Assembly: GCA_017537365.1 (NCBI GenBank)
Contig: JAFYKZ010000021.1
Location: 1 to 53,647, forward strand
DNA: 53,647 bases
DNA from: Clostridia bacterium
GTDB lineage: Bacteria > Bacillota > Clostridia > Oscillospirales > Acutalibacteraceae
Direction of reading: 5' to 3'
Part shown: one piece after another, positions 1 to 53,647 of the stretch
Layout of the letters: the number at the start of each line of letters is the position of its first letter
Position numbering within the stretch: the stretch's first letter is position 1
The notes under the pieces: model-generated
Told to the model about the DNA's origin: nothing
The model's database searches: none
The model's input: only the letters and a program-made list of their open reading frames with translations
Program-made: the position numbers and the translations under genes

Positions 1-1
1 A

Positions 2-370
2 AAGGAACTTCTTGCACGTCTTCGTGCGCTCGGCAGACGAACTCTTGGTACTACGGACGGAGTTTTATCCTTTGCAGATATTACTCTTGATACAAGCACC
101 CTTGCTTTATCCTGTACTACCAATGGTCAGAGTGTACGGCTCAGTGAAAAAGAATACCGTATCCTTGAATATTTAATTTCAAATAGTGGTCAGATTCTTA
201 CCCGTGAACAGTTGGCTGTGAAAATTTGGGGCTTTGAGAGTGATGCAGAATACAACAATGTAGAAGTGTATATGTCCTTTACTCGAAAGAAACTCAGCTT
301 TATTGAAGCAAAAACCGAAATAAAGGCAGTGCGAGGTATCGGATATGAATTGAGGTGTGACGATGTTTAA
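2..370 (+). CDS. OmpR/PhoB-family response regulator, C-terminal part (5' truncated by window)
   Basis: An open frame runs in from the window edge and ends at a TAA at 368-370. It encodes the linker and the whole winged-helix DNA-binding domain of an OmpR-type regulator. Visible marks are LSEKEYRILEYLI, then ILTREQLAVKIWGF and the final VRGIGYELR, which is the wing and C-terminal strand of this family. The receiver domain with the phospho-acceptor Asp lies upstream of the window. The stop overlaps the start of the histidine kinase, so the two are translated as a pair. Target genes cannot be read from the sequence. Confidence 0.9.
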   Translation, partial: KELLARLRALGRRTLGTTDGVLSFADITLDTSTLALSCTTNGQSVRLSEKEYRILEYLISNSGQILTREQLAVKIWGFESDAEYNNVEVYMSFTRKKLSFIEAKTEIKAVRGIGYELRCDDV

Positions 371-1610
371 GCAATCAAGAAGAAAAATTGTTGCAGCTAT
401 TATGTCTATACTCGTACTTTTATGGGTGGGTACACTTAGCGTAATTTACGCATCGAGTTATTTTGAAATGTCAAAACAAAACGAGCAGATGCTTAAAGCT
501 CACGCTGAAATGTATAGTCTTTCCGGTTCGTTTGATGGAATGATGCCTCCAAGCAGACCTTTCCCCGGTGGCAATCCCGGATCCCCGCCCGATTTTACTG
601 AGTCGCCAATGTTTCAGTTGTCCACTTTCTATACGGTCGCTGTTTCTTATGACGGACAAATCCTTGAAACAAAAAACGAACCGCCAACAGTACATAGCGA
701 TTCCGATTTAGAAGAATTGGCAAAAGATATTATTAAAAGCAACAAAACTAATGGTACTCAAAATAACCTTGCCTATTATAAAACAGATAAAGATGGCTAT
801 ACTCTTGTTGCTTTTAAAGACAATACCGTTATTAACGAAAGCGCAATGACCTTGTTCCGCTATACGCTGCTTTTCGGCGGTCTTGCATTGGTTGTGTTTT
901 TCTTTTTGTCGGTATATTTGGCCAAAAAGATCGTTAATCCGCTTGAGGAAAGTTACCAAAAACAAAAGCAGTTTATTTCCGATGCGGGTCACGAACTGAA
1001 AACCCCCGTGTCCGTTGTAAGTGCAAACGCAGAACTGCTATCCCGTGAAATTGGCGATAATCAGTGGCTACAAAATATTCAGTATGAAAACGAGCGTATG
1101 GGAATGCTCGTAGGACAACTCCTTGACCTTGCTCGTACTGAGAACGTGACACCGCAGATGGAACACATCAATTTGAGCAGATTGGTTGACGGTGAAGCAC
1201 TCCCATTTGAAAGTGTTGCCTTTGAAAAAGGACTCACTTTGAACACAAACATTACAAGCAATATCTGTGTGTTTGGAAATAGCACACAGCTCAAACAAAT
1301 TGTATCAATTCTGCTTGATAACGCTATTCGTCATAGCAAAGAACGAGGTGAAGTGTGGTTGACTTTAACAAAGGAACACGGTTTTGCCAAACTATCCGTA
1401 ATAAATAAAGGTGATGAAATCCCCGAAGAACAACGCGCGAAAATCTTCGAGCGGTTCTACCGTGTGGATACCGCCCGTAATAGCGAAGACAAGCACTACG
1501 GACTCGGTCTCGCCATTGCAAAAGCAATTGCCACTTCCCACAAAGGTCATATTGAGGTGCAATGCTTTAATGGATTTGTAGAGTTCAGCGTGCAAATTTC
1601 TGCACTATAA
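363..1610 (+). CDS. Membrane sensor histidine kinase
   Basis: Sensor kinase partner of the preceding response regulator. The ATG at 363 is preferred over an in-frame GTG at 357 because GAGGTG sits just upstream; it overlaps the regulator stop by 8 bp. There are two membrane spans (about residues 9-31 and 165-188). The extracytoplasmic segment between them includes a Pro/Gly-rich stretch (MMPPSRPFPGG). The kinase core follows directly: H-box DAGHELKTPV (His about 210), N-box LLDNAIRHS, then FYRVDT and the G-box GLGLAIAKAIA. No clear HAMP domain is visible. The stimulus is unknown; location inside a mobile element suggests accessory sensing (antibiotic, peptide or metal), which is inference. 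Confidence 0.92.
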   Translation: MFKQSRRKIVAAIMSILVLLWVGTLSVIYASSYFEMSKQNEQMLKAHAEMYSLSGSFDGMMPPSRPFPGGNPGSPPDFTESPMFQLSTFYTVAVSYDGQILETKNEPPTVHSDSDLEELAKDIIKSNKTNGTQNNLAYYKTDKDGYTLVAFKDNTVINESAMTLFRYTLLFGGLALVVFFFLSVYLAKKIVNPLEESYQKQKQFISDAGHELKTPVSVVSANAELLSREIGDNQWLQNIQYENERMGMLVGQLLDLARTENVTPQMEHINLSRLVDGEALPFESVAFEKGLTLNTNITSNICVFGNSTQLKQIVSILLDNAIRHSKERGEVWLTLTKEHGFAKLSVINKGDEIPEEQRAKIFERFYRVDTARNSEDKHYGLGLAIAKAIATSHKGHIEVQCFNGFVEFSVQISAL

Positions 1611-1673
1611 TCCGTATATTAAAAAATATTTTCAATTTTCAAGAATATTTTGTATATACTTAGCTCGTTATAT

Positions 1674-1710
1674 AATTGAGGGGGTGTTTTAACAGCTTTC
1701 TCAATTTTTT
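1674..1710 (+). terminator. Rho-independent terminator after the two-component pair
   Basis: AATTGAG pairs with CTCAATT and is extended by G-T pairs, followed by a run of six T. It lies 64 bp after the kinase stop. Confidence 0.65.
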
Positions 1711-1730
1711 AAAAATATTCAAAAAAACTC

Positions 1731-1760
1731 TTGACAAACGAACATTTGTTCTGTTATAAT
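1731..1760 (+). promoter_or_regulatory. Sigma-A promoter with embedded LexA (SOS) box
   Basis: TTGACA at 1731-1736 and TATAAT at 1755-1760 are separated by 18 bp. The spacer contains CGAACATTTGTTC (1739-1751), which fits the Gram-positive LexA box CGAAC-N4-GTTC(G). A repressor bound there would block the promoter directly, so the downstream transcript should be induced by DNA damage. Confidence 0.8.
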
Positions 1761-1766
1761 GTAAAA

Positions 1767-1983
1767 TGCTGAATTATCGGCACTTACAACTTAATATGAA
1801 GATGTGTTAAAACATAACATTCGTGGCTTATGCCACCGCCTTCACAAATGCCATTGGACTGTTGGCAGAGAAGGTTGATTATACAGTCCCGTCTTTGAAT
1901 TTCAAAGTCGATACATAGAACATCGGATTTAAGCGAGAGCAGTGCTCCCGCTTATTCGTGCTACCTATGTATCGGCTTTTTTA
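1767..1983 (+). ncRNA. Short structured transcript ending in a terminator (leader RNA or small RNA)
   Basis: The transcript predicted from the LexA-box promoter starts near 1767. At 1909-1918 CGATACATAG pairs perfectly with CTATGTATCG at 1965-1974, followed by a T-rich tract (1977-1987). A nested hairpin (AAGCG...CGCTT, 1931-1953) sits in its loop. A short frame is also open here from 1811 to the TAG at 1916-1918, with GTG at 1823 as the only likely start and no ribosome site. It is either a small RNA, an attenuator, or the decayed end of a gene. I do not recognise the family. Confidence 0.45.
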
Positions 1984-2331
1984 TTTTGTTTTCAAAGAAA
2001 ACACTATACAACATTCTCATTTTAAGAAAGCACCTTGACAACTGAATGACCGTCCGGATGGGATATGATTTTGCGATGATACGAGCGAAACGACGCCGCT
2101 GAAAAAGGGGTTAGGAACGACATTTGGGGAGAAACGGCAAAATGGCTCTTGAGCTGTAAAAGTAGAACTTTTTCAAATAGAAAGAGGTTTTACGATATCC
2201 GCATCGTTTGGAGTGTTTCTATTAAAAAATCCGTATTTTCATCAGGTCTTGAACTGAGGAAAATCGGCCAAAAATGCCTTACTTACAAAAACAAAAAAAA
2301 TCAAGCTATTTTTAGAAAGGAGTGTGAAATT

Positions 2332-2631
2332 GTGAAAACGGGACTTAAGAAATCGCAAAAGACTACGGAGATATTTTTCGATGAAGCGAGTCGGTGGATT
2401 ATGGTGAGAACATATAACACCGATCTCAAAAACAGATTGACCGCCTACGCTAAAAAACATCCTGACTTATGTAGGCTTACCGATGATACAGAGGATGGCG
2501 GTCTTTCCTTTGAAGTTGCGAAAGGGCGGTTTTGTTTTCGGTTGACCGAGCCGTATAGCGATGAGCGACGGGCGGCGGCAAGTGAATTTGCAAAGAAACA
2601 AAACAACCGACTTCGCAACCATAAAGTTTAG
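2332..2631 (+). CDS. Conserved small element protein of unknown function (99 aa)
   Basis: The GTG start at 2332 is chosen because AAAGGAG lies 8-14 bp upstream; the longer upstream frame from 2149 has no ribosome site and does not look protein-like. The product begins MKTGLKKSQKTTEIFF and is rich in charged residues, with no membrane segment, signal peptide or Cys motif. Similar short proteins are familiar to me from Clostridia integrative elements, upstream of mobilization genes, but no function is known. It precedes the oriT-like repeat and the relaxase gene. An accessory role in transfer is possible, but nothing in the sequence proves it. Confidence 0.7.
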   Translation: MKTGLKKSQKTTEIFFDEASRWIMVRTYNTDLKNRLTAYAKKHPDLCRLTDDTEDGGLSFEVAKGRFCFRLTEPYSDERRAAASEFAKKQNNRLRNHKV

Positions 2632-2719
2632 GTGGGGTTCAGGGTGCCCTTTTCAAAGGGCAGTCCTGATGGGGTGTTATCCGCAGATAACGGGGCAACG
2701 CCCCTTCCACCTCGTAGAG

Positions 2720-2792
2720 CCCACTGACATCTTTGCACGGAGTATCCGTGAAAGTGTCATAGTGGGTTACACACTTTGAAAAGGTGTGTAAC
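2720..2792 (+). other. oriT: Probable origin of transfer (oriT), pMV158/MobV type
   Basis: Two inverted repeats lie just upstream of the relaxase gene. The outer repeat pairs CCCACTGACA (2720-2729) with TGTCATAGTGGG (2755-2766) and encloses a perfect CACGGA-GTA-TCCGTG hairpin (2736-2750). The second is GTTACACACTTT (2766-2777) and AAGGTGTGTAAC (2781-2792), with a 3-nt loop and one G-T pair. It closely resembles the ACACACTTTA...TAGTGTGT repeat nicked by MobM of pMV158. Position and MobV partner fit; nicking is inferred. Confidence 0.65.
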
Positions 2793-2836
2793 GAAGAAAA
2801 GAAAAATTACTATAAAAATGAAAGGATGTGATGTAA

Positions 2837-4102
2837 ATGGCAAGACAAAATTATAGCGTTGCAAGGGTAAAAACCCGAACGCAAGAATCGGTCGGCAAGT
2901 TTGAACGGCATATTGAACGTAAGAACGAACACTATGCCAATATGAATGTAGATTTAGAAAGAGTGCCTATGAATGTGCAGTATAAAGGGTGCGGTGAACT
3001 GACCTATAACGAAATGTTACAGAAGTTGGTGGATGAAGGCAAGATTTCTATGCGAGGTCTTAAAAAGGATGCCAAGGTTTACGATGAGCTTATCTTTGAT
3101 ATAAACTCGGAATACTTTGAAGAACATGGCGGGTATGAATTTGCAAAAGCATTTTACGAAGAAGCATATTACTTTGCCGAAAAACTTTACGGAAAGGACA
3201 ACATCCTCTCCGCCGTTATGCACGCTGATGAAATCAACCTCACGCTATCAGATAAATATGGTTATCCCGTTTACCATTACCATATGCACGTTATGGCTTT
3301 GCCCGTTGTGGAGAAAAAGGTGCTTTGGTCAAAGCGATGCAAAGATAAGTCTTTGATTGGCACTGTTAAAGAAATTATCAATCAAATAAGCCACTCAAAG
3401 AAATGGAAATCTCCGCAAAAGCTCAACGAATATGGTGAACCCGAGTTTAACGAAAAAGGAAAGCCGGTACTTGTGCCATCCTACAGTATCCTGCAAGATC
3501 AATTCTACGAGCATATGCAAAAAGCAGGTTTCAGGGATTTTGAAAGAGGTGTGCGTGGCAGCACCGCACAAAATAAAACTGATGCACGTTTTCAAGCCGA
3601 GCAGGATAAAAAGCGCCTTGCGGCAATTCAAGAAAAGATTGAGCAAGCAAATGAGGAACTGTCCACTATCCTCCCCGTTAAGGCAAGCGCCGAGCTCATA
3701 GATAATATGGGCAAGAAAACGCTGACAGGCAAAATTCAAATGTCGGGCGAAGATTATACCTATCTCACCAACTTAGCCAAAGAGTGTCTTGTGAACCGCA
3801 GGGATATATATTTCCTTGAAAGCAGTTTGCGAGGTTACAAAAGCAAACTTGCTGAGGTAAGATCGGAACTTGCGGAACTGAAATCAAAATGCAAACCGTT
3901 TTTAGAAGCATTGACGCTTGCACCGAAGAAAGTTATGGAGTTTATAGAGCGAATCATAAAACCAAGATATAAACCCGTACCTCAGAAAAAAGTGCTTTCC
4001 GATCCGTATGTTTGGAACATTGCAGTTGATCCAAGCAAAATCGCAACACCGCCCGAACAAACAAAACCCAAAAAGAAAAACAAAGGAGGTAGAGATAGAT
4101 GA
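2837..4102 (+). CDS. MobV-family relaxase (plasmid mobilization/recombination protein)
   Basis: Relaxase of 421 aa that would nick the oriT-like repeat just upstream and pilot single-stranded DNA through a conjugation channel supplied by another element. The N-terminal MobV/Pre domain shows an early HIERKNEHYANMN stretch, an acidic mid part, and the metal-binding HYHMHVMALP segment (about residues 150-160). A long charged coiled-coil region (about 250-350) follows, and the tail is lysine-rich. The start ATG follows AAAGGATG. The stop overlaps the next gene by 4 bp (ATGA). No type IV secretion genes are in view, so the element looks mobilizable rather than self-transmissible on present evidence. 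Confidence 0.9.
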   Translation: MARQNYSVARVKTRTQESVGKFERHIERKNEHYANMNVDLERVPMNVQYKGCGELTYNEMLQKLVDEGKISMRGLKKDAKVYDELIFDINSEYFEEHGGYEFAKAFYEEAYYFAEKLYGKDNILSAVMHADEINLTLSDKYGYPVYHYHMHVMALPVVEKKVLWSKRCKDKSLIGTVKEIINQISHSKKWKSPQKLNEYGEPEFNEKGKPVLVPSYSILQDQFYEHMQKAGFRDFERGVRGSTAQNKTDARFQAEQDKKRLAAIQEKIEQANEELSTILPVKASAELIDNMGKKTLTGKIQMSGEDYTYLTNLAKECLVNRRDIYFLESSLRGYKSKLAEVRSELAELKSKCKPFLEALTLAPKKVMEFIERIIKPRYKPVPQKKVLSDPYVWNIAVDPSKIATPPEQTKPKKKNKGGRDR

Positions 4103-4329
4103 CAAACAACGATGATATTTTCAAGATAATCGATGACATTACCGAGCATCTTAAAACGCTGACAAAAGAACAACGCATCGCTTGGTTTAAAAAGAATATG
4201 TATATCGAGCCGTTAAGCTTTACAAAAGAGATTGACGGCACGCTTTACGTGGTCAGAACACTCTTTAAAGAAGATGCCAAAGAGAACATCGCTGAAAAGA
4301 TTCAGCGTATAGTTTTGAAAAAAGAGTAA
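4099..4329 (+). CDS. TnpW-like transposon-encoded small protein
   Basis: Protein of 76 aa translationally coupled to the relaxase (ATGA overlap). The C-terminal half (KEIDGTLYVVRTLFKEDAKE then KIQRIVLKKE) resembles the TnpW family found beside TnpX-type serine recombinases in Tn4451-like elements; the N-terminal helix-rich segment is extra. No catalytic motif is visible. A role as accessory factor for excision or transfer is assumed for the family but not established. Charged residues are distributed throughout and no membrane span is seen. Confidence is moderate because the match covers a short region only. Confidence 0.6.
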   Translation: MTNNDDIFKIIDDITEHLKTLTKEQRIAWFKKNMYIEPLSFTKEIDGTLYVVRTLFKEDAKENIAEKIQRIVLKKE

Positions 4330-4357
4330 AAAAGATTTAATTTATCGCTTTAAAGTG

Positions 4358-6099
<1,742 letters not shown>

Positions 6100-6158
6100 C
6101 CAATAGCTATACCGCAAAACGTATATCAATTATTCAGTTTAGATACAAGAGCCACACC

Positions 6159-6190
6159 TTGGGGCACCTTCCTTACGGAGGGTGCCCCAA
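6159..6190. repeat. Perfect 10-bp inverted repeat downstream of recombinase 1
   Basis: TTGGGGCACC (6159-6168) and GGTGCCCCAA (6181-6190) flank a 12-nt loop. No T-run follows, so it is a weak candidate for a terminator and could be a structural element near a transposon end. Confidence 0.6.
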
Positions 6191-6357
6191 ATGCGGCGCT
6201 ATTATTTTATAAATTTGTAAATCATATTTTAAAGTAATTAAGAAATCAAAAAGAAAGGGCGAGTTGAAATGAAAAGTTTTAAATTAGAGTGCTAACCGCA
6301 AAGTCTGTAGCATAGTATGTATTGTGAAGAAAAATAACAAATGGTGGTGTTTTCGCT

Positions 6358-6516
6358 GTGGACAAGACTAAACTAAAATACAAATTCAATAATCTCAACT
6401 CGGTGGAAGACACCGCCAATATACTTCTTAAGCTTTTTGTTGAGGCTAACAAGCCGATGGTTGAAGAAGTTATAAAAAACAAATTAAAAGAGTTATCAGA
6501 AAGCCATTCCGCATAA
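6358..6516 (+). CDS. Small acidic/lysine-rich protein upstream of recombinase 2 (52 aa)
   Basis: Too short for standard ORF filters. GTG at 6358 starts a frame reading (M)DKTKLKYKFNNLNSVEDTA and ending SESHSA at the TAA 6514-6516. GGTGG lies 11-15 bp upstream, a little far. Similar 45-60 aa proteins with an N-terminal KYKFNNxNS motif accompany recombinase genes in Clostridia elements, as far as I recall; function unknown. Its place just before an integrase makes it a candidate recombination directionality factor, which is inference only. No HTH or metal motif is apparent. Confidence 0.5.
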   Translation: MDKTKLKYKFNNLNSVEDTANILLKLFVEANKPMVEEVIKNKLKELSESHSA

Positions 6517-6601
6517 AGTGGGATGGCTTAAAATAAATTTCTGGACTTGTGAAATAATGTATGATATTGTGTCATTACAAAATAAAAGGAGAAAAAATAA
6601 T

Positions 6602-8137
6602 ATGAACATAGCAGCATATTGCAGAGTATCAACCGAAAAGGAAGACCAATTAAATTCCCTTGAAGCACAGAAAAATTTCTTTCTTGAATACACCGGACGT
6701 CGTGGCGATAATCTTGTGAGATTATATGCGGACGAGGGTATTTCGGGTACGAAAATCAAAAATCGCAAACAGTTTTTAAGAATGATGCAGGATGCAGAGA
6801 TTGGGCTGTTTGATATGGTTGTGGTAAAGGACATATCCCGATTTGCCCGTAACACAGTTGACCTATTGCAAAATATCCGTAGGCTTCGTGAACTCGGCAT
6901 TGAAACACAATTCCTTACTGCTAATATGACAAGTATGGGTAACAGTGAATTTGTGCTTACCGTGTTCGGTGCATTGGCGCAAGAAGAAAGTGCTAACACT
7001 TCTAAGCGTGTAAAATTTGGCAAAAAAATAAATGCAGAAAAGGGGAGAGTTCCAAATCTGGTTTTCGGTTACGATAAAACAATCGGCGATTATTTTAATC
7101 TGACTATAAATAGCGATGAGGCAAAAACAGTACGACAGATTTTTGATTGGTACATAGATGACGGCTACGGGGCTACAAAAATTTCAATAATGCTGAATGA
7201 ACGAGGTATTAGAACAAAGCGAGGTTGCAAATGGACTTCAAATGCAATATGTCGAATACTTGAAAATGAATTATACACAGGTAAAATAATTAACGGAAAA
7301 GAAGAAGTGGCGGATTTCCTTACAGGTAGAAGAGCTACAAAAAGTGAGGAAGAATGGTTTATAACCGAACGCCCCGAGCTTAGAATTATTGATGAAGAAA
7401 CCTTTGAAACGGCAAACAAAATAAAGAAAAACCGAAATCTTATGTTTAAAACCCAAAACAAAAAGCATAGCAATCAGCATTTATTTTCAACCCTTATACG
7501 ATGTAAGGAGTGCGGTTGGTCGTTCAGGAGAACAGTGCGTACATACAAAAACACTTATGTAAAATGGGTGTGCTCAGGGCGAAACGGAAAAGGTGCGGAT
7601 AGTTGTCCTAATGCTGTAACAATAGATGAGGACGAGCTTATAGAGGTTATCGAAAATTATTTTTCAGATATACTATCACACAAAAAGAATGTTATAAGCA
7701 AGATAGTGGATGAGTTTAAAAGGATTTACAAAGCCAAAGACGATAATACGTTAAAGGAAAAAGAACTGAGTCAGGAACTGAACAAGCTGAACCGCAACCG
7801 TCAGAAATATATTGATATGTATACCGATGAGCTTATAACAAGAGAGGAACTGAAGGCTAAAATCGGTAAGGACAAGCGGGAGATAGAAAGACTGCAAAGT
7901 GAACTGAAATTGGTGGAGCAAAACCTGACAAAAGGCGATAAGTTAGAAATTATATTAAATGACACCTTTAAAAAGATTGGGGATGTATGCAATCTCAGAA
8001 ATGTTAATAACACGCAACTAAAGAAAGTGATAGACAGAATTGATGTTGACCACGATGGAAATGTGGAAATACATTTAAAGCTTCTTAAAGAAATAGGGCT
8101 TGACGAAACCGTTCTAATTCACAACGCTTGCACATAA
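6602..8137 (+). CDS. Large serine recombinase whose gene ends in the spoIIID attachment site
   Basis: Protein of 511 aa starting at the ATG 6602 (AAAAGGAG upstream; the longer frame from 6518 lacks a site). The resolvase domain starts MNIAAYCRVSTEKEDQ with nucleophile Ser10 and contains VVKDISRFARN. The recombinase domain covers about 150-260, a zinc ribbon opens CKECGWSFRR and closes with a distal C...C, and a coiled coil runs from about 390 to 460. The stop TAA at 8135-8137 lies within DNA that also reads as spoIIID (His-Lys codons in frame +0), so the 3' end of this gene is made by the integration junction. It is the likely integrase/excisionase for the element in spoIIID. Confidence 0.93.
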   Translation: MNIAAYCRVSTEKEDQLNSLEAQKNFFLEYTGRRGDNLVRLYADEGISGTKIKNRKQFLRMMQDAEIGLFDMVVVKDISRFARNTVDLLQNIRRLRELGIETQFLTANMTSMGNSEFVLTVFGALAQEESANTSKRVKFGKKINAEKGRVPNLVFGYDKTIGDYFNLTINSDEAKTVRQIFDWYIDDGYGATKISIMLNERGIRTKRGCKWTSNAICRILENELYTGKIINGKEEVADFLTGRRATKSEEEWFITERPELRIIDEETFETANKIKKNRNLMFKTQNKKHSNQHLFSTLIRCKECGWSFRRTVRTYKNTYVKWVCSGRNGKGADSCPNAVTIDEDELIEVIENYFSDILSHKKNVISKIVDEFKRIYKAKDDNTLKEKELSQELNKLNRNRQKYIDMYTDELITREELKAKIGKDKREIERLQSELKLVEQNLTKGDKLEIILNDTFKKIGDVCNLRNVNNTQLKKVIDRIDVDHDGNVEIHLKLLKEIGLDETVLIHNACT

Positions 8138-8291
8138 AGATGTTACTGAGAAATTAAGGCGGGATAATCCTCAGCTTTATCGAAAGGTTAAGGCTGTGCT
8201 TGAAAAGAATAAACAGGAAAGGCATATCAGAGGTGGTATGGCTACTAAGCGGAAGTATAAAGGATATTTGGCAGAGGCGGAAAATCTTTAA
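8133..8291 (+). pseudogene. spoIIID: spoIIID 3' fragment (interrupted sporulation regulator)
   Basis: The frame from CAT 8133 to TAA 8289-8291 reads HKDVTEKLRRDNPQLY and then ERHIRGGMATKRKYK. This matches the C-terminal half of SpoIIID (Bacillus subtilis STVHKDLTERLPEINPDL and RHLRGGEATKLKYK). SpoIIID is the small DNA-binding protein that works with sigma-E and sigma-K in the mother cell. The break falls at the end of the HTH recognition helix (VSKSTV|HKD). Upstream of the junction is recombinase sequence, so the first 42 or so residues are missing here and should lie beyond the left end of the window. As it stands the fragment has no start codon or ribosome site and cannot give a functional protein. 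Confidence 0.88.
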
Positions 8292-8298
8292 AAAACTA

Positions 8299-8327
8299 TT
8301 GACAATGCTTTTTATGAGTGATATAAT
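8299..8327 (+). promoter_or_regulatory. Sigma-A promoter for T-box leader 1
   Basis: TTGACA (8299-8304), 17-bp spacer, TATAAT (8322-8327). It starts 8 bp after the spoIIID stop and drives the T-box leader. Confidence 0.85.
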
Positions 8328-8344
8328 ACATAAAAATCATTAAA

Positions 8345-8605
8345 ATTTTAAAGGCTTTGACGAAGACGGTTTGAAATCTATGTTTTTAGAGAGTCGGTGG
8401 CTGGTGAAAACCGATAGCATTATTTCTTTATACCCATCACTTCTGAGCTGGTAGGCTGAACTTTTAGTAGGTCTTCCCGTGCGGCTTGCGTAAAGGCATA
8501 AGAGTTGTTAGACTCTGAGTGGCGGTTTAAAACTGCAATTTGAGTGGTACCGCGGATGTAATTTCACATTCGTCTCAAAGAAATTTGAGACGAATGTTTT
8601 TTTTA
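8345..8605 (+). promoter_or_regulatory. T-box riboswitch, apparent isoleucine (ATC) specifier
   Basis: Stem I carries GACGAAG, the AGAGAG...GGTGAAAACC distal part and the CTTCTGAG strand. The triplet before the conserved purine and CTTCTGAG is ATC (8436-8438), an isoleucine codon. The T-box sequence TGGTACCGCG is at 8545-8554. The terminator is CATTCGTCTCAAA (8567-8579) with TTTGAGACGAATG (8584-8596), followed by eight T. Uncharged tRNA-Ile should allow read-through into the acyl-CoA synthetase gene. Confidence 0.9.
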
Positions 8606-8635
8606 TTTTAATAACCGGAAAAGGAGATGTAGAAA

Positions 8636-10903
8636 ATGAACACTAATAATGCTTTATTGCAGCTTTCAGAGGTGGCTTCACGAATTAAAGAGCTTCGCGA
8701 TATTATGGGTTGGTCGGTTGAGGATATGGCAAGTAAAACCGGCGTTAGCGAAGAAAAATATTTAGCCTATGAAAGCGGAAAGAAAGACATTCCTTTTACA
8801 TTTATACATAAATGCGCTTTGATTTTCGATGTTGAAATGACTGAGCTTTTAGAGGGTCATACCGCTAAGCTTTCGAGTTATACTGTAACCAGAAAGGGTC
8901 AAGGACAGGGAACTGCTAAGGAAGACGGTATTGATATTGCAAACTTAGCTCCTAAATTCAAGGATAAACTAGCTGAGCCTTACTGGGTTAAATATGAATA
9001 TTCGGCTGAGCAGCAAAACAGTCCTATTAAATTAACTTCTCACTCGGGACAAGAATTTGACCTTGTTTTGAGCGGAAAACTTAAAGTTCAAGTTGGTACT
9101 CATACTGAGATACTTGAAGAAGGCGATAGCATTTATTACAATTCTTCAACACCTCATGGTATGATTGCTGTTGATGGTAAAGATTGTGTATTCTGCGCTG
9201 TTGTAATGTCAGGTGAGGATACGGCGGAGCCTGTTGCACGCGAGAGTGTTATTTCTGCCAAGCAATCAGAAAAGCTTATCTGCGAAAAGTTTGTTGAAAC
9301 TATTTGCGACCAAAATGGTGCGTTGCAGGATATTAAATTTAAAAATACAGATGAATTTAACTTCGGTTTTGATATTGTTGATAAAATTGCAGATAAATAT
9401 CCTGATAAGCTTGCTATGCTTCATTTGGATGTTAACCGTAACGAGCGCCGTTTTACCTTTAAGGATATTAAGCGTCATTCAAATCAGGCCGCAAATTACT
9501 TTACTTCGCTTGGTATCAAAAAGGGCGATAAGGTAATGCTTGTTCTTAAAAGACACTATCAGTTCTGGTTCTGTATGGTGGCATTGCATAAGCTTGGCGC
9601 AGTTGCAATTCCTGCAACAAATCAGCTTAAACAACACGATTTTGAATACCGTTATAATGCCGCTAATGTTAGCTCAATCGTTTGCACTGCTGACGGTGAT
9701 ACTGCTTCAATAGCTGAGGCTGCGGCTAAAAATTGCCCTCAGGTTAAAAATCTTATTATGGTTGGCGGAAAAAGAGACGGTTGGCATGATTTTGACGAAG
9801 AATATAAGCTGTTTTCACGCAAATATGTTCGCCCTGAGGATGCTTCGAGCGGCGACGAAATGGCGCTTATGTTCTTCACATCGGGAACAACAGGCAATCC
9901 TAAAATGGCAGCGCATAAACATACTTATGCATTAGGTCATTTTGTTACTGCTAAATATTGGCATTGTTGCGAGAGAGATGGTCTTCATTTAACTATTTCA
10001 GATACAGGCTGGGGAAAATCCCTTTGGGGCAAGCTATATGGACAATGGCTTTGCGAGGGTGCAGTTTTTGTATATGATTTCGATAGGTTTGATGAAAACG
10101 ATATTTTGCCGATGTTTGCAAAATATAACATAACCACCTTCTGCGCACCTCCGACAATGCTTCGAATGTTAATCAGAGGTGATTTATCTAAATTTGATTT
10201 ATCCTCAATCCATCATATGACAACTGCCGGAGAGGCTTTAAATCCTGAGGTTTATAAGCAATTCAAGGATGCAACAGGACTTGAAATTATGGAGGGCTTT
10301 GGTCAGACCGAAACAACCCTTATAATTGCAAATCTTTTGGGAACAGTTCCAAAAATAGGCTCAATGGGTAAAGCTTCACCGCAGTTTGATATTGATATAG
10401 TTGACCCTGATGGTAATTCGGTTGCAGCAGGTGAAGTTGGCGAAATCGTTATTCATACCGATAAGAACATACCTTGTGGTTTGTTCCTTGAATATTATCT
10501 TGATAATGAAAAAACATCTGATGCTTGGTATGACGGTATGTATCACACGGGTGATACCGCTTGGCGCGATGAGGATGGATATTTCTGGTATGTAGGTCGT
10601 GTTGATGATGTTATTAAGTCGTCAGGCTACCGTATTGGACCTTTCGAGATAGAGAGCGTTATTATGGAGCTTCCTTATGTTTTGGAATGTGGCGTTTCGG
10701 CAGAGCCTGATGAAATCAGAGGTCAGGTTGTTAAGGCAAGTATAGTTTTAACAAAAGGCACCGAGGGCACTGAGGAATTAAAGAAAGAAATCCAAAATTA
10801 TGTTAAGTCTCACACTGCTCCTTATAAGTATCCCAGAAAGGTTGTTTTCAGAGACGAGTTGCCCAAAACCATAAGCGGTAAAATCCAAAGAAACAAACTA
10901 TAA
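8636..10903 (+). CDS. HTH-cupin-acyl-CoA synthetase fusion (predicted 2-methylbutyrate/branched-chain acid CoA ligase)
   Basis: Three-domain protein of 755 aa. Residues about 10-70 form an XRE-type helix-turn-helix (IKELRDIMGWSVEDMASKTG). About 120-190 is a cupin with LTSHSGQEFDLVLSG and YYNSSTPHG. About 230-755 is an acyl-adenylate synthetase of the medium-chain (ACSM) type with TSGTTGNPK, GFGQTE, YHTGDTA and the catalytic Lys motif PKTISGKIQRNKL. It would activate a short carboxylic acid with ATP and CoA. The upstream Ile T-box suggests 2-methylbutyrate as substrate, feeding isoleucine synthesis through the Vor and IlvE enzymes downstream. The HTH-cupin half looks like an intact regulator, so the protein may also sense ligand or bind DNA (inference). 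Start ATG 8636 follows AAAAGGAG. Confidence 0.88.
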   Translation: MNTNNALLQLSEVASRIKELRDIMGWSVEDMASKTGVSEEKYLAYESGKKDIPFTFIHKCALIFDVEMTELLEGHTAKLSSYTVTRKGQGQGTAKEDGIDIANLAPKFKDKLAEPYWVKYEYSAEQQNSPIKLTSHSGQEFDLVLSGKLKVQVGTHTEILEEGDSIYYNSSTPHGMIAVDGKDCVFCAVVMSGEDTAEPVARESVISAKQSEKLICEKFVETICDQNGALQDIKFKNTDEFNFGFDIVDKIADKYPDKLAMLHLDVNRNERRFTFKDIKRHSNQAANYFTSLGIKKGDKVMLVLKRHYQFWFCMVALHKLGAVAIPATNQLKQHDFEYRYNAANVSSIVCTADGDTASIAEAAAKNCPQVKNLIMVGGKRDGWHDFDEEYKLFSRKYVRPEDASSGDEMALMFFTSGTTGNPKMAAHKHTYALGHFVTAKYWHCCERDGLHLTISDTGWGKSLWGKLYGQWLCEGAVFVYDFDRFDENDILPMFAKYNITTFCAPPTMLRMLIRGDLSKFDLSSIHHMTTAGEALNPEVYKQFKDATGLEIMEGFGQTETTLIIANLLGTVPKIGSMGKASPQFDIDIVDPDGNSVAAGEVGEIVIHTDKNIPCGLFLEYYLDNEKTSDAWYDGMYHTGDTAWRDEDGYFWYVGRVDDVIKSSGYRIGPFEIESVIMELPYVLECGVSAEPDEIRGQVVKASIVLTKGTEGTEELKKEIQNYVKSHTAPYKYPRKVVFRDELPKTISGKIQRNKL

Positions 10904-10909
10904 AAAATA

Positions 10910-10938
10910 TTGACAAATAGTGAAACATGTGATAAAAT
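10910..10938 (+). promoter_or_regulatory. Sigma-A promoter for T-box leader 2
   Basis: TTGACA (10910-10915), 17-bp spacer, TAAAAT (10933-10938), 7 bp after the first synthetase stop. No terminator separates it from the upstream gene, so read-through from the first unit is also possible. Confidence 0.8.
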
Positions 10939-10944
10939 GTGCTA

Positions 10945-11225
10945 TATTGAAAAACTTTGACGAAGAGGGCGCAGATAGATTTTCTTTTAGAGAGTTGGCG
11001 GCAGGTGAAAGCCAATAGAAATAGTTTGCGTTTGTAGCTTCTGAGTTGAGGGGAAGAAAACCTTTTTGGTGAGTAGAACCCCTTCGTGCGGCTTGCGTAA
11101 AGGCATAGGAATTGTTTGATTCCAAGAGTGGCAGTGTTTTAAACTGCAATTTGAGTGGTACCGCGGGTATTTGAAGAAATTCATTGCTCGTCTCAAAGTC
11201 AAAGCTTTGGGACGAGCGTTTTTGC
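10945..11225 (+). promoter_or_regulatory. T-box riboswitch, apparent valine (GTA) specifier
   Basis: Same architecture as the first leader: GACGAAG, AGAGAG, GGTGAAAGCC, then CTTCTGAG. The triplet before the conserved purine is GTA (11034-11036), a valine codon. T-box TGGTACCGCG is at 11156-11165. The terminator pairs GCTCGTCTCAAAG (11186-11198) with CTTTGGGACGAGC (11205-11217), followed by a T-run. It controls the operon from 11272 through ilvE. Confidence 0.9.
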
Positions 11226-11271
11226 GTTATTAAAGTTAAATGCCAAGTTCCAAAAGAAACGAGGTTGAACT

Positions 11272-13569
11272 ATGAAACAAATTACAGGACTTGATGTTAA
11301 AATCAAGGAAATGGCGGGGCGTATTAAGGAGCTTCGCGAAATTGAGGGCTTATCTGTTAAAGATATGGCTCAAAAAACCGATGTTAGCGTTGAAGAATAT
11401 ATTTCTTGCGAAAACGGTGATAGCGATTTAAACTTCGCATTTATTTACCGTTGCGCTAATGTTTTTAATGTTGATGTTACTGATATTATCGAGGGTTATA
11501 GCCCTAAATTAAAATCTTATACCGTAACAAGAGCAGGGGAAGGTCAGCGTATTGAAAAGGCGCATGGAATGACCTACTATAATTTAGCTTATGCTTTTAA
11601 AAACCGTATTGCAGAGCCTTTGTATGTTGAGAGTGTATATTCAGATGAGGCTCAAAGCCGCGATATTGAGCTTACTACTCACGCGGGTCAGGAATGCGAT
11701 ATTGTTATAAGCGGTCATCTTAAAGTTCAGGTTGGCGAGCATACCGTTATTTTAGGTCCTGGGGATAGTATTTATTACGATTCCTCAACTCCTCACGGTA
11801 TGATTGCGGTTGAGGGAGAAAACTGCCGTTTCTATGCGATAGTGCTAAACCCAACAGGTGAACCTATTCCTGAACTTTCGGATAAGAAACACGCAACCTT
11901 TAAAAAGGAAAAGCAGATAAAAGCGCGTGATACCAAAGACCGTATCTATAAAAAGTATATTGATATAGAGGAAAACGAGGTTGGAACTCCAACTTCAATT
12001 AAATTTAAAAATACCGAAAACTTTAACTTCGGATTTGATTTGGTTGATGCCCTTGCCGACCGCGAGCCTGAAAAGTTAGCTCTTTTACATATTTCGCGCG
12101 ATGGCGCAGAACGCAGATTCACCTTTAAGGATATTAAGAAAGCATCTAACCAATGCGCTAACTATTTTAAATCTTTGGGAATTAAAAAAGGCGATAAGGT
12201 TATGCTCGTGCTAAAACGCCATTATCAGTTCTGGTTTAGCATGATAGCTTTAAATAAGCTTGGTGCAATAGCAATTCCTGCAACAAATCAGCTTCAAGAG
12301 CATGATTTTGAATATCGCTTTAATTCGGCAGGTGTTAATGCCGTTATTTGCACTGTTGACGGTGATACAGCTCATCAAATTGATTTGGCGGCAGAAAAAT
12401 GTCCAACCGTTCAAAATAAGCTTATCGTTAACGGCGCTCGCGAGGGTTGGAGAAGCTTTGACGAGGAATACACTCTTTATAGCACTCATTTCAATCGCAC
12501 CGAAGATACCGCCTGCGGAAACGATTTAATGCTTATGTATTTCACTTCGGGAACTTCAGGTTACCCAAAAATCGCCGCTCATAACTTCAAATATCCGTTA
12601 GGTCATTTCCATACTGCGAAATATTGGCATAATGTTGACCCTGAGGGACTTCATTTCACAATATCTGATACAGGCTGGGCAAAGGCTATGTGGGGTAAGC
12701 TTTACGGTCAATGGCTTTGCGAGGCGGCAATTTTTGCTTATGATTTCGACCGTTTTGATGCGGCTGAGATTTTGCCGATGTTTGCTAAGCATAAGATAAC
12801 CACCTTCTGCGCGCCTCCAACAATGCTCAGAATGTTAATTAAGCAAGATATTTCTCAATATGATTTATCTTCTGTCAAGCATATGACAACTGCGGGCGAG
12901 GCTCTAAACCCTGAGGTTTACCGCCAGTTCGAAAAAATAACAGGCTTGCAAATTTTAGAGGGCTTTGGTCAGACCGAAAGCACTATGATTATCGGTAATA
13001 TGACCGGTGCTTCGCATAAAATCGGTTCAATGGGTAAACCTGCTCCGATTTATGATGTTCATATTGTTGACCCTGACGGTAATGATGTTCCGGTTGGTGA
13101 AACAGGTGAAATCGTTATAAATATCAAAGAAGGTCTCCCTTGCGGACTTGCTACCTGTTACTATGGTGATGAGGAAAAAACCGCAGAAACCTGGAAAGAT
13201 GGTTATTATCATACAGGTGATACCGCTTGGATGGATGAAGATGGTTTCATTTGGTATGTGGGTCGCGTTGATGATGTTATTAAATCTTCGGGTTACCGCA
13301 TAGGACCTTTCGAGATAGAAAGCGTTATTATGGAACTTCCTTATGTTTTGGAATGCGGTGTTTCGGCTGCACCTGATGAGGTTAGAGGTCAGGTTGTTAA
13401 GGCTAGCATAGTTTTAGTAAACGGCACCGAGCCTTCCGAAGAACTTAAAAAGGAAATCCAAAACTATGTTAAGGAAAAAACCGCTCCTTATAAATATCCT
13501 CGTATAGTTGTATTCAGAGATAGTCTGCCTAAGACTACGAGCGGAAAAATTCAAAGAAACAAACTGTGA
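11272..13569 (+). CDS. HTH-cupin-acyl-CoA synthetase fusion, paralogue 2 (predicted isobutyrate CoA ligase)
   Basis: Protein of 765 aa, a close paralogue of the gene at 8636 with the same order: XRE HTH (RIKELREIEGLSVKDMAQ), cupin (LTTHAGQECDIVISG, YYDSSTPHG), ACSM-type synthetase (TSGTSGYPK, GFGQTES, YHTGDTA, PKTTSGKIQRNKL). The two C-terminal regions are nearly identical over long stretches, so this is a tandem duplication that kept separate T-boxes. The Val specifier suggests isobutyrate as preferred acid. It is first in an operon with the Vor subunits and IlvE and ends in TGA overlapping the next frame. Regulator function of the N-terminus is untested. Confidence 0.88.
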   Translation: MKQITGLDVKIKEMAGRIKELREIEGLSVKDMAQKTDVSVEEYISCENGDSDLNFAFIYRCANVFNVDVTDIIEGYSPKLKSYTVTRAGEGQRIEKAHGMTYYNLAYAFKNRIAEPLYVESVYSDEAQSRDIELTTHAGQECDIVISGHLKVQVGEHTVILGPGDSIYYDSSTPHGMIAVEGENCRFYAIVLNPTGEPIPELSDKKHATFKKEKQIKARDTKDRIYKKYIDIEENEVGTPTSIKFKNTENFNFGFDLVDALADREPEKLALLHISRDGAERRFTFKDIKKASNQCANYFKSLGIKKGDKVMLVLKRHYQFWFSMIALNKLGAIAIPATNQLQEHDFEYRFNSAGVNAVICTVDGDTAHQIDLAAEKCPTVQNKLIVNGAREGWRSFDEEYTLYSTHFNRTEDTACGNDLMLMYFTSGTSGYPKIAAHNFKYPLGHFHTAKYWHNVDPEGLHFTISDTGWAKAMWGKLYGQWLCEAAIFAYDFDRFDAAEILPMFAKHKITTFCAPPTMLRMLIKQDISQYDLSSVKHMTTAGEALNPEVYRQFEKITGLQILEGFGQTESTMIIGNMTGASHKIGSMGKPAPIYDVHIVDPDGNDVPVGETGEIVINIKEGLPCGLATCYYGDEEKTAETWKDGYYHTGDTAWMDEDGFIWYVGRVDDVIKSSGYRIGPFEIESVIMELPYVLECGVSAAPDEVRGQVVKASIVLVNGTEPSEELKKEIQNYVKEKTAPYKYPRIVVFRDSLPKTTSGKIQRNKL

Positions 13570-13574
13570 TAAAA

Positions 13575-14237
13575 ATGGATTATAAAAGAATAACCTTGCT
13601 TTGCGGTCATTACGGTAGCGGCAAAACAAATATTGCCGTTAATATGGCGCTTGACCTTAAAGCTAAATATGATAAGGTTTTGATAGCTGATTTAGATATT
13701 GTTAACCCCTATTTCAGAACAAAGGATAGCATTGAGGATTTAAACGCGGCGGGTATTAAGCTTATAGCTTCCGAATATGCAGGAAGCAATGTTGATATTC
13801 CGGCGCTTCCTCAGGAAATGTATTCCTTAACTGATGATTTATCGGCAAAAGCTATAATTGATGTTGGCGGAGATGACCGCGGTGCTTTGGCTCTCGGTCG
13901 TTTGAGCGATAAGATAAAACTAGAAAACAATTATGAAATGCTTTTGGTTATAAATAAATTCAGACCCCTAACCCCTGATGCAGAGTCTACAATAGAGGTT
14001 ATGGCTGAGATAGAAAATGCTTGCAAAATAAAAATAACAGGACTAGTAAATAACTCTAATTTAGGATATTTAACAACCGGTGAAGATGTTTTAAATTCGG
14101 TGGAATATGCAAACGAAATATCAAGGCTTACAAACCTCCCTGTTGTTTGCACAACTGTTAACGAAACGCTTTATAATGAACTTAATGGTAAAATAGAAAA
14201 TCTATTTCCGTTAAAGCTTCAAAAGAAAATAAATTAA
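13575..14237 (+). CDS. MinD/ParA-like P-loop ATPase within the vor operon
   Basis: About 220 aa. Starts MDYKRITLLCGHYGSGKT with a Walker A loop (GHYGSGKT) and then VLIADLDIVNPYFRT, the conserved Asp region of MinD/CobQ/ParA ATPases; IIDVGGDD is the Walker B side. The start could be ATG 13575 or the GTG at 13566 that overlaps the previous stop; neither has a strong ribosome site, so translation is probably coupled. The partner and role are unknown. Its fixed place between the CoA ligase and the ferredoxin subunit suggests a part in maturing or energising the oxidoreductase, for instance ATP-linked Fe-S or electron delivery, but that is only context. Confidence 0.75.
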   Translation: MDYKRITLLCGHYGSGKTNIAVNMALDLKAKYDKVLIADLDIVNPYFRTKDSIEDLNAAGIKLIASEYAGSNVDIPALPQEMYSLTDDLSAKAIIDVGGDDRGALALGRLSDKIKLENNYEMLLVINKFRPLTPDAESTIEVMAEIENACKIKITGLVNNSNLGYLTTGEDVLNSVEYANEISRLTNLPVVCTTVNETLYNELNGKIENLFPLKLQKKIN

Positions 14238-14261
14238 ATTTAAAAAAAGGAGTGCTTAAAA

Positions 14262-14468
14262 ATGGCAAAGCTAACCTTCAAAACAGACAAATGCAAGGGC
14301 TGCGGATTATGCGTTGATGTATGTCCTAAAAATGTTCTTGCTTTGGCAAATGATAAAATCAATAAAAAAGGTCATCACCCCGTAGAAGCAGTAAATGAGG
14401 CAGACTGTATCGGTTGCGCCTTCTGCGCTACTATGTGTCCTGACTGTATTATCAAGGTAGAAAGGTAA
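14262..14468 (+). CDS. 2-oxoacid:ferredoxin oxidoreductase delta (2x[4Fe-4S] ferredoxin) subunit
   Basis: Protein of 68 aa with two cluster-binding motifs, CKGCGLCVDVCPKN and CIGCAFCATMCPDC. This is the delta subunit of Vor/Kor-type enzymes, passing electrons between the catalytic TPP centre and external ferredoxin. The start follows AAAAAGGAG. Its TAA overlaps the start of the alpha subunit gene (TAATG). Direction of electron flow depends on the cell; for reductive carboxylation it would bring low-potential electrons in. Confidence 0.93.
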   Translation: MAKLTFKTDKCKGCGLCVDVCPKNVLALANDKINKKGHHPVEAVNEADCIGCAFCATMCPDCIIKVER

Positions 14469-15544
14469 TGGTGTTAAAAATGGCAGATAAGGTTTTAATG
14501 AAAGGTAACGAAGCTATTGCCGAAGCCGCTATTTTAGCCGGCTGTCGTCATTACTTTGGTTATCCTATAACCCCTCAAACAGAAATTGCCGCTTATATGG
14601 CAAAAAGAATGCCTAAAATCGGCGGTTGCTTCTTGCAGGCAGAAAGTGAAATCGCCGCTATCAATATGGTTTATGGTGTTGCTGCAACAGGCAAAAGAGT
14701 TATGACATCTTCTTCAAGCCCCGGAATTTCATTAAAGGGCGAAGGAATTTCATACTTGGCAGGCGCAGATTTGCCGTCGCTTATAGTTAATGTTCAGCGC
14801 GGAGGTCCTGGTCTTGGCGGTATTCAACCCTCCCAGTCAGACTATTTCCAAGCAACTAAGGGTGCCGCTCATGGCGACTTCCATATGTTAGTTTTAGCTC
14901 CTGCATCGGTTCAGGAAATGGCAGACCTCACTGTTAAGGGCTTCGAGCTTGCTGATAAATACCGTATGACCGCTATGGTTTTGGCAGACGGAACTATGGG
15001 TCAGATGATGGAGCCTGTTTCTCTTGATTATGATGTTAAAAATACCGTAGAAAAGCCTTGGGCAACAACAGGTACTAATATGGAACGCGAGCATAATATT
15101 GTAAACTCTTTGTTCCTTTCTCCTGAAAAGTTAGAGGAAGAAAACTTCAAGAGATATGACCGTTACAAGCTCATTGAAGAAAATGAGACTATGTATGAGG
15201 AATATATGATGGATGATGCCGAAATTTGCGTTTCTGCTTTCGGTATCGCTTCCCGTGTTGCTAAAAATGCTATTAATGAAGCTAGAGCTATGGGCATTAA
15301 GGTTGGTTTAATCAGACCTATAACCCTTTGGCCATTCCCGAAAGCTCCATTTAAGAAAGCCGGCGAACAGGTTAAATCTATTATTTCTGTTGAACTTTCA
15401 ATGGGTCAAATGATAGAAGATATTCGTTTGGCAAGTGAATGCAAAGTTCCTGTAACTCTTTGCAACAGAGCAGGCGGTATGATCCCAACTCCTGAGCAAG
15501 TGTTAGAGGCTATTGTAAATGCTAATAACGGAGGTGCTAAATAA
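14468..15544 (+). CDS. vorB: 3-methyl-2-oxobutanoate:ferredoxin oxidoreductase, VorB (alpha) subunit
   Basis: Protein of 358 aa (or 354 from the ATG at 14480, where family members usually begin MADKVLMKGNEA). Conserved landmarks are FGYPITPQTEIAAYMAKRMP, the EIAAIN segment, TSSSSPGISLKGEGISYLAG and RGGPGLGGIQPSQSDYFQAT. The sequence fits VorB more closely than 2-oxoglutarate KorA, from family memory. With VorA, gamma and delta it interconverts branched 2-oxoacids with acyl-CoA, CO2 and reduced ferredoxin. The neighbours (CoA ligase, IlvE) and the Val/Ile T-boxes support branched substrates. The stop overlaps the next start (TAATG). Confidence 0.9.
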   Translation: MVLKMADKVLMKGNEAIAEAAILAGCRHYFGYPITPQTEIAAYMAKRMPKIGGCFLQAESEIAAINMVYGVAATGKRVMTSSSSPGISLKGEGISYLAGADLPSLIVNVQRGGPGLGGIQPSQSDYFQATKGAAHGDFHMLVLAPASVQEMADLTVKGFELADKYRMTAMVLADGTMGQMMEPVSLDYDVKNTVEKPWATTGTNMEREHNIVNSLFLSPEKLEEENFKRYDRYKLIEENETMYEEYMMDDAEICVSAFGIASRVAKNAINEARAMGIKVGLIRPITLWPFPKAPFKKAGEQVKSIISVELSMGQMIEDIRLASECKVPVTLCNRAGGMIPTPEQVLEAIVNANNGGAK

Positions 15545-16293
15545 TGGTAGTATTCGATAAACCACATGCATTGACCGATGTTTCAATGCACTATTGCCCC
15601 GGTTGTACCCACGGTATTATTCACCGCTTGGTAGCTGAGGTTATTGATGAATTAGGAATAGAGGGTAAGACCATAGGTGTAGCACCGGTTGGTTGCTCGG
15701 TTATGGCTTATGATTATTTTAATTGCGATATGATTGAAGCGGCTCACGGTCGCGCTCCCGCAGTTGCAACAGGTGTTAAACGCGCTTTACCTGAAAACGT
15801 TGTGTTTACATATCAAGGTGATGGCGACTTGGCATCTATCGGTATGGCAGAAACCGTTCATTCTGCCGCTAGAAACGAGAATATAACCATTATTTTCGTA
15901 AACAACGCAATTTATGGTATGACCGGCGGCCAAATGGCTCCAACAACCTTGCCTGAGCAAGTAACTCAAACTTCACCTTATGGTCGTGATGTTAATCATT
16001 GCGGTTTCCCGATTAAGGTTTGCGAAATGCTTGCAACCTTAGATGGTCCTGAATATTTAGAGCGCGTTGCAGTTAACAATGTTAAAAATGTTAAAGCGGC
16101 TAAAAAGGCTATCAAAAAAGCTTTCCAAAATCAAGTTGAGGGTAAAGGCTTCTCTTTGATTGAGGTTGTGTCTTCTTGTCCTACCAACTGGGGTATGACT
16201 CCTAAGAAAGCTCTCGAATGGGTTGAGGAAAAAATGATTCCTTATTATCCATTAGGTGTTTATAAAGACCGTTCTGCAAAGGAGGAAAACTAA
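15544..16293 (+). CDS. vorA: 2-oxoacid:ferredoxin oxidoreductase beta (TPP-binding) subunit
   Basis: Protein of 249 aa holding the thiamine diphosphate site: HYCPGCTHGIIHRL near the N-terminus, then YQGDGDLASIG and IFVNNAIYGMTGGQMAPTT, which form the GDG...N metal/TPP motif. It pairs with the alpha subunit for C-C bond cleavage or formation at the 2-oxoacid carbon. It starts in a TAATG overlap with vorB and is followed by the gamma subunit after 1 bp. KorB of a 2-oxoglutarate enzyme is the alternative; operon context favours branched-chain substrates. Confidence 0.9.
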   Translation: MVVFDKPHALTDVSMHYCPGCTHGIIHRLVAEVIDELGIEGKTIGVAPVGCSVMAYDYFNCDMIEAAHGRAPAVATGVKRALPENVVFTYQGDGDLASIGMAETVHSAARNENITIIFVNNAIYGMTGGQMAPTTLPEQVTQTSPYGRDVNHCGFPIKVCEMLATLDGPEYLERVAVNNVKNVKAAKKAIKKAFQNQVEGKGFSLIEVVSSCPTNWGMTPKKALEWVEEKMIPYYPLGVYKDRSAKEEN

Positions 16294-16294
16294 T

Positions 16295-16828
16295 ATGAGC
16301 ACAACTAAGTTTTTATTTGCAGGTTTCGGTGGTCAAGGTATTTTGTTTTCAGGTAAATTCTTGGCTTATAAGGGTCTTATAGAGGATAAGCAGGTTAGTT
16401 GGCTTCCTTCTTACGGTCCTGAAATGCGCGGTGGTACTGCCAGTTGTTCGGTTATTTTGAGCGATACTCCCGTTGGTTCACCAATCGTTTCAAATCCTGA
16501 TGTTTTGGTTGCTATGAATCTTCCTTCACTTGATAAATATGAGGATTCAGTGGTTTCAGGCGGAACAATTTTTGTTGATTCAACCCTTGTTGAACGCAAG
16601 GTTAAGAGAACTGATGTTAATGTTCATTATATCCCTGCAACCGCTTTGGCTGATAAAAATGGTATGCCAACTCTTGCTAATATGATTATTGTTGGTAAAG
16701 TGTTGTCAGCATTAGAACAGTTTAACGAGGATGGCATCAATGCCGCTCTTGGTAAAGTTATATCGGCTCGCCACGCTAATATGCTTGATTTTAACCTTAA
16801 AGCATTAAAAATCGGTAGCGAGAATTGA
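16295..16828 (+). CDS. 2-oxoacid:ferredoxin oxidoreductase gamma subunit
   Basis: Protein of 177 aa. ATG 16295 is chosen because AAAGGAGG lies just upstream, at the end of the beta gene; an earlier in-frame start at 16256 would overlap it. Marks are FLFAGFGGQGILFSGKFLAY and WLPSYGPEMRGGTASC, the glycine-rich core of the gamma domain (POR_C family) that binds CoA-side elements in assembled enzymes. It completes a four-subunit Vor enzyme with the genes from 14262. It is followed 20 bp later by ilvE in the same transcript. Confidence 0.9.
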   Translation: MSTTKFLFAGFGGQGILFSGKFLAYKGLIEDKQVSWLPSYGPEMRGGTASCSVILSDTPVGSPIVSNPDVLVAMNLPSLDKYEDSVVSGGTIFVDSTLVERKVKRTDVNVHYIPATALADKNGMPTLANMIIVGKVLSALEQFNEDGINAALGKVISARHANMLDFNLKALKIGSEN

Positions 16829-16848
16829 TTTAAAAGAAGGTATAGGCT

Positions 16849-17910
16849 ATGGAAATTAAGATTACAAAGGCAGCAGTTTTAAAAGAAAAACCCGATAGTT
16901 CTTCTTTGGGTTTTGGTAAAATTTTTACCGACCATATGTTTTTAATGGATTGGAACAGTGAAAAAGGTTGGTATAATGCAAGAATAGTTCCATTTGAGAA
17001 TTTATCTATTCACCCTGCATCAACCGTTCTTCATTATGGCTCTGAAATTTTTGAGGGCTTAAAGGCTTACCGCCGTGCAGACGGAAAGGTTCAGCTTTTC
17101 AGACCTATTGAAAATATTCGCAGAATGAATAATTCAGCAGAGCGTTTGTGTCTTCCTCAAATCCCTGAGGATCTGGCAATGGAAGTTTTAACAACCTTTG
17201 TTGATTTAGAGCAAGAGTGGACTCCTTCTGAAGAAGGCACTTCACTTTATCTTCGTCCTTTTATGTTTGGTAACGATGAATCTTTGGGTGTTCATGCAGT
17301 TCATAATGCAACTTATGCCATAATTGCTTCTCCTGTTGGAAGCTATTATGCAGAGGGAATTAACCCTGTTAAGATTATGATTGAGGATGAGGATGTTAGA
17401 GCAGTTCGCGGTGGTACAGGTTATGCCAAATGCGGCGGTAACTATGCGGCATCTAACAGAGCAGGCGAGAGAGCTGCAAAATTAGGTTACGCTCAGGTTC
17501 TTTGGCTTGATGGTGTTGAGAGAAAGTATATCGAAGAAGTTGGCGCTATGAATGTTATGTTCAAAATCGGCGATGAAATCGTAACTCCTATGCTTTCAGG
17601 CTCAATTTTACCTGGTATAACCAGAAAATCTTGTATTGAGGTTTTAAAGAAGGAAGGTTATACCGTTAGTGAGAGACTTTTAAGCATTGATGAATTAGGC
17701 GAAGCTCTTGAAAACGGAACTCTTAAAGAGGCTTGGGGTTGCGGCACGGCGGCAGTTATTTCTCCTATCGGCGAACTTTGCTATAAGGGTGTTAAATATC
17801 CTATCAATAATGGTGAAATCGGAGAGGTTACTCAAAAGCTTTATGATACCTTAACAGGTATTCAATGGGGCAAAATTGAGGATACTTTCGGTTGGACCAA
17901 AGAAATTTAA
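16849..17910 (+). CDS. ilvE: Branched-chain amino acid aminotransferase (type II)
   Basis: PLP enzyme of 353 aa interconverting 2-oxoisovalerate, 2-oxo-3-methylvalerate or 2-oxoisocaproate with valine, isoleucine or leucine. Fold-type IV marks: LHYGSEIFEGLKAYR, LYLRPFMFG, YAKCGGNYAAS with the lysine expected in the active site in the following segment, EEVGAMNVMF and LSGSILPGITRKSC. Last gene of the Val T-box operon, where it would take the branched 2-oxoacids made by Vor to the amino acids. ATG follows AGAAGG. A terminator is 17 bp after the stop. Confidence 0.94.
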   Translation: MEIKITKAAVLKEKPDSSSLGFGKIFTDHMFLMDWNSEKGWYNARIVPFENLSIHPASTVLHYGSEIFEGLKAYRRADGKVQLFRPIENIRRMNNSAERLCLPQIPEDLAMEVLTTFVDLEQEWTPSEEGTSLYLRPFMFGNDESLGVHAVHNATYAIIASPVGSYYAEGINPVKIMIEDEDVRAVRGGTGYAKCGGNYAASNRAGERAAKLGYAQVLWLDGVERKYIEEVGAMNVMFKIGDEIVTPMLSGSILPGITRKSCIEVLKKEGYTVSERLLSIDELGEALENGTLKEAWGCGTAAVISPIGELCYKGVKYPINNGEIGEVTQKLYDTLTGIQWGKIEDTFGWTKEI

Positions 17911-17926
17911 TTTTATTTTTAAATTG

Positions 17927-17959
17927 AACGGGCACATCTTTTGATGCGCCCGTTTTTCT
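17927..17959 (+). terminator. Terminator of the vor-ilvE operon
   Basis: AACGGGCACATC (17927-17938) pairs with GATGCGCCCGTT (17943-17954), one G-T pair, followed by a T-run. Confidence 0.9.
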
Positions 17960-18020
17960 TGTAATATTTTATTGATTTTTTGCATATTTTTAATTAAATT
18001 TTAAATAAAAGGTGCTTAAA

Positions 18021-18281
18021 ATGGAAATTTTGAAATATGCAGTAATATCAGTTTTATCGTTATCGGCTTTTCTGATTTTTTGTTTTGCGGTAAAATCCGG
18101 AAAGTTATTAAAAACTCTTTTGTTAAATGGCTTTATTGGTATTTGTTTGCTTGCGATAATCAATCTAACTTCACGATTTAGTGGGGTTCATATACCTATA
18201 AATTTATATACAGTTTCTAGTAGCGCGGTATTAGGTATACCTGCGCTTATTGGATTCTTGCTTTTGGTTTTTATTTTTTAA
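18021..18281 (+). CDS. bofA: Pro-sigma-K processing inhibitor BofA-like membrane protein
   Basis: Protein of 86 aa with hydrophobic segments at about 4-25, 32-52 and 66-86. The C-terminal part (SSSAVLGIPALIGFLLLV) is the conserved signature of BofA, which holds the SpoIVFB protease inactive until forespore signalling in sporulation. ATG 18021 follows AAAGGTG; an in-frame GTG at 18012 is inside that site. It has its own short unit between the ilvE terminator and uvrA. Its presence supports a sporulating lineage. Some clostridial genomes keep bofA-like genes without a classical SpoIVF complex, so the role is by family only. Confidence 0.75.
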   Translation: MEILKYAVISVLSLSAFLIFCFAVKSGKLLKTLLLNGFIGICLLAIINLTSRFSGVHIPINLYTVSSSAVLGIPALIGFLLLVFIF

Positions 18282-18373
18282 ATTAAATGGGGAATATTAT
18301 ATCCATCTTACTTGACTAAACAAAATAAATATCGTAAAATAATTTATAATATTTAAAAATTAAAGGTGATATT

Positions 18374-21211
18374 TTGGCAAACGATAAAATTATTGTTAAA
18401 GGTGCTAATGAGCATAATTTAAAAAATGTTTCGGTTGAAATACCGAGGGACAAGTTAATTGTTTTTACCGGTCTTTCGGGAAGCGGTAAATCCTCATTGG
18501 CTTTTGATACTATTTATGCAGAGGGTCAACGGAGATATGTTGAGTCTTTATCTTCTTATGCGAGACAGTTTTTAGGGCAGATGGAAAAACCTGATGTTGA
18601 TACCATTGAAGGTTTATCACCTGCTATATCAATAGACCAAAAAACCACCTCTAAAAATCCCCGTTCAACTGTTGGAACGGTTACGGAAATATATGATTAT
18701 TTAAGGCTTTTATATGCAAGAGTTGGTGTTCCGCATTGTCCTATTTGCAAAAAAGAGATAACCCAACAAACAACCGACCAAATCGTTGATGTTGTTTTAA
18801 AATTGCCTGTTGGTAGTAAAATTCAGGTGCTAGCTCCTGTTGTTAGAAACCGAAAAGGTGAGCACACAAAAGAACTTGAAAATTTGCAAAAATCAGGTTA
18901 TGTTAGGGTTAGAATTGATGGAAATATTTATGATTTATCTGAAGAAATAAAGCTCGATAAAAATAAAAAGCATATTATTGAGGTTATTGTTGATCGTTTG
19001 GTTATAAAAGAAGATATAAATTCCAGATTAACCGATAGTATTGAAACCGCAGTTGGTTTATCAGGCGGTTTGGTTTCGGTTGATGTTATAGGTGGGGAAG
19101 AATTGCAGTTCTCCCAAACTTATGCTTGTGATGAACACGGAATTAGTATTCCTGAACTTACTCCAACTATGTTTTCTTTTAATAATCCAATGGGCGCTTG
19201 TCCTGTTTGCACGGGTATCGGAAGTTTTAAAAAGATAGATCCGCGCCTTATTATAAATGATGAGGAAAAATCCTTGGTTGATGGTTGCATCAGAGCATCA
19301 GGCTGGGGCGTTAACAGTTGGTTGAATCCCGATGCCAGCACTATTGCGGCAATGTATTATAAGGGTTTGGCTGAGCATTATGGGTTTGATATAAATACGC
19401 CTTGGAAGGATTTGAGCGAAGAAGCTAAAAATCGCGTTTTGTATGGAACGGGTGAAGAAAAAATCAAGCTTGTTAGGAATGCGGATTATGGCGGAACAAC
19501 CTATTATGCTGCTTTTGAGGGTGTTGTTAATAATCTTGAAAGAAGATATAAGGAAACAACGAGCGATTATTCAAGAAACGAAATTGAAAGCTATATGCAC
19601 GAGAGTGTTTGTTATGAATGTGGTGGTAATAGATTAAAACCTGAGTTTTTAGCGGTTACTGTTGGCGGCAAAAATATAATTGAATTTTGCGATATGTCGA
19701 TAAATTGTGAACTTGAGTTTGTTGAAAACTTAGAGTTTGGCACTCGCGATGCTATGATAGCTAAGCCTATTTTAAAAGAAATTAAAGAGCGGTTAAGTTT
19801 CTTAAAAAGTGTTGGACTAGAATATCTTAATCTTTCTCGTTCTTCTGGCACATTGTCGGGCGGTGAGAGCCAGAGAATTAGGCTCGCAACCCAAATCGGT
19901 TCTTCGCTTATGGGTGTTCTTTATATATTGGATGAGCCTAGTATTGGTCTTCATCAACGCGATAATGAAAGACTTATAGCAACACTTAAAAAACTTCGCG
20001 ATTTAGGTAATACCGTTATTGTTGTTGAGCACGACGAGGATACTATGCGAGTTGCCGACCATATCGTTGATGTGGGTCCGGGTGCGGGAATATACGGCGG
20101 TAATATCGTATTTTCGGGAACGGTTGAGGATTTGAAAAACTGCAAGGACTCTATAACCTCAGATTATTTAACCGGCAGAAAGAGTATACCTGTGCCCCAA
20201 AAGAGAAGAAAAGGAAACGGCAATTTCTTGACTGTTAAGGGTGCAGCAGAAAACAATCTTAAAAATATAAATGTTAAAATACCGCTTGGAACTTTTTCCT
20301 GCGTTACAGGTGTTTCGGGTAGCGGTAAATCTTCGTTTGTTAATGATATTTTATGCGAGGTTTTGGCAAATAAATTAAATAATGCTAAAACTTTTCCGGG
20401 CAAACATAAATCAATAGAAGGTATAGAAAATCTAGATAAAATCATTAATATCGACCAATCACCAATCGGCAGAACTCCTCGTTCAAACCCTGCAACATAT
20501 ACGGGAGTTTTCACCGATATACGCGAGCTTTTCGCATCAACAAAGGATGCTAAAATGCATGGCTATAATGCGGGCAGATTTTCTTTTAATGTTAAGGGCG
20601 GTCGTTGTGAGGCTTGTCAGGGCGACGGTATTTTAAAGATAGAAATGCATTTCTTGCCCGATATTTATGTACCTTGTGAGGTTTGCGGAGGAAGTCGTTA
20701 TAATCGTGAAACTTTAAATGTTAAATATAAGGGTAAAAGCATTTATGATGTGCTTGAAATGACGGTTGAAGAGGGTATGTATTTCTTTGAAAGCATACCG
20801 AAAATTCACCGCAAGCTTAAAACTCTATATGAGGTAGGTCTCGGATATATAAAAATCGGTCAACCTGCAACAACTCTTTCGGGTGGTGAAGCTCAGAGAG
20901 TAAAGCTTGCAACCGAGCTATCAAAGAGAAGCACAGGCAAAACTATCTATGTTTTGGACGAGCCAACAACAGGTCTTCATTCTGCCGATGTTCATAAGCT
21001 TATTGATGTTTTGCAGAGATTCGTTGAAAGCGGAAATACCGTGCTTGTTATAGAGCATAATTTAGATGTTATAAAAACTGCCGATTATATTGTTGATTTA
21101 GGTCCCGAGGGAGGAGACGGCGGCGGTACTGTGGTAGCAAGCGGAACTCCCGAGAAGGTCGCCGAATGCGAAAAATCTTATACCGGTAGGTTTTTAAAGA
21201 AAATGCTATAA
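18374..21211 (+). CDS. uvrA: Excinuclease ABC subunit A
   Basis: DNA-damage recognition ATPase of nucleotide excision repair, 945 aa, the usual length. It starts at TTG 18374 (AAAGGTG 6 bp upstream). First ATPase: Walker [13 protein letters not shown], signature [14 protein letters not shown]. Zinc module CPICKK early. Second ATPase: Walker [14 protein letters not shown], the zinc finger CEACQGDG...[10 protein letters not shown], signature [15 protein letters not shown], and [10 protein letters not shown]. It works as a UvrA dimer loading UvrB. No LexA box was seen in the 90 bp upstream. Two hairpins follow the stop. Confidence 0.98.
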
Positions 21212-21285
21212 GCAAACACGAATAAACCAATCCTGAATATTCGTGTTTGCTTAAAATAAAAGCCATCGGAAAACCGATGGCTTTT
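21212..21285. terminator. Two tandem hairpins between convergent genes
   Basis: First: GCAAACACGAATA (21212-21224) with TATTCGTGTTTGC (21238-21250). Second: AAAAGCCATCGG (21258-21269) with CCGATGGCTTTT (21274-21285), flanked by A and T runs so it can work on both strands. They end uvrA and the minus-strand gene at 21292. Confidence 0.85.
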
Positions 21286-21291
21286 AGAACT

Positions 21292-21546
21292 TTATTTATG
21301 TTTATGCCTATGTCTTCTATGGTGCCTATGCCGCATAAGCGGAAAACCAAATAAAAAGGTTGATTTATGATATTTTAATTTTCTTCGCCAGTATTCAGCT
21401 TCTCCATGGCTTCTGGAACGCCAGATTTCAGTTTTATAATATCTGATTTTTCTGAAAAATTCTATATAAAACTTAATAGCATAAATAGCAATAATTAAGG
21501 CAAATACTGCTATCAACACTATTAATAATATTTTTTCACTTTCCAA
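21292..21546 (-). CDS. Small single-span membrane protein with His/Arg-rich tail
   Basis: About 84 aa. TTG at 21546 is preferred (AGAGG seven bases upstream); an in-frame TTG seven codons earlier lies before that site. A hydrophobic N-terminal segment (KILLIVLIAVFALIIAIYAI) is followed by a basic region and a tail RHRHHRRHRHKHK. The tail could bind metal ions or nucleic acid; no catalytic motif is present and I do not recognise the family. A TATAAT-like -10 lies upstream on the minus strand. It is convergent with uvrA. Confidence 0.55.
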   Translation of the reverse strand: MESEKILLIVLIAVFALIIAIYAIKFYIEFFRKIRYYKTEIWRSRSHGEAEYWRRKLKYHKSTFLFGFPLMRHRHHRRHRHKHK

Positions 21547-21688
21547 AACAAAACCTCTAAAATACAAAGAATGGATAAATTATATCATAGACAATAGCAA
21601 CATTCAAGATGTTATTTCAATAAATTTACATATTATTAACCAATATATAAGACGAAAAATATAAAATATAAAAAATGGGGTGAAATAT

Positions 21689-22534
21689 TTGTTCGGATAT
21701 GTTAGAATAGAAAAAGCGGAGCTTAAAGTTAAAGAATATGAGATGTATAAAGCGGTATATTGTTCGCTTTGCAAAAGTTTAGGCAAGAAATACGGCATCT
21801 TATCAAGATTTACTTTAAGCTATGATTTCACCTTTTTAGCATTATTGCAGTTAAGCTTAAAAGACGGGTGCGACCAAATTGAAAAAGGCAGATGCGCTTT
21901 TAATCCTCTTAAAAAGTGTAATTACTGTAAAAATTTAGAGTCTTTTGATTTGCCCTCTGCGGCGGCTATGATAATGCTTTATTATAAATTAAAGGATAAT
22001 TTGTTGGACGAAAAGGGTTTTAAAAAATTAGGATATTCCTTAATTTTTCCGTTTTTTATATTTCCTCATAAAAAGGCGGTTAAGAAATTTCCTTGTATTG
22101 AAGAAATAGTATCAAATTATATAAAAACTCAAACTAAACTCGAAAAAGAAAATTGCAAAGAGCTGGACAGAATTGCCGACCCTACTGCTATAATGCTATC
22201 TGAAATTTTAAAGTTATGCAGTGAAGATAATAATCAAAGAAGGGTTTTAGAAAGGTTGGGTTACTGCCTTGGCAGATATATTTATATCTTAGATGCGGCT
22301 TGCGATTATAGTGAAGATGTTAAGCGCAAATCATATAATGTGTTTAAAACAGGAAACAATAAAACAGAGCTTGATAAAGAAAATTTAAAGCAGATTGAAG
22401 CCAAGCTTTTTGTTTGCATAAATGAGGCTTGCGCCGCTTTCGAGCTTTTGGATATAAAGAAATATAAAAATATTTTAGGTAATATATTATACTTAGGATT
22501 AGAGGAAACTTTCAAGAAGGAGTTAAAAATATGA
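21689..22534 (+). CDS. DUF5685-family protein
   Basis: About 281 aa. Members begin MFGYV, so the TTG at 21689 (TTG TTC GGA TAT, with GGGGTG upstream) is preferred to the GTG at 21680. It has Cys pairs near the N-terminus (YCSLCKSLGKKYG) and a later CNYCKN, followed by a mostly helical body. The Cys residues suggest a metal site. Function is unknown. The end overlaps the J-domain gene by 4 bp (ATGA), and this pairing is common in Clostridia by my recollection, so the two products probably act together. Confidence 0.75.
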   Translation: MFGYVRIEKAELKVKEYEMYKAVYCSLCKSLGKKYGILSRFTLSYDFTFLALLQLSLKDGCDQIEKGRCAFNPLKKCNYCKNLESFDLPSAAAMIMLYYKLKDNLLDEKGFKKLGYSLIFPFFIFPHKKAVKKFPCIEEIVSNYIKTQTKLEKENCKELDRIADPTAIMLSEILKLCSEDNNQRRVLERLGYCLGRYIYILDAACDYSEDVKRKSYNVFKTGNNKTELDKENLKQIEAKLFVCINEACAAFELLDIKKYKNILGNILYLGLEETFKKELKI

Positions 22535-23136
22535 AAGACCCATATTCCGTTTTAGGAATAAGCAAAAATGCCACCGATGAAGAAGTAAAATCGGCTTATA
22601 GGGAACTGGCTAGAAAATATCATCCCGATAATTATGCGGATAACCCGCTTGCTGATTTGGCGGGCGAAAAGATGAAAGAAATTAACGATGCTTATGATGC
22701 GGTTATGAATAGCCGAAAATCAGGCTCAAAAAAATCAAATAACAGCGGATATTATAATTCGTCTGCTTCCAGTTTTCCTGAGGTGCGCTCGCTTATAAAC
22801 CAAGGAAGACTTGAACAAGCGCAAGAGCTTTTAGACGGTGTTCCGCCAAGTGCCAGAACAGCCGAATGGTATTTCTTAAACGGAACTGTTTTATACCGCC
22901 GCGGTTGGTTTGACCAAGCGTATACAAGCTTTGCAACCGCTTGCAGAATGGACCCCTCAAATGCCGAATACCGTGATGCTTTAAACCGCGCTCAAGGTCA
23001 GGCTGGCAGACAGTATAATCCATATAGAAGCTATGGAAATACGGGCAATATGGATGCTTGTAACTGTTGTTCGAATTTGTTATGCGCCGATTGTCTTTGC
23101 GAATGCTTGGGCGGAGACCTTATACCTTGTTGCTGA
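22531..23136 (+). CDS. J-domain protein with TPR-like middle and Cys-rich tail
   Basis: Protein of 201 aa. The N-terminal J domain (about 1-65) has the HPD motif (KYHPDNYAD), so it should stimulate a DnaK ATPase. A tetratricopeptide-like stretch (about 85-150) follows. The last 25 residues hold many Cys (CNCCSNLLCADCLCEC then PCC). It is not DnaJ itself, since the G/F region and zinc-finger domain are absent. Coupled to the DUF5685 gene upstream and to the membrane protein downstream. The Cys-rich end may bind metal or anchor the protein by lipidation or disulfides; this is speculation. Confidence 0.85.
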   Translation: MKDPYSVLGISKNATDEEVKSAYRELARKYHPDNYADNPLADLAGEKMKEINDAYDAVMNSRKSGSKKSNNSGYYNSSASSFPEVRSLINQGRLEQAQELLDGVPPSARTAEWYFLNGTVLYRRGWFDQAYTSFATACRMDPSNAEYRDALNRAQGQAGRQYNPYRSYGNTGNMDACNCCSNLLCADCLCECLGGDLIPCC

Positions 23137-23137
23137 T

Positions 23138-23665
23138 ATGAAAAATACTAAGAAGATAACTTTAAGCGCTTTAATGGCGGCTTTGGCTGTGGTTATGATG
23201 CTAGTGTCATACTTTCCTTATTTAACCTATGCTGTGCCGGCTATGGCGGGGCTTTTTATAATGATAACAGTTATAGAGCTTAATATTAAATGGGCGATAT
23301 TGGCATATTTGAGTTCGGCGGTTTTTGTGTTTTTGTTTGCGGAAACCGAAAGCAAATTTATGTATATAGCTCTTTTGGGATATTATCCTATTGTTAAGGC
23401 TCTGATAGAAAAAATAGGAAAAGCTTTTATTGAAATTCCGATTAAGCTTATTTTGTTTAATATATCGGTTTTAGCGGTTTATATGCTTCTTGCGGATATT
23501 GTTGGAATAAGCAAGGAAGAGTTTGGGGAATTTGGTAAATGGGGCGCATATATACTTTTAGCAGTAGGCAATTTTGTTTTTATTCTTTATGATATTACGG
23601 TTTCTAAAATAGCAACACTTTATATAATAAAACTTCATCCGAGAATAAAAAAACTTCTGATGTAA
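23138..23665 (+). CDS. Multispan membrane protein of unknown function
   Basis: 175 aa starting at ATG 23138, one base after the J-domain stop; translation is probably coupled since no strong ribosome site is visible. Five or so hydrophobic segments are spread along the length (SALMAALAVVMMLVSYFPYL, then LFIMITVIE, WAILAYLSSAVFVFLF, KLILFNISVLAVYMLL, YILLAVGNFVFILYD). It resembles small S-component-like or DUF membrane proteins but I cannot assign it. Third gene of the DUF5685/J-domain unit. Confidence 0.7.
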   Translation: MKNTKKITLSALMAALAVVMMLVSYFPYLTYAVPAMAGLFIMITVIELNIKWAILAYLSSAVFVFLFAETESKFMYIALLGYYPIVKALIEKIGKAFIEIPIKLILFNISVLAVYMLLADIVGISKEEFGEFGKWGAYILLAVGNFVFILYDITVSKIATLYIIKLHPRIKKLLM

Positions 23666-23684
23666 TCTACATCAGAAGTTTTTT
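23652..23684. terminator. Bidirectional terminator between convergent genes
   Basis: AACTTCTGATGTA (23652-23664) pairs with TACATCAGAAGTT (23668-23680), flanked by A and T runs. Both adjacent stop codons fall inside it. Confidence 0.9.
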
Positions 23685-24641
23685 GTAATCATTTGAAAAA
23701 AGTTTATCTGCAAACCAAACCTTTTCAACTGTAAACCTTTTTCCGTTCAGATAATTTAAAATGCCTGCGTCGGTTTTAAAATCAAATTTAAGGCTATATG
23801 AATAAAGGGCTTGCTTATCAAAGCCTAGCTTTTTATCGTTTGATTTGCTGTATTTTCCTTCACCCAAAAGCGGATGACCTATTGCGGCAAAATGAGCCCT
23901 TATCTGATGGGTTCTGCCGGTCAACAGTTCAATTTCTACCAGCGATAAATTGTTTTTGCTTTCTAAAACGCGGTATTTTGTTTTAATGCTTTTTGAATTT
24001 TCTTTTTGGGTTTTAGATAGAAACACCATATTTTTATCTTCATTTTTTTCTAAGAAGCCTTCGAGCAAGGCTTCTTTTTTCTTTGGAACGCCGTGAATTA
24101 TGGCTAAATATCTTTTATCTAATTCGCGGTATTTGATTTTATCGCAAATAATTCTTAAAGCCTCGGCATTTTTAGCCGCAATAACGATACCGCCTGTGTT
24201 TCTATCAATTCGGTTTGCAAGGGCAGGAGCAAAACTGTTTTCATCCTGAGGGTTATATTCACCTTTTTTATACAGATAATGTTGAATTCGGTCTATAAGA
24301 GTGTTAACATATTCATTTTTATCGGGATGAACGAGAAGTCCCTGCTTTTTATCAACGAGAATTATGTTTTCATCCTCATAAACTATATCAAGCTCACTAG
24401 GTGCTGAAAGAAAGGAATATTTAGGTTCGGGTTTAACCAAAAATTCATCGTTTATATAAGCGGATATAACATCACCTTCGTTAAGCCTTGTGCTTATTTC
24501 TGCTCTCTTGCCGTTTACCTTAATTCGCTTTGTTCTTATATATTTAAACATAAGCGAGGTGGGAAGCGAGGGACAGTTTTTGGTTATGAATTTATCAAGT
24601 CTTAAACTTGAATCGTTTTTGGTAACAATAAATTCTTTCAT
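23667..24641 (-). CDS. RluA-family 23S rRNA pseudouridine synthase
   Basis: Protein of 324 aa that would isomerise specific uridines in rRNA. N-terminal S4 RNA-binding domain (LRLDKFITKNCPSLP...KRIKVNGKRAE), then the catalytic domain with the Asp motif NRIDRNTGGIVIAAK (canonical HRLDxxTSG, so His is replaced by Asn and Ser by Gly). The later motif LTGRTHQIRAHFAAIGHPLLG is intact. RluC or RluD type cannot be decided. Divergent from the radC-like gene with an 80-bp shared upstream region. Confidence 0.9.
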   Translation of the reverse strand: MKEFIVTKNDSSLRLDKFITKNCPSLPTSLMFKYIRTKRIKVNGKRAEISTRLNEGDVISAYINDEFLVKPEPKYSFLSAPSELDIVYEDENIILVDKKQGLLVHPDKNEYVNTLIDRIQHYLYKKGEYNPQDENSFAPALANRIDRNTGGIVIAAKNAEALRIICDKIKYRELDKRYLAIIHGVPKKKEALLEGFLEKNEDKNMVFLSKTQKENSKSIKTKYRVLESKNNLSLVEIELLTGRTHQIRAHFAAIGHPLLGEGKYSKSNDKKLGFDKQALYSYSLKFDFKTDAGILNYLNGKRFTVEKVWFADKLFSNDYKKLLM

Positions 24642-24721
24642 TTAATATAAAGTTTTCCTTCCTCTTGAAAAATAGTATAAAATATCATATAATGTAAAAA
24701 GTTAGAAAGGGGGATTATAAT

Positions 24722-25432
24722 ATGGCAGAAAATCTTCATAAAGACCATAGAAAAAGAGTTCGAAAAGAATTTTTTGAACATGGCTTTAATATGAATACCC
24801 CTAAGCATAAAATAATGGAAATGCTTTTGTTTTACGGTATCGCTCAAAAGGATACAAATGAAATAGCGCATAGATTAATTGATTATTTTGGTTCTTTCGA
24901 GGCGGTTTTAGAGGCAGATGCCGAGGAACTTCAAAAGGTTGAAGGTATCGGTGAAAACTGCGCGGCGCTTATAAAGCTTGTTCATTTTATATCCGAGTAT
25001 TATCTTAACGAAAAGAACAAAGATAAAAAGAGATATACCAATTTAGACGAAATTTGCGAAATGATTGCAAATAGATATATAAATGTTAAAAAAGAAAAGG
25101 TTTCAATAACCTGTTTGGATAACGGTGGCAAACTTTTAGGTTTTGATTTTATAAGTGAAGGCGATATAGCTTCGGTAGGCGTATCTATTAGAAAGGTAAT
25201 CGAAATTGTTTTAAAACGCAATGCGGCTGCTATAATACTTTCTCATAATCATCCCGGAGGAACTGCTTTACCGAGCAAGGAAGATATTAAAGCAACCGAA
25301 ACATTAATTAGAAGTCTTAAAGAACTTGATGTTGGGGTTTTAGACCATATAATTATCGCAGATAACGATTATGTTTCTTTAAGACAAAGTTATCAATACG
25401 GAAATATGTTTAAAGAAGTAGAATATTTATAA
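24722..25432 (+). CDS. radC: RadC-family JAB/MPN protein
   Basis: Protein of 236 aa with an N-terminal helix-hairpin-helix region (LQKVEGIGENCAALIKL) and a C-terminal JAMM metalloprotease-like domain (SHNHPGGTALPSKEDIKAT). The family was named for repair but the role is unsettled; no peptidase or DNA substrate is proven. The start ATG follows AAAGGGGG. Housekeeping location next to dnaE is a context clue only. Confidence 0.93.
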   Translation: MAENLHKDHRKRVRKEFFEHGFNMNTPKHKIMEMLLFYGIAQKDTNEIAHRLIDYFGSFEAVLEADAEELQKVEGIGENCAALIKLVHFISEYYLNEKNKDKKRYTNLDEICEMIANRYINVKKEKVSITCLDNGGKLLGFDFISEGDIASVGVSIRKVIEIVLKRNAAAIILSHNHPGGTALPSKEDIKATETLIRSLKELDVGVLDHIIIADNDYVSLRQSYQYGNMFKEVEYL

Positions 25433-25488
25433 TAATTATAAATTAAGAAATACATACTGTCAAGAAAAACGCAAAAGGGAGGATTATA

Positions 25489-28400
25489 GTGGATAAGTTT
25501 GTTCATTTGCATTTGCATACCGAATATAGCTTGCTTGACGGTTGTTGCCGAATAGAGCAGGTAATAGACCGAGCTTCCGAAATGGGACAGACGGCTATCG
25601 CTATGACCGACCATGGCGTTATGTATGGTGCGATAGATTTTTATAAGTACGCTATAAAAAAAGGCATTAAACCAATTATAGGTTGTGAGGTTTATGTTGC
25701 GCCAAAGAGCCGATTTGATAAGCAAAAGGGGATAGACGGAAGCTATTATCACCTGAATTTATTATGCGAAAATGATATTGGATATAAAAACCTGATTAAA
25801 TTAGTTTCATTAGGTTTTACCGAGGGCTTTTATTCCAAGCCTCGCGTTGACAGAGAACTTTTAGAGAAATATAGCGAGGGTATAATTGCGCTTTCTGCCT
25901 GTCTCGCAGGTGAAATCCCGAGAAAGCTTATGGCAGGAGATTTTGACTCGGCTTTAAATACTGCACTTTGGTATCGCGATACTTTCGGGAAAAATAATTT
26001 TTATTTAGAGCTTCAGGACCACGGCATACCTGAGCAAAAAAAGGTTAATTTAGATATTTTAAAGATTTCCGAAAAAACGGGTATTCCTGTTGTTGCAACT
26101 AACGATGTGCATTATACTAATGCTGAGGATTATTATATGCATAAGGTTTTGCTATGCATACAAACTGGAAGCAGACTTAGTGATGAAAATTCGCTCGAAT
26201 TTAAAACCAATGAGTTTTATTTAAAATCAGGCGAAGAGATGGCAAAGCTTTTTGAGAATGTGCCTGAGTCTATCGAAAACACAAAAATTATAGCCGATAG
26301 ATGCAATGTTAATTTTGAGTTTGGCAAAATAAAACTTCCGCATTTTGAAATTGGCGATAAAGACCATTTTGAATATTTTAAAGATAAATGCTATGAGGGA
26401 CTTTATAGAATTTATGGCGAAAATCCCGAAAAATTGGTTTGCGACCGTTTGGATTATGAGCTTTCGGTTATAAACAAAATGGGGTATGTTGATTATTATT
26501 TAATAGTTGCAGATTTTGTAAACTATGCGAAGAATAACGGTATCCCCGTAGGTCCGGGACGAGGCTCGGGTGCGGCATCGCTTGCGGCATACTGTATTGG
26601 TATAACCGGAATAGACCCCATTAAATATGACCTTTATTTTGAGCGGTTTTTAAATCCTGAAAGGGTTTCTATGCCTGATTTTGATATAGATTTTTGTTAT
26701 GTTAATCGTCAAAAGGTTATTGATTATGTTATAAAAAAATATGGTATAGACCATGTTTCTCAAATTGTAACCTTTGGTACTATGGCGGCGAGAGCGTCTA
26801 TAAGAGATGTTGGTCGAGTTATGGATGTGCCTTATGCTTCTTGCGATAGGGTTGCAAAGCTGATACCTCAGGCTATTGGAATGACTATTGAAAAAGCTCT
26901 CGAAATTTCCAATGAGCTTAAAGGACTATACGATAGCGATAGCCAGATAAAAAATCTTATTGATATGGCAATAAAATGCGAGGGTATGCCGAGACATGCC
27001 TCTACCCACGCGGCAGGTGTTGTTATATCGGACAAGCCGGTTGACGAATATGTGCCTTTAAGTCTTAACGATGAAGCGGTTGTTACTCAGTATACTATGA
27101 CCTCTCTTGAAGAGTTAGGTCTATTAAAGATGGACTTTTTGGGTCTTAGAAACTTAACGGTTATTGAGGATACCCAAAATTATATAAGAAAATCAAATCC
27201 TCGGTTTGATATAGAGAAAATACCCCTTGACGATAAAGAAACATATAATATGATGGGTAAGGGACTAACCGACGGTGTTTTCCAGTTCGAGTCGGACGGT
27301 ATGAAAAATGTGCTAAGGCAGTTAAGCCCTCAAAGCATAGAGGATTTAACCGCGGTTTTATCACTTTACCGCCCAGGTCCTATGGATTCAATTCCAACCT
27401 ATATTCATAACCGCCATAATCCTGAGGATATCAAATATCAAACTCCTCTTTTAAAACCGATTTTAGATGTAACCTATGGGTGCATTGTTTATCAGGAGCA
27501 GGTTATGCAGGTTTGCCGAACCTTAGCAGGATATTCGCTCGGCCGTGCGGATATTGTTCGCAGAGCAATGGCTAAGAAGAAGCACGATGTTATGAAAAAG
27601 GAACGAGAGTATTTTATATACGGCGAAAAGGATAAAGAGGGTAATGTTATTTGTGAGGGCGCAATAGCTCGAGGGGTGCCTGAGGAGGTTGCCGAGCAAA
27701 TCTTCGATAATATGACCAGTTTCAGCTCTTATGCATTCAATAAGGCTCACGCGGCGGCTTATTCTTTTGTGGCTTACAGAACTGCATATTTAAAATGCCA
27801 TTATATGCCTGAATATTTTGCGGCATTAATGTCGAGTATGATGGATTCGGCTTCTAAAATTTCAATGTATACTGCCGAATGTCGCAAAAACGGGATAAAG
27901 GTTTTGCCTCCTAATGTTAATTTCAGTGGTAGAGATTTTATGCCTGAAAACAGAAATATTCGTTTCGGTTTAATGGCAATTAAAAATCTTGGCGCAGGGC
28001 TTATTGATAGACTGATTGCAGAGAGGGAAACAGGCGGAAAATACACCTCGATGTATGATTTTTGCCTTAGAAATTATTCGCGCGAGTTTAACCGCAAGGC
28101 ATTAGAGGGACTTATCAAAAGCGGCGCTCTTGATGGCTTAGAGGATAACAGACGGCAGATGCTTTATAATATAGATGGTGTTTTAAACGCGGTTGAAAAC
28201 GAGGTTAAATATTCTTCAAAAGGTCAGCTTGATTTGTTTGGAGAAATGGGAGAATCAAACGAATATAAGCCGAAACCTCAAGCTGAAATGAGCGAGGAAT
28301 TAAAGCTTAGTCTTGAAAAGGAAGCAACAGGACTTTATCTCTCAGGGCATCCTATGGATAAATATGCCGCATTTCTCAAAAATGCCAAAATGGATAAAAT

Positions 28401-28938
28401 AGTTGATATAATAGGCGGAAAGCATAGGGACGGTAAGCGAATAACAATTGCGGGAATTATTGAAAATTTAAAGGTGCGCCAGCTTAAAAACGGAAATTTA
28501 TTAGCATCTTTTCAAATTGAGGATATAACCGCATCTATTTCGGTTACTATGTTTAATAAAACCTATGCCGAAAACAAGCATTTGTTAGACGGTCAAAGAC
28601 CTGTTATTTTATCGGGCAGAATATCCGAAAGGGAAGACCGCGAAACCGAAATTATCGCCGAAAAAATAGATATACTTAATGAGGCTGAGGCTAAACCGAA
28701 AGAGAAAAAGTTCGATAAAGGTTTATATCTTAAAATTGAAAGCTTGCAGGATATTAAGTTTTCTAAGGTTAAAGATATACTTAAAGAGTATAATGGAGAT
28801 ATACCGGTTTTTATCTATTGTCTTGATACAAAACGCAAGTTAGAGGCTTCTAACGAACTTAAAATAAGAGAAAATGATGATTTGTTTAATAAACTTTCTG
28901 AGGTTTTAGGTTCTAATAATGTGAAATTTATAAAATAA
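25489..28938 (+). CDS. dnaE: DNA polymerase III alpha subunit (DnaE type)
   Basis: Replicative polymerase subunit of 1149 aa. N-terminal PHP domain opens FVHLHLHTEYSLLDGC. The palm has GPGRGSGAASLAAY and the catalytic acidic motif MPDFDIDF. A fingers/tandem HhH region follows and the OB-fold (RITIAGIIENLKVRQLKNG) sits near residue 980. It lacks the PolC exonuclease layout, so it is DnaE; in Firmicutes it cooperates with PolC. GTG start 25489 follows AAAGGGAGG. Confidence 0.97.
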   Translation: MDKFVHLHLHTEYSLLDGCCRIEQVIDRASEMGQTAIAMTDHGVMYGAIDFYKYAIKKGIKPIIGCEVYVAPKSRFDKQKGIDGSYYHLNLLCENDIGYKNLIKLVSLGFTEGFYSKPRVDRELLEKYSEGIIALSACLAGEIPRKLMAGDFDSALNTALWYRDTFGKNNFYLELQDHGIPEQKKVNLDILKISEKTGIPVVATNDVHYTNAEDYYMHKVLLCIQTGSRLSDENSLEFKTNEFYLKSGEEMAKLFENVPESIENTKIIADRCNVNFEFGKIKLPHFEIGDKDHFEYFKDKCYEGLYRIYGENPEKLVCDRLDYELSVINKMGYVDYYLIVADFVNYAKNNGIPVGPGRGSGAASLAAYCIGITGIDPIKYDLYFERFLNPERVSMPDFDIDFCYVNRQKVIDYVIKKYGIDHVSQIVTFGTMAARASIRDVGRVMDVPYASCDRVAKLIPQAIGMTIEKALEISNELKGLYDSDSQIKNLIDMAIKCEGMPRHASTHAAGVVISDKPVDEYVPLSLNDEAVVTQYTMTSLEELGLLKMDFLGLRNLTVIEDTQNYIRKSNPRFDIEKIPLDDKETYNMMGKGLTDGVFQFESDGMKNVLRQLSPQSIEDLTAVLSLYRPGPMDSIPTYIHNRHNPEDIKYQTPLLKPILDVTYGCIVYQEQVMQVCRTLAGYSLGRADIVRRAMAKKKHDVMKKEREYFIYGEKDKEGNVICEGAIARGVPEEVAEQIFDNMTSFSSYAFNKAHAAAYSFVAYRTAYLKCHYMPEYFAALMSSMMDSASKISMYTAECRKNGIKVLPPNVNFSGRDFMPENRNIRFGLMAIKNLGAGLIDRLIAERETGGKYTSMYDFCLRNYSREFNRKALEGLIKSGALDGLEDNRRQMLYNIDGVLNAVENEVKYSSKGQLDLFGEMGESNEYKPKPQAEMSEELKLSLEKEATGLYLSGHPMDKYAAFLKNAKMDKIVDIIGGKHRDGKRITIAGIIENLKVRQLKNGNLLASFQIEDITASISVTMFNKTYAENKHLLDGQRPVILSGRISEREDRETEIIAEKIDILNEAEAKPKEKKFDKGLYLKIESLQDIKFSKVKDILKEYNGDIPVFIYCLDTKRKLEASNELKIRENDDLFNKLSEVLGSNNVKFIK

Positions 28939-29005
28939 TCAAAGTTTTTGTTGAAAAATCTTGGAATTTAGAGTATACTAATTTCTAAGGCAAAAAAGGA
29001 GATTT

Positions 29006-29971
29006 ATGTATATGAAAACTATTGGTGTATTAACAAGCGGAGGAGACGCTCCTGGTATGAATGCTGCTGTTCGTGCCGTTGTTAGAACAGCTATTGACTG
29101 TGGTATGACTGTTAAGGGTATCCGCAGAGGTTATAATGGTTTAATTGAGGGCGATATTTTTGATTTGGATATTCGCTCTGTTTCTGATTTGATTCATAGA
29201 GGAGGTACTGTGCTTTATACCGCAAGAAGTCCTTTATTCAAAACCGAAGAGGGTATGAATGCGGCTATTGAAAACTGCAAAAAGCACGGTATAGAGGGTA
29301 TTGTTGTTATAGGAGGAGACGGTTCTTATCGCGGAGCTCGCGATTTATCTCTTAGAGGTATTCCTTGTGTTGGCGTTCCGGGTACTATTGATAATGATAT
29401 TTCGTCTACTGAGTATACAATCGGTTTCGATACTGCGATGAATACTGCTATGGAAATGGTTGATAAAATCCGTGATACTGCTCAGTCTCACGACCGTTGC
29501 AGTGTTGTTGAGGTTATGGGCAGAAGAGCAGGCTTCTTAGCTCTTCAATGCGGTATTGCTGTTGGCGCAACCTCTATTTTGGTTCCTGAGGAAGAATATC
29601 CGATTGAAAAGGTTATTGAGAAAATCAGAAAATCTCAGGCAACAGGTAAAAAACATTTTATTATCGTTGTTGCAGAGGGTGTTGGCGGAGTTGAAGATAT
29701 CGCTAAGAAGATTGAAGAAGCAACAGGTATTGAAACCAGAGCAACAATTTTAGGTCATGTTCAGCGTGGCGGCAGACCTACCGTTCGCGACCGCGTTTAT
29801 GCAACCCGTTTTGGCTATGCCGCAGTTCAGCTTTTAAATAAAGGTATCGGTAATCGCGTTGTTGGTATGAATCACGGTCAAATTGTTGACTATGATATTT
29901 ACGAAGCACTTAATATGAAAAAGCCTTTTGATACTGATATGTTCGAGGTTGCAAATACAACATCTATTTAA
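29006..29971 (+). CDS. pfkA: ATP-dependent 6-phosphofructokinase
   Basis: Glycolytic kinase of 321 aa (319 from the ATG at 29012, the more usual family start [15 protein letters not shown]). Marks: [35 protein letters not shown] with the catalytic Asp, and GRRAGFLAL. The GGDG pattern points to ATP rather than pyrophosphate as donor. AAAGGAG lies 4 bp before the first ATG and 10 bp before the second, so the start is uncertain by two codons. Confidence 0.97.
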
Positions 29972-29977
29972 TATTTT

Positions 29978-30005
29978 AAAAGGGCTGTTTTAACAGTCCT
30001 TTTTG
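29978..30005 (+). terminator. Terminator after pfkA
   Basis: AGGGCTGTT pairs with AACAGTCCT, followed by a T-run; it ends 18 bp before mnmA. Confidence 0.85.
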
Positions 30006-30022
30006 TTTTGAGAGGTGAAAAA

Positions 30023-31069
30023 ATGTCAGATTTAAAATGTATGCTTGGAATGAGCGGAGGAGTTGATTCCTCTGTTTCTGCCGACCTTTTAATAAATGAA
30101 GGCTTTTCCGTAGCAGGTGTAACATTATCTTTGTGCGAAAATGATGAACGCAATATATCTGATGCAAAATCGGTTTGCGAGAGACTTGGTATAAAGCATT
30201 TTTCTTTTGATTTAAAGGATGATTTTAAAAGGTATGTTATAGATAGCTTTGCAAACAGTTATATTATCGGCGAAACTCCTAACCCTTGCCTTGAATGTAA
30301 TAAGCATATTAAATTTGGCAAAATGATAGAACTGGCTCTGGATAATGGATATGATAAAATTGCTACAGGGCATTATGCAAGAGTTATAAAACGGGAGGAC
30401 GGAAGATATTTGCTTTATAAAGCAAAGGATTTATCCAAAGACCAGTCCTATGTTTTATATATGCTGAATCAGTATCAGCTTTCAAAAACATTATTGCCTC
30501 TTGGAGAGTTGACAAAAGTTGAGGTTAGAGAAATAGCGGCAGAGAAAGGCTTTGTTAATGCTGATAGACCTGATAGTCAGGATATATGCTTTGTGCCTGA
30601 CGGGGAGTATGCCGATTTCATCGAAAAAGCAAGCGGTTTTAAGTCGCGAGAGGGTGAATATACCGATATAAACGGCAATGTTTTAGGTAAACACAAAGGT
30701 ATTATAAACTATACCTTAGGTCAGCGAAAGGGCTTGGGGATAGCTCTTGGCAAGCCGGCATTTGTTATAGATAAAAATGCTCAAACAAATAGGGTTGTTT
30801 TAGGTGATGAGGAATATTTATTTAAAACTCGCGTTATAGTTGATAATGTTAATTTTATTCCGTTTGATAAATTGGAAAGCGAAATTAAGGTTACTGCAAA
30901 GCTTAGATACCGCCATAATGCAGAAAAAGCTGTTTTGCGACCGATAGACGAGAATACTGTTATGCTTGAGTTTATGAAACCTCAAAGAGCGGCGAGTCCG
31001 GGTCAGGCGGCAGTTTTTTATGATGGAGATATGGTTATAGGCGGCGGAAAAATAGTAAGAGCAGAATAG
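30023..31069 (+). CDS. mnmA: tRNA 2-thiouridine(34) synthase
   Basis: 348 aa from ATG 30023 (AGAGGTG upstream; the earlier in-frame start at 30008 is within that site). It thiolates U34 of tRNA-Lys, -Glu and -Gln, taking sulfur from an IscS-type persulfide. PP-loop GMSGGVDSSVSA, first catalytic Cys in NPCLECNKHIKFG, second in DSQDICFV. Usual length. Followed after 13 bp by the LUD gene. Confidence 0.96.
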   Translation: MSDLKCMLGMSGGVDSSVSADLLINEGFSVAGVTLSLCENDERNISDAKSVCERLGIKHFSFDLKDDFKRYVIDSFANSYIIGETPNPCLECNKHIKFGKMIELALDNGYDKIATGHYARVIKREDGRYLLYKAKDLSKDQSYVLYMLNQYQLSKTLLPLGELTKVEVREIAAEKGFVNADRPDSQDICFVPDGEYADFIEKASGFKSREGEYTDINGNVLGKHKGIINYTLGQRKGLGIALGKPAFVIDKNAQTNRVVLGDEEYLFKTRVIVDNVNFIPFDKLESEIKVTAKLRYRHNAEKAVLRPIDENTVMLEFMKPQRAASPGQAAVFYDGDMVIGGGKIVRAE

Positions 31070-31082
31070 AGGTTGTTAAGTT

Positions 31083-31736
31083 ATGGATAAAAAAATAGAA
31101 AAGGTTATTAAAAATCTTCAAAATAATAATATAAATGTTGTTTTTGCGGAAAATACCGAAAAGGTTAGAGAAATAGTTAAAGATATGCTTTTTCAGGACG
31201 CGGATATTTTATCGGGTGGCTCGGTTTCTTTGGTGGAAAGCGGAGTTTTCGATATAATAACTTCCTCAGAATATAATTATCACGATAGATTAAAGCAAGG
31301 ATTAACCGAAGAGGAAAAGAACGATATTTTCAAAAAGGTTATCGGATGCGATTTCTATTTTTGTTCGGCAAATGCTTTAACCGAAAATGGCGAGCTTATT
31401 AATGTTGACGGTTTTTCAAATCGTATTTCTGCAATATCCTTTGGTCCTAAAAAGGTTGTTATGGTTGTAGGCTTAAATAAGCTTGTTAAGGATATAGATG
31501 AGGGCTTTTTAAGGGTTAAGAAAATAGCTGCTCCTAAAAACGCGATGAGACTTAAAAGAGAAACCCCTTGCGTTAAACTCGGGCATTGTGTCTGCCTCGA
31601 AAAAACCGATACACCTCAGATAACCGACGGTTGCAATTCGGAGCAAAGAATTTGCAGAAATTATATTATTTCCTCTAAGCAAATGATTAAGGATAGAATA
31701 ACTGTTATTTTGTGCGCCGAAAATTTGGGTTATTAA
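31083..31736 (+). CDS. LUD-domain (LutC-like) protein
   Basis: Protein of 217 aa of the LUD superfamily (former DUF162). It shows ADILSGGSVSLVESGVFDII, a Tyr-His-Asp segment NYHDRLKQGL and VGLNKLVKDIDEGFLRVK. LutC helps oxidise lactate with LutA/LutB, but neither is here and lone LUD proteins in Clostridia have no assigned role. Late Cys residues (PCVKLGHCVCLEK, DGCNSEQRIC) could hold an Fe-S cluster, an unusual touch. Shares the mnmA transcript. Confidence 0.85.
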   Translation: MDKKIEKVIKNLQNNNINVVFAENTEKVREIVKDMLFQDADILSGGSVSLVESGVFDIITSSEYNYHDRLKQGLTEEEKNDIFKKVIGCDFYFCSANALTENGELINVDGFSNRISAISFGPKKVVMVVGLNKLVKDIDEGFLRVKKIAAPKNAMRLKRETPCVKLGHCVCLEKTDTPQITDGCNSEQRICRNYIISSKQMIKDRITVILCAENLGY

Positions 31737-31756
31737 ATTTAATAATAAAACATAAA

Positions 31757-31794
31757 AATTAAGTGTAACTGCAAAGTTGCGCTTAATTTTTTTA
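31757..31794 (+). terminator. Terminator after the mnmA-LUD unit
   Basis: ATTAAGTGTAAC and GTTGCGCTTAAT pair with two G-T pairs, followed by a T-run. Confidence 0.75.
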
Positions 31795-31813
31795 ATTATA
31801 GGGGATGTGTTGA

Positions 31814-33016
31814 TTGAAAAAGCTAATTGCTATGGCGGTAATTCTGGGTTTATGCTTTAATATGGCGGTTTCGGCTAAAACTGTTTCGAGTGAAAGCGAT
31901 ATTTCGGATATAAATGAGCCTCTATCAGTGTCTGTTTCGAGCTCAGCGATAGGTCAAAAGCTTGATATTAAAGCGAAATCGGTAATCTTAATGGAACCAA
32001 ACACCAAAAAAATACTTTATGAGGATAATGCGGATGAAAAGCTTTCTCCTGCTTCTATTACTAAAATAATGTCGCTTCTTCTTGTTATGGAGGCGATAGA
32101 TAGGGGCGAGTTTGATTTGGAGACGGTTGTAACTGCAAGTAAACACGCATGCAGTATGGGTGGCTCTCAAATCTGGCTAGAAGAAAACGAGAGTATGACG
32201 GTGGACGATTTGCTTAAAGCCACGGTTATAGCCTCCGCTAACGATGCTTGCGTTTGTTTGGGCGAATTTGTTGCGGGTAGTGAGGAGGGTTTTGTTGCCC
32301 TTATGAACGAGCGGGCAAAGGAACTTGGTATGAATAATACAACCTTTAAAAATTGCACAGGTCTTGATGCAGAGGGACATTTAACCTCGGCTTATGATGT
32401 TGCGGTTATGTCGAGTGAGCTTATAAAACACGATTTAATTAAAAATTATTCAACTGTTTGGATGGAAAGTTTAAGAAACGGAGAATCCGAGCTTGTTAAT
32501 ACGAATAAATTGGTGCGGTTTTATAAGGGTACAACAGGTCTTAAAACAGGTACAACCTCGGTTGCAAAATACTGTCTTTCGGCAACTGCCGAGAGGGATA
32601 ATTTAGAGCTTGTTGCGGTGGTTATGGCAGGAGAGACCAGTAACGACAGATTTGAGGGTGCTAAAAAGCTTTTGGATTACGGCTTTGCAAATTATAGCTT
32701 TGAAAAAATCGAGGCAAAGCTTAATAAAAATTCAATCCCGATAGAAAAAGGAGTTAAAAAGGAAATTGAAATTAAGGCTGAGGAAGCTTTGAATTTGTTG
32801 CTTCCTAAATTGAACAAAGCGGATATAAAACAAGTGGTTGAAATTAATGAAAATATAACTGCGCCCATAAAAAAAGGAGATGTTTTGGGAACGGTTAAGA
32901 TTTATTCGGGTGAAACCGAGGTTGGAGACATTAAAATTATTGCAGATGAAACGGTGAAAAAGCTCGATTTTGCTCAAATTATTCGATTTATTGTAAACGG
33001 AATATTTAAATTATAA
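31814..33016 (+). CDS. D-alanyl-D-alanine carboxypeptidase (DacF/PBP5 family)
   Basis: Secreted peptidoglycan enzyme of 400 aa that trims terminal D-Ala from stem peptides. It starts at TTG 31814 (GGGGATG upstream). Signal peptide (KKLIAMAVILGLCFNMAVSA), then penicillin-binding motifs SITK (Ser81 nucleophile, Lys84), SAN and KTG (LKTGTTS). A C-terminal beta domain and terminal hydrophobic/amphipathic stretch (AQIIRFIVNGIFKL) should hold it to the membrane. In spore formers the DacF/DacB paralogues modify the cortex; which one this is cannot be told. Confidence 0.93.
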   Translation: MKKLIAMAVILGLCFNMAVSAKTVSSESDISDINEPLSVSVSSSAIGQKLDIKAKSVILMEPNTKKILYEDNADEKLSPASITKIMSLLLVMEAIDRGEFDLETVVTASKHACSMGGSQIWLEENESMTVDDLLKATVIASANDACVCLGEFVAGSEEGFVALMNERAKELGMNNTTFKNCTGLDAEGHLTSAYDVAVMSSELIKHDLIKNYSTVWMESLRNGESELVNTNKLVRFYKGTTGLKTGTTSVAKYCLSATAERDNLELVAVVMAGETSNDRFEGAKKLLDYGFANYSFEKIEAKLNKNSIPIEKGVKKEIEIKAEEALNLLLPKLNKADIKQVVEINENITAPIKKGDVLGTVKIYSGETEVGDIKIIADETVKKLDFAQIIRFIVNGIFKL

Positions 33017-33106
33017 AAACTTTTAATGAATATGCATATTTATGCTTGAAATATTAAAGATTTTATTGTAAAATAATAACAAGGAGAAAATTACGGAGGA
33101 AATTAA

Positions 33107-34447
33107 ATGGCAATCAGTTTTAATTATAATTATGCAAAGGAATATATCCGTGAAAACGATATTAAAGGCTTAGAGTCTCAGGTGGCTTTGGCTCATAATA
33201 TGGTAAACGATAAAAACGGTCTCGGAAATGATTTTTTGGGTTGGGTCGATTTGCCGTCAAATTACGATAAAGAAGAGTTTGACCGCATTAAAAAAGCCGC
33301 TCAAAAAATCCAAAACGATACCGATATTTTAATAGTTATAGGTATTGGCGGTTCTTATTTGGGCGCTCGCGCCGCTATCGAATTCTTAAAGGGACCTTAT
33401 TATAACTCTTTAAGAGATAATGCTCCTGAAATTTATTTTGCAGGAAACAGTATCAGTGGCTCTTATTTAGCAGATGTTTTAAAGCTCTGCGAGGGTAAGA
33501 GAGTATCTGTTAATATTATTTCAAAATCAGGAACAACAACCGAGCCTGCTGTGGCTTTCAGAGTATTCAGAAAATATTTAGAAGAAAAGTATGGCGAGGA
33601 AGAGGCTGCAAAGAGAATTTATTGCACAACCGATAAAGCAAGAGGTACTTTGAAGCAATTAGCCGATGAAAAGGGCTATGAATGTTTCGTTGTTCCGGAT
33701 GATGTTGGCGGAAGATTTTCTGTTTTAACCGCAGTAGGTTTGCTTCCTATTGCAGCCGCAGGTGCTGATATAGATAAATTAATGCAAGGCGCAAAGGCTG
33801 CAAGTATTAAGTATAACAATCCTAACATTTGCGAAAACGATTGCTATTTATATGCAGCTTTAAGAAATTCTTTCTATCGCAAAGGAAAATCTATTGAGCT
33901 CTTAGTTTCTTATGAGCCCAGATTTACTTTGATGGCAGAATGGTTTAAGCAATTATTCGGTGAGAGCGAGGGTAAGGACAACAAGGGTCTGTTCCCGGCA
34001 TCTGTTATCTTCTCAACCGATTTGCATTCAATGGGTCAATTCGTTCAAGACGGTAGCCGTTTAATGTTTGAAACTGTTGTTACTTTCTCTGAGACCGATA
34101 AAGATATCGTAATTGAAAAAGAGGATAACGATGGAGACGGTTTGAACTTCCTTTCAGGCAAAACCTTATCATTTGTTAACCAAAAGGCATTTGAGGGTAC
34201 CGTTTTAGCTCATAATGATGGCGGTGTTCCTAACTTGGTAATCAATGTTGATAAGCCTGATGAGGAAAACCTCGGCGAGCTTATTTACTTCTTTGAAAAA
34301 GCTTGCGCTATTTCGGGTTATATGCTAGGTGTTAATCCTTTCGACCAACCCGGAGTTGAAAGCTATAAAAAGAATATGTTTGCTTTGCTTGGCAAACCCG
34401 GCTTTGAAGCTCAAAAGGCTGAGCTTGAAGCTCGTTTAGGTAAATAA
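33107..34447 (+). CDS. pgi: Glucose-6-phosphate isomerase
   Basis: 446 aa, the bacterial short form. It interconverts glucose-6-phosphate and fructose-6-phosphate. Marks: [45 protein letters not shown] and [11 protein letters not shown]. The start ATG follows ACGGAGG. The terminal sequence is intact. Confidence 0.97.
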
Positions 34448-34498
34448 TTTAAAAAAACAACTGCCAATTAGCAGTTAATTATAAAAGGAGTGGTAAAA

Positions 34499-34906
34499 AT
34501 GATTAAAATCATTATCGGAAAAAAAGGTTCAGGAAAAACTAAGAAGTTAGTGGATTTTGTAAACGTAGCTGCTAACGAGAGCTTAGGAAATGTTGTCTGC
34601 ATAGAAAAGGGAGACACCTTGACCTATTCTGTTACACATAAGGCGCGTCTTATTGACGCTGATGCTTACGGCATCTCAGGTTATGGCGAATATTATGGTA
34701 TGATTAGCGGTATCAAGTCCGGAAATCACGATGTAACTCATATTTTCGGTGATGCAACCTTGCGTATCGGAACTCGCGATTATGAAGAGCTTGTTGCTTT
34801 CTTTGAGAGAGTTTCTAAGATTGAAGATATCGAGTTCTTGTTCACTGTTTCTGCTGATAAGGCTGACCTTCCCGAGAAGCTTTTCGAAATTGCTGAAATT
34901 GTATAA
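34499..34906 (+). CDS. Small P-loop protein of unknown function
   Basis: 135 aa from ATG 34499 (AAGGAG upstream; the GTG at 34490 is within the site region). It opens MIKIIIGKKGSGKTKKLVD with a clear Walker A loop, but no standard Walker B acidic pair or switch motif is visible (the nearest is THIFGDAT). Codon use is like that of the highly expressed neighbours. A nucleotide-binding role is likely, the target unknown. It follows pgi by 51 bp with only a weak hairpin between, and is ended by a strong terminator. Confidence 0.75.
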   Translation: MIKIIIGKKGSGKTKKLVDFVNVAANESLGNVVCIEKGDTLTYSVTHKARLIDADAYGISGYGEYYGMISGIKSGNHDVTHIFGDATLRIGTRDYEELVAFFERVSKIEDIEFLFTVSADKADLPEKLFEIAEIV

Positions 34907-34922
34907 TATTTAAGTTAAACTA

Positions 34923-34953
34923 AAAGCCGAGCTTGAAACAGCTCGGCTTTGTT
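34923..34953 (+). terminator. Terminator before guaB
   Basis: AAAGCCGAGC (34923-34932) pairs perfectly with GCTCGGCTTT (34941-34950). Confidence 0.85.
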
Positions 34954-34999
34954 GTTAGTTACAACCAAAATTTTCGACAAAATGGGTTCTTTTTTTTAG

Positions 35000-35028
35000 T
35001 TGACAATATTAGCGAAAGTGATTATAAT
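35000..35028 (+). promoter_or_regulatory. guaB sigma-A promoter
   Basis: TTGACA (35000-35005), 17-bp spacer, TATAAT (35023-35028): consensus, so strong. No guanine riboswitch fold was recognised in the 40-base leader. Confidence 0.9.
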
Positions 35029-35074
35029 TAATATAATTTATACAAATTTTTTCAAGTGAAAAGGAGTAGAGAAA

Positions 35075-36583
35075 ATGGCTTATTATTTTAACGAAACATC
35101 TCATACTTTTAATGAGTATTTATTAGTTCCGGGTTATTCTTCTTCTGAATGTGTTCCGGCTAATGTTAGCCTTAAAACCCCGCTTGTTAAATTCAAGCGC
35201 GGAGAAGAACCTGCTATATCTATGAACATTCCTATGACTTCTGCTATTATGCAGTCGGTTTCAGGTGAGAGATTGGCGGTTGCTTTGGCTCGCGAGGGCG
35301 GTGTATCCTTTATATACGGCTCTCAGTCTATTGAGGATGAGGCTGCTATGGTTGCTCGCGCTAAGTCTTATAAAGCAGGCTTTGTTGTAAGTGCATCTAA
35401 TGTAACTCCTGATAACACTTTGGCTGATATATTGGATTTAAAGGCTAAAAACGGCTTTTCAACCGTTGCTGTAACGTCTGACGGTACTTCAAACGGTAAG
35501 CTATTAGGCATTGTAACAGGTAGAGATTATCGTGTTAGCCGTATGTCAACCGATATTAAGGTCAGCGAGTTTATGACCAAGCTTGAAAACCTTATCGTTG
35601 CTGACGAATCTACTACTTTAAAGCAAGCAAATGATATTATTTGGGATAATAAGCTAAATTCTTTACCTATCGTTGATAAAGATGGAAACTTGCTTTATTT
35701 TGTGTTCCGTAAGGACTATGATGCTCATAAGGAAAATCCAAATGAGCTTTTGGATAAAGATAAGCGCTATATTGTTGGCGCAGGTATTAACACTCGCGAT
35801 TATGCCGAGAGAGTTCCTGCTTTAATTGAGGCGGGCGCAGATGTGCTTTGTATTGATTCTTCTGAGGGATTTAGCGAGTGGCAGTCCAGAACTATCGCGT
35901 TTATCCGCGAGAAGTATGGCGATACCGTTAAGGTAGGAGCCGGTAACGTTGTTGACCGTGATGGCTTTAATTTCTTGGCAGATGCAGGTGCAGACTTTAT
36001 TAAGGTTGGTATCGGCGGTGGCTCAATTTGTATCACCCGTGAGACAAAGGGTATCGGTAGAGGTCAGGCAACTGCGCTAATCGAGGTTTGCAAAGCTCGT
36101 GATGAATATTTTGAGAAGAACGGTGTTTATATTCCGATTTGTTCTGACGGTGGTATTGTTCACGACCATCATATCACCTTAGCTCTTGCTATGGGCGCTG
36201 ATTTTATGATGTTAGGCAGATATTTTGCTCGTTTCGATGAAAGCCCGACTAATAAAATCGCTATCAACGGAAATTACTATAAGGAATACTGGGGCGAGGG
36301 CTCTAACCGCGCTAGAAACTGGCAGCGTTATGACCTCGGCGGCGATAAGAAACTATCCTTTGAAGAGGGTGTTGATTCCTATGTTCCTTATGCAGGCAGC
36401 TTAAAAGATAATGTTAACCTCTCTTTGAGCAAGGTTAAATCTACTATGTGCAACTGCGGTGCATTAACTATTGCAGAGCTTCAACAGAAAGCAAAGCTTA
36501 CTCTTGTTTCTGCAACAAGTATTATCGAGGGCGGAGCTCACGATGTTATTCAAAAAGACCCTGCTTCAGCGGTTGTTAAATAA
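35075..36583 (+). CDS. guaB: Inosine-5'-monophosphate dehydrogenase
   Basis: 502 aa; oxidises IMP to XMP with NAD+, the first committed step to GMP. The barrel contains [30 protein letters not shown] and the catalytic loop [19 protein letters not shown] with the active Cys. A CBS pair (about residues 95-220) interrupts the barrel ([31 protein letters not shown]). The variant lacks the usual GPGSIC proline, as in the long IMPDH branch of some Clostridia and Bifidobacterium (from memory). The ribosome site is AAAAGGAG. Confidence 0.95.
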
Positions 36584-36595
36584 GTTTAACTAAAT

Positions 36596-36625
36596 AAGGC
36601 GGACAGTTTTAAACTGTCCGCCTTA
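36596..36625. terminator. Bidirectional terminator between guaB and the CPBP gene
   Basis: AAGGCGGACAGTTT and AAACTGTCCGCCTT form a near-perfect hairpin ending just before the minus-strand stop. Confidence 0.9.
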
Positions 36626-36627
36626 AT

Positions 36628-37527
36628 TTATTTTGCCTTTTTTCTCTTTAATTTCAATTTAATTGTTTTGGGTAAGTTTTTTAATTTGCGTATACCGTTT
36701 GGTATCTGCTTAATGTATTTTATTAATAGTTTAAATTTAGCTATAAGATTATATTTGTTATGAACAAAAAGCACGGTTAATATAATTAAAACAATTAATA
36801 CGAAGGTGCTTTTTTCAATCGGAACATCTTTTGCAACCAATATTTTATGGGGTTTAAAGGTGTGATTAATAATGGTTGGATAATCTTTTGCAAGAGGTAA
36901 GCTTCCAAGTATTAAACCGCTTAAAGCAGTGTAAACAAAGCGAGCGGTTATGGTTGTTATGATTGAACCTGAATATTCAAGCAGGAAGCATAATAAAACA
37001 TTAAATAGAATAATATTTGCAATATAGTTTTTGCTTTCAGAGAATATTGCGAAGTTAAAGGATAAATATAATAAGGTTGTAACAATTGTTGCAAATATAA
37101 ATCCATAAAACTTTTTATATAGAACGAATAAATAGCCTCTGAATAACATTTCAGCAAAGATAGCGTTTGCAAGCAGACCTAATAGCCAAAAAATTAGATG
37201 CTCAGTTTTAATAAAGCTTATAAAGTTAAAATGCTTTGTTGCCGCATTAACCGCTAAAAATATAATTGGAATAGCTGAGCCTGTTAAAAGTCCCAAAAGT
37301 AAAGATTTAGGGATGTTCTTTTTTATGGGAAGCTTAATCTTTCTGCGCTCGATAACTAAAATGAATAAAATAGTTAAAATAAGAACAATTCCGAGCGGCA
37401 GACTTTCCGCTATAAGCTTTTGCAAAGCAGGGTTTTTGTTTTGAACCTCGGGTAATAAGGTTATAAGAATTACCCCAAGGTCAAAAAAGAAAAGGGTTTT
37501 AAAAATATTGATAATTAAATTCTTCAC
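36628..37527 (-). CDS. CPBP-family membrane protein with degenerate protease motif
   Basis: 299 aa from GTG 37527 (AGGAG seven bases upstream); a longer frame from 37572 has no site. About eight membrane spans. The CPBP/Abi motif 1 is seen as FAEMLFRGYLF, where the first of the two Glu residues (EExxxR) is Ala. The second motif (usually with conserved His) reads TTITARFVYTALSG, with no His. A basic Lys-rich tail ends the protein. It may therefore be a non-catalytic member. Convergent with guaB. Confidence 0.8.
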   Translation of the reverse strand: MKNLIINIFKTLFFFDLGVILITLLPEVQNKNPALQKLIAESLPLGIVLILTILFILVIERRKIKLPIKKNIPKSLLLGLLTGSAIPIIFLAVNAATKHFNFISFIKTEHLIFWLLGLLANAIFAEMLFRGYLFVLYKKFYGFIFATIVTTLLYLSFNFAIFSESKNYIANIILFNVLLCFLLEYSGSIITTITARFVYTALSGLILGSLPLAKDYPTIINHTFKPHKILVAKDVPIEKSTFVLIVLIILTVLFVHNKYNLIAKFKLLIKYIKQIPNGIRKLKNLPKTIKLKLKRKKAK

Positions 37528-37683
37528 TTCAAATCTCCTAAGCGACAAGAATATACTGTAATTATATAACAAATTCGGTTATATAGCAATAGCTTTATTC
37601 TTAAATTACCATTAATTTCTTCTAAATATTTTTTTAATAAGTATTAATATTAATTATTAGTTAAAATAAAGCTTTTAAATAAC

Positions 37684-37712
37684 TTGACATATTAAACTAA
37701 AAATAATATAAT
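37684..37712 (+). promoter_or_regulatory. greA-lysS promoter
   Basis: TTGACA (37684-37689), 17-bp spacer, TATAAT (37707-37712). Confidence 0.85.
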
Positions 37713-37770
37713 ATATTTTATATGATTATATCTTAATTAGAATTACAAAAAAAGAAAGCAGGGTTTTTTT

Positions 37771-38244
37771 ATGGCGAAAACTATTAAAATTACCGATGAC
37801 GGACTCAAGAAACTCCAGGAGGAGTTGGAAATTCTAAAAACAGAGGGTAGAGCAGATATTGCTGAAAAAATTAAGGTTGCCAGAGGATATGGAGACCTTT
37901 CTGAAAACAGCGAATATGATGAAGCTAAAAATGAGCAGGCTAAAATAGAAGCCCGTATCGTTGAGATTGAAGCAATGCTCAAAAATGTTGAAATTATCGA
38001 AGATGTTAAGGGCAAAGCAAAATCGGTTATTATCGGCGTTAAGGTTAAGGTTTTGGATGAGGAATACGGCGATGAAAGTGTTTACCGTGTTGTAGGCTCA
38101 ACTGAGGCAGACCCGCGCTCAGGTAAAATTTCAGATGAATCTCCCGTTGGTAAAGCCCTTTTGGGTAAAAAAATCGGCGATGTGGTTATAGTTGAAGCGC
38201 CGGGCGGCGAATTCAAGCTTAAAATTTTAGAGATAACAAAATAA
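37771..38244 (+). CDS. greA: Transcription elongation factor GreA
   Basis: 157 aa; rescues backtracked RNA polymerase by inducing transcript cleavage. The N-terminal coiled coil has the acidic tip region [19 protein letters not shown] with the key Asp and Glu. The C-terminal FKBP-like domain shows [18 protein letters not shown]. It precedes lysS in one transcript, a familiar order in Firmicutes. Confidence 0.97.
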
Positions 38245-38268
38245 TTCTATTATTGGATGGAGATAGCT

Positions 38269-39774
38269 ATGGCAGAAAATAATGCTAATAATGCTAATGC
38301 AAAAGAGCAGGATTTAAACGAAATATTAAGATTAAGAAGAGAAAAGCTTGCAAATATGAAAGCGGCTGGTAATGACCCCTTTACTATAACAAAATTCGAT
38401 TTTGATAGCAACTCAACCGAAATCAAAGAGAATTTTGAGGAGTTTGAGGGAAAATCAGTTAAAATTGCGGGTAGAATTATGGCTCGCAGAATTATGGGTA
38501 AAGCAAGCTTTGTTGGTATTGCGGATAGCACAGGTAAAATTCAGCTTTATGTTCGCCGCGATGATATAGGCGAAGATGTTTATGCTGCATTTAAGAAATG
38601 GGATATCGGTGATATTATCGGTGTTGAGGGTTTGGTTTTCAAAACTCAAACAGGCGAAATCTCAGTTCACGCTAATAAAATCACCCTTCTTTCTAAATCT
38701 TTAATTCCGCTTCCCGAAAAGTTTCACGGTTTAACAAATAATGATTTGCGCTTCCGTCAAAGATATGTTGATTTAATTATGAATCCAAATGTTAAGCGCA
38801 ATTTCAAAATCCGCTCTCAGTTTATTAAATATATGCGTTCTTATCTCGATAATATGGATTATATCGAGGTTGAAACTCCCGTACTTAATACTATCGTAGG
38901 CGGTGCAGCTGCCAGACCTTTCATAACTCACCATAACACCTTGAATATACCTATGTATATGCGTATTGCAACTGAGCTTCCTTTGAAGCGTCTTATTGTT
39001 GGCGGTATGGATAGAGTTTATGAAATAGGCAGAATTTTCAGAAACGAGGGTATGGACCCTAAGCATAACCCTGAGTTCACAACAGTTGAATTATACCAAG
39101 CTTATGCCGATTTCCATGATATGATGGATATTGCTGAGGGTATTATTTCAGGCGCCGCTAAGGAAATTCACGGTACTTATGAAGTTGAATGGTTGGGCGA
39201 GAAAATCGACCTTACTCCCGGTTGGCGCAGACTAACTATGGTTGATGCTGTTAAGGAGTATGCAGGGGTTGATTTCGGTGCTATAACCGATGATGCTGAG
39301 GCTGTTAAAGCTGCAGAGGCTATCGGTGTTGAGCTTGCTGAAACCGCTGATAAAACCTGGGGTAATGCTCTTTATGCTTGCTTCGATCAAAAGGTTGAGG
39401 AAAAGCTTATTCAGCCAACATTTATAACAATGTATCCTGTTGAGGTTTCTCCTTTAACTAAGGCATCACCTGAGGACCCGCGTTTAACCGAGCGCTTTGA
39501 GTTGTTTGTTTGCCATAGTGAGCTTGCTAATGCTTATTCTGAGCTTAACGACCCGATTGTTCAGCGTGAGCGTTTTGAGAAGCAGTTAGAACTTCGTGAG
39601 CGCGGCGATGATGAGGCTGAGATGCTTGATGAAGATTTCTTAACCGCTATGGAATACGGAATGCCTCCAACAGGCGGTATGGGTATCGGTATTGATAGAG
39701 CAGTAATGCTTTTAACCAATTCGGATACTATCCGCGAGGTTATCTTGTTTCCAACAATGAAGCCGTTGGATTAA
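38269..39774 (+). CDS. lysS: Lysyl-tRNA synthetase (class II), 3' end rebuilt by an inserted element
   Basis: 501 aa from ATG 38269 (GGAG six bases upstream). OB anticodon-binding domain (VKIAGRIMARRIMGKASF) and a class II core with motif 2 (FRNEGMDPKHNPEFTTVELYQAY) and motif 3 (GMPPTGGMGIGIDRAVMLL). The last codons ATG AAG CCG TTG GAT TAA are repeated, with one silent change (AAG/AAA), at 43174. That repeat marks the far end of an integrated element, followed by the terminator that should belong to lysS. The gene is therefore intact but now lacks its native terminator. Confidence 0.97.
   Translation: MAENNANNANAKEQDLNEILRLRREKLANMKAAGNDPFTITKFDFDSNSTEIKENFEEFEGKSVKIAGRIMARRIMGKASFVGIADSTGKIQLYVRRDDIGEDVYAAFKKWDIGDIIGVEGLVFKTQTGEISVHANKITLLSKSLIPLPEKFHGLTNNDLRFRQRYVDLIMNPNVKRNFKIRSQFIKYMRSYLDNMDYIEVETPVLNTIVGGAAARPFITHHNTLNIPMYMRIATELPLKRLIVGGMDRVYEIGRIFRNEGMDPKHNPEFTTVELYQAYADFHDMMDIAEGIISGAAKEIHGTYEVEWLGEKIDLTPGWRRLTMVDAVKEYAGVDFGAITDDAEAVKAAEAIGVELAETADKTWGNALYACFDQKVEEKLIQPTFITMYPVEVSPLTKASPEDPRLTERFELFVCHSELANAYSELNDPIVQRERFEKQLELRERGDDEAEMLDEDFLTAMEYGMPPTGGMGIGIDRAVMLLTNSDTIREVILFPTMKPLD
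39757..39774 (+). repeat. attL: attL direct repeat at lysS stop
   Basis: The 18-bp copy forms the current end of lysS, including the TAA. A 12-bp palindrome TACCAATTGGTA lies 68 bp further in (39843-39854) and may be a Xis/Int site. Confidence 0.85.
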
Positions 39775-39899
39775 GAATAACTTTTGAAGAGTTATGGAGA
39801 CTTATGAATACTTTTGTAAAGTAAGTACTTCATTGTTGGTGGTACCAATTGGTATACAAAACGCAAAACGAAAGTTATAACAACTTATAAAAAGTTATT

Positions 39900-39932
39900 G
39901 GCTCTGCTGAAAATCAGCAGAGCCAATTTTTT
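39900..39932 (+). terminator. Element-internal terminator before xis
   Basis: GGCTCTGCTGA (39900-39910) pairs with TCAGCAGAGCC (39914-39924), then a T-run. It could serve lysS in its present location. Confidence 0.9.
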
Positions 39933-39986
39933 GTTGTAAAATAGATGTGTCGAAAGACAAAATATTAAGAAACGGAGAGTAGACAC

Positions 39987-40184
39987 ATGAAACCAGAAAT
40001 TCCTATTTGGGAGAAATCAAACTTGACAATTGAGGAGGCGGCAGTGTATTTCAACATTGGCGCAAGTACATTGCGACGCCTTGCAGCAAGAGAGGATTGC
40101 CCATATGTGTTATGGGTAGGCAGTAAATGTCTGATTAAACGAGTGTGCTTTGAAGAATATCTTCAAAAAGCATTCTCAATTTAA
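39987..40184 (+). CDS. xis: Tn916-type excisionase
   Basis: 65 aa. Starts MKPEIPIWEKSNLTIEEAA, then YFNIGASTLRRLAARED, the winged HTH pattern of Tn916 Xis. It binds the element ends to direct excision by Int. It has a GGAGAG site upstream and stops 12 bp before the integrase gene. Confidence 0.93.
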   Translation: MKPEIPIWEKSNLTIEEAAVYFNIGASTLRRLAAREDCPYVLWVGSKCLIKRVCFEEYLQKAFSI

Positions 40185-40196
40185 GGGGGTGATGAT

Positions 40197-41417
40197 ATGC
40201 AAGGAGAAACTCGTTATGACAGTAAACGCGTTCGATTAAGAACGGGTGAATACGAACGGCCGGACGGAAAGTACGAATATCGATATACAGTGTTTGGAAA
40301 ATCGTTTTCTGTTTATGATAAGACTTTAGATGGACTTCGTGAAAAAGAAAATGATATCTTGTCAGAGAAGAAAGGCGTCAATAATCAGTATAATAAACAC
40401 ACCACCACACTCAACGATGTTTATGATTTGTGGAAAGAGTTGAAGCGTGGAATACGCCAAAACACTTATCGCAATTATTGCTATATGTATGATCAGTATG
40501 TAAAAGATTCGATTGGTGATATGTATGTGAGTAGGATTAAAAAGTCGGATATTAAAAGATTTTTTAATCATTTAGTTGATGAACGCAGATTAAAAGCCGG
40601 AACGGTTGATGCAGTTCAAACCATTCTTCATCAGGTGTTGCAAATTGCCGTGGATGATGAATGGATCGATAAGAATCCTTCGGACGGTGCGATAAAGGAA
40701 CTGAAGAGAGCACATCAACTCAATTCAAAGAAGAGACAAGCGCTTACAAAGGAAGAACAAAAGTTATTGCTTTCGTTTTTATCGGAAAACACAACGAATA
40801 TACGATGGTATCCTATAACGGCAGTAATGCTCGGAACCGGTATGCGCGTTGGTGAGGCGACTGGACTTCGTTGGTGTGATGTAGATTTTAAAAATAGCAT
40901 GATTGATGTAAATCATACATTGGTATATTACAGCAAAGGCGATCATAGCTGTACTTTTGCAATCAACGATACCAAAACACTAGCTAGCAAGCGAATCATT
41001 CCAATGACCAAACAAGTGAAGGATGCTCTTTTAATGGAGAGAGGGATGCAAGAGTTATCCGGTATTACGTGTGATGTTGAAATAGATGGTTATAGAAACT
41101 TTATTTTTGTTAATCGCTTTGGTGGATTGCATCATCAAGGAAGTTTGAACAAGGCGTTTAGGCGAATTATTCGTGATTGTAACGATGCTGAGTTTTTGAA
41201 AAGTAAGAATCCAAAAGTCTTGCTGCCCAAGTTCAGTTGCCATAACCTCCGACATACATTTGCAACAAGACTGTGTGAATCGGGAATGAATATAAAGTTA
41301 ATTCAAGATATTCTAGGTCACTCCGATATATCTACAACTATGGATATTTACACACATATCACCAAAGATATGAGAAGTGAAGCAAAAGAAATAATGGAAT
41401 TGGAGCTTATTATATAA
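40197..41417 (+). CDS. int: Tn916-type tyrosine integrase
   Basis: 406 aa. N-terminal arm-binding DNA domain (RTGEYERPDGKYEYRYT), SAM-like core binding domain (about 70-160) and catalytic domain: first Arg in MLGTGMRVGEATGLRW, the HxxR box HNLRHTFATRL, LGHSDISTT and the nucleophile Tyr in MDIYTHIT. The RBS is GGGGGTGATG. It carries out integration at lysS as judged from its position beside the repeat; Tn916 itself has relaxed targets, so this enzyme seems site-specific. Confidence 0.95.
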   Translation: MQGETRYDSKRVRLRTGEYERPDGKYEYRYTVFGKSFSVYDKTLDGLREKENDILSEKKGVNNQYNKHTTTLNDVYDLWKELKRGIRQNTYRNYCYMYDQYVKDSIGDMYVSRIKKSDIKRFFNHLVDERRLKAGTVDAVQTILHQVLQIAVDDEWIDKNPSDGAIKELKRAHQLNSKKRQALTKEEQKLLLSFLSENTTNIRWYPITAVMLGTGMRVGEATGLRWCDVDFKNSMIDVNHTLVYYSKGDHSCTFAINDTKTLASKRIIPMTKQVKDALLMERGMQELSGITCDVEIDGYRNFIFVNRFGGLHHQGSLNKAFRRIIRDCNDAEFLKSKNPKVLLPKFSCHNLRHTFATRLCESGMNIKLIQDILGHSDISTTMDIYTHITKDMRSEAKEIMELELII

Positions 41418-41423
41418 CGACCA

Positions 41424-41461
41424 AATCAAACCCACCTTTTTTGTAAAGGGTGGGTTTGATT
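41424..41461 (+). terminator. Terminator after int
   Basis: AATCAAACCCACC (41424-41436) pairs perfectly with GGTGGGTTTGATT (41449-41461). The 175 bases after it, to 41636, hold no gene that I can see. Confidence 0.85.
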
Positions 41462-41636
41462 ACAAGAACGGGTTGTGCTACAATAAGAATACACCTACAT
41501 ATTAGATGAAGATGAAATTCGTAGGTTTTAAATTCACAATCAATATAGTAGTTATTTGAGGTTTATTAAAAAATTAAGCATCTTAATGAAGTTTGTGATT
41601 TTATTATATCAAAAACACAAACCCATTAAGGCGTAA

Positions 41637-41942
41637 ATAGTCAATCTTACAAATTACCCTGACAGCAAGCTTAAAGCTTATGCGAGCATCAGGATATATG
41701 ATAGATTTTGCGCTACAGGTTTACGTGTTTATGAAGATGAAAAAGGTCTTTTTGTAATGCCTCCTTCAAGAAAAGTCGGAGATAATTATCAGGATACCTT
41801 CTTCGCTCTTAATAAGAAAGACCGTGCAAAGATTAATGAGGCGGTACTCAAGGCATATGAGGAAAAGTTGGAACAAGTGCAGAATAACGGAGAAAGCGAG
41901 CAAATCAGCGAGGCTGAACAAGATATGTCTCTCAATATGTAG
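41637..41942 (+). pseudogene. SpoVG-family gene remnant, 5' truncated
   Basis: The frame is open from 41637 (TAA at 41634) and reads NLTNYPDSKLKAYASIRIYD, then GLFVMPPSRKVGDNYQDTFF and KAYEEKLEQ. This is the core of SpoVG, an RNA/DNA-binding regulator often carried on Tn916-like and related elements. The usual start, a few residues before NLTNYP, is missing; the first ATG is at 41757, after the conserved core. FCATGLRVYE replaces the typical FAVHGIRVIE. No ribosome site is visible. It is probably a dead remnant, unless a non-standard start is used. Confidence 0.75.
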
Positions 41943-42044
41943 TTCTTGAGGCAGAAGCTTAAATTTATATTGTTTTTGTATAATTCTTGACTTAAAACTG
42001 TAAAACGGATATAATATATTAAAGACTTTAGGGGAGGGATAGAA

Positions 42045-42227
42045 ATGTCACCTTTACAACTTCAAAAGCGAAAAAGAGCGATTAAGATTGCGGATGCTTT
42101 AAATAGTATAGAGGGAGTGCCTGTTTCAGCATATGCTAAGGAGCTTTCAAAAAAGTGGGCTGACGGTTCTATTTCTGCTACTCAAATGAAAGAACTTCTT
42201 ATAAATTCTCATAGGAAGGCACAGTAA
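42045..42227 (+). CDS. VbhA-like antitoxin
   Basis: 60 aa, helix-rich; follows AGGGGAGGG. It contains DALNSIEGVPVSAYAKELSK and SISATQMKELL, the layout of VbhA-type antitoxins. These insert an inhibitory helix with motif (S/T)xxxE(G/N) next to the ATP site of a Fic toxin. Here Glu23-Gly24 are present but the residue four before Glu is Leu19, not Ser or Thr. The TAATG overlap with the Fic gene shows tight coupling. Confidence 0.8.
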   Translation: MSPLQLQKRKRAIKIADALNSIEGVPVSAYAKELSKKWADGSISATQMKELLINSHRKAQ

Positions 42228-42958
42228 TGTCAAAATACGATATTTATTTATACGAAGATTGTAAAATCTTAAAAAACCTTTTAAATATAAAGAATGAAGA
42301 TGAACTTGACCTTGCTGAAGCCGAACTTTCAAGAGCTAATATGATGATCTTATACGAAGAAGGATTCTCGGATTTTTCTACTATGGGAATTCGTTATATT
42401 CATAAAAAGCTTTTTGAAGATGTTTATGAGTGGGCAGGTAAATTTAGAGTTATTAATATCCAAAAACGTGAAAAAGTTTTAGCGGGCAGAAGTGTATGGT
42501 ATACCGATTGTGATAATATAGAAAAAGAACTAGATATTGCATGGAGTAATATAAATAGTATTAAATGGCAAGATTACAGTAAGGATGAATTTGTAGAGTT
42601 AGTTTCAAAACATTTTGCTACTCTTTGGCAGATACATCCGTTCAGAGAGGGAAATACTCGAACTATTGTAATGCTGATGACATTTTTCGTTGAACATTAC
42701 GGATACTATTTTGACCAAGAACTTATAGCCCACAGTGCTGGATATTTTCGAGATGCATTAGTTATGGCTTCTTTAGAACAATTCTCAGAATATGAACATT
42801 TAGAAAAGATTCTAAATGATGCTATTTGTACTGAGCCTATAGAAGACAATGATGAAATTAACCAGGAGAATGACAGCAAAAAAGAAAAATACGAAAAGTA
42901 CAAATATGAAAATTACAAGCCTTCTCCGCATGAATATGTAGAAAAGACGAATGACTAA
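42227..42958 (+). CDS. Fic-domain protein (toxin of VbhA/VbhT-like pair)
   Basis: 243 aa. The Fic core shows YIHKKLFEDVYEWAGKFR and the active loop HPFREGNTRT (His137). The canonical loop is HPFxxGNGRxxR: the second G is Thr and the final Arg position is Val. Fic enzymes attach AMP or other nucleotide parts to target proteins such as gyrase or topoisomerase IV. Loss of the last Arg may change donor use. The C-terminal tail (about 205-243) is highly charged and repetitive in Lys, Glu and Tyr. Probably maintains the element by addiction. Confidence 0.9.
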   Translation: MSKYDIYLYEDCKILKNLLNIKNEDELDLAEAELSRANMMILYEEGFSDFSTMGIRYIHKKLFEDVYEWAGKFRVINIQKREKVLAGRSVWYTDCDNIEKELDIAWSNINSIKWQDYSKDEFVELVSKHFATLWQIHPFREGNTRTIVMLMTFFVEHYGYYFDQELIAHSAGYFRDALVMASLEQFSEYEHLEKILNDAICTEPIEDNDEINQENDSKKEKYEKYKYENYKPSPHEYVEKTND

Positions 42959-43083
42959 AAACCTCTATAAACTCTTGTGAGTATATGGAGGTTTTGCATG
43001 TTTATAAAACCAAATATCATTAAATAACTTGTACCATTTAAACCACACCTTAAACCAATTTTTATTTTTTGGCGTGAATTTAT

Positions 43084-43191
43084 GTGAAGTTTTGTGAGCT
43101 TGGTTTGTACGCTTCAATTCAAAAAGTGAGGTTTCGTGAGGTTATGTAAAGATAGTCCCCAAAAATCCCCACTATGAAACCGTTGGATTAA
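43084..43191 (+). repeat. attR: attR region: 15-bp arm repeats and direct repeat
   Basis: GTGAAGTTTTGTGAG (43084-43098) and GTGAGGTTTCGTGAG (43126-43140) are direct repeats with two differences, suitable as integrase arm sites. The core repeat is at 43174-43191. Confidence 0.75.
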
Positions 43192-43210
43192 ATATAATTT
43201 TACAAATTAA

Positions 43211-43245
43211 AGTCCTGCATATCTTGCGATATGCAGGACTTTTTT
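43211..43245. terminator. Original lysS terminator, now separated from lysS
   Basis: AGTCCTGCATATC (43211-43223) pairs perfectly with GATATGCAGGACT (43228-43240), then TTTTT. It lies 20 bases after the right lysS repeat. Confidence 0.9.
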
Positions 43246-43446
43246 CTATTTACGTGTAGGTTTTACATTTGAATCAGGAGTAATATTTCCGTCAATAGTA
43301 CCGTTAGATTCCTCAAAAGCTTTAATGTTTTCTCTTATCAAAACAAGTACCTGACTATTTACGCTTCTTCCTTCATAATCAGCAATATATGCTATTTTAT
43401 TTAACATTTCTTCTTCTATTCTAATAGAAACACTTTTGATAGCCAT
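43246..43446 (-). CDS. Ribbon-helix-helix (Arc-type) DNA-binding protein
   Basis: 66 aa. Starts MAIKSVSIRIEEEMLNKIAY, then ADYEGRSVNSQVLVLIRENI, the beta-strand and two-helix RHH fold; a polar tail of about 18 residues follows. RBS GAGGTG. Transcribed away from the SLOG gene. The shared 108-bp space holds two palindromes that suit an RHH repressor, so it likely controls itself and its neighbour. Confidence 0.88.
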   Translation of the reverse strand: MAIKSVSIRIEEEMLNKIAYIADYEGRSVNSQVLVLIRENIKAFEESNGTIDGNITPDSNVKPTRK

Positions 43447-43460
43447 AATTTCACCTCATT

Positions 43461-43481
43461 ATAAATATATTGTATATTTAT
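43461..43481. promoter_or_regulatory. Palindromic operator 1
   Basis: ATAAATATA-TTG-TATATTTAT: 9-bp perfect arms and 3-base centre, placed 14 bp before the RHH start codon. Confidence 0.7.
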
Positions 43482-43506
43482 TTTAGATGTATTATGTGTT
43501 ATAATG

Positions 43507-43539
43507 TTAATAATAGATATATCGTATATCTATTATTAA
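43507..43539. promoter_or_regulatory. Palindromic operator 2
   Basis: Fifteen-base perfect arms (43507-43521 and 43525-43539) around TCG. The inner core GATATA-TCG-TATATC resembles operator 1 (TATA-TYG-TATA). It abuts the ribosome site of the SLOG gene. Confidence 0.8.
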
Positions 43540-43554
43540 AGGAGAGGTAGGGAA

Positions 43555-44022
43555 ATGAAAACTTGTTGTTTTATCGGTCATAGAAAAATAAATGAAACAA
43601 AAGGATTAAGGTTAAAGCTTTACGAAATAATCGAAAATTTAGTTATAAATGAAAATGTTGATACATTTCTTTTTGGAAGTAAAAGCCGTTTTGATGACCT
43701 TTGTTTAGAAACAGTAACAAAAATCAGAGAAAAATACCCCAACATAAAACGAATTTATGTTAGGGCGGAATATGAGAATATAAGCGAGCATTATGAAAAT
43801 TATCTTTTGAAAAGTTATGAGGAAACCTATTATCCTGAAAAAATAAAAAATTCAGGCAGAGCGGTTTATGTTGAACGCAATTTTGAAATGATAAACAAAA
43901 GCCAAATTTGTATCGTTTATTATGATGAAAAATGTGCGCCCGAAAACCGCAAAAGCGGAACAAAAACAGCATTTGATTATGCGATAAAGCAAGGGAAACG
44001 AATTATTAAATTTCCAATGTAA
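43555..44022 (+). CDS. SLOG-domain protein (YpsA/DUF1273-like)
   Basis: 155 aa. Starts MKTCCFIGHRKI, the first strand and loop of the SLOG Rossmann-like fold; then VDTFLFGSKSRFDDLC and, near the end, KSGTKTAFDYAIKQGKRII, which matches the second nucleotide-binding loop. SLOG proteins bind or cleave nucleotide derivatives and several act in phage defence. Here the gene sits alone with an RHH regulator. No effector such as a nuclease or membrane pore is adjacent, so the role remains open. RBS GGAGAGG. Confidence 0.85.
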   Translation: MKTCCFIGHRKINETKGLRLKLYEIIENLVINENVDTFLFGSKSRFDDLCLETVTKIREKYPNIKRIYVRAEYENISEHYENYLLKSYEETYYPEKIKNSGRAVYVERNFEMINKSQICIVYYDEKCAPENRKSGTKTAFDYAIKQGKRIIKFPM

Positions 44023-44071
44023 ATTTAATTCGTAGGGGCGATTATTAATTGCCCGAAAATGCAAGAACCTA

Positions 44072-44094
44072 ACGGGAGGCAAATCGCCTCCCGT
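44072..44094. terminator. Hairpin between convergent SLOG gene and copA
   Basis: ACGGGAGGC and GCCTCCCGT form a 9-bp stem with 5-base loop. No long T-run, so termination is plausible rather than certain. Confidence 0.5.
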
Positions 44095-44117
44095 AACATA
44101 AAATAACAGTTTATATT

Positions 44118-46568
44118 TTAAAGTATTTCTATAACTTTATAGCCGTTATCGGTGATAAGCTTGGTGATAACTTCGTCTGCAATCGGGGAGCTCATAGTTA
44201 CAACGGCAGTGCCTTCAATATGGCTTACAACTGCCGCCGAAACACCCTCTAATTCTTCGAGCAGAGTTTTTACTCTTGCTTCGCAATGAGGACACATCAT
44301 ACCTTCAATTTTTATTGTTTTTTCCATTAGTTTTTCCTCTTTTCTTTGAACAGTTTTAATTTTTTTATCCTTTTTGTTCGAGTGAATGTTATATAAATTA
44401 AGCCTGAGCGCGTTGGTAACCACGCAAAAACTGGATAGACTCATTGCCGCCGCGGCAAGCATAGGGTTAAGCGTTAATCCTGCCCAAGCAAATGCGCCGG
44501 CAGCAACAGGAATACATATCGCATTATAAATAAATGCCCAAAATAGATTTTGGTGTATTATTCTCAGTGTTGCGCGGCTTAAACGAATTGCTGCAGGAAC
44601 ATCAGAAAGTCTACTGTTAACAAGAACAATATCTGCCGCATCAATGGCAACATCAGTTCCTGCACCGATTGCAATTCCAATGTCTGCGCGGGTTAATGCG
44701 GGTGCATCGTTGATACCGTCTCCAACCATAGCAACCCTGCCGTGTTTTTGCAAGCTGCGAATGATAGCTTCTTTTCCGTCGGGTTTGACTTCGGCAATAA
44801 CCTCGTTAACTCCAACTTGTTTGCCAATGGCTTCGGCGGTTATTTTATTGTCTCCCGTTAGCATAACAACCTGTATACCCATATTTTTGAGTTCTGTAAC
44901 CGATTTAGCGCTATCTTCTTTTATGCTATCTGCAACGGCTATAATACCCAGAACAGTTTTGCCTTTTGAAAAGAATATAGCAGTTTTTCCTTCAAGCGCT
45001 AACTTGCTTGAGTTTTCAAGTAAATCGCTTGGTATGGTTGCATAGTGGTTTATAAAATCTGAATTACCACCGCAACAGATTTCATTATTTATTTTAGCCG
45101 AAAGTCCACCGCCTGAAAAAATTTCAAAATCGGTTGTTTTTAAGGCATTGAGCTTTAATTCCTCGCCATATTTAACAATTGCCTTAGCTATCGGGTGCTC
45201 GCTTTTTGTTTCGAGACTGTAAGCTATTTGAATTAACTCGTTACTACCGATAATATCTGTTACTTCAGGCTCGCCCTTGGTAATTGTTCCTGTTTTATCA
45301 AGGGCTACTATTCTGGTTTTTCCGGCTATTTCAAGCGAGGTAGCAGTTTTGAATAAGACTGCATTTTTAGCTCCTTTTCCGTTACCGACCATAATGGCAA
45401 CAGGAGTGGCAAGTCCGAGCGCGCAGGGGCAACTTATAACCAGTACCGAAACAGCCCGAGTTAATGCAAAACCAACCGTTTCGCCAAGAATTAACCATAA
45501 TATTAAAACGGCAAAGGCTATTGCAATTACAATAGGCACAAAAACACCTGAAACCTTATCGGCAACCTTTGAAATGGGGGCTTTGGTTGCCGAGGCATCG
45601 CTTACCATTTTAATGATTTGCGATATGGTAGTATCCTCGCCAACACGAGTGGCCTCACATTTTAAATATCCCGAGCGGTTAATGGTGGCACCGCTTATAG
45701 TATCGCCAACCGATTTATCTATCGGAATACTTTCACCGGTGAGAGCAGATTCGTCAACCGCGCTGTGTCCTTCAATTATAATCCCGTCAACAGGGATACT
45801 ATCACCCGCACGAATCACAAAAATATCACCTTTGCGAAGTTCTTCAACGGGGATATTTATTTCGGTTTTATTTCGGATAACATTTGCGGTTTTTGGGGTG
45901 AGATTTAAAAGGCTTTTAAGGGCATTGGTTGTTTTACCTTTTGAACGGGCTTCAAGCAATTTGCCGAGGGTGATAAGAACTAATATCATTGCCGCAGATT
46001 CGAAATAGAGCTCGTGAAGAAAATTCTCAGGTCTTGCAATTAAAATATATAAACTATAAATAAAGGAAGCGGCAGAGCCTAATGAAACCAATGTATCCAT
46101 ATTAGGAGAACGGTGAATTAAACCCTTAAAACCGTTCTTGAAGAATTTATAGTTGATAACCATTATGGCAAGCGATAAAATCATCTGCAAAACGCCAATG
46201 ACAATAGGGTTTTCTATAAAAAACTCAGGCAAAGGAAAGCCCCACATTATATGTCCCATTGAAAAATACATAAGTATCAGCAAAACCGATAGGGAAGAAA
46301 TGAGTCTTTTAAAAAGCAGAGGGGTATCTTTATCGGCTAATGCATCTAATTTGGTTGCTTTATTGCCTGATTCTTTTTGAGAGGCAGTGTATCCTGCATT
46401 ATAAACGGCGGCTATAATTGCTTTGTTGCTTGCGGTTCCTTCAACGATCATTGAGTTGGTGAGCAGATTTACCGAACAATCGGTAACACCCGCAACGCTT
46501 AAAACCGCTTTTTCCACCCTTGCGCTACACGCCGCACAGCTCATACCGTTAATGCTATATTCTTTCAT
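44118..46568 (-). CDS. copA: Copper-exporting P1B-type ATPase with C-terminal CopZ-like domain
   Basis: 816 aa. N-terminal heavy-metal domain with GMSCAACSARVEKA, eight predicted spans, the ion motif SCPCALGLATP (CPC), phosphorylation site DKTGTITKG, SEHPIAKAI and MVGDGINDAPALTRADIG. It exports Cu(I) from the cytosol. Unusually, a second metal domain (GMMCPHCEARVKTLLEELEG) is fused at the C-terminus after a Lys-rich linker. An internal ATG at 44327-44325 with AGAGG about 8 bases upstream could also yield a free 69-residue chaperone. No CsoR or CopY gene or operator is seen nearby. Confidence 0.93.
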   Translation of the reverse strand: MKEYSINGMSCAACSARVEKAVLSVAGVTDCSVNLLTNSMIVEGTASNKAIIAAVYNAGYTASQKESGNKATKLDALADKDTPLLFKRLISSLSVLLILMYFSMGHIMWGFPLPEFFIENPIVIGVLQMILSLAIMVINYKFFKNGFKGLIHRSPNMDTLVSLGSAASFIYSLYILIARPENFLHELYFESAAMILVLITLGKLLEARSKGKTTNALKSLLNLTPKTANVIRNKTEINIPVEELRKGDIFVIRAGDSIPVDGIIIEGHSAVDESALTGESIPIDKSVGDTISGATINRSGYLKCEATRVGEDTTISQIIKMVSDASATKAPISKVADKVSGVFVPIVIAIAFAVLILWLILGETVGFALTRAVSVLVISCPCALGLATPVAIMVGNGKGAKNAVLFKTATSLEIAGKTRIVALDKTGTITKGEPEVTDIIGSNELIQIAYSLETKSEHPIAKAIVKYGEELKLNALKTTDFEIFSGGGLSAKINNEICCGGNSDFINHYATIPSDLLENSSKLALEGKTAIFFSKGKTVLGIIAVADSIKEDSAKSVTELKNMGIQVVMLTGDNKITAEAIGKQVGVNEVIAEVKPDGKEAIIRSLQKHGRVAMVGDGINDAPALTRADIGIAIGAGTDVAIDAADIVLVNSRLSDVPAAIRLSRATLRIIHQNLFWAFIYNAICIPVAAGAFAWAGLTLNPMLAAAAMSLSSFCVVTNALRLNLYNIHSNKKDKKIKTVQRKEEKLMEKTIKIEGMMCPHCEARVKTLLEELEGVSAAVVSHIEGTAVVTMSSPIADEVITKLITDNGYKVIEIL

Positions 46569-46645
46569 TTGAAACAGGCTTTCCTTTCTTTTAGATTTTC
46601 TTCGATAATATTATACCATAAAAATAAGATTTTTTCAACGAATAT

Positions 46646-46683
46646 AAAAAATCCGAGCAAAGCATTAGCAAGGCTCGGATAAA
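46646..46683 (-). terminator. Terminator of the DUF4430-ECF operon
   Basis: On the minus strand ATCCGAGC pairs with GCTCGGAT (46651-46680), followed by a T-run. Confidence 0.85.
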
Positions 46684-46690
46684 ATAATAT

Positions 46691-47251
46691 TTAGTTGTCC
46701 ATTAAATTTTTGGCAAACAGTTTTTTAAGCAGTTCGGTTAAAGGAATTATGAGCAATCCTGCGCAAAAATTTCCAACCGCGTGCACTGCATCAAAGGGTA
46801 AGCCTGATATAACCCAAGCTACCGTCTGCTTGAAATTAAAACCGAAAAACAATGCCTGAGTTGGAGCGTAAAGTATACCAAAGGCAAGTCCGTGCAAACC
46901 GCAAATAAGAGGGTAAATAATATATGCTATCTTTTTGGGCATCTTTTTTGGTAATAACATAGTAATTCCCCAAAGAATAGTCCAAATATAAAGGTATGGA
47001 ATCCACCACATAGTAAAACCCGAATATAATGCGGTAATTAATACACAGAGATAAATCGGTATTAATGCTTTTTTGCGAAAGACAAGAGTGAAAACCATTG
47101 TAAACATTCCGAGCAGGTGAATGTTTGGCAAAAATTCCATAATAACCTTTGAGCAGAACATTAGCGTGCCAAGCATGGCAAACACGACCATTTCCTGAAC
47201 GCTCAAAAATTTTTTCTTTCGGGTGGTAGATTTATTCTTTGGTGTATTCAA
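46691..47251 (-). CDS. ECF transporter S component, predicted cobalamin/corrinoid specific
   Basis: 186 aa with about six membrane spans (MVVFAMLGTLMFCSKVIMEF, LLGMFTMVFTLVF, PIYLCVLITALYSGF and others) and a basic N-terminus. Layout fits the substrate-binding S subunit of energy-coupling factor importers, which uses shared EcfA/A'/T encoded elsewhere. TTG 47251 overlaps the DUF4430 gene by 20 bp; a start at a later Met is possible. Specificity for B12 or a precursor is inferred from the upstream cobalamin riboswitch and the DUF4430 partner. Confidence 0.8.
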   Translation of the reverse strand: MNTPKNKSTTRKKKFLSVQEMVVFAMLGTLMFCSKVIMEFLPNIHLLGMFTMVFTLVFRKKALIPIYLCVLITALYSGFTMWWIPYLYIWTILWGITMLLPKKMPKKIAYIIYPLICGLHGLAFGILYAPTQALFFGFNFKQTVAWVISGLPFDAVHAVGNFCAGLLIIPLTELLKKLFAKNLMDN

Positions 47252-47666
47252 GTTGATAGGTTACGCCTTCTTTAATTTCGGTGGTATCCACGCCTGAGGT
47301 TGCATATTCGCCGTCAACATAAAAAGCCCAATAGCTTTTATCAACATCATAATCGGCGGTTATACCGTTAACAACTTTTATATAAAGACCGAACTCGCCG
47401 TCTTCTCCCTCAATTAGATTATGTTCTGAAAGAGCGTCGCCAACAGTTTTTTTATCGGTGTTAATGGTGAATTTAACCGTTTTTTCTTCTGCTTTAACTT
47501 CAACTAAGGCAGTTTTTTCGCCTTTGCCAAATTCGGTGTCTTCTAAATAGGTTGCATTTTCCCATAAACCTGTTTCGGTCTTTGAATTGCCACCGCAGGA
47601 GGCAAGGCTGAAAATGCAGATAATTACAAGTGCGATTGATAAAGTTTGTTTAATTGTTTTTTTCAT
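47232..47666 (-). CDS. DUF4430 lipoprotein, predicted corrinoid-binding
   Basis: 144 aa. Lipoprotein signal with lipobox SLASC; Cys is followed by GGNSK. The body carries the DUF4430 fold (KTVGDALSEHNLIEGEDGEFG then YWAFYVDGEYATSGVDTTEI), which is related to the C-terminal domain of human intrinsic factor and transcobalamin. It would sit on the outer face of the membrane and pass corrinoid to the ECF S component encoded just downstream. RBS AAAGGA. Under B12 riboswitch control. Confidence 0.88.
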   Translation of the reverse strand: MKKTIKQTLSIALVIICIFSLASCGGNSKTETGLWENATYLEDTEFGKGEKTALVEVKAEEKTVKFTINTDKKTVGDALSEHNLIEGEDGEFGLYIKVVNGITADYDVDKSYWAFYVDGEYATSGVDTTEIKEGVTYQLEYTKE

Positions 47667-47703
47667 TTTTAAAATCCTTTCTTTTTTTACAAAAGAAAAT
47701 AAA

Positions 47704-47975
47704 AGTACCCTTCTTTAAGGGTACTGTGAGTAAAGCGGTATCCTGCTCATACCAAAAAAGCTATAAAAATCCAACCTATTCTTCACACATCTCCCCAATT
47801 TGCCCAAGAGACTTTTATGCGGCACAGACCAATAAGCATTCCGACTCAACTAATATATAATTTAGAATTACGGTAATGGCTGTTGCTGCGGATTTTCACC
47901 GCGATTTCCTTATCCCCGAACAATACTGTCTCGCAGTATGCCCGACAACAAATGCAACGCATTTGATGGCCTGTG
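47704..47975 (-). promoter_or_regulatory. Cobalamin riboswitch
   Basis: On the minus strand: GGTGAAAATCCGCAGC, then CAGCCATTACCGTAAT in the place of the usual CAGCCCCCGCAACTGT, and a B12 box GAGCAGGATACCGC (47748-47735). The expression platform is AGTACCCTT/AAGGGTACT (47704-47725) followed by a T-rich tract. Cobalamin binding should favour this terminator and shut off the uptake genes. The boundary at the 5' end is approximate. Confidence 0.78.
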
Positions 47976-48049
47976 TTTATTCTTTTGTTGTTTGATTATT
48001 ATAGCATATACAAAATTAAATTTCAATATTTTAATATAAAAGCTAAGTA

Positions 48050-48078
48050 TTGATTTTTCTATACGATTTTGTTAAAAT
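48050..48078 (+). promoter_or_regulatory. nagA promoter
   Basis: TTGATT (48050-48055), 17-bp spacer, TAAAAT (48073-48078). Confidence 0.7.
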
Positions 48079-48107
48079 GTATTTGGAAAAATTTATTGGA
48101 GGCAGTT

Positions 48108-49250
48108 ATGAAAGCGGTAATCGGCGGTAAAATTATTTTAAAAGATAAAATTTTAGAAAATCACGCGATAATTTTTTCAAATGTTATCGAGGATATTCTG
48201 CCTTGCGATAAAGTTCCTGAGGGAATAGAAATTATTGATGCTACGGGCGGATATATTTCTCCGGGACTTATTGATATTCATATACACGGATATCTCGGCA
48301 AAGATGTTTGCGATGGGGAAGAAGAAAGCATTAAAACAATAGCCGGCGGACTTCTCAAAAACGGTGTTACAGGCTTTTTGCCGACTACTATGACGGTTGA
48401 TATGTCGGTTATTAAAAAAGCTCTCCAAATTTGCCGAGATTTAAAAGATGAAAGTAAAAATTGGCAGGGAAGTCAGATTTTTGGCTGTCATGCAGAGGGA
48501 CCTTTTATAAGCGAAAGCAAAAAAGGCGCGCAAGACCCTAAATATATTTTAAAGCCTGATGCTAAATTTGTTAAAGAGTATGCCGATATTATTAAAATAA
48601 TAACCTTAGCCCCCGAAACTGATACAGATAATTTTGCGGCTATAAGAGAAATAAGCGAAGATACCAATGTGGTTGTTTCTATGGGGCATACAAAGGCTGA
48701 TTACATAATTGCCGAGAAAAGTATCGAATCGGGTGTGAAACATGTTACACACCTATTTAACGCGATGACACCATTATCCCATAGAGAACCGGGTGTTGTT
48801 GGCGCGGCTTTAAACTCGGATGTTAGCTGTGAGCTTATTGTTGATACATACCATGTTGATAAAAAACTTTATGATATGGTTTGGAAGTTAAAGGGCAGAA
48901 AGCTTTGCTTTATAACCGATTGCTTGCCGGCGGGCGGACTTGAGTTTGGAGAATATACTTTGGGCGGAGCTAAAATAATTTATAGAGATAATGTTTGTTT
49001 CTTAGAGGATGGCACGATAGCAGGTAGTGTGCTAGCTCTTAACAAGGGTGTTTGGAATGTATATAAAAATTCTTCTGTTCCTCTTTTTGAGTGTGTTAAT
49101 GCTGCATCCTTAAATCCTGCAACAACTATTGGTGTGGCTGATAAAAAAGGCTCTATTGAAAAGGGAAAAGATGCAGATATAATTATAACAGATAATGAGT
49201 TTAATGTTTTGAAAACAATTATTGGTGGCGAAATTAAATATGAAGCTTAA
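48108..49250 (+). CDS. nagA: N-acetylglucosamine-6-phosphate deacetylase
   Basis: 380 aa from ATG 48108 (GGAGGC upstream; the frame from 48069 has no site). It removes acetate from GlcNAc-6-phosphate. Metal and substrate marks: IDIHIHGYLG, HAEGPFISESKKGAQ, SMGHTKADY, VTHLFNAMTPLSHREPG and the catalytic Asp in FITDCLPAGG. NagB is not in the window. Followed by a terminator, then by two genes that also suit hexosamine or glycan use. Confidence 0.95.
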   Translation: MKAVIGGKIILKDKILENHAIIFSNVIEDILPCDKVPEGIEIIDATGGYISPGLIDIHIHGYLGKDVCDGEEESIKTIAGGLLKNGVTGFLPTTMTVDMSVIKKALQICRDLKDESKNWQGSQIFGCHAEGPFISESKKGAQDPKYILKPDAKFVKEYADIIKIITLAPETDTDNFAAIREISEDTNVVVSMGHTKADYIIAEKSIESGVKHVTHLFNAMTPLSHREPGVVGAALNSDVSCELIVDTYHVDKKLYDMVWKLKGRKLCFITDCLPAGGLEFGEYTLGGAKIIYRDNVCFLEDGTIAGSVLALNKGVWNVYKNSSVPLFECVNAASLNPATTIGVADKKGSIEKGKDADIIITDNEFNVLKTIIGGEIKYEA

Positions 49251-49255
49251 AATAA

Positions 49256-49297
49256 AAAGCGAAACTGCAAGAAAAATTGCGGTTTCGCTTTTTTTAT
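49256..49297 (+). terminator. Terminator after nagA
   Basis: AAAGCGAAACTGCAA (49256-49270) pairs with TTGCGGTTTCGCTTT (49277-49291). Confidence 0.9.
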
Positions 49298-49299
49298 GA

Positions 49300-49328
49300 T
49301 TGCTTTTTTAATGTGTTTGGTATATAAT
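49300..49328 (+). promoter_or_regulatory. Promoter of the DUF4091-kinase pair
   Basis: TTGCTT (49300-49305), 17-bp spacer, TATAAT (49323-49328). Confidence 0.7.
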
Positions 49329-49379
49329 TAATTGGTAAAATGTAAAAGTATGTTTTGTTAAAAAACGGAGGGCAACTAA

Positions 49380-51002
49380 ATGCTTGATTTAAAGGTGATT
49401 TCTTCTCTTGAAAAGGTTTTGCCGAAGCGGGAATGTTCTGTTTCTGAAATAAAAGAACTTTCTTGTTTAGAGGGCGAAAAAGTTTCTTTTCAGTTGGCTT
49501 TTTCGGCAGATAGCCGAGCGGCATATAATTTTTCGGTTACTTCTGACAGTGATATAGAAATAAAAACCTATTTTGTTGAAAATGTTCCGGTTGAGTATAC
49601 CACCTTTACATTTGCGTTGGAGGACGAAAATTACATAAGCCATGAAGCAGGAATTTATCCGGATAGATTAATGCCTGCCGATAGAGATTGGGTTCAGGCT
49701 TCTGAGATATATAAGTCTATTTGGGTTACCGTTAAGGCAAATTCGGGTGTGCATAATTTAAAAATAAAGTTTAATTCGTTTGATAATAAAACAATAGAAG
49801 AAAGAACGATAAAACTAAATGTTTTACCGGTTAAACTTACTGAGCAAAAGCTTATTTTCACGCAATGGTTTCATACTGATTGTATTTCTGAATATTATGG
49901 CTATGAGTCGTATTCAGAAGAACATTGGGTTATGATAGAAAAGTTTTTGAGAATGGCGAGCGATAACGGTATTAATATGATTTTAACCCCGATTTTCACT
50001 CAGCCGCTTGATACAGAGGTTGGCAGAAAAAGACCTAGCTGTCAGCTTCTTAAAATTGTTAAAAACGGTAATAGCTATAGCTTTGATTTTAGCCGTTTTG
50101 AGCGTTGGATTTCTCTTTGTAAAAAAATAGGTATTGAATATTTTGAAATGCCGCATTTGTTTACTCAGTGGGGTGCTAGGTTCACTCCGCGAATTATAGC
50201 TGAAATAAATGGAGAAGAAAAAGATATTTTTGGCTGGGATGTTGCATCCGATTCAAAGGAATATGATGAGTTTTTAGGCAGTATGTTGCCTGAACTTATT
50301 GAGGTTTTAAAGCAAAACGGTATATTTGATAAAACCTATTTCCATATTTCAGATGAGCCTGCGCTCCAACATTTAGAGGCTTATTCAAAGGCTCGCGAGA
50401 TAGCTAAAAAATATCTTGGCGGTTGCAAAATTATTGATGCTTTGTCTGACTATGATTTTTATAAAAATGGTGTTGTTAAAATCCCGATTCCGTCCACCGA
50501 CCATATTAAACCATTTTTAGAAGCAGATTTAGAGGAAAGATGGACTTATTATTGCTGCATGCAATGCAAAGGTGTTAGTAATAGATTTCTTACAATGCCT
50601 TCTGCGCGTAATCGTTCAATTGGAATTCAGCTTTATAAATATCATATTGACGGATTTTTGCATTGGGGTTATAATTTCTATTATTCGCAGTTTTCCCGTA
50701 TGGTAATTAATCCTTTTGCTCAAACCGATGCTTATAACGGTTTTCCTGCGGGGGATTCGTTTAGCGTTTATCCAGCAAAGGATGGTGCAGTTCCTGCCAT
50801 TAGCCTTATTGTGTTTAACGAAGCTTTGCAGGATATGAGGGCTTTGCAATTATTGGAATCATATATCGGTTATGAAAAAACAGTTGAATTGGTAGAAGAA
50901 GCTTTGGGTGAAGAGGTAACCTTTGATAGTTGCTATTCGGCAGAGGCTATTCTAAAAATGAGAGAAGCAGTTAATAAAAGAATTTCAAAAGAATCTAAAT
51001 AA
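49380..51002 (+). CDS. DUF4091 glycoside-hydrolase-like protein
   Basis: 540 aa, cytosolic (no signal peptide). N-terminal beta domain (about 1-150), then a barrel-like region with FTQWFHTDCISEYYGYES and the conserved acidic motif TYFHISDEPALQHL, followed by GFLHWGYNFYYS. The family resembles clan-A glycosidases and is linked to use of hexosamine-containing glycans. The Asp-Glu pair in SDEP is a candidate catalytic site. It shares a promoter with the kinase downstream, so the two may process one sugar. Its exact substrate is unknown. Confidence 0.85.
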   Translation: MLDLKVISSLEKVLPKRECSVSEIKELSCLEGEKVSFQLAFSADSRAAYNFSVTSDSDIEIKTYFVENVPVEYTTFTFALEDENYISHEAGIYPDRLMPADRDWVQASEIYKSIWVTVKANSGVHNLKIKFNSFDNKTIEERTIKLNVLPVKLTEQKLIFTQWFHTDCISEYYGYESYSEEHWVMIEKFLRMASDNGINMILTPIFTQPLDTEVGRKRPSCQLLKIVKNGNSYSFDFSRFERWISLCKKIGIEYFEMPHLFTQWGARFTPRIIAEINGEEKDIFGWDVASDSKEYDEFLGSMLPELIEVLKQNGIFDKTYFHISDEPALQHLEAYSKAREIAKKYLGGCKIIDALSDYDFYKNGVVKIPIPSTDHIKPFLEADLEERWTYYCCMQCKGVSNRFLTMPSARNRSIGIQLYKYHIDGFLHWGYNFYYSQFSRMVINPFAQTDAYNGFPAGDSFSVYPAKDGAVPAISLIVFNEALQDMRALQLLESYIGYEKTVELVEEALGEEVTFDSCYSAEAILKMREAVNKRISKESK

Positions 51003-51016
51003 AATAGGTGAAAGAA

Positions 51017-52087
51017 ATGGATTATAATAATATAGTTAAGCAGTTTAATATACCAGAGGAACTATTGGATATTTCTAAGTATGGAAACGGGCATATAAAT
51101 GATACGTTCTTGATTAATACAGATTCGGGGAAAAGATATATTTTGCAAAAGTTAAACCGAAATGTTTTCAAAGAGCCAGAAAAAGTAATGGAAAATATTG
51201 TCGCTGTAACCGAATATCTTAAACCTCGCCTGTCAGGTAAGGTTCAAACTTTAAACTTAATACCTTGCAAAAATGGTGAAAAGTATACCCCGGATGAAAA
51301 TAACAATTTATGGCGTATGTATGATTTTGTTGAAAATGGTGTTTCTCTCGAATTGCCCGAGAGCGAGAACGATTTTTATCAAAGTGCGGTAGGTTTTGGC
51401 AATTTCCAAAATATGCTTAAAGATTATCCTGCTGATACTCTTTATGAAACCATACCGAATTTCCATAATACACCTGAAAGATATAAGGCTTTTTTAGAGG
51501 CGGTTGAAAAAGACCCTCTCGGCAGAGTAAAAACCGCGCTAGAAGAAATTGCTTTTGTTAATGAACGCAAGGAATTTTATAGTATTTTAGAGGATAGTCA
51601 TAAAAACGGAAATCTTCCGTTAAAGGTTACTCATAACGATACAAAGCTTAATAATGTTATGTTGGATGCCAAAACAAGAGAACCGATATGCGTGATGGAC
51701 CTTGATACTATAATGCCGGGCTATTCTGTAAATGATTTCGGTGATTCTATTCGTTTTGGCGCTTCAACTGCGGCTGAGGATGAAAAGGATTTGAGCAAGG
51801 TTCATTTTGATATGGAACTCTTTAAAATTTACACAAAAGGTTTTCTATTCGGTTGCAATGGCACGCTCACCGCTTGCGAGCAAGAGCTTTTGCCTGTTGG
51901 TGCTAAGATGATGACTATTGAATGCGGAATGCGTTTTCTAACCGATTATATTTTAGGCGATACATATTTTAAAACTGAATATCCTGAACATAATTTGATA
52001 AGATGCAGAACTCAATTTAAACTCGTTTCAGAAATGGAAGAAAAATGGGAAGAAATGTGCGATTTTATAAAAGAATTTAGCGTCTAA
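51017..52087 (+). CDS. NahK-like N-acetylhexosamine 1-kinase (aminoglycoside phosphotransferase fold)
   Basis: 356 aa from ATG 51017 (AGGTG six bases upstream; the GTG at 51008 is in the site). Kinase motifs: GHINDTFLI, YILQKLNRNVFKEPEKVMEN, the catalytic THNDTKLNNVMLD and metal site MDLDTIMPG. It matches the Bifidobacterium N-acetylhexosamine 1-kinase that phosphorylates GalNAc/GlcNAc freed from lacto-N-biose and mucin cores. It would make hexosamine-1-phosphate, complementing nagA. Whether other lacto-N-biose pathway genes exist elsewhere is not visible. Confidence 0.85.
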   Translation: MDYNNIVKQFNIPEELLDISKYGNGHINDTFLINTDSGKRYILQKLNRNVFKEPEKVMENIVAVTEYLKPRLSGKVQTLNLIPCKNGEKYTPDENNNLWRMYDFVENGVSLELPESENDFYQSAVGFGNFQNMLKDYPADTLYETIPNFHNTPERYKAFLEAVEKDPLGRVKTALEEIAFVNERKEFYSILEDSHKNGNLPLKVTHNDTKLNNVMLDAKTREPICVMDLDTIMPGYSVNDFGDSIRFGASTAAEDEKDLSKVHFDMELFKIYTKGFLFGCNGTLTACEQELLPVGAKMMTIECGMRFLTDYILGDTYFKTEYPEHNLIRCRTQFKLVSEMEEKWEEMCDFIKEFSV

Positions 52088-52101
52088 TAAGATTAAAATA
52101 T

Positions 52102-52138
52102 CCCCACCTTTGTTGAAAACAAAGGTGGGGGGTGTTTT
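52102..52138 (+). terminator. Terminator after the NahK-like gene
   Basis: CCCCACCTTT (52102-52111) pairs with AAAGGTGGGG (52121-52130). Confidence 0.85.
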
Positions 52139-52202
52139 AAATAAATGATTGAACCGAATTTATATCACGAATTTTGTCAGGAAGTTATATCAAAGAAAAA
52201 AC

Positions 52203-52233
52203 GAGCCAAAACCTTACAGTTTGGCTCATTTTT
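52203..52233 (-). terminator. Terminator of the tRNA-Ser-like gene
   Basis: GAGCCAAA and TTTGGCTC stem with T-runs on both strands, six bases after the tRNA CCA end. Confidence 0.8.
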
Positions 52234-52238
52234 TATTT

Positions 52239-52327
52239 TGGCGGAGACGGAGGGATTCGAACCCTCGTCCCTCAGGGGGCATCATGATTTCGAGCAAAAG
52301 GCAGTATCTACCGCACCGCCCCTCTCC
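52239..52327 (-). tRNA. tRNA-Ser(CGA)-like gene with disrupted anticodon arm (att junction or pseudogene)
   Basis: The 89-nt unit has class II length and an encoded CCA. On the minus strand the 3' part is canonical: loop CTCGAAA (anticodon CGA), variable stem CCC/GGG, T-arm GAGGG-TTCGAAT-CCCTC, acceptor CGTCTCC-G-CCA. The 5' acceptor GGAGAGG pairs at six of seven positions, and a D-arm CGGT...ACTG with GG in the loop can form. The 5' anticodon-stem strand TTTTG does not pair with TCATG on the 3' side. The simplest view is that an element entered at the anticodon loop and replaced the 5' half. It is unlikely to be functional as written. Confidence 0.6.
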
Positions 52328-52453
52328 GTCCCTGAAATGTGCAATACGTCCACCCATTCTGCGAGATTTTGCAAAACTAATGATTTTTTGCGAGAAATTT
52401 GCGAGATAGATGCGAGAAATGAGTGAAAATTGCAATCACGTATAACCGTGTAT

Positions 52454-52501
52454 GATTGTCAATAATGTTTAGCCGAGCACAATCAAACATCATTGACAAT
52501 C
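52454..52501. repeat. 17-bp inverted repeat at the element end
   Basis: GATTGTCAATAATGTTT (52454-52470) and AAACATCATTGACAATC (52485-52501), one mismatch, 14-base loop. It may be a transcription stop or a recombinase/regulator site. Confidence 0.7.
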
Positions 52502-52598
52502 GAGGGCGATGTGCAGTACAAATTTAATTTCAAATCGCTAAACACTTCCACGCTTTTATGTGCTATACTTGGTTCATAAAAATATGGAGGTGCCCAAT

Positions 52599-52958
52599 AT
52601 GGCAAAGATTACATTAGAAAATATTTATGATTGTTATGCATACGGAAAGAGAGTCGCAGAAGGAGAACTTGAAATTGGAACTGCTGCAATGAAGGTTGCA
52701 AGGACAGGAATGGGTGAAGGCTCTGCAAAAATATATTTACGCTGTGTTCGTTCTTTGATATTAGGAGAACGATATACAGGTACAGTCAATGAAACGGCTA
52801 TATCTCGTTTCTTAACAAACATTTTTTCTGACTATGGAATGGATGGTTTACGCAAAGCATTAAAATCACTTGAAATGCATTTGGAATATCAAGATATGTA
52901 TCAAAATCTATCTGCTATTAAAAAAGTGTACGAAGAATTTTATGAAATCTTAAATTAA
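52599..52958 (+). CDS. Element protein resembling the N-terminal domain of some HNH/restriction enzymes
   Basis: 119 aa from ATG 52599 (TGGAGG upstream; longer frame from 52560 lacks a site). All-helical: TLENIYDCYAYGKRVAEGEL, GEGSAKIYLRCVRSLILGE, ISRFLTNIFSDYGMDGLRKA. I recall this helical domain at the N-terminus of HNH or McrA-like nucleases in Clostridia, but no nuclease domain is attached here. It may be a stand-alone DNA-binding or regulatory protein. Function is unknown. Confidence 0.65.
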   Translation: MAKITLENIYDCYAYGKRVAEGELEIGTAAMKVARTGMGEGSAKIYLRCVRSLILGERYTGTVNETAISRFLTNIFSDYGMDGLRKALKSLEMHLEYQDMYQNLSAIKKVYEEFYEILN

Positions 52959-53010
52959 AATAAAAACTCCTTTGGCTATTCTCGGGCGAATAAACATAAG
53001 GAGAATTAAA

Positions 53011-53268
53011 ATGAACCAAGAAAAACAAAGAGAAGCATACGAAAAGATGCTTAAAAAATGCCCCGATATCTTAACGCCGATGAAAGCAAACCGCTGGTCG
53101 CCCGTCGGTAAGAACACAATATACGCTGCACTCAAAAACGGTGAGATTGAATCCTATACCTATAAGGGCGGTTACATATTCACCAAGGACGCCTTCATTG
53201 ATTACCTCGTCAAGACCGCAAACGATAAAGGAAAGCGATATAGCATCCGAGGTGATAAAAAATGTTGA
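53011..53268 (+). CDS. HTH/excisionase-like DNA-binding protein
   Basis: 85 aa from ATG 53011 (GGAG upstream). It has RWSPVGKNTIYAALKNGEIE followed by YKGGYIFTKDAFIDYLVK, the MerR/Xis-like winged helix pattern of element regulators and excisionases. The stop overlaps the next start codon by 7 bp. It may direct excision of the tRNA-Ser element. The N-terminal 25 residues are an extra charged helix. Confidence 0.8.
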   Translation: MNQEKQREAYEKMLKKCPDILTPMKANRWSPVGKNTIYAALKNGEIESYTYKGGYIFTKDAFIDYLVKTANDKGKRYSIRGDKKC

Positions 53269-53647
53269 GCAGCTTACCGCAAGTGCTGTCAGGAGAACAG
53301 GTGCGGTGTGCTCTGCATATCAGTAAACGTAAGTGCGCTTGGATGCTTAACAATGGCTTTATCAAATGCCAAAATACCGGCAAGAGAACAAGAAAATACA
53401 CTGTGCTGAAAGAAGACCTGCTCACCTACATAGAGGACTCGGCAAAGCACCCGGAAAGATATGTTACTCCCCACGCCAAGTTTTCAACCGCAAAATATGG
53501 AAACAATCGCAAACCCCGACCGCGCAAAACAGGATTTCCTTCCTCTCTGCCGTCAACCTTCCGCCCGTGGCTCGAACAAGAATTTGAAACCGTCCCCGAT
53601 GCACTCACCGTACCACAAGTCATCGCTACTACGGGCTACATCGATAA
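53262..53647 (+). CDS. HTH element protein, 3' truncated by window
   Basis: 128 codons visible from ATG 53262. The first part (VLSGEQVRCALHISKRKCAW, then KYTVLKEDLLTYIED) is an excisionase-like HTH. A basic linker (NRKPRPRK) follows. A further region, ALTVPQVIATTGYI, begins a second HTH at the window edge. The tandem-HTH layout is known from Clostridia integrative elements just upstream of the tyrosine integrase, from memory. More GC-rich than the chromosome to the left. Confidence 0.75.
   Translation, partial: MLSSLPQVLSGEQVRCALHISKRKCAWMLNNGFIKCQNTGKRTRKYTVLKEDLLTYIEDSAKHPERYVTPHAKFSTAKYGNNRKPRPRKTGFPSSLPSTFRPWLEQEFETVPDALTVPQVIATTGYID

Follow-up and report, generated by a model that had tools for sequence, protein, structure and literature searches.

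Several sporulation genes are known to be split by intervening elements, the accessible parts of the literature naming sigK, spoVFB, spoVR, spsM, gerE, kamA and yabG (PMC6957869, PMC5595907, PMC10747680). In Bacillus subtilis, SPbeta resides in spsM and carries the integrase gene sprA and the directionality factor gene sprB (PMC4191935, PMC6957869). The skin element in sigK of Clostridioides difficile (skinCd) is served by a constitutive recombinase, CD1231, and by a recombination directionality factor (RDF) of 72 aa, CD1234, which needs both sigma-E and SpoIIID (PMC5025042). Also described are gin, a non-phage element in the very small transcription-factor gene gerE of Bacillus cereus ATCC10987, with three serine recombinases and a 9-bp overlap at the junctions (PMC5595907), and yin, in the yabG gene of Clostridium botulinum, which is excised as a circle and has a putative RDF under a putative SigK (mother-cell) promoter (PMC10747680). 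A survey of serine recombinases reports site-specific targets, and spoIIID is not named as one in its accessible text (PMC10083194); differences between Anaerostipes strains in spoIIID and spoVAD have been reported, with no cause stated in the available part of that account (PMC12888040). None of the literature matches listed, whose scope leaves out most subscription journals, describes an element in spoIIID.

Here we describe what is very likely a mobile element intervening in spoIIID, at one end of a 53,647-nucleotide contig of a gut clostridium, the whole of which is referred to here as the window. The element resembles SPbeta, as far as the accessible descriptions of the latter go, in that a sporulation gene is split and a large serine recombinase (Int) is element-borne; Int would be expressed during growth, as was shown for the SPbeta integrase. 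Both also have a small gene with a mother-cell-type promoter directly upstream (sprB, 58 aa; c1 of the spoIIID element, 35 to over 70 aa as read), a likeness of layout. The two differ in that spoIIID encodes a regulator that acts early in the mother-cell programme, in that no phage structural genes occur among the scanned proteins of the window and of the contig bearing the other element end, and in their hosts, which are gut Clostridia rather than B. subtilis.

The layout likewise recalls skinCd, in which a constitutive recombinase is paired with a small mother-cell RDF under a sigma-E promoter and excision restores a mother-cell regulator, as would be the case here. Since spoIIID is itself the split gene here, c1 would act under sigma-E alone, unlike CD1234. 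We liken the element also to gin, which is of a non-phage kind too and interrupts a very small gene for a transcription factor; by its accessible description gin differs in target gene and late stage and in having been described in the B. cereus group (PMC5595907). With yin the element shares the splitting of a clostridial sporulation gene; yin, according to the part of the report available, is in another gene, prophage-like and unique to one strain, whereas the spoIIID family extends across many genera (PMC10747680). The mechanism is of a known kind, in an unexpected place and of unexpected breadth.

A split spoIIID gene

The genome containing the window (G000; 1.72 Mb, 31 contigs, 98.2% complete; the window is contig C20) encodes the C-terminal half of SpoIIID at positions 8133–8291 (all window features are on the forward strand). 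The frame at 8133–8288 reads HKDVTEKLRRDNPQLYRKVKAVLEKNKQERHIRGGMATKRKYKGYLAEAENL, ends with a stop codon at 8289–8291 and has no start codon. It matches PF12116 (E = 7.6e-19, profile positions 37–79 of 82) and TIGR02844 (E = 1.6e-17, 63.6 bits); the latter score lies below the whole-protein cut-off of 111.5, as expected because the window holds only half of SpoIIID. This half without a start, directly after the second of two recombinase genes, had been recognized in the first-pass annotation, which attributed it to an integrative element splitting spoIIID.

Located on another contig, at the other end of the element, is the 5′ half (C10:17963–18077). It begins with its own ATG at 17963 and runs for 38 codons ending in SKSTVH before passing into foreign sequence, reading MRESLPDRAVLLGEYILDTGATVRAAAKVFKISKSTVH|TAVTI*. 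Common to both junctions is the core ACATA, at 8132–8136 of the window (attR) and at C10:18073–18077 (attL), and the stop codon of int (TAA, 8135–8137) overlaps the core in the window. The first-pass annotation had proposed to look for the 5′ half upstream of the window, next to the matching att site; it is present at that site, but because the window begins inside the element at a contig end, the other element end lies on a different contig. The two halves are the only pieces of spoIIID found in G000, and an intact copy, the presence of which elsewhere in the genome would have spoken against the annotation, was not found in this 98.2% complete assembly.

A sister genome, G022, provides the empty site: its spoIIID locus (L025) is intact and open. 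Its alignment with the left flank of G000 (1597 bp, 87.0%) stops at L025:1603, and that with the right flank (1635 bp, 90.5%) begins at L025:1599, so that exactly 5 bp, the core ACATA, belong to both; the neighbouring gene families are alike on each side. Thus one sporulation gene exists as two halves in the same sense with an element between them (across a contig gap in G000, and on one contig in a second genome, G076), ACATA is directly repeated at both junctions, and excision would restore the reading frame exactly, to judge from the open gene of G022. The halves, the core, the empty site and this comparison with an uninterrupted relative confirm the splitting of spoIIID by an integrative element. 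The attB site is a conserved one inside spoIIID, with its core at the codons SKSTV-HKD.

Organization of the element

The right-hand part of the element spans positions 1–8136 of the window, up to and including the attR core, as delimited by the halves, the core and the empty-site comparison; the left part, delimited by the halves and the core, runs from C10:18073 to the contig end at 39593. Adjoining attR is int (6602–8137), encoding a spoIIID-specific large serine recombinase of 511 aa with Resolvase, Recombinase and Zn_ribbon_recom domains, so that the element carries its recombinase beside the junction. Upstream of int is c1 (6358–6516; 52 aa, GTG start), a candidate RDF gene by co-occurrence and anatomy, preceded by a sigma-E-type promoter (6292–6320; CTAA-N15-CATAGTATGT) of a pattern shared with other c1 promoters and with host spoIIID promoters. 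Inverted arms surround the core at the element ends (AACCGTTC and GAACGGTT).

Further into the element are a response regulator, of which the C-terminal part runs off the contig end (2–370; Trans_reg_C, PF00486, E = 2.2e-21), and a sensor histidine kinase carried as cargo (357–1610; HATPase_c, HisKA). These are followed by a Mob_Pre relaxase (2837–4102; PF01076, E = 5.3e-39), TnpW (4099–4329; PF14202, E = 2.4e-13) and recombinase 1, a TnpX-like large serine recombinase (4435–6099; Resolvase, Recombinase, Zn_ribbon_recom, DUF4368). A unit of TnpV, TnpW and TnpX is what we take to be a Tn4451-like mobilizable transposon, and the Mob, TnpW and TnpX-like genes of the window, with TnpV on C10, form such a unit, nested as cargo in the spoIIID element. 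Recombinase 1 belongs to this nested transposon, has DUF4368 and is not beside the junction, and was ruled out as the spoIIID integrase. The relaxase, which together with an integrase of its own would mark an integrative mobilizable element (IME), likewise sits in the nested transposon; its relatives cluster with ORFs of two other genomes (G472 and G485), and there is no relaxase among the ORFs of the G076 element.

From attL, C10 carries a polysaccharide cluster (Bac_transf, glycosyltransferases, Polysacc_synt, PS_pyruv_trans, epimerase), after which the contig ends with TnpV and an ABC permease. We infer that C10 and C20 adjoin within the element, because TnpV on C10 and TnpW and the TnpX-like recombinase in the window look like one split Tn4451-like unit; an exact overlap between the ends of the two contigs was not found. 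If the contigs are contiguous, the element measures at least 29.6 kb. No plasmid match was found for the element, and the window Int had no relative in the viral contigs searched with it. A phage origin by way of record MT838016 (54.8%) was rejected, this record being a piece of a like locus, with int and a spoIIID 3′ half.

Distribution of the element family

Among 70 genomes of the genus, 52 have only an intact spoIIID and seven have no spoIIID match. Both halves, with the same break point, are present in six (G000, G032, G037, G054, G063 and G065); G006 and G057 have one junction near a contig end, and G005 has the 5′ half with the left end of the element plus an intact copy (G027 and G028, cut by contig ends, were left out of these counts). 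Both int (68–73% identical, E ≤ 1e-60) and c1 (E ≤ 0.001) occur in exactly the six genomes that have both halves.

Relatives of int were sought in 84,980 species, one genome for each, and the best 80 of 182 were kept; adding the window and ten loci recovered by searching whole genomes gives 91 loci, 88 of them distinct (L040/L079, L058/L074 and L059/L082 were met twice). Directly after int is an open spoIIID 3′ half in 87 of the 91 loci (84 of the 88 distinct ones), a set that includes the best 80 of 182. Two of the four remaining loci, L122 and L062, are truncated at a contig end yet still read HKD; the other two, L080 and L093, are at other sites in genomes without any spoIIID match (G468 and G480). 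More distant relatives, at 45–54% identity, are also at spoIIID in eight of 11 loci (L063–L067 and L069–L071); L068 ends in an attP-like join, and L072 and L073 are elsewhere.

Fifty carrier genomes were examined from those of the best 80 of 182 int relatives. Both halves without an intact gene are present in 40 of these, only the 3′ half in seven and neither in two; the last, G466, has an intact copy along with a 3′ half, and as the two are not alike it was rejected as evidence of excision. In the family, 12 of 15 genomes have both halves and no intact gene, one has only the 3′ half and two have an intact gene (G191 and G363 of these 15 repeat genomes of the 50-carrier set). The shortest elements among carriers with both halves on one contig measure 5.2–6.2 kb, and that of G076, a single-contig genome, about 3.0 kb.

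Because the halves of G000 are on different contigs, and G000 and many relatives are fragmented assemblies, the halves might be suspected of being chimeras of different genomes produced by assembly or binning. The G022 empty site, however, matches both flanks with a 5-bp overlap, and 27 of the 40 genomes with two halves (from the best-80-of-182 set) have them on the same contig, as does G076; such an artefact is refuted for the family and carries next to no weight overall. The family of spoIIID-intervening elements is thus widespread, spanning many genera of gut Clostridia. Isolates whose genomes carry the element include Schaedlerella arabinosiphila DSM 106076, Blautia massiliensis GD8, Agathobaculum butyriciproducens DSM 100391 and Flavonifractor sp. 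An82. The breadth of the family had not been foreseen in the first-pass annotation.

A small gene with a mother-cell-type promoter

Among large genes, int alone is shared by 14 complete and six partial elements. Each of the 14 complete elements also has the small gene c1, recognized by HMM in 11 and by reading in three (G498, G499 and G503), where a frame without an ATG lies below the same promoter. Of the loci that include the best 80 of 182, 53 of 87 have c1 in the 4 kb upstream of int, as have 49 of the 80 for which 600 bp or more of upstream sequence is available; part of the 31 misses is due to c1 lying further away or being readable only by eye. The c1 product matches no Pfam family above cut-off and no PHROGs family, and a profile search of the PDB returned weak, unrelated matches only, with no credible relative.

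Upstream of c1, the pattern [ACT]TA[AT]-N15-CATA, which we take to be a sigma-E promoter layout, is present in 43 of 49 regions and in 26 of 31 clusters at 60% identity (four of the 53 upstream regions had fewer than 130 nt and were not scored). Shuffled regions gave a mean of 0.8–0.9 and a maximum of six matches among 49 (200 shuffles), and other spacings, from 9 to 20, gave zero to six. The same pattern precedes the host spoIIID in 27 of 30 cases (one locus, L032/L049, counted twice), int in four of 86 and other ORFs in 37 of 1034. The resemblance of c1 promoters to host spoIIID promoters is a matter of comparing sequences and is independent of the identification with sigma-E. Following the CATA box in 18 of 49 c1 promoters, that of the window not among them, is GGACAA; GGACAAG is presumably a SpoIIID site. 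Upstream of int, a GTAAC..GAA motif is found in 53 of 86 loci and a sigma-A-like pattern in 27 of 86, with no obvious one in the window. From its co-occurrence with int, its position and its promoter, c1 is a candidate for the directionality factor of Int.

These promoters bear on whether excision is regulated. If the element were lost at a low rate from growing cells, a minority with an intact spoIIID could make the spores, and Int need not be confined to sporulation, which agrees with the sigma-A-like pattern at 27 of 86 int genes and the absence of the sigma-E pattern from 82 of 86. Such loss would also keep the halves under selection, and so fits both the purifying selection and the attP-type junctions described below. 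It leaves the c1 promoter unexplained, however, and none of the assemblies of the 40 two-half genomes contains a joined copy of the gene beside the halves, with the reservation that assemblies seldom keep rare forms. We consider unregulated excision quite unlikely; excision is probably under mother-cell control.

Joined element ends

A pattern for attP, the left half of which has zero to three mismatches on 22 known attL sites, was searched for in viral contigs (in two forms) and in 281 sequences of this analysis. Joined ends were found in four contigs, three of them (L277–L279; 50, 69 and 119 kb) from the viral collection and one (C17) from genome G293. L277–L279 are a single find, because the int sequence is identical in all three. 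Their int, of 64% identity, continues past the core and on into a left arm, its frame extending to 525 aa; as the int stop codon overlaps the core in the window, the C-terminal end of Int must differ in the joined form. Upstream of this int are c1 and its promoter (CTATTTCAGGATTTCGCTTCATAAGTTAG). There is no spoIIID half in the 8–12 kb examined of these contigs; the four proteins beside the L278 junction have no PHROGs match, and two of them are AAA-ATPase/PDDEXK_9 proteins, which gives no indication of a phage. The G293 contig has an attP-like join, in a genome with a further int at its attR and an attL that differs. A further match, L280, without int, was dismissed as due to chance. Each of these joins may belong to a free circle or to copies arranged in tandem.

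Selection on the split gene

For most pairs of hosts, int shows much less divergence than the interrupted host gene: for L099/L106, pS is 0.036 for int, and the spoIIID half differs at 20.5 of 32 synonymous sites. Int therefore moves between species, and most insertions are recent and uninformative on function. A selection test pooling the 3′ halves of all carriers was for this reason rejected, because conservation may predate insertion, and the analysis was limited to pairs of sister species with orthologous elements, G076/G209 and G081/G211. The pair G284/G193 was left out of the sum, the differing cargo marking independent insertions.

The elements of G076 and G209 have the same glycosyltransferase, c1-like gene and int, with colinear flanks; dS is 1.12 for int and 0.84–1.77 for the measurable flank, one gene being saturated. 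(Excluded from the host range were an antisense ORF over the 3′ half, with a ratio of 1.58, a frame overlapping the 5′ half, with a ratio of 0.70, and the one saturated gene.) Parallel insertion after the species split is unlikely for this pair. G081 and G211 have colinear clusters of 26–28 kb, with dS of 0.92 for int, 0.21–1.81 for other element genes, 0.42–0.64 for the downstream flank and 3.85 for one upstream gene. As the element genes of this pair are mostly as diverged as the downstream host genes or more so, replacement or parallel insertion is less improbable here.

The spoIIID halves differ at one of 198 nonsynonymous and 15 of 60 synonymous sites in G076/G209, and at three of 195 and 27 of 60, respectively, in G081/G211. 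Summed over both pairs, these are four of 393 nonsynonymous against 42 of 120 synonymous sites, where 138 nonsynonymous differences would be expected under neutrality (Fisher, 4e-25). Int itself may conserve the core region, and eight codons on each side of the core were therefore left out of a second count, which gave three of 319 and 39 of 98. The split spoIIID is under purifying selection in these two species pairs by this comparison of sequences, which suggests, indirectly, that the host gene still functions although split. Selection and promoter evidence come from different branches, since G076/G209 have no strict sigma-E-type pattern, despite a c1-like gene there, and c1 was not recognized in the G081 and G211 loci. 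Other sporulation genes are retained: SpoIVA is present in 53 of 57 genomes with a junction, 16 of 16 intact genus members and three of five genomes without spoIIID, and SpoVAD, counted whether complete or fragmented, in 55 of 57, 15 of 16 and five of five, respectively (the 57 count one genome twice, G032 being G467).

Some genomes appear to have repaired the gene. In G005, where attL persists, a second and intact spoIIID is present; over 168 bp, the promoter and 5′ half of this copy are 96% identical to the attL side. G487, G493 and G496 have arrays with extra copies of the promoter plus 5′ half and an attL scar. We read the copies in these four genomes as repair after the element lost its integrase, and some insertions can be costly, to judge from such repair or replacement of the 5′ half. 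A second sporulation gene, spoVAD, is split by another element family in the same genus; spoVAD is a forespore gene.

Such observations could mean that spoIIID serves as a selfish landing site, conserved but dispensable for growth, in which case a carrier would be non-sporulating until it either loses the element or repairs the gene, and carrier lineages would be weeded out over time. The recency of most insertions, the movement of int between species, the second target spoVAD and the four repaired genomes agree with this. Two species pairs nevertheless keep orthologous elements in spoIIID under strong purifying selection, and a purely vegetative element would have no obvious use for a conserved mother-cell-type c1 promoter, so that we regard a mere landing site as unlikely. 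The first-pass annotation had left two readings standing, regulated excision and a strain disabled for sporulation; the c1 promoter, the purifying selection and the retained sporulation genes favour excision.

Model and implications

The explanation that we favour, and consider reasonably likely as a whole, is an element in spoIIID that is excised in the mother cell by Int and c1 under sigma-E. Int would join attP of the free element to attB in spoIIID, leaving two dead halves; it would be present during growth and, alone, would perform integration only. As its directionality factor, c1 would be made only in the mother cell, under sigma-E, where Int and c1 together would recombine attL with attR, releasing the element as a circle and restoring spoIIID. 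With the gene restored in the terminal mother cell, sporulation would proceed, while the forespore would keep the element. SpoIIID made after excision may in turn switch c1 off again. From anatomy and selection we infer that the label 'skin-like' applies.

More tentatively, and with somewhat less than even confidence, these elements may constitute a horizontally moving class that places a rearrangement near the top of the mother-cell programme, with c1 as a new RDF family that SpoIIID silences through GGACAA and with a similar family in spoVAD. If this were true for spoVAD, a forespore gene, excision would remove the element from the germ line, to which it would then have to return.

In spoIIID, what is new against the accessible accounts is that the split gene encodes a regulator acting before sigma-K, whereas the earlier cases concern different genes, of which several are late or accessory, and have mostly been described in single species groups. 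The family spans many genera of gut Clostridia, culturable isolates among them, and it yields both a candidate new directionality-factor family and a recombinase with a well-defined site. It is by forming spores that many gut bacteria are transmitted from host to host. If the favoured explanation is true, spore formation in the gut would often be gated by a movable element with cargo of its own, for example polysaccharide or defence-like genes.

Element junctions and repeated spoIIID 5′ halves

Additional copies of the spoIIID promoter and 5′ half, each bearing the scar of attL, the element end that carries this half, are present at loci L191 and L192 (genome G493), L193 (G496), L195 (G487) and L048 and L049 (G005). 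Those of G493 and G487 share a common start point, about 60–70 bp upstream of the spoIIID start codon. The extra copies look as if the element had inserted and the gene been repaired more than once, cargo remaining in place each time. Joined element ends are also found: at L260/L261 (G293, contig C17, 23520) and L277–L279, the large serine recombinase gene int reads across the core into the left element arm, an attP-type junction representing either a circle or a tandem array.

Upstream of int is c1, a candidate recombination directionality factor gene, which in G498, G499 and G503 retains its frame and a ribosome-binding-like site; ATG, GTG and TTG are all absent at the expected start, where ATC is a possible initiation codon. 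Close to int in several small elements (L184–L187, L191 and others) are genes for an AAA ATPase and an RloB-like protein, named by eye, a pair resembling AbiL-type defence.

A relative of int followed by a spoIIID 3′ half occurs in MT838016.1 (L276), a 6,398-bp GenBank record from human faeces named Bacteriophage sp.; owing to this gene order, its sequence looks like bacterial DNA despite the phage name. In the window, the 3′ half (8133–8291) is followed by a T-box leader (8348–8580; RF00230, 104 bits), which precedes an AMP-binding synthetase with N-terminal HTH and cupin domains (8636–10903), and adjoining this is a similar ORF (11272–13569).

Other sporulation genes found in pieces

Likewise split in the genus is spoVAD (L204–L221), at one point (profile about 205/200), with similar sequence at the left junction across the eight genus loci read. 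It lies in two halves in 6 of 70 genus genomes (G008, G011, G018, G036, G037 and G066); a lone half occurs in 13 further genomes of the 70, in some of which the gene is truncated at the end of a contig. In G012 a complete spoVAD is accompanied by two additional 3′ halves. Matches to spoIVA fall into two pieces in G472 (1–150 and 144–492, 252 kb apart on contig C20) and G474 (2–406 and 398–492), which may reflect either a break in the assembly or the interruption of yet another sporulation gene. As spoVAD is a forespore gene, excision in the mother cell would not account for its splitting.
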